A stretch of DNA of 64,000 nt from Astropecten irregularis (taxonomy: Eukaryota > Echinodermata > Asteroidea > Paxillosida > Astropectinidae): the NCBI GenBank assembly GCA_963971285.1, contig OZ020255.1, positions 9,816,931-9,880,930 of the forward strand. Direction: 5' to 3'. A model generated the notes under the pieces. That model had not been told where the DNA came from, did not search any database, and worked only from the letters and a program-made list of their open reading frames with translations. Made by a program: the position numbers and the translations under genes. The first letter of the stretch is position 1. Every line of letters starts with the position of its first letter. Positions 1 to 64,000 of this stretch are shown one piece after another.

Positions 1-240
1 AGCACCTAAATTTGCTTAAGTGCCAAAAAACCTTGGTAAATCACATCAGTATGCAAGCCAAGACCCCTTGTGAATATTATACTATTATATTATATTATAG
101 CAAACAATGGCCGAATACAAGTCAAAACGAGTAAACAACACATGAAAATTTGGTTGGTAATCCTGTTTGAAAAGGAAGACTTCACGCTTAAGCAAATTTG
201 TGTGCTTTAAAAAGCAGATCTATGAAATTGGTTTCAGTCC
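1..240 (-). mobile_element. Family A MITE-like element, truncated by window edge
   Basis: Reverse-orientation copy of the element also seen at 31628, 34552 and 51327. It shares TTTCATAGATCTGC-like ends, ACAGGATTACCAACC and GTATGC(C/A)AGCCAAGA blocks. It carries an internal TATTATA-rich stretch (about 77-105). Confidence 0.75.
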
Positions 241-1205
241 TAAACAATAGTTTACATACAGGGCCTATAGGGCCTATCTCTTGAAAGGAAAGAAGAAAAG
301 AAGATGGTTGTTACATCAAACAAATAATGTGTAGAATTAAGAAATGGAATGTTCCAGAATATATATATGAAAACTGTTCAGCATATTTTGTTACTAACCA
401 AGTGGTATAAAACGTGTACGAAGCTATGAACTGTTACTAAAGTGTAAGTGTTATAGTGTTATATTAAGTTCTGTACATTGTATGAACTGTGGGATATAGC
501 CTACATGTAATTGGTGCAGTGATGGATCTTTCAAGCTATAATAATGCATTCATCAGGACTTTCATCTGTTATCAAATCCATTTGCCAGACGTCTCTCCTC
601 CCACCTAATAAACACCACCACCCTACAAACAACAGCCTCCTAATGAGGCTAGCCCACCTGTGCCAACACCCCTCCATCATGTCAATATCAATGTAATGTG
701 GATTTTTGACATTCCTCTCCAACTACCTTAAAATAAACAGGCAGCACGTTCGTTCCTCACATGGTGACGGATAAATATTGCTGCGTTTGCTGCAGGTTTG
801 GACAAGGTGTGTGGGGGTAGAGAGACAGAACTTCTTGTAATTATTCCTGGCTCTCTAGAGCTCTCTCTCGGTCTCCCCAGGGCTTGCCAGTGTAATAATA
901 TGGCAGGCACCTTGTGTTGCAGCGTGGCATCGGCAAGCTGCATGGGTTATCAACATTGATTTCTGGTATGCTTGACTTGCCCACAATGTACATTGCGGTG
1001 AATCACCACCAACATGTAGGCCTACAAATGTCAGGGCCTAGTCAGAAAAGGCTGGAAATACACCGACGCGTAAAAAAAAAAAGCCTTTTGGGCAAATTTG
1101 TGCTAACAATGCTACCAATATCCAGGTACTGGCATGATGCCATGGCAAACTGCACATGAATGCAAAGCTATTGCATGCATCGCAACAACATACATGTCAA
1201 TTATA

Positions 1206-1457
1206 AAGCTGAACAAAACTGCTTAGCACACAAATTTGCAAACTATGAAATTTCTGTCTTAAAAATAATAAAAACAGGATTAACAACCACATTTCCATGT
1301 GTTGTGTATCGCTTGTGATTTATCTTTGGCTGTTGTGCACTGACCATTAATATCAAATTTAACATTCCTAATGGTGGTTTGTTTTATTGAGCACTTGAGA
1401 CATTTTGTGCTAAGCATTTTTTGTGTGCTTAACAGCTTCATGAAATCGGCCAAAGGT
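1206..1457. mobile_element. Divergent family A copy
   Basis: Ends AACTGCTTAGCACACAAATT and TGTGCTTAACAGCTTCATGA, with an internal AACAGGATTAACAACCACAT block, parallel to family A elsewhere. More diverged than the other copies. Confidence 0.55.
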
Positions 1458-4339
1458 ATAAGAGCAATGTCGTACAAGGCAAATTTATAGCAGGAATCTT
1501 TCAAGTAAAACAAGCTCACAAACTGAGAAATTTCACATATTTTCTTGGGGATAGCAAGACACCATCTCAGGTGAGAAAGAAAAATCTGTTGTTGTGCTTC
1601 TGGAAAATTCTCTTGAATGCAGAGCAATTGGTCGTCTCCAAGCTACTTACGAATACCGCCTTAAGTGACAAGGCTCTTAGAGGAGGACAGCATCATCAGA
1701 ATGAATTTAACAGCGTTTATCAAAGAGGGAGAAAAATGCCACAAGGCAGAAACTGACAAGCCCAATCCATCTGATGCATTCTATCATAGATAAGTATTAA
1801 AAACAACAACACAGGTTGGAGCAATGCGTTCAATGCAGCACCCTGAATGTGCAACAAATACCCAGCCAACCAGTTGGCCCGTTAGCAAGAGAAGACCCTC
1901 AGAGGTTTTCATTGGATAGGTATGTCTACAGAGTACGTATGTGCCCTGAAGTGGGCTCAGTGATGGTATTCAGTGAGAGACTCCAAACTTAATGAGGATC
2001 TCACACACCTGCGTTGGTAATACTAGGTAGGCCTATGACCTTGCTGAGACTAAAGAGAGCTTCGTAGCTCTATGCTAAGACCAAGCACCCCAAACCTAAC
2101 TTCACTAAGCTGCTACGGCACGGGAAGCACAACAATCAGAAGAGATTTGCAAGCACACTGACTGACCACGCCCAATTTTCACATGATGCTTAATATTACT
2201 TTTGACTAGCATTTTGTATTGTTTCCTCAGCAATACAATTCAATAGTTTACATGATATTTAGGCTTGCGACTTGATTTACTCAGAAATATGCATTGCACT
2301 AAATATTTACAGGTTTTGTATGTAAATTTAAGTGCTAAGGGAGCTCTATGATGTTGGTCTGTGGTTGGCCAAGAAAGAGAACAGATTGTTTGGGTGTACA
2401 TCCCTGGATGCCCACCCTCAATGGGCCTGTAAAGACATAGTATACACCACAACATCAATTTTCCTTCATAGTGTACGCATAATATGTATTTCCATGAGTT
2501 TAGCAACCTCTTTCATCGAGCTACAAATTCCTCTATTGACCAGGCTAGTCTCAGCTTGCCCCCAGCTTGCCACAGGGACAACAGAGCAACCCCCATGCCC
2601 CCTATTGTCCCATAAACTCTTGGCCTTATTGCCCCCTTACAAAAGCCTCATCACTGATCAGTATCCCATAATCCTTTCAAAGGTAGAGTCCTAGTAGTAG
2701 CATGTGTGTGTGGGTGTGAGCTTGTGTACAAACTAGGCTGAGTATTGCTGGCTGCCTCTCTCTGGGGGTATAATGTTTACAAATCAGATTGCAGGGGGTC
2801 ACAATGACCAAAGTTTTGTTGCCCAAAATGAAGGGATTTGTACAGTATAACGGTTAACAATGGCAGTCTGCATGGGAGAAAGGGTAGTGAGGGTACCAGG
2901 CTAGCCGCTGATGAATGAACTGGGTCTAAATTGAGTGTACAGTATGCACGTAGACTTGAGTACTCTTCACTACACGTACACAGGTTATGATTCATGCCAA
3001 GACATGCAATCCTGAATACTAGACTGGTAGTAGCACACTGACATTTACATTATAATATACATGTATGCTAGTACATTTAATTGATGTACAATTTGTAATT
3101 CATCGAGTAGACTGAGCTGAAACTGCTTCAGACGAATGGACGGTTCTTGATGACGGCATGCCAAAACGCCATGTTCACTATGAAAATGAGGCAATAGTCC
3201 CTTGGATACAGTAGTTTTAGAATAGAACAGGTTCAAACCCTCGGATTTTGGACAGTGCCAAATGAAAAGGCCTTAAGCCCGCACAAATATCTTCAGCCCA
3301 GAAAATTGTGCCGCAAAACAGGTTACCAACCGCAAATCCACATAATGTAATTCTGTCGGTGACTGGTCCTCTGCTGATCAGTTTGAGCGTGCAAATTTGT
3401 TAAGCAGTGTTTCCTGCCGTGCAATTCTGTGGAAACGGACCCAGGAATAAATATGTATGCTATATTGAGCCAACGTCTTTTTTTATACAAGTAGCGGCTG
3501 TTGCGGGGCAGACCTCAAAAGCCGAACGAAATCTCTATTGATCTTTCTCCCGGGTGAATCATGCCTTCCCTTAGAGCTGGCCTCCCGGCGCCCTCCGTCC
3601 AGAGGCACAATGCTCAATTAGGAGTTATTCAATTATGAGAACATCAGCTGTTTCCTGCCCGTTTTATTCCCAGTTTCCTAAGCGTGAGGGCAACTCGTGA
3701 CTTTGAAACAAATGTACATCGTGTACAGTGTACGTGTGGCAGCTGTCTTTTACATGTAACTCCTTCCATTCTCTGTGCATTGCTGGAACAAACTGGACAT
3801 TCAGACTTCCTCTTTGAGACAACCAACAACCAGAGCATTCAGGCCTGAAGTCACATTGATGCCACTTGTTCGTTTAGAGACATATCCCCTTTAAAACAAG
3901 GCTTCGTCCCAGGGTTCAATGTAAACCTTTAACATGCCATGAGATATTAAAATCTAGATTAAGAGTTCCAGGGTACAATGTACATGCCTTTAAGAAACAG
4001 GTGGGATGCCACTTTCGATTCTGCTCCTCTTCCCTGTTAGTGTTAGGTGAGGGAGTTGATATTCATCACGTAGATTTTGCGCTTTACTGCCAAATATTAC
4101 ACAAATAGAGTAAAGTGCAGCTCTAAGTACATTCCACATTCTTCGAATTTGAGTCTATGTGTAATGTGTAGTCAGGAAAGGAAGCCCTGGCATCATATCA
4201 AAGTTATGGGCATTCTGAGCAGTGCAGGCTAGACTCGGACTCAGACCACCATCAACCTCCATTTAAGGTATACTTGATGGCTAATGGTGAATGTAGAAAG
4301 GCAAGGAGCACATATGCCCTGGGGGTTTCGGGTTTTTAA

Positions 4340-4519
4340 AAACAAGAAAAAGTCATCTTCCCGAACAACCTGAAACAGAGGCTGGCAAAGGAAATGGGAG
4401 GACGGATGAACTTGAGAAAGAAGAAATTTAAAACCACCTGCCTCTCAGACGAGCAAAACCTGTTCAGTTTGAGGCGAGCTGTAAAGAAGTTCAAGTCCCT
4501 ATTTTCGAACGTACTTTAG
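4340..4519 (+). other. Possible plus-strand exon (59-codon open frame)
   Basis: Open from just after TAA (4337) to TAG (4517). Reads ...VIFPNNLKQRLAKEMGGRMN, LRKKKFKTTCLSDEQNLFSL, RRAVKKFKSLFSNVL. Codon choice and amphipathic composition look coding-like, but there is no start codon context, no clear splice acceptor and no recognised homologue. It is antisense to STK17. Confidence 0.2.
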
Positions 4520-4817
4520 TCTAGATTCCCACAGTAGCAAATAAACAACTCTGGATTTATTTGCCTCACAGCACATTGAAATGCTTCTCATCATAAAAAT
4601 TCAGATTTGATGGCTGCAAAAAGGTAATGACAGCCAACATTTCGCTGGGACTCGCTGGAGTGCACGTGAGGGGGATTTTAAAATCCTGACTGCCGGCAAA
4701 CAGGTGGTCGTCTGTGAAGCACTGTTGAGGAAGTTAAGATGCAAAGAGGAGGTGACGCAGCAGAAGATAGAGGGATGGGAGACAGGGCGATGGGATGCTA
4801 GTGATTAGTGCTTTTAC

Positions 4818-4959
4818 CTTGAGGTCCAGGTGGACTATATTGTTCTGGTGCAGGTAGTGGACCCCTTCCAGGATCTGGCGTACTAGCCTGACGACGTCCT
4901 GCTCTGTGAAGGCATCCTCCTCGGAGACGCAGTAAGGATGCAGCTCTCCACCCGCAGCA
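4818..4959 (-). CDS. STK17: STK17 exon 3 (kinase hinge to catalytic loop)
   Basis: Residues 109-156: [53 protein letters not shown](H/Y)[13 protein letters not shown] is nearly invariant in STK17 kinases. Acceptor GTTATTCAG, donor CTCAAG|GTAAAA. It is the last exon of the gene visible in the window. Confidence 0.97.
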
Positions 4960-7900
4960 CTGAATAACAAAAGCAGACAACGTAAAAATGTTTTAAAATA
5001 CCAAGATAAAGCACTGACGATCTCTAGAGAAAAAACGATTTGAAGTTCTACAAGAAGTTCTTCTTGTGAAAATTAGCACAAGAGTTCTTACCGGTTCCAG
5101 GCCTTGAATTTGGTGTTGGAATGGGCAAGGCCACTTTTTTATTGCAAGGGGCACTTCCGTTGGAAAATCATAATGTCTATGGAAACATTTGAAGGGGGCA
5201 CGAAGGCCAAGATCCAGGGCAACGAAGGCCATGGCCTCCGTTAAATTCAAGGCGTGCGGTTCTTCTCAGAACTACCGTAAAGTTCCATGTATACGGCGCA
5301 CTTTTTTTCACCTCGGCAAAAATCAAAAGTTGGGGTGCGCCGTATACATGGGTACAGCCCGCTGGCGGTCTCGAGAGTGTGGGTTGTGATCATTGCGCCG
5401 CGCCAAGTTAAAGCATATGATGCACCGGCAGCAACGGTAACCAATTAGCACGATGTCTGACTGAAAATTGAGCGAATGATTCATGAAAAATACCACTTAA
5501 AAAATCTAATATTTCTTGCAATTGGCCAAGGAAAACTGAAGTGCAAAAATCGATAAGGGTTAGGACTAGAGACACCGAAAATAGCGTGCGAAAACACGGT
5601 TGGAGCGCCGTAATGTGCACGCGACGACGGGCGAGTGGACATGTGCATTTAATACATTACAGTAAATGCAATCTCCGGGCCGTGACGGTCCGATCGTTGG
5701 ACTATGGTCGGACGTACATATTTCATTTAAGAATGTCGTGATTGTTCAATAAATTATCAAACCTGTGTCTGCAGTCATTATTTTAATCAACAATAGTCAC
5801 GTTTCCATTGGGAAATATCCTTATCCTCATGGGTAAAAACGTCAAGTTCGCGACAGCGTTTCGCTGCAACGTGAACCGCCATTTTGATTTGTTCTAATGT
5901 AAAGATGACAATTTGTAAAGCGCGCGCAGATCGTCTAGCCAATCACAAAATTCGCTCGCGCTATTGCGGACGTAGGATGAACAATTTGAGGTGCAATTGA
6001 GCCAACTCGTACGCCGCTAAACCCGTACGCCGACCAATATTCTCCGTGCGCAAATTACCAACTCGTACGATCGGGTCGGCGTGCGAGTTGGTCGGCGACT
6101 CGGCGTATGGTTGGTACGAGTTGCCAGCATTCGTCGGCCCGACCACGTGCAAGTATTTCGTGCGAGGAAAATGCCGATAGCTTTGGATCGAGTCGAACGT
6201 TATGATCATGATAGTTGGACACGCAACGCTTGCAACAAATTGTCCACTCACACAAAAAAATACGGAACGGGAATGTACAATTGTCCGTTGAATATGTAGA
6301 CTGCTGAGGAAGTCTACTATGGTGGAGATCGAATACTGTTTGCACGTGTGCACGATAGGATGTAGGCCGCGCCGCACGCTTAACGATAGTAGGCCTACAT
6401 CATGTAGGCTCCGTACGTACTGCTTTCTGCGGCGTGGCGTGGCGCAGCGTTGTGTGACACTGACGCACTTCGGGCAAAACATCCCTGAAAGTTGTGAGTT
6501 GGATTGAGTAATTCATTGTTTTTATTTTTCTCGAATTTGAAATTCTCAATTGAAATACAAATCACAAATGAGCTGAGAAAAAATTAGCGATGCAGTTTTC
6601 TAATTTTTTTGGTCGTTCACGGCCGATTTTTTTTTTTTTCTGCCGGCTGATGTCAAAAGTTGGGGTGCGCCGTATACATGGGTGCGCCGTATACATGGCA
6701 CTTTACGGTACACCTCTTTCAATTAAGAGTATAATGTATCTGCAATTCTTACTTGGACCTCTGGGGAATATAAATTGTACTTGGGGCGAACAATGTTGTG
6801 TAAATACACCCCATGATGTTGACTTGTCTACTCACCCTTATCACTGAGTAGATCGAGTGTTTATTTAATACACAAAATGTTAACATGCACTTTAGCCTTG
6901 CTATGGAGGACTGTGCCCAGCTCCAAATATACAGTACAATCTATCCGCTTCTGTGATTAATGATGTCAAAAATCACTGATATGCGTTTACGGTTGCTTTG
7001 ATTATTTTTTTACCCAACTTCCGACTAATCTGGCCAATCAGAAAGCTAGAGATGTCTGTGTAGACATGTAGTCTGCGTTTTTTCACAAAAGCGTTTGTTT
7101 TTTTCAGCCTCTCGTCCAATTGCAATAAAAAATATTGTTCTAAAAACATCAAGGGGGGTTTAATGCGTTAAAAGTTACATTTCTCAAGAATGTATTGCAC
7201 AGATCTAGAACTTGATCTGCAATCCAACGGTTCCAACCATTGGTTTGTTCCATACAGATAAATAGTTATTCAGGATCCCAGAAAATGTTACCAGGAATTG
7301 ATTCCTTCCTACAACGTAAAAACGTAACGAAGCATCGGGTCTGGAATTTGGTTCCTACATGTAGCTCCGAAGCTGCAAGGAACACTTTTTTTCCTCAGAA
7401 AGGAACTTGGATACAAAGTCAAAGCATTTGCAAAAATATTTTCAGATCTCGAGTAAGAGGGCCAAATCTTAGGTAATAGAGAGTACATTATGATATGTAC
7501 GTTCATACTTCATAGGAGGTGCTGGCTTACAAATTTACAATGTAGTTGTAAATGTAGGCCTACAAGACCCGAATCGAAGCCAGCAGCTCGTCTGAAAGTA
7601 CCATGGAATCATTATCATTGATTGCCAAAAGTCCAGGCCTGAAGATGAACCTACTGCACATGATGATGCAGTGCAGAATCCACATGTGTACACAGTATAC
7701 AGTACTGTAGTTCATGCATGCTAATCTGGCAGGGGTTAAGCCGTACAGGTGTGACTGTGCCACTGCAGGAAATCCTTCATTGTTGACGAGTTCAGAGTTT
7801 CCCTGTACTCAACCTAATGATAACGTGATACTTCACAAACAGTCATTGAAGTGCAAGTCATTACTGAGGATGGATCTTCATCATCTGACTTGACAAAATG

Positions 7901-10900
7901 ACGCAACAAGGATATTTATGGAAGGGAGGGGGCGGGTCCTCAATGCATTTCTCTGACGAGATGTGGAATTGTAAAATAACCATGGTTTCCCTTGTACAAA
8001 TGTTTGATAAACACATCATGGTCATGATGGAGCACCAAAACCAACTTGAAGTCCACAGTACTTCAAGATTTTTAAAAACATGGGGCTACAGAGCCCATAC
8101 ACTGTAACTTTATGCTAGGATTGCTGACTCGAATTGGTCCAAATCCAATTAACATGATGCCACAGGGGCACTGTACTGTGTTTGATTTTGGCTATTAATT
8201 TTCTAGGGGGGAGCGGTTGGGTTGATGATCTCATAAAGTTAGAACTTGTGTAATATGATAAACAATCTAGAAAAATTGTTTAGGTACTGACTTAAGCTCG
8301 TTTGTGTAGCAAGTGCGTGCATTGACCATTGGCTGAACTGTTTGTTTTTGTTGTTTCCGAGAAGGAGACGTTTCATTTTCACAGAGCATTCTTCAACATG
8401 TGGAAAAACATTATCACCTAAGGAGGTCAGCATGCAGACTTATAACCGCATGTGGATCGGAGCATTGTCAAGGGTATCAAGAAATATAATGTAATTCAGT
8501 GAATGTGTACATTCAATATGTCTCCCACAAAGGCATGCATTGACAATGAGCCACCCACTTTCCATACTTGTCAAGTTGGGCCATGGTACTGTGTGCCACA
8601 CATATTAATTGAGTTCAATATCCTGAATACACAATGTACACAACTTTTGTAACAAGTTTTTGATCACTTGAATCGTTTATTGTGTGTGCATGTCGTTGCA
8701 GCTGCCCCAATATCAACCCGTGTGATGGGTTATTGTGGCCTACAGGTGAACCAGGAAATCAGAAACATGAACCCGATGTTGTTTACCGTCAGAACAATGT
8801 TACCTGGAGCAAATTATAACTAAACTCTCTCAACCCCCATCCAAAACCACATTTTTTTACACAAAGTGTGGAGTCAACAAAAAAATGTACAGGTACTGTT
8901 TTCCTTCCTCCATGTTATAACCATCGGGTTAACGGCAGAAATGGTACGATCAATTTTTATTCATCGAACTTGAAGATGTGAGTGGATCGCCATGGGAACA
9001 GGAATGGTACTGAACGGCAACTTTCCTAATTTTTTTTTATGTATTGATTTTGTGTACAACTGGAAACCATCACACTCACAGGTTGAGGGGGGAAAAAAGG
9101 ACATAGATCTAGGGCCTATATTCTAGGTTTCAAAAGAAATCCGCCGGTAAATGGGGTAATTGTAATGGCTTATCAGCACAATCTACAGCCGAAGTTCACT
9201 CATGAAGTCTCGATCAATCGCTTGCCCTGATTTTTTGCTGTCCAACTTGTCCCTCTACTCGAAATAAATGCCGACATTATTGGCTCACGACATCTAAATG
9301 GCAAGGTATCAGCATAGACATACGTGTACATGGAGTGTGCTTGAGATTTTAGCAGAGCATGTATTTCTTCAATGTTGAAATGTGTAACAAGGGCAGCGGT
9401 TAAGGGTCTTACATGCAAGTACAGAACTTCATTTTGGACTAATTTTGGAATGGCACCATGGGGGACTGGTTATGTTTGTTCAGTTTATCTAGGCGACGTC
9501 AGCCCGCGATAAAAAACCCTCAGATTATAGGCCCTATTGTAACATGGAATTGTTATGAACATGAAGGAACAATCCTCCAATCAATTTTTTAAAGGGGGGG
9601 GGGTAAGCAATTTGATATCATAACTTAAAGTAGTATGGACAGGATTTTGTTTTGTTATTACCCAAAAAGTTTGGGGGTGAAGTGACAAAGGATGAAACAG
9701 AATAATTTGATTTGTGCGAGAAACAAAATTTTGCCAGATCAAAACCTTCTGATCATCTGTATTAAACCATAATTTGCAGAGAGCTACATGTATATATATA
9801 TAGGCCCCCTAATAAAAAAAAGAGATCAAAGTATTTCTCACTCTCAGCCAGTTACAAGAAGTTGGGGATAGATTGGGTCTTTTGTTTGTTTCCATTTCTT
9901 AAAATTAAGTCTAATTAAAATCATGACAAAATACACTTCTTGAAAGGACACTTGATATGTTCTGTAAATGGCGTCTGTAATTTTTACACCTTTTACATTA
10001 CGTCAGAAGGTCAAATTAATCAAATAATTGCCTCCTACACAGCAATCTAAATCACAATGCAAGTAATCATCTTAGATTCTCTACTACGTAAGTAAACCGT
10101 GCTGAGAGCCTTCCAAGAACCTGGAGGTGTGTTGCCTACAACCATTAAACCCAATCTGTGCGTGGGTTTCACGGCCCATGCTGTCTATCTTTGTCCAGTG
10201 CCGGGGCACGTACATGTATATGAGTCCATGTGCCGGCCATATTGGCAAATCCCTGCACGAGCACTTCAATCACCCACTGTGCTCACAGGACAATTTCCAA
10301 TTTTCAATTACGCTCCCTGCGTCAGGGGCCTAGGTGTGGGAGTCGGCTCAAGTCTCAAGCCCTTTATTTATTTTCACAATTCTCCCAATTGTGTTTGAAG
10401 GGGGGATCTGTGTTGGCTAAAATGCACGTACGCAAGTGTACCTGTCAACGTGACAGTGTGACGGCAATGTGTATCACCTTTCAGACGTGATTGAGGAACT
10501 CAAACAAAGCAAAGACGCACAAGAAATGTTCTCTTGACTTTTTCCACTTCAATGGAACGAAGAAAGACAAAGAAACTAGGAAATTTCATACACGTACCTG
10601 CGCAATACACATGATTTGATTACAGAACAAAATGCCAAACTGTTCATATAGGCCTACTGTGTAGGCCTACTGTTTCTCAGCTGATTATACATTATTCATA
10701 AAGCACTAGTCTTTTCAGCAACATACATATAAATGTATAAATCAGACCTGTGAAATTGTGCACTACCATCCCATAGGCCTAGCTATAGAGGCATTATATG
10801 CTGTGAGCAGTTCATTAGTTCATGTAGAGGAAGAGGTCCTGGCAAGGGACTGCTTAGCTGGGTGAGGATTGAGGATAGGCCTAGCAGGGTCACTTTGTTT

Positions 10901-13900
10901 CCCAAAGTGTATTTTACGGTTCATTTTTGCGTTTGTCACGATTTTGGCCTTTAGCTTAACCACGGGCCAAGAAAGCAACGGACAAAAAAACTGACACAAA
11001 ATGCACTCTAATGAAAAGCCGGCTTAACTCAGAGGAATAATATTATTTCACCATGGTTCTAGCAAGAGCTCTTGTGGCCAGGCTTGTCCTTGGGCTGAGG
11101 TGAAATTTGAATGTATACAACAAATTCCCACAGGTAAACCCCTGGCATAATCAGCCTACTAATTAGTCGGGGCAGATTAAGCCAGACCATGCCCAGAACT
11201 GCCCTGTAGCTAGCCCATTAGCACCAGAGAGAATCCCAGGCTTTGGGATTAGGGTACCTACATGTATTCAAATGGCCTTCTACATGAACCTGGCCAACCA
11301 CTTTAAAGGTGTTTATTTGTATAGGTTCACACCAGACAACCATGGACACTCTTGACATCAGGTTTTCACTATTTCATTCCCTTGGAAAAGGGTGGGCATT
11401 TACACAAGAAAGGTACTCAGCCTGCGACATTTCCCGACCCACAGCATAATAAGGTCAGTGTGTGGGTGATGGCCAACACAAAAAAGGAAGTACTGTGTAT
11501 AAACTTAGTGTGGGGGAAAGGAAGCCTGAAGTTCCTTTCCATGGGTCATTCACTGATGGAGGAGTTGAAAGTGCAGGGTGAACTTGTCCTTTCCTCCGTG
11601 GAGAATACCAGGGGAACTTAGGCGATCTGCAGATGTGGTTTTTGTGCCACTTTGGTCTGAATGGAAGCATTGTATTGTGGTTGATGTGGTCGGTCTGTAT
11701 CCTAGAAATTTCTTACACGGCCGCAATTGTGTAGACATAAAAAGTTCTCTTGTACTGGTACTAGTACTAGAAGTAAGCCACCTTAGAATAAAATTCTGAA
11801 TTCTGACAAAAAAGGAATTTGCTCTGTGGTAATGTAAGGTATAGGCCTACTGTATTCCATAGTTTTTTACTCAATCCATCCTTTTGAATTATTTGAAAAG
11901 TTTCAAGAAGCCACAACAGGAACAACCGAATGTGGTTTCTTATCCCCAATATAAACACAATCCTATTTGACCATTTTGTTTGGTCTTTCATGGAAATGAT
12001 GTAAGTAGGCTTAGGCGCAGTGCAAAGTTACAATGTATTCTGCCTTGGTACAACCATGGAGGAAGAAATAGACTCCATGGTACAACCAATTTTTACCTCC
12101 ATGGTACAACAGTCGATTATTTCTTGCAAACAGTTATTATTGTGCAAACCTTTCCTGACAAGCCCATCACACAGGGCATATGTAGTGTATACTTACAATT
12201 CTAGTACCAGTATGACTTCGTTGGAAGTTTCAAACACCTCATGGAGTCGGATCATCCGGGGGTGGGCGGTGGACATCTCCAAGATGCGAATCTCCTTCAG
12301 GATGTCCTCGCGGCAGGACCGGCCCATCTTGCGCTTGCGGACAAACTTGGCCGCAAAGTTCTTGCCACTGTCCTGGCACGTGCACTTGCGGACCACGGCA
12401 AATCGACCCCTGGGATTGGAGAAAAGGAAGAGGAATTTTAAGGAAACAATCTTTTTCCTGATTAGGAAAACTGCCTCAAAGTCATGGACCCTTTCGTAGA
12501 TCGCCCAGACATAGTGAGGATGGGAATCTTCACTGTGGAACAGCATGCACTGAAACTTTGTACGGGTTAACAAGATCACACAGACAGGCTATTTGGGTTG
12601 ATTTCACCAAACTCTTCGAAGTTTATAACTTACTATCAATTGTAGGACTTTATGAGGCATTGCAGGCCAACGTAGGGTACGATCGATCGTAGAGCTTCTT
12701 GAAATTGACCCCAGGATTTGTACACAGACCCCAAACTCCCTTGGCCCTGGTTTGGTTTTCCTGTCTTTTGAATTATTTCCACAGATGTCTGAATTTTCAA
12801 AGAGAAAAGCCCCTTAAAAAAAAAAGGAGGCCTTGTCCTTTCATAAATAAACTGCTTGTCTATTAAATCATGCAGTTCATATTTATGATCTTCTTGCTTG
12901 TTTTGTGGATCAAGAAATGATGAAAATGTCTTCAGTAACTTTAAAACCCATATTTCTAAATAATTTTTCTCTGCCTATATACAGTATGCTATGTACAATA
13001 TGCCACAGCTGCATAATCAGTTCTAGGCCACTACAATTTTTTATTTACAATGTTTATAAATTTGACTGAAGTAACACAATGTCTAACATGTCATTTCCAC
13101 ACAGCTTAAAGTCAGAAAATTGGTTTTTATTTAGGGCCTACTTTTTATTGATGTTTAGTTTGCTGAATAATTCAGAATAATGTGTAGGTCTAAACTGAAG
13201 TGATGGCTATTAAATGGGAGACTTTTGGAGAGTCGGTCTTGAGTCAACAGCGCACGCGCACGCAATACAACGCGCGCATGCTCACAATTGCACAAGCATG
13301 GTTTGCGCGTGCGTTGTTGACTCAAGACCGACTCTCCGAAAGTCTCCCATTTACAAAACTTGACAAATCAAAGTCTTGTCAACTTCAAGTAAAGGGAGAC
13401 AAATCTGTAAACTTGTGTACAATACTAGTTATTGTCATTTATAAATGGGGTAAAACTGGCCATATCTTGATTGGTTGGGCTCATTTTGAAATTTGAAATG
13501 ATATTTCAGTCAACGGTTAAATAACAAGTTGGCATTGCTGGAACTGTGTTTGCTTTTGGCAAGCATGACAATACAAAGTATGACACTGTGTTACCTGTCT
13601 ATGGGTGTGGGCCTTTGCCTTATAGTAATAATGCCCTGTGAGAGAATATTGAACAAGCAAGAGCTGACTAAAGTTCAGTTTGCAGTCTGATGCAGCAGCA
13701 GCATGGCTTGGGTGTTGTTGCATTGGGATGGGTATTATCAACACCATGGACACTTGTACTCCATGATCTTTCCATGTGACAATCCCCCACCAAACTCTCC
13801 CAGGAATTCCAACTATGCAGCCGGCTCGCTGCTGTTCTTTGCTTTTGTCACCCAATCCCATTGTTGCTACTTTTCACGCATACCAGTTCCATTTTATCAA

Positions 13901-16900
13901 GGATTTTTTATATCCCGCTTTTATGCAACTTCTGTGGTTGCATTGCCTGGGTAGTAGGTGCACTGGTACATGTACTTACACCCCAGAGCGTCCAGACATA
14001 GGCCACAGATTAAACATGTGCCATTAACGCCAGTTTGAGGTGTAAGAATTTGACACTGTCTCCAATGGTTGTTGACTGAAACAGAATAGCGTGTACAATC
14101 AACCTTTTCTGTTCCGGGGATTTGTAGGGTTTCGCCGGAGCCCATATGCTCCAGACAGTCTCACCAAATGACCAAAGCAAATAACTGGTGTCAACGTTCT
14201 GTTTTCCAGATCATCAAGACAAGGACAAGGGGGGCACGATTGACTATTTTTGATCAGTTTGTGTCAAATTAATGATGCCCTGTTGGGAATCTGTGGGGAA
14301 TGGCCTTGCTCCATTAGTACCAATTGTACTTCCTTTGTTTCCCCCATGAAAACAGGCTCTAAAAATAACCACACATCACAAGTACATTAACAATGTGCGC
14401 AATTAAGTGTCCATGTCTCCTTGCTCATTTAACTGTCTGATTCACGGCAACAACAAAAAGTTTAAACAAGGGCCATAAAAACAGTTCGTCCGAAAGAGTG
14501 ACAATGTCCTGTCTGCAGATTTCTCCAATGAAAAGGTTCCCGAGTGCTGCATTTTGAAAGCAGACGTGTGAGTATAACTATCAAAATAACGTGACCTTTT
14601 TCGTTTCTCCTCCATGTTTTCAGAAGCAAACATGGAGGAAAGAGACTATTTCAAAACAGTTGCTGAAGGCCGATGGATCGAAGCTGACGAGGCTAGCAAA
14701 AAAAAAAACCTGTGCATGTAGGCCTACATGTACACGATATGTAGGCTACACATATCTTATCTGAAAACATCCGAAGGTTATCCACTGCCGACTACATGTA
14801 GGCCAACATGTACATAGTTATCTAGATGCATATTAATATGAATTCCAACCCGGATTAATCAATCAATTAATCCCACCCACCCCCCTCAGTCTGCGGATCG
14901 CTACCAATTTTCATTTCGATTAATAATTAATCCCTGGTCAGATTAGAAAAAAAAAAAAAAAAACTTTAGCTGCCTTAAAGAAACTTAGGGGGGTCAGGTC
15001 CTGCTTTCGATTCCATTTGAATCTTTATTTATAATTAAAAGGAGCCCTTCATGTTGGGACAAGAAATCAATTTTGCCAGCATGGATGTAATCTTGCAGTC
15101 CTGGGGGCCAGACCATTAATCCTTTCCCCCACCTGGCATCCCGGAGTCCCATGCTCGAAAGATCTTCAGTTCCTCTGACCATGGAGGAATAAAATCCTCC
15201 ACAATCTGACATCCAGATCCAGGGCAGGGCCTTGTCAGTGTACATTTACCAAATAAGGACGGTTCTGCAACCCACTTTATTGCGAAGAGTCTGGGACACT
15301 TTCCGCTCAGACTAGTGGCCAGCACATCGACTGGCCCAATGCTGCTCCGGAAAAGTGGCCAGGTAACTTTTAATGAGACAATTAGGCCTACACTGTAAGT
15401 CTTAAAAACAATTTAAGACCACCGTCTGCCCAAATCCTGCATTGTAATTTACATCACGTACATTTAAATGTACATGTACATGGTGTAGGTCAACATAAAG
15501 TGTACACTGGTACATTTCTTCCTCCATGATGTATGGCAGTATTCATACCAAATTGTTGGACTCCAGCCAAGTTACATAGCTGCCAGCCAGTCCCTTAACA
15601 ATAACAAAGACCTGGGCCCATCCCTTCAAACTTCCCCACCTCCTACAAAATTGGGTACTTATTTTGTCCAATTTGAGAAGATAATGCTTCCTGATCAAAA
15701 TAGCAAGAAAAAATGGATTCCCAAATGACAATAGAAACCGAGCTTTATAAAAAAGCTTAAAATTACATGCCCACTATTACATTTACAACAGAGAACAAGT
15801 AGGCCAACAAACTATTCAGTGCTCAGCTCACTTTAACTGGAGTACATCTGTATTAAAGCAAATAAAATACCCTGGAAAACCTGGATGGGATTCACTTATT
15901 GTTCCATTCTGATGCGGCGACGAGTGACAAGTTATATAATAGGCCCAACCTGCCAATCAATGCTTGATCAATTAATTTGCTGTCAGTGCCTCTGGTCCTT
16001 GCTGAATGTGATGGACTGAATGGATGGATACGCATCTTTTAATTTGACGGTTGCTGAACATCAAAACTGGTAGTGGCGGCTAAACTTTGAAGAGCTATTG
16101 GATAGTTGGATAAGGGAGTGCTGTGTACTTTGGCTTACTCTACCTACTAAGCCCATAATTTTATGAACTTCCTTATTCCATGTAAACTATTATTCCATTG
16201 CAGAAGCATGGCTTATTAATTAATGCAACTTCTTGTAATTGTGAATCCTTCAGGCCATTACACTCTGCTAAGCAACAACAAAAAACTTCCCAGTTTTTTC
16301 ATAACTGTACTGAAGCTAGTATAACATAGGATGAAAGTTGAAACAGTGTTAAACTAAAAATGGACATTATTATTGAAAATATACGTACAACTGTAGGCCT
16401 ATATACTTGTAATCATGGACATGTACATGTACAACTACAAGTGTAGCGGTGTAGCCTAGATACTTTGGTCTCTTGGTGGCCTGCAGGATTGTTCCTCGAT
16501 TCAGTGACCGATGATTGGTTTTTGGTGTCCTCAGGCCAGCGGACCAAGTCAATGTCGACCCTTGTATAGGCCGACACACTATGTATAGTGTATACATGAA
16601 GTCTGATACACTGTACAGCAGTAACAACTTAATTGACAATGAACATGTTATGGTAACAAACATCTGCATGTATTTGATTTCTCCATGGTCTAGGTGAAAC
16701 TACAAAAAAGTAACTGTTTTTGTAACTTTGTAGCTAGATGGAGACTGGAAAGGGGGGGGGGCTGGCTAGGGGGAAGGTCGGCTGGAAGTGAGCAACAAAA
16801 CTTAACAAAATACTAATGACCTTGTTGGGGAGACAGTTCCTCCTGAATGGACCAGGACAAAGCTAAAGCCACCACTGAGAGAAACCCCTCAAACTCTGAC

Positions 16901-19900
16901 CAAATGGTCCCACCATGGCCAGCCTGTGAATCCAACCACATATCACCAGCTACTAGTTCACTACATGGTCACACCACACTGACCCAAATGAACACCCTTG
17001 GGTCATCTCTTAAAAGCTACTTACATCAAGAACTTTACAAAAACAAGCGAAATGGACCCCAGTGGCAATTATCGCTTCAAAACTGAAAAGACTGAATCAA
17101 CCAAGGACAGATTCTTGGTGCCAGGGAACTGCCAGATAGCCCCAAGGATGGCTGGAGGTAAAAGTGACCAGGAAGAATTTCTTTTGTTTTTGTATCCCCC
17201 TTCCTTCCGCTCATTTCAAAGTTTATTGCTGGTGAATTGTCAATATAAAAATACTGGACAGGATGTTCAAAAAAAGACAAAAGTAGGATACGGCCATGAA
17301 CCCCTTCTGTAGCTACATGTACACATGTAGCATAGGCAGCCATAGGCCTACAGTGTATGACCTAACACATCAAGATATTATCACTGAGAGTCCACTCATC
17401 AGGATAGATGATTAAATGAATGGCAGCAAAACAATTTGGTACTGTTTCAATATCATACTGTTTCTTTGTAAAATCATTTTCAGAAAGTACAGATCTATGT
17501 ATAATGTACGTGTACTACCGGTATGCAAATTGCAATACTGTACTACTGTATTATAAACAGATTTTGCAAAAATGCAAAAACACATACAAACACTGATAGT
17601 TTTTGAGAGCAAATTTGCATTTATGCCATTGTCAAATGCCTGGCGGAGGGGGACTGGAGGGGGGGGGGGGGGTGTGTTTACTCATTTCTGTATGATTCCA
17701 CTGTACAGTGTAGGCCTACAATGTAAGAACATGCACACTTGGTGTACATAAAATGACACATGGGTCTTGATTGTACACGTAACGTTAGTTGGACTTTCTT
17801 GCAGGAAAGAAGATCTTATCTACACACATCTATGCACATACTGTATTTTTGCCCTTCCTGAAGCCTTGAAGGGTGAAGGGGACAAGCAAGGCCATTATGA
17901 CATTTAAATGTAGGCCTACACATACATGTACGTGAGTGGGGGGGGGGTGAACACAAAAGACCAATTCCTGTGCCTGTTTTGATCTGTCTTGAGCTGCTTT
18001 CTACTTCGCACAAAATGCGACTGAAGGTTTTCCTGACGTTGCCACGGCAACCGATCAACCAAACATCAGGCGCCATCCCAGCCCACGAAGATTATAAATG
18101 CATGGCGGAACTTGCATTGTGCAAAACACTTTTGTGTGATTTGTCCCTATTCTAGGATAGAATGCGTGGGGGGCCAAAGCTTTTGTTAAACCTGTCTAGA
18201 GTTAAAAGGGAGAGGAGGTGTGTATGAACTTCACAGGAGGCAATGAAGGCTACTGCCCGAGGTGCCCCTTTAAATTGAAACGCATTCTTATAGATTCTTT
18301 CCATATTTCTGTCATTGAAGTACGCTTTAATTAACTAAATTTTCAGGCTGATATTTTCTTCTGCAAAGGTTTAAAGACCAACAGCCGTGTATTTAAAAAC
18401 AACAACAACATTTTAGGCTTGAGGTTTCACTACCAAAAGTGCAGGTATGCCTACATGTACTATAGGCCTACATGTACATGTTTGAAACCAGCTGATGGGT
18501 ACTGGTAGATGCAGTGTTAAGTGGGAGAAATTGTTTTTGTAAGAAGGTCAAAATGTGGGATGTTGTACAAAACTTTGCTTCCATCTTCACTGTTTCATTC
18601 CTTTATTGCAACCTGCATGATTGAATTCACCCAAGTGAAAATTTTCTTTTTCCAGCACTCACTTGATAACGAGTTCAGTTGTGGAATTGGACAGTGAGAA
18701 AATGGTTCTCTTCGGGGACAACCTGATGTGTATTCACATCTCGGAATGTTTTTTTTCTCCCAGAAATCGATTGAACTATATTTGCTTGGCACTGTTGGCA
18801 CTGGCAGCCTGGAAATATATTGGATTCAATTCTTGCTCTCTCTGCTGAGGTTGAAACTGGACGCAAGTGTCTCTACACAGAGCAGAAATAACACAATGGG
18901 CACATGTAGGCCCAGCCTTGTTCAAGCACATGTTGGTACATGTGAGAGCTTTCAATTGTGCGGCCTTCATTTCTGAATTGTGATGATGATTAAATTATGG
19001 GCACCTTTTTTACATCCCTGTGCAAGTATGTGGATGGTCAAAAGGAATGTGTTACGTACAGTTTTAAAAAAGGAATGCATTATTATGTAGGCCTACAGTA
19101 ATATGGTTTCATCAGGATGTATCTGATCTCAGACAAGCTGACAAGTTTCTCGGAGAAAAGGCAGCCTAAGTACTGTAAAAGCTCCATTCACTCTGGAGTC
19201 CGGGATTGACACAGTCTTCCAATGTACACAATAATAGCCCCACCAGCTTAAAGTTAAGAGCATTTCATTCCCAGGTATTCCATAATTTTCCTTGGATAGC
19301 AACCAAGGATGCCGGCCTTCGCCCAAATCACGCCCCGCACCCCCTGCTGACAAGTAGAGTCACGTCACGTTGCCAACCATGTGCCTTTGCTTTTAAGCCT
19401 GTTACGTGAATTGCTGTGTAGACCTCCTCGATGTTGTCAAAAGAATTTATGAAGTCAGCATCATCATAATGGCTTGCACCAAGGCAAGCTTCCAGTTTTA
19501 TTGAGTCGTATTGTCGTAAATCCAGATAAAAAACCTTGGATAGAAAATTGCAATCCTATGAAACAAAAATAAATAATAAACAGGGGGGAGGACAGGAATT
19601 TGAGGACATACATGTAGAAAGCAGTGGATTTTGAAGTTTTAATCAAAATTCTATCTTCAGGGTATTTCCTGGATTCTTGATGGAATTACCATATGAATGG
19701 AATGGATGGAGGACGTAAGCTAAACAAATATGGAAATTTTTTGTTTTTTAAATCCCCTGGATGTAAAAAAAAAAAAAAAAAAAAGTGGAAAAAACCTTGG
19801 AAGTGTTTACTCCATCCTTGTAGTTAATGCAAGTGCAGTCATGGGTGCTTTGGCTGGACAAACATGTGTAGATGTACAGGAGATGCGTGCCACAGCATGT

Positions 19901-22891
19901 TTGCTCATCCCAGCCTTAGCAACTGGTGTTATGCTGACCATGTGCTTATCGTGCTGACTGTGTGAGGCAATGGCAGGTGTATTTCCCGCTCTCAGGGTCA
20001 AGAATTTAAGCAATGCTTCCTTGTCAGTTCTTTGCAGGATACTGTCTAGTAGGGGCACCAAGGCAATGACCAGGAGCACAAGGCAGTGAGTGACCAGGGG
20101 CACCAAGGCAAATGCCCTCAGCTCACTGCATGCCCCATAGTGAATGGTGATAAAACGTCTGCCCCTACAGTTCCTGAATGTGCTATAGATACTGTGAATG
20201 ACAACAAACCCAAATACAGCAATGTACAAGAACTCATTGAACTGTAGGCCGGTACAGTACATATTACACATGTATGTATTTTGCAAGTTGAAATTGAAAA
20301 ATTTACTTAAAAGAGGAAGAAAACTTTTAAATTTATGCATACATTGTATTTGCCACGTCTATGACTGAGTCCTGTGGGTGTATTACACAAGAACAGAAAC
20401 AGGGCTGCTGAAAAGATGACAACACCTTGTCATTGTCACAATAAGAAAGATGGTGACACAATTTCTTAACATGGGTTCTTTTGACAACAGACATTTGAGG
20501 GGGTGTCGCCTGGGATATTTCGCTTTAAGTTCACCTGGGCCACGCAGGCTGGGCGTCAGCAGATTTAACTAAAGAGGAGAACAGTTTTGGGGTAAACAAG
20601 TCATAGAAAGTGCACTTCGCTCATTGTGTGAATTTATGACAGCAGCGAACTCTGTTGGAAACTAGGGTGGCATAACGTGACGAAACGCAACAAGGCAAGC
20701 ACATTTTCTTATGTTGACACTTGACAAAAGACATTGTTTGCGTCCATCAATTTTGCAATAATGGTGCAATCGTGCGACAGACTGCGATCCAGGGAGGCAT
20801 GCAAAATAGCTACAGTGCCAATGCCAACAATAGGAGTTTGGGGGTGATGACGAATGTGCACGTAATTGTTGTCAAATGTAATTGCACTGTGGCAGGGAAT
20901 TCACCTATGAAAAGTGAAAATGGAGATGGCGTAAACAAGTCTCGAGTTCAACATGAAAAATGATACCGTGCAATAATGCATACTGTACATTACAGGAAGT
21001 GACATAAAACTTAAAAGATTGCGTCATACATTTTGTTTCTGTTTCATGTGTCTAAATGAGCCCACACATCACTAACCAAAAGCAAGATTCCATAGGTATC
21101 AGCCCAAATTTGGAATTGTTTTTTTTTTTAGTTTCTCTCACTCGCCTTACAAAAATCCCATAGCCGTCTAGTCGAGCGTCTGTAGAGCCCTGACTTGGGC
21201 CTTTTTCTTTGTGGGTCAAAATATGCAGGCGTGCAGCTATCTAAACCAAAGATTGTACCGCACGTGACACTACCCTGTCTGTGGTAGGCCTAGGAACCAT
21301 TACCAAGCCATTTATAAAACATCAATAATTCCCAATACTCCGTCTGGCCTTGCTGGGCGCTGACGTAGACGAGCAAATATGAATCAATACTGTACTTTCT
21401 CGCTCGATGATCGAGGCCTAATGTTATTATCCCCAAATTCAGAATATATTTCAAAAATTGAAATGATAAATCACCTAGAATAGAAGAACTGTTGGAATGT
21501 TTATTATATTTCAGTCACATGTACCCTTTTTCCTTTCGCTACCAAACTACTAACTTTCACAATAGAGTAGACTGATGATTGATTGATCTATTAAAAAAGC
21601 ATGCCTTTTCATAAATGAAAACTGATTTTTTTTTTTGTCACATGACACTTAGGACCTATGGGCCTACATAATTAAATTTAATCTAATCTTCATAAATCAT
21701 ACTAATGTAATTTCTAGTGTCAAAATGTGTATACCCCTTCATATTAATATACATTGCTTCAGTTTGCTTGCCAAGTTGGCAAGTTATCTAACACAATTTT
21801 GTGTACACGTATACAAAAACTTAGGCCCCTAATGTTGAAAAATTTGCAACTGGCTGTAAAATGTAGGCAGTGTATTTTTTGGCCGGCACCGACATTCTTC
21901 TTGCAAACGCTATTTTGCTGTTCCCTAATTCCCATTGGCCAATTTGCGCCAAAAAAACGTACCTCTGTCAAAATAACTTCTAACTAAGTTACAGTTTTAG
22001 AGAAAGGAGGCCAGGATGAATCGAGAATTGTCCTATCAAAAGAATAACTGTGCCGGCAAAATATACACTTCCGTACTACACACCAACGTAGAGCTGGATG
22101 GCTCAGTTGGTAGAGTGCCATAGTCTGTACAGTATTCAGGAGGTCACCGGTTCGAATCCCGCTCCAGTCAATTTTTCTTTGTTCACTTTTCAATGAAAAT
22201 ATTCACTTCCCTAAAATGTAAGTTAATCAGGTTTTTCCATTCTCAGAAAAACCATGAGATACCATAGTACCATACATGTAATGGGACACGGGACGTACAG
22301 CAGGACCTGGTGGACAATTTTGGAATGTTATTGTCTCGCAATTTACAAACTGAGTTCATTTTCAAAACCCAATTCCCCTTTCAAAAAGAATTTAAATTTA
22401 AGATTGTCAATACAATAGGCCCAATATTTACATTTTACTAGGGCCTATAGGCCCTACTTTTCTTTTGAAAAAAAGAAAAAAGAAATCATTATCACCACAA
22501 TTAAAAATTGTACAATTTCAAAATATTACATTCAAAGTTTTCTTTAAATTTTAATGAATAACTAGGCCTAACGCCTAATTTAAAAACAAAACAAAACTAA
22601 AAAAAAAGTTAAGTTAGGCCTAATATTTAAGTTAAACAAAACAAGCAAAATATAAAGTAAAACAAGCAAAACAAAAAACAAGACAGACTTACCATGTAAC
22701 TTGTAAATGATGAATTATATAAATTCTAGACTTCTTTCCCTGATAATTAAGTGAGTGGGCCTAAATCAAATTACTTACCTTCCGAGTTCATTCTGGACCG
22801 TGTACGACGCGTGGAAATCTCCTTCCCGAAATAGGTCCGTGACGTCCCGTGTCACAACACGGCTATTCATACTCAGTTCTCGGAGTGGCAT
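4818..22891 (-). CDS. STK17: STK17/DRAK-type serine/threonine kinase, 5' part only (156 residues)
   Basis: Homologue of STK17A/STK17B (DRAK1/DRAK2), DAP-kinase-family Ser/Thr kinases linked to apoptosis and lymphocyte signalling in vertebrates. Three exons (22779-22891, 12197-12409, 4818-4959) join in consistent phases to 156 codons. Visible kinase features: Gly-rich loop ELGRGRFAVV (G37, G39), ATP-binding Lys59 in AAKF, hinge EVILVLEFAAGGE, and catalytic loop HLDLK (Asp154), where the exon ends in phase 0; STK17 genes are cut by an intron at the same place, as far as I recall. The activation loop (DFG), C-lobe and C-terminus are missing; I searched 1-4800 on the minus strand for the expected PQNILL block and did not see it, so they lie beyond the left edge. 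Introns of 7.2 and 10.4 kb. The start ATG has an in-frame TAA upstream; a second in-frame ATG lies 7 codons downstream. Confidence 0.93.
4960..12196 (-). other. STK17 intron 2
   Basis: 7.2 kb between exons 2 and 3. Holds the TA-flanked 1.4 kb transposon (5275-6708); elsewhere AT-rich sequence with poly-G (about 9594-9603), TAGGCCTA palindromes and no credible exon. Short open frames do not resemble known proteins. Confidence 0.7.
5275..6708. mobile_element. 1.4 kb TIR element with TA target site (pogo/Tc1-mariner-like, non-autonomous)
   Basis: Left end CCGTAAAGTTCCATGTATAC and the reverse complement of the right end CCGTAAAGTGCCATGTATAC match with one mismatch, flanked on both sides by TA (5273-5274, 6709-6710). 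Subterminal GGTGCGCCGTATACATGG blocks are repeated and inverted at both ends. The inside is CpG-rich with a CCAAT box, a CCGCCATTTTG motif (about 5877-5887) and a cluster of CCAACTCGTACG motifs (6001-6125). A 173-codon minus-strand frame (5961-6482) shows no transposase motif, so the element is non-autonomous. Family assignment rests on the TA duplication and end style only. Confidence 0.75.
12197..12409 (-). CDS. STK17: STK17 exon 2 (kinase N-lobe)
   Basis: Residues 38-109: [45 protein letters not shown]..., [17 protein letters not shown]. Acceptor CCAATCCCAG, donor GAATT|GTAAGT. Strongly similar to STK17A ([20 protein letters not shown]). Hinge residue is Phe (LEF) where vertebrates have Tyr. 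Confidence 0.96.
12595..12712 (+). mobile_element. Family C MITE
   Basis: Starts GGGTTGATTTCACCAAACTC and ends TTCTTGAAATTGACCCC; the internal ACTTACTATCAATTGTAGGA block matches copies at 28512, 36079 and 37835. Confidence 0.8.
13211..13353. repeat. 143-bp near-perfect hairpin (possible MITE or RNA hairpin)
   Basis: Left arm 13211-13260 (starting TAAATGGGAGACTTTTGGAG) pairs with right arm 13304-13353 over 50 bp with two mismatches, around a 43-nt loop; the inner arm is CpG-rich (CGCACGCGCA). In plus-strand RNA both mismatches become G-U wobbles. Possible TA flanks. I see no second copy in the window. Confidence 0.85.
19807..20340 (-). other. 177-codon open frame, unrecognised
   Basis: ATG-initiated frame with hydrophobic stretches ([20 protein letters not shown]) that come from a short internal DNA repeat (CCTTGGTGCCCCTGGTCA-like), and a C-terminal Ala/His/Thr-rich part. 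No homologue recognised, no splice context, lies inside the STK17 intron. Probably repeat-derived, not a gene. Confidence 0.15.
22070..22205 (+). mobile_element. tRNA-derived SINE, copy 1
   Basis: A box-like GGCTCAGTTGGTAGAG and B box GGTTCGAATCC in tRNA spacing, followed by a tail TTTTTCTTTGTTCACTTTTC shared with the copy at 48520. The T-stem and acceptor stem pair poorly, so this is a SINE head, not a functional tRNA gene. Confidence 0.75.
22779..22891 (-). CDS. STK17: STK17 exon 1 (start, residues 1-38)
   Basis: Begins [20 protein letters not shown] and ends ...YTVQNELGR, where ELGR is the start of the kinase Gly-loop; donor GGAAG|GTAAGT joins exactly to GGTCGATTT of exon 2. No 60-codon frame exists here; found by looking for the missing N-lobe start. 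The upstream in-frame stop argues that this is the true first coding exon. An alternative start is M8 (22870). A plausible 5'UTR acceptor (CACCACTTCCAG) sits at about 22966. Confidence 0.85.
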
Positions 22892-23450
22892 AGAAATCCT
22901 CAAAACCAGGTCTTATTTTCGCAGTTTTTCCACTCCAATTCGTCGTTATCCTCGTATTATCACTGCTGGAAGTGGTGCAGATGAATAACGTCGACTTTCT
23001 GGGTACAGCATTCGTTGGTTACTGAGGCAAAACACGGTTTAAATGGACATCATTTGAGTTGTAATTTTTAAAAAATTGTCGTCTGAACATCTAACGTTGG
23101 ATCCTTTTGTGCACAACCACACACTACGTTACGAAGTCCGGAATATAAAGCAGACACTACAGACAGTGCAGCAAAACATCCGCTAAATTTCTCTCAACTG
23201 GAACCGGTGGACATGTGATAGTGTCATTTCCTGAGTCTTTGAGTAGCCAAGCATTGAAAAAGACGTCTTTTTTGCAGATATTTGGCCGAGTTTTTGTGAT
23301 TTCCGTCAACCACGTCGTCCTACAGCAATGTGTACAGCTGATCTGACTTTTTTTTGGCCGGCTGATATGCAAATTTCAAAAAATGAAACTGCCGCGTTGA
23401 CGAAACTACGCATGTCTACGAGTCAGTGGTTCTGAAACGGTTTCTAATCC
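22892..23450 (-). promoter_or_regulatory. Candidate STK17 promoter/5'UTR region
   Basis: Immediately upstream of STK17 exon 1 and locally richer in CpG than the flanks (CGTCGTTATCCTCG, AACGTCGAC, CACGTCGTCC, GCCGCGTTGACG). No TATA box is evident. A strong splice donor CCATG|GTAAGT on the minus strand at 23631/23630 with an acceptor near 22966 suggests a spliced 5'UTR. Confidence 0.4.
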
Positions 23451-25017
23451 TCCAAAAGATAATGATGCGTTTCGTTTCAATTAATCAAGAATTTAGTCGC
23501 ATTAAAATTAAAAAATTAATAAAGGTGTAATTTTCGTCTGTTCAGTACTTTTTTATAATGTTATTTGTCTTCAAAGCTGTTATTTTGAGGGAGAAATACA
23601 AATAAAGCGCTTGGCATTGTAGAAACTTACCATGGAAGTATTCCACCAATCAGCGGAGCTTCTGTGTTTTGGAGACTGTCATGTAAATAGCAATAGTGGG
23701 ATTCCCCCGACCGTGTGGCACCAACTCGGTGCATTATGATCACCTGTAAAGAATGTTGTGGTTAAATTAAATTATCATTTTTGGCTAACCAAAAGCAGAC
23801 AGAAATACTACTAGTGGCAGTGCCCACACCTAAGTTAAGCCGAAAGGAAAATACTACATTAATGTAGATTATAACTTGTATCGCGTGGAGTTCATTCAGA
23901 TCAAAGCTGCATGCATTGTTTGGCCAATGGAGGAATCCCTCATAATCTCCCGATGCTTTGAATAATGTCTGGTGAAAATGGGAAAATCCTCATTCTGTTG
24001 CTCGTCGTAGTCCGTTTATGTACTTTTTGGGGGGTCGGATTTATATTTTTAAAAATGCATACCATTAAGCAGTCTGTTTATAATAGCCATTTTGAAAAAC
24101 GCATCTGTCCAATGTTGGGATTCTACGAAAACAACTAAAACAAAATTGAACAGGATATCGAGATATTGACAAAAGAGACTAACATTTCTTCCAGTAAAGG
24201 GATCTAATGTATGCACATGTATGGGATGGATTTGTTAACGTTATCAATTTCTCCATACTAAGCAAACAGGATTAAAGATTTGTTAATACATGTAATATTG
24301 AAGGCAACTCTACGGATCGAAACAGCAACTGAGATGTCGCCACACCCAGAATTTTGTTCTACAACAGTTTTTGAGATGAAAGACTCAATTCCATGCTGGG
24401 GAACAGTTATTTAGTAAAATCATGGAGGAAGGAAAGAGATTCCATTGTAAAAGTGGCTTGATGTCTGTTAAAAAATACACACAGTGGGCAAAATTAATGC
24501 CATGCGCCAGACAGAGCGCGCGCAATATAAAAAGTAAAATAATAATGCCATATCTAATCTAAAGAGGGCGCTATTTATACAAAGAAATGGAATCATTTCA
24601 GGGACGATGAAAATCTACAATCGAAAACAATTTTTAAAGAGTTGAATATTGTGATATTTTAATAAAGTTTTCTTGAACTTTATATATATGTATGTATTAT
24701 ATATACGATGTACATTTCAAAATAATAATAATTGTATCAATTTGGTAACGGTTACAAGTTATATACTTCATTAGAAAAGAAATAATTTTACAAAATAAAA
24801 AAGTTGAGAATTCTATTAGCCACTGCGACCAAAGCCACAAGGATGCATTTTTTCAAAACAAACGCAGGCATTAGGGATATACATGTAGTAATGTCAGCTT
24901 ATTTCAAATCAAGTTTTAGTGGTCAATCTTTTACAGAGTCAGTGTTCGTTTGTTCTGAATAATGTAAAATAAGAACCAAAAATTAATGTGGACGAAATAA
25001 AATTATTACTGGGTAAT

Positions 25018-25332
25018 TTAAAGGTAGTATCATACTTTGGTAGCATACTTAAAAAGAAATCTTCACATATTATTTACTTATAACTTACAGGGTATAAAGA
25101 TGGTGTTGGTAGAAACATACCGTTAAAATACTGCCTGAAATGCTGTATTTATCCAGAAAAAGAGTCAAACCAGTGACCAAAAATAAAAGAGAAAACAATT
25201 TAGCCTATACTGTGGCCGTTTTCACTGTTTCCTCAAAAAGTGGGCACCATATGGGACTGAAATTTTCACAGATATTTCTGCCCATGAATCTGTATTTCTT
25301 TGACAAAAACCAAAGCATGATATTGCCTTTAA
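25018..25332 (+). mobile_element. Family G MITE with TTAA ends
   Basis: TTAAAGGTAGTATCATACTT at the left and the inverted CCAAAGCATGATATTGCCTTTAA at the right (given in part here: GATATTGCCTTTAA). Same internal order as 55999-56381 (ACAGGGTATAAAGATGGTG, GAAATGCTGTATTTA, TATGGGACT). TTAA at both ends suggests a Kolobok/piggyBac-like target preference (inference). Confidence 0.8.
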
Positions 25333-27126
25333 GCATTATTAATTTGTTTTAGTTAGCTATACTCGAATCAGCCCCACGTCTCGTTTAGTGATTGTAGTTA
25401 ATACGTGTTTCCTAAATGATTTCATATTATACATTTCGTTTCTTGACAGTGAAAATTACTTTCAGGCATAATTTGCATTCGAAATGCACACGTGCTTCGT
25501 CACGGAACGAGTAGAAAATTGCATTAATAATAATTCTATGCTGTTGTCTGGCTCAAAACGGGGTTAATAGTGTAGTGCGAGAGGTGTGTGACAGATAAGA
25601 CGGCAAACGACAGATACATGTAGTTGATCATACGACACAAGTAACAGCGGTAATGACTCGACAAAAAAAGTGATGTAGTTTTTATATAAAAACACACTAT
25701 CGAAAGCGCAACACGTTTGTAGTAACTTTAAGTTGTAGATGAACATTGAACAGCGCCCTCATTGGTGGAATTGGGGTACATTGGAAAAAAAATATTATTG
25801 GGTAGGATAAAATAATTTGGATTACGTCTAGAATTGTGCGGAATACAGCGACTTCTTCAATATTTTTTGTGTAACTTCGAAGAGGATTTCTATCTTAGGA
25901 AATGTGTCAGCTTTAGAATGAAGGAACAACTTAGAAAGTATATAGATCAATGCAACAATTATACGTGAATACTAAAGGGTGTTTTTTTGCATAGATCATT
26001 GACACAAAGCAATTTTTCAGGAGGGGGTGGGGGCTTTCTTTTTATAAAAAGATGTTTGCATTAACCAAATTAATCCTGTAAGTCTTAGTTTGACAATTCA
26101 CACAAATTATATACTACAAATTTGCATACTTCTGCTTTTATAATTTGAATGATATGATATACAACTGCTATTATTTTGTTTTTATAATATAATTACATAA
26201 TGATTCTTTTTTTTCCCTAATAATTATTGACAATACATGCAAAATATTAACAGGTCTTCGTTTCAAAATGCTATTTCCCAAAAAAATAATAAAATAAAAA
26301 AATCATTAATTAATACGGTTTACAACTGAAATGTGCATAACTGGCTTAAGTTTGTACAATTGTTTCATTATAAAAAAAAAAGAAAAGAAAAAGAAAATTA
26401 TACAGGAAAATGACAATTAAGGTTCAAAGGTTACATTATAATAATAGCCTCAATTTGTCTTGTTTTATCAGTTTTTCTTCACCTTATTTCAGGAAAAAGA
26501 AAATCACTACATATTTATATTTTTGTCCACATTGCTGGAACATTGAATAATAATCATGTTCCTATGCACATGTGCAGGTACAGTATTCAAATATTATCAT
26601 AGTTCACAAATTTATACAAAGCTTTCTATCACGAATCGCGTATTTTAAAAATTTTATCGCTGTAAAAAAAGAAGAAGAAATTCTAGCACAATAAATGACA
26701 TTTATGCCTAAATTCTGAGGAAACTACAAGAAAAATAGAAAGAATGCCGACTGCATAGATCTATAAATATATAAATATCGTGGTCAAGGTGGAAGAAGTC
26801 AAATCAATTGTAGAAATTTTTCGTTCGTGATTGAAGAACAAAATTAGCACAGTTGTTGAACTGAAATGAATAAGTAAAGAAGTAATTACCAAAAAAAACC
26901 CAAAAATTGAAATAACAATTTTTGTTTTTAAAGTATACTGTCCATGTTCATGTAACATGTTAGGGTGAATTTCAAAACGTTAGGATTTAGATGGTACTAA
27001 AATGCAATAGTTATTTTTTTTGGAAGATTTCTAAAATTACAAGCTTTGATAGGAGATAAAGAAATTATCCTTGACGCTGAGTTCCAATTTTGTTTTCCAT
27101 TCACCTAGTCGCATAAACTGGGATAG

Positions 27127-27215
27127 AAATAACAAAACACTAAGATTAATCTTAAGATGAGTTGTCAGTATTACCATGGCGATTTGCATTGTGACATCAC
27201 ACATTGCTTAGCAAC
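27127..27215. mobile_element. Family H palindromic repeat fragment
   Basis: GATGAGTTGTCAGTATTACC and TTGTGACATCACACATTGCT match the block at 63063-63180 (GATGAGTTGTTCAGTACAG, TTGTGACATCACATGTTG). Boundaries approximate. Confidence 0.55.
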
Positions 27216-28158
27216 TATCACAGCATGGGTCCGACACAAACCTTATCATCTGTTCTTTCTCCACGGTCTGATATCAAATGATCTCCATACAACATCAAAG
27301 CTTTAAAATATTTTCCAGAAATCTTCACACGCATCTCTGAAATGTTTTCAACCCTAAACATCCGATGCATAACACAGACAGTACACTCTTAAGAAACCCG
27401 AAAGGATGCAAAGTGATATTTACAATGAAAGACTGCTTTGAAAACTGCCTAAGATTTATATTTTGTTTTCGTAAAACGGTGCCAAAATTCTTGCCAATTT
27501 GTCATGGATATGGCTACTGTATTAAGCACTGATTGTAGCTTTATAATTCATAGCAGAAACTTGTGTGCTTATTAATGCTTGCAGGTTTTGTAAGTTATAT
27601 AGAAGGGGATTTGTGACTTTCAGTTGCAAATGGATAATATCACTCTCAAAAAATTGTGCAGAATTCCGTGGCCTAGTCCTGTCAGCACTGAATTGTGGCA
27701 GTGTGTCTGACAATTACTTGTTGAGCAGGGTCATGAAATAGGGAAATTAGGGAACAAAACCCTCAAAGTGGGCCAATTTATAATACCAGTAATGAAGGTG
27801 CAATGCCAGCAAAAACACACCAACAAATATTCTTACACGTGGTTGTGACTTGTTTTACATTTTGAATGAGCACATCAGATATTTCTGGGTTTTTTGGAAG
27901 GGTAGGGATTCCCTTTTACAGCCGACACTAGAGGGCGCCCTTTACATGATTTCCTATACAATTTCTGGATGAAGTTGGATCAAATTCGCCACAAGAGGGC
28001 CTGATCTTGAGTCTGTTCTGTAGACGAAGTCACATAGGCCCAGTGAGCCGAGATTTGCATGGTGCTCATGAATTCATTATACGTCCTTGATTTTCTTCAT
28101 AGCAATCGATTCTAGGGAAGATTTCTCCAAGATTGTTGGTGTTTTTTTAGGGGTCCGC

Positions 28159-61746
<33,588 letters not shown>

Positions 61747-62204
61747 GCCGCCTCCTATTGTCTAAGCGAGAGTCCCTGTAACATCCGTCGTCTGTCCACA
61801 CTCTCTCAATCAATATCAAACTATCTAGTTTTTATTCTTCTTTTTCTTCCCTCCTACTCTACGCCGTCCCTCCAATGGGTATGGAGGATATCCCTACTTA
61901 GAAATGCATTTCAGCGTTTTTTTTTCTTTTCTTTTTTTTACGAGGGGTGAATGTGGCGGAGAGAGTGGTCTACTTAATGCGACTTCCTGTGAAATCTTGC
62001 AGGAGTCATCTTTTTCTCAATTTAAGGGAAACTTGAAATTTTCTGCCGTATTGGAGCCGGGCAACAAAGCCACTATTGTTTTCTTCAGTCTGGTGGCAAC
62101 TCTTTTATTAAAAGAAATTTCTTAACTTTTTCGTTTTTGATTACAAGTAGTTAACCGCTGCAAACTGCGCATCAGACAAAATAATGACCTGAAACTTAAC
62201 AAAT

Positions 62205-62465
62205 GCTTGGAGTAAGGAGGGCCCTGATGCGTTTGGATCATAGCAGGATCTTTCTCAAAGGCTAAAGGGTTTAATTTTACATGTAGCCTGTGAAAAAGAT
62301 CCTGCTAGAATCAAAATGCTTCAGGCCCTCCCAACTCTGAGCAGCCTTTGAGAAAGATCCTGCTAGGATCGAAAACGCATCAGGCCCTCCTAACTCTGAG
62401 CAGCCTTTGAGAAAGATCCTGCAAGGATCGAAACCCGTCAGGCCCTCCTAACTCCAAGCATTCTT
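62205..62465 (+). repeat. Second array of the 56-bp GATCCTGCTAGGATC repeat
   Basis: About 4 units, including AGCAGCCTTTGAGAAAGATC and CTGCTAGGATCGAAAACGCA, the same family as 55170-55690. The first unit is inverted or rearranged (ATCATAGCAGGATCTTTCTC). Confidence 0.88.
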
Positions 62466-63062
62466 TTCTCATTGTCTTTTTTCATACCCCTGTCATTTTT
62501 TTGGGTGTCCCCAAATCAGGGAAGGCATGTTTAACATGCGTCGAGCAAAACAGCAATCACGGAATCACAGCAATGGGTATTGATTTGAACATGCTCTATG
62601 AACAGTGCGTCAGGCATGAGTAAAATGCAATGCACATGTAATGTGCATACGTTGCGTCTGTAGTGAGTGTGACTGTGGATCCTGGGGGCCCCCACGATAA
62701 GATCGGTAATTCCATTTGGCGCCGCCCACCTTCTTCTGTTGAATTTGCAATTCTGTGGAAGTTAACTGATGATGTGCATGTACAGTAGTGTACTGTACTA
62801 GAGCTAAAGGCACTATGCATGTGTACAGTGTATCTTCATGAAGCCAGTTGAAATGAAATATTTACTGGTTCACATATAATGTATGTGCTTGTCTGGTACA
62901 TTTGGCAGGACATGTACAGTCAACTTACATGTATGCATGATATGTTAAGGTGCACACATGTATGTACAGTATGTACATGTATGTATGCACATATACAACT
63001 GTACATGTACATGTATGTTCATATTTTGTGTACATGTATGTAGGCCTTTAATGGACCATGGC

Positions 63063-63180
63063 TGGATTTCACAAAGCACCAAAATTTAATCATCAGATGA
63101 GTTGTTCAGTACAGTGATTTGTATAATTGTGACATCACATGTTGTTTAACAATTAAGATGAATTCACACTTAATCTTTGA
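63063..63180. mobile_element. Family H palindromic repeat
   Basis: GGATTTCACAAAGCACCAAA at the left, GATGAGTTGTTCAGTACAGT and GTGACATCACATGTTGTTTA inside; matches 27127-27215. Confidence 0.55.
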
Positions 63181-63927
63181 AAAATCGACCACAGGTCTAT
63201 GTACATGTACATGTACATCCCTCAATACGATTCCATCGAAAGTTAAATTTTTTTGGAAGTGGAAGGGCTTGGAGACATAAAAAACAAACAAATAAACACA
63301 CCTTATTTACTAATTCATTCAAGCTTATCAATGTTTGTTTGAGAAACATGTACTGTGTGTATACACATGTAGTGCACGTACTGCTAGCTGCGTTAATGGT
63401 TAAAAAGTCAACTGAATTTGTATACTTTGTGTCATACACTGTACATGTACGTGTGTACACTTAAATTGCAAACTGTTCATCAGTGCAGTCACACTTGTTG
63501 TACCTGTACTACACCATGGCATTAATGATTTATGCTATTGCAAACAGGAGGTCTAGCATTCGAATCCACCCCAATCAGCCTAGAGCTATACAGTGGGCCT
63601 ACAGGATGCATAGGCTATAAATCCTGCAGGTTTTTCTGGACAGCACGGTGTGTTTAAAACAAACTCAGGAAGTCGGGAAGGGAAGAGTCAAGCTGATTGA
63701 ATTAGCGAGAGTCCTACACACTACGTGCACAATTGCACAGGTACTGTACACTGTACAATGTACTAGTAGTAGTACTGGTCTGTGTACAGTACATGGACTG
63801 ACATACAATGTACACTGAATGCCCAATACAGTATGTACATGTACTGTACATTGTATACTACTGTATGTATACATGTAAATGTGAAAGCACAGAGGTGTAT
63901 AGCACACATGTACATGTGTAGGTCTAT

Positions 63928-64000
63928 GGGCGTTTACAAAACGGAGGCCCTGCAGGCTTCGTCTCAGGCTCTGGCTCCATTTCATGAATCCATTCTACAA
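63928..64000. mobile_element. Family E MITE, cut by right window edge
   Basis: GGGCGTTTACAAAACGGAGG and CATTTCATGAATCCATTCTA match the left end of the copy at 34130. Confidence 0.82.

Follow-up and report, generated by a model that had tools for sequence, protein, structure and literature searches.

A HECW gene and an STK17 gene lie in tandem in the genome of the sea star Astropecten irregularis, which raises the question of whether this linkage predates the vertebrate genome duplications and, if so, what might have kept it. We analyzed a stretch of 64,000 nucleotides, hereafter the window (C19:9816931-9880930 in an assembly of 475.7 Mb and 168 contigs), together with 100 kb of flanking sequence added on each side.

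Gene models and identity of HECW and STK17

The HECW model was obtained by chaining exon frames via splice sites and comprises 1574 residues plus a stop, the stop codon being at 28159; its exon edges are partly uncertain, chiefly where the second modelled exon begins. The gene and its main parts are listed here in window numbering.

71,059 to ~70,706 (outside the window), minus strand: first coding exon of HECW, with the ATG and the beginning of HECW_N that the window exons lack (flank reading)
28159..60475, minus strand: HECW up to its stop codon, modelled in 23 exons (splice-site exon chain, Pfam and PDB)
41695..43323, minus strand: long low-complexity exon of HECW between C2 and the first WW (exon chain)
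28159..31502, minus strand: HECW exons encoding the Pfam HECT domain (exon chain, PDB and Pfam)

The HECW exons matched the Pfam families HECW_N (PF16562), C2 (PF00168), WW in two stretches (PF00397), HECW1_helix (PF18436) and, C-terminally, HECT (PF00632), and the CFNRLDLPP region of the last exon is presumably the catalytic cysteine site. Among the best 60 of 138 PDB matches were chains of both HECW1 (3l4h, helical box) and HECW2 (43jx, HECT C-lobe). Within the same best 60, the HECT C-lobe scored 226.1 bits to HECW2 (43jx) vs. 134.6 bits to SMURF2 (6fx4), each over 122 residues, an equal-length comparison that covers these two chains among the NEDD4-type ligases. Short motif patterns did not locate exon 1 of HECW on the minus strand of the right-hand 12 kb of the window. 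When 10 pieces of the flanks were put to Pfam, eight matched, and one of the 10 was the HECW N-terminus; with this exon added, the HECW_N match, which spanned profile positions 55-119 from the window exons, spanned positions 1-89. The initial annotation had ended HECW at 61,746, which is wrong since the first coding exon, with its ATG at C19:9887989 (i.e., 71,059 in window numbering), lies beyond the window.

Across the 475.7-Mb assembly, two of the five places listed for HECW1_helix were over the cut-off, and both are exons of this gene. Judged by this marker domain, HECW is single-copy, which bears out its earlier description as a single gene. A frame of 114 residues at 57278-57619 (minus strand), Ser/Arg/Pro-rich and with coding-like codon use, lies between HECW exons; it was weighed as an exon and left out of the model.

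The completed STK17 has 466 residues and was read from the following exons.

22779..22870, minus strand: first coding exon of STK17, ATG at 22870, an in-frame upstream ATG also being present (splice-site reading)
12197..12409, minus strand: second coding exon of STK17, kinase N-lobe (splice-site reading and PDB match)
4818..4959, minus strand: third coding exon of STK17, ending in HLDLK (splice-site reading)
about -15,160 to -17,785 (outside the window), minus strand: last three exons of STK17 (flank reading)

An end of STK17 at 4,818, as first proposed, had to be abandoned, three more exons lying 15.2-17.8 kb past the left window edge. The first 149 residues already gave STK17A and STK17B as top PDB matches, and the completed kinase scored 380.8 bits to STK17A, 352.3 bits to STK17B and 293.7 bits to the best DAPK (PDB chains). 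Since STK17A and STK17B both outscore the best DAPK, the kinase is an STK17; it is 28 bits nearer to STK17A than to STK17B, a score gap that alone does not date it before the duplication. The exon translations contain the AAKF lysine, HLDLKPQN, DFG and APE, which we take to be the catalytic motifs.

Arrangement of the pair and age of the linkage

On the minus strand the order is HECW, then STK17, with 5.29 kb from the HECW stop codon to the STK17 ATG and no stop-to-stop frame of at least 80 aa on either strand within 20964-28186; the completed pair spans ~89 kb. The founding observation of this study, that HECW lies directly upstream of STK17 on the same strand at a distance of 5.3 kb, was confirmed: both genes are real, adjacent and in that order.

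In vertebrates, the HECW and STK17 copies are, we assume, transcribed in the same direction. Regarding their adjacency, the available excerpts of several papers give gene orders. For the first copy, the table order on cattle chromosome 4 is BLVRA, COA1, STK17A, HECW1, MRPL32, PSMA2 (PMC7655849); in birds, STK17A, HECW1, MRPL32, PSMA2 and C7orf25 lie on one side of COA1 in conserved order (PMC8709867); and a human 7p13 gene list runs HECW1, STK17A, BLVRA (PMC4791866). For the second copy, the table order in turkey is DNAH7, BIRC5, STK17B, HECW2, GTF3C3 (PMC7460020), and in pig STK17b and HECW2 fall within one small associated interval of 0.4-0.7 Mb (PMC3016419). The vertebrate neighbors that the initial annotation had named are found in print, as far as these excerpts reach, for STK17A-HECW1 (cattle, birds and the human list) and for STK17B-HECW2 (the turkey list and the pig interval). 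Both loci resemble the window in placing HECW next to STK17 and differ from it in being duplicated copies with other flanks: COA1, BLVRA, MRPL32 and PSMA2 in the one, GTF3C3 and others in the other, none of them recognised here. Putative loss of STK17A, at a breakpoint beside HECW1, is described for more than a dozen rodents in part of one of these papers (PMC8709867); therefore the constraint on the pair, if any, is not absolute. The fly Hecw is on the X chromosome, as implied by an excerpt of the Hecw paper (PMC8446043), and the open-access literature yielded no paper with both the names Hecw and Drak. A pattern search for relatives matched 18 stretches in genome contigs and four in viral contigs, none of which was a relative.

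To describe the surroundings of the pair, a coding-bias scan of the 264-kb stretch (at least 249 segments) was read by eye, a procedure that may miss short exons. Two exons of NDUFS1 lie downstream of STK17 on the same strand, the nearer ~25 kb beyond the STK17 stop. Human NDUFS1 presumably lies on 2q, as we take the HECW2-STK17B locus to do, roughly 10 Mb from STK17B. Beyond NDUFS1, the plus strand carries DED and helicase genes; in that region, C19:9731000-9761000, gene pieces encoding a death effector domain and a DEAD/ResIII helicase occur on this strand, similar pieces appearing twice, and to our eye they resemble RIG-I-like receptors with a DED instead of a CARD. On its upstream side, HECW is flanked by a Pao-type retroelement and by several receptors of the rhodopsin type, pieces of which occupy C19:9926800-9954500; one 3' piece is nearest to galanin receptor 1 among solved structures (best 60 of 601 matches). 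BLVRA, COA1, MRPL32, PSMA2, C7orf25, GLI3, DNAH7 and GTF3C3 were not recognised within 100 kb of the window in the coding-bias scan read by eye. Since these vertebrate neighbors were not recognised nearby while the pair is intact, it seems to have survived its close surroundings, with some linkage persisting at chromosome scale.

The window pair and the printed vertebrate orders represent the same order in distant lineages. By our arithmetic, the chance of finding the same order and strand is ~2e-5 if a genome of 25,000 genes were scrambled, and ~4e-4 if the two genes were merely confined to one of 20 chromosomes; with the chance this low in both cases, common ancestry is the more plausible reading. 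The window pair is in all likelihood the unduplicated form of an ancestral tandem HECW-STK17, which was copied whole into HECW1-STK17A and HECW2-STK17B. We infer this ancestry across lineages from one non-vertebrate genome and the printed vertebrate orders. The proposal that the linkage predates the vertebrate duplications is supported by the printed adjacency of both vertebrate copies and by the unduplicated HECW found here.

Ancient microsyntenic pairs, or genomic regulatory blocks, were reportedly treated by Irimia et al. in 2012. That ancient microsynteny is held by cis-regulation is an established idea, according to an excerpt of a more recent source (PMC8851819). As described there, genomic regulatory blocks share with HECW-STK17 the keeping together of adjacent unrelated genes, one possibly hosting the other's regulatory elements (PMC8851819); they differ in that HECW-STK17 is known here from gene order, the regulatory element being hypothetical. 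By analogy, the closest precedent is PDI/RhoGDI, which would make the HECW-STK17 pattern one of a kind already known. As far as the excerpted text goes, this is likewise a tandem of unrelated genes running in the same direction, which echinoderms and older lineages have as a single pair and vertebrates as three; however, that work included tests of coexpression, shared enhancers and protein contact (PMC5722932), whereas HECW-STK17 is known from the gene order of a single non-vertebrate genome and from published vertebrate orders. HECW and STK17 are absent from the main texts of two papers (PMC8851819; PMC6292497). Among open-access main texts, no paper joins HECW, STK17 and microsynteny, and none names HECW1, HECW2, STK17A and STK17B all together. 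The double HECW-STK17 pairing may therefore be undescribed in the open-access literature, supplementary tables aside.

What may have held the pair together

We tentatively propose that the ancestral pair was held together by cis-regulatory entanglement. Elements controlling one of the two genes, in the simplest case STK17, would lie in the large introns of HECW or in the short gap between the genes, and a break between HECW and STK17 would cut them off. The gap contains a dispersed repeat at 25018-25332, and 7.1% of it is repeated elsewhere in the window; because of this dispersed repeat, the gap is not under constraint throughout. If the linkage persisted for a reason, this bears on both vertebrate copies, and variants in HECW1 or HECW2 introns may then act on STK17A or STK17B yet be assigned to the wrong gene. 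In the excerpted text, one paper tags a striatal methylation site within the body of HECW1 with both HECW1 and STK17A (PMC5351932), and another reports association signals in the STK17B-HECW2 region (PMC12374252). An undivided pair outside the vertebrates is a natural place to seek a shared element.

It is also possible, although somewhat doubtful, that the pair is ancestral with nothing holding it, slow rearrangement having left some pairs together by luck. NDUFS1 nearby, presumably on 2q in humans, suggests that the whole chromosome segment is conservative, as such passive inheritance would have it. Microsynteny, moreover, is widespread among animals: shuffled genomes yield 45, 48 or 56 blocks, vs. 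256 new blocks assigned to the bilaterian ancestor, in the excerpt of the microsynteny study (PMC8851819). However, the close flanks differ from those of vertebrates while the pair is unbroken, and the two vertebrate copies kept their adjacency too, which speaks against luck.

A third explanation concerns the sequence of the gap itself, for which two features are relevant.

22871..28158, minus strand: interval from the HECW stop to the STK17 start, AT-rich (GC 0.32-0.33 at 24-28 kb), its transcribed strand depleted of canonical poly(A) signals
24658..24663, minus strand: sole ATTAAA in the gap on the transcribed strand, AATAAA being absent; candidate HECW poly(A) signal

The transcribed strand of the gap holds one AATAAA/ATTAAA, where Markov models of orders 1, 2 and 3 predict 13.2, 12.2 and 12.1, respectively; the Poisson P of 2.6e-5 to 7.5e-5 carries no correction for having looked. 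By these models the gap ranks second, second and first lowest, respectively, of 394 overlapping stretches of equal length on both strands. The opposite strand has 13 signals vs. 14.9-16.3 expected. Dinucleotide shuffles agreed, with AATAAA at 0 vs. 6.2 expected and ATTAAA at 1 vs. 7.0 on the transcribed strand, and 9 vs. 8.7 and 4 vs. 8.3, respectively, on the other. Elsewhere on the same strand, signals numbered 15 vs. 13.3 expected in STK17 intron 1, 32 vs. 28.8 in the HECW body, 12 vs. 13.2 upstream of HECW, and 45 vs. 40.9 between the stop of STK17 and the NDUFS1 exons, where earlier exons of NDUFS1 itself probably lie as well. The depletion, noticed post hoc in a single interval of one genome, is no more than a lead. 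Together with the low GC, it would fit transcription across the gap or, alternatively, a HECW 3' UTR of ~3.5 kb whose end lies near 24.6 kb.

Such a pattern would be consistent with transcriptional coupling, i.e., polymerase continuing past HECW and across the gap into STK17, or a very long HECW 3' UTR nearing the STK17 promoter, in which case a break between the genes would harm transcript ends. Canonical poly(A) signals are scarce on the gap's transcribed strand while the other strand is normal, and the AT-rich sequence at 24-28 kb would suit a 3' UTR. However, ATTTA is also low in the gap (10 vs. 20.0 expected on the transcribed strand; 15 vs. 18.8 on the other), and part of the depletion may therefore reflect a wider lack of A/T words. 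Furthermore, variant signals such as TATAAA are present at 14 places in the gap, Pumilio sites are not enriched (1 vs. 0.7 expected), and the HECW and STK17 copies are presumably farther apart in mammals, which we count against coupling. We consider coupling an unlikely cause of the linkage. Of the two causes suggested in the initial annotation, STK17 control elements within HECW introns and readthrough, both of them hypotheses, the poly(A)-signal depletion bears on readthrough, and indirectly. More specifically, an old co-transcribed or end-coupled unit can be imagined, in which HECW transcription would reach or cross the STK17 promoter and the gap, itself transcribed and kept nearly free of poly(A) signals, would have held the pair since before the vertebrate duplications; on the sequence features at hand, this strikes us as very unlikely. 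A search of the gap for known structured RNAs gave one weak match (rliD, E 0.54, 15.6 bits vs. a gathering score of 50).

Finally, that the adjacency arose separately here and in the vertebrate ancestor is improbable: reliance on one non-vertebrate genome leaves it some room, but the shared order and strand (the latter presumed in vertebrates), the chance of that order (2e-5 to 4e-4) and the unduplicated state of HECW speak against it, and cis-regulatory entanglement of an inherited pair remains the reading that we tentatively adopt.

Repeats and other elements in the window

Several further elements were seen in the window, a number of them within HECW introns. An orphan histone-type 3' stem-loop (Rfam Histone3, 37.9 bits, 47045-47089, plus strand) lies within a long-armed inverted repeat in a HECW intron, at 46954-47092; no histone coding sequence was recognised beside it by eye. 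Another HECW intron carries ~22 copies of a 72-base tandem repeat at 31997-33596. Since the unit is a multiple of three, frames of up to ~250 residues stay open on both strands, and these are not genes.

Repeated, tRNA-like stretches occur at 54018-54186, 48523-48625 and 22081-22194, with an Rfam tRNA match at 54018-54090. ARAGORN found no tRNA at these stretches, which are probably a tRNA-derived dispersed element. The last HECW intron holds two nested inverted repeats at 28336-28533, with a similar stretch near 43.5 kb, and the adjoining sequence to 28653 is similar to stretches near 12.6, 36.1 and 37.8 kb; these are dispersed elements. A dispersed repeat of ~230 bases is present in at least four copies, at 1-231, 31625-31860, 34552-34785 and 51325-51574.
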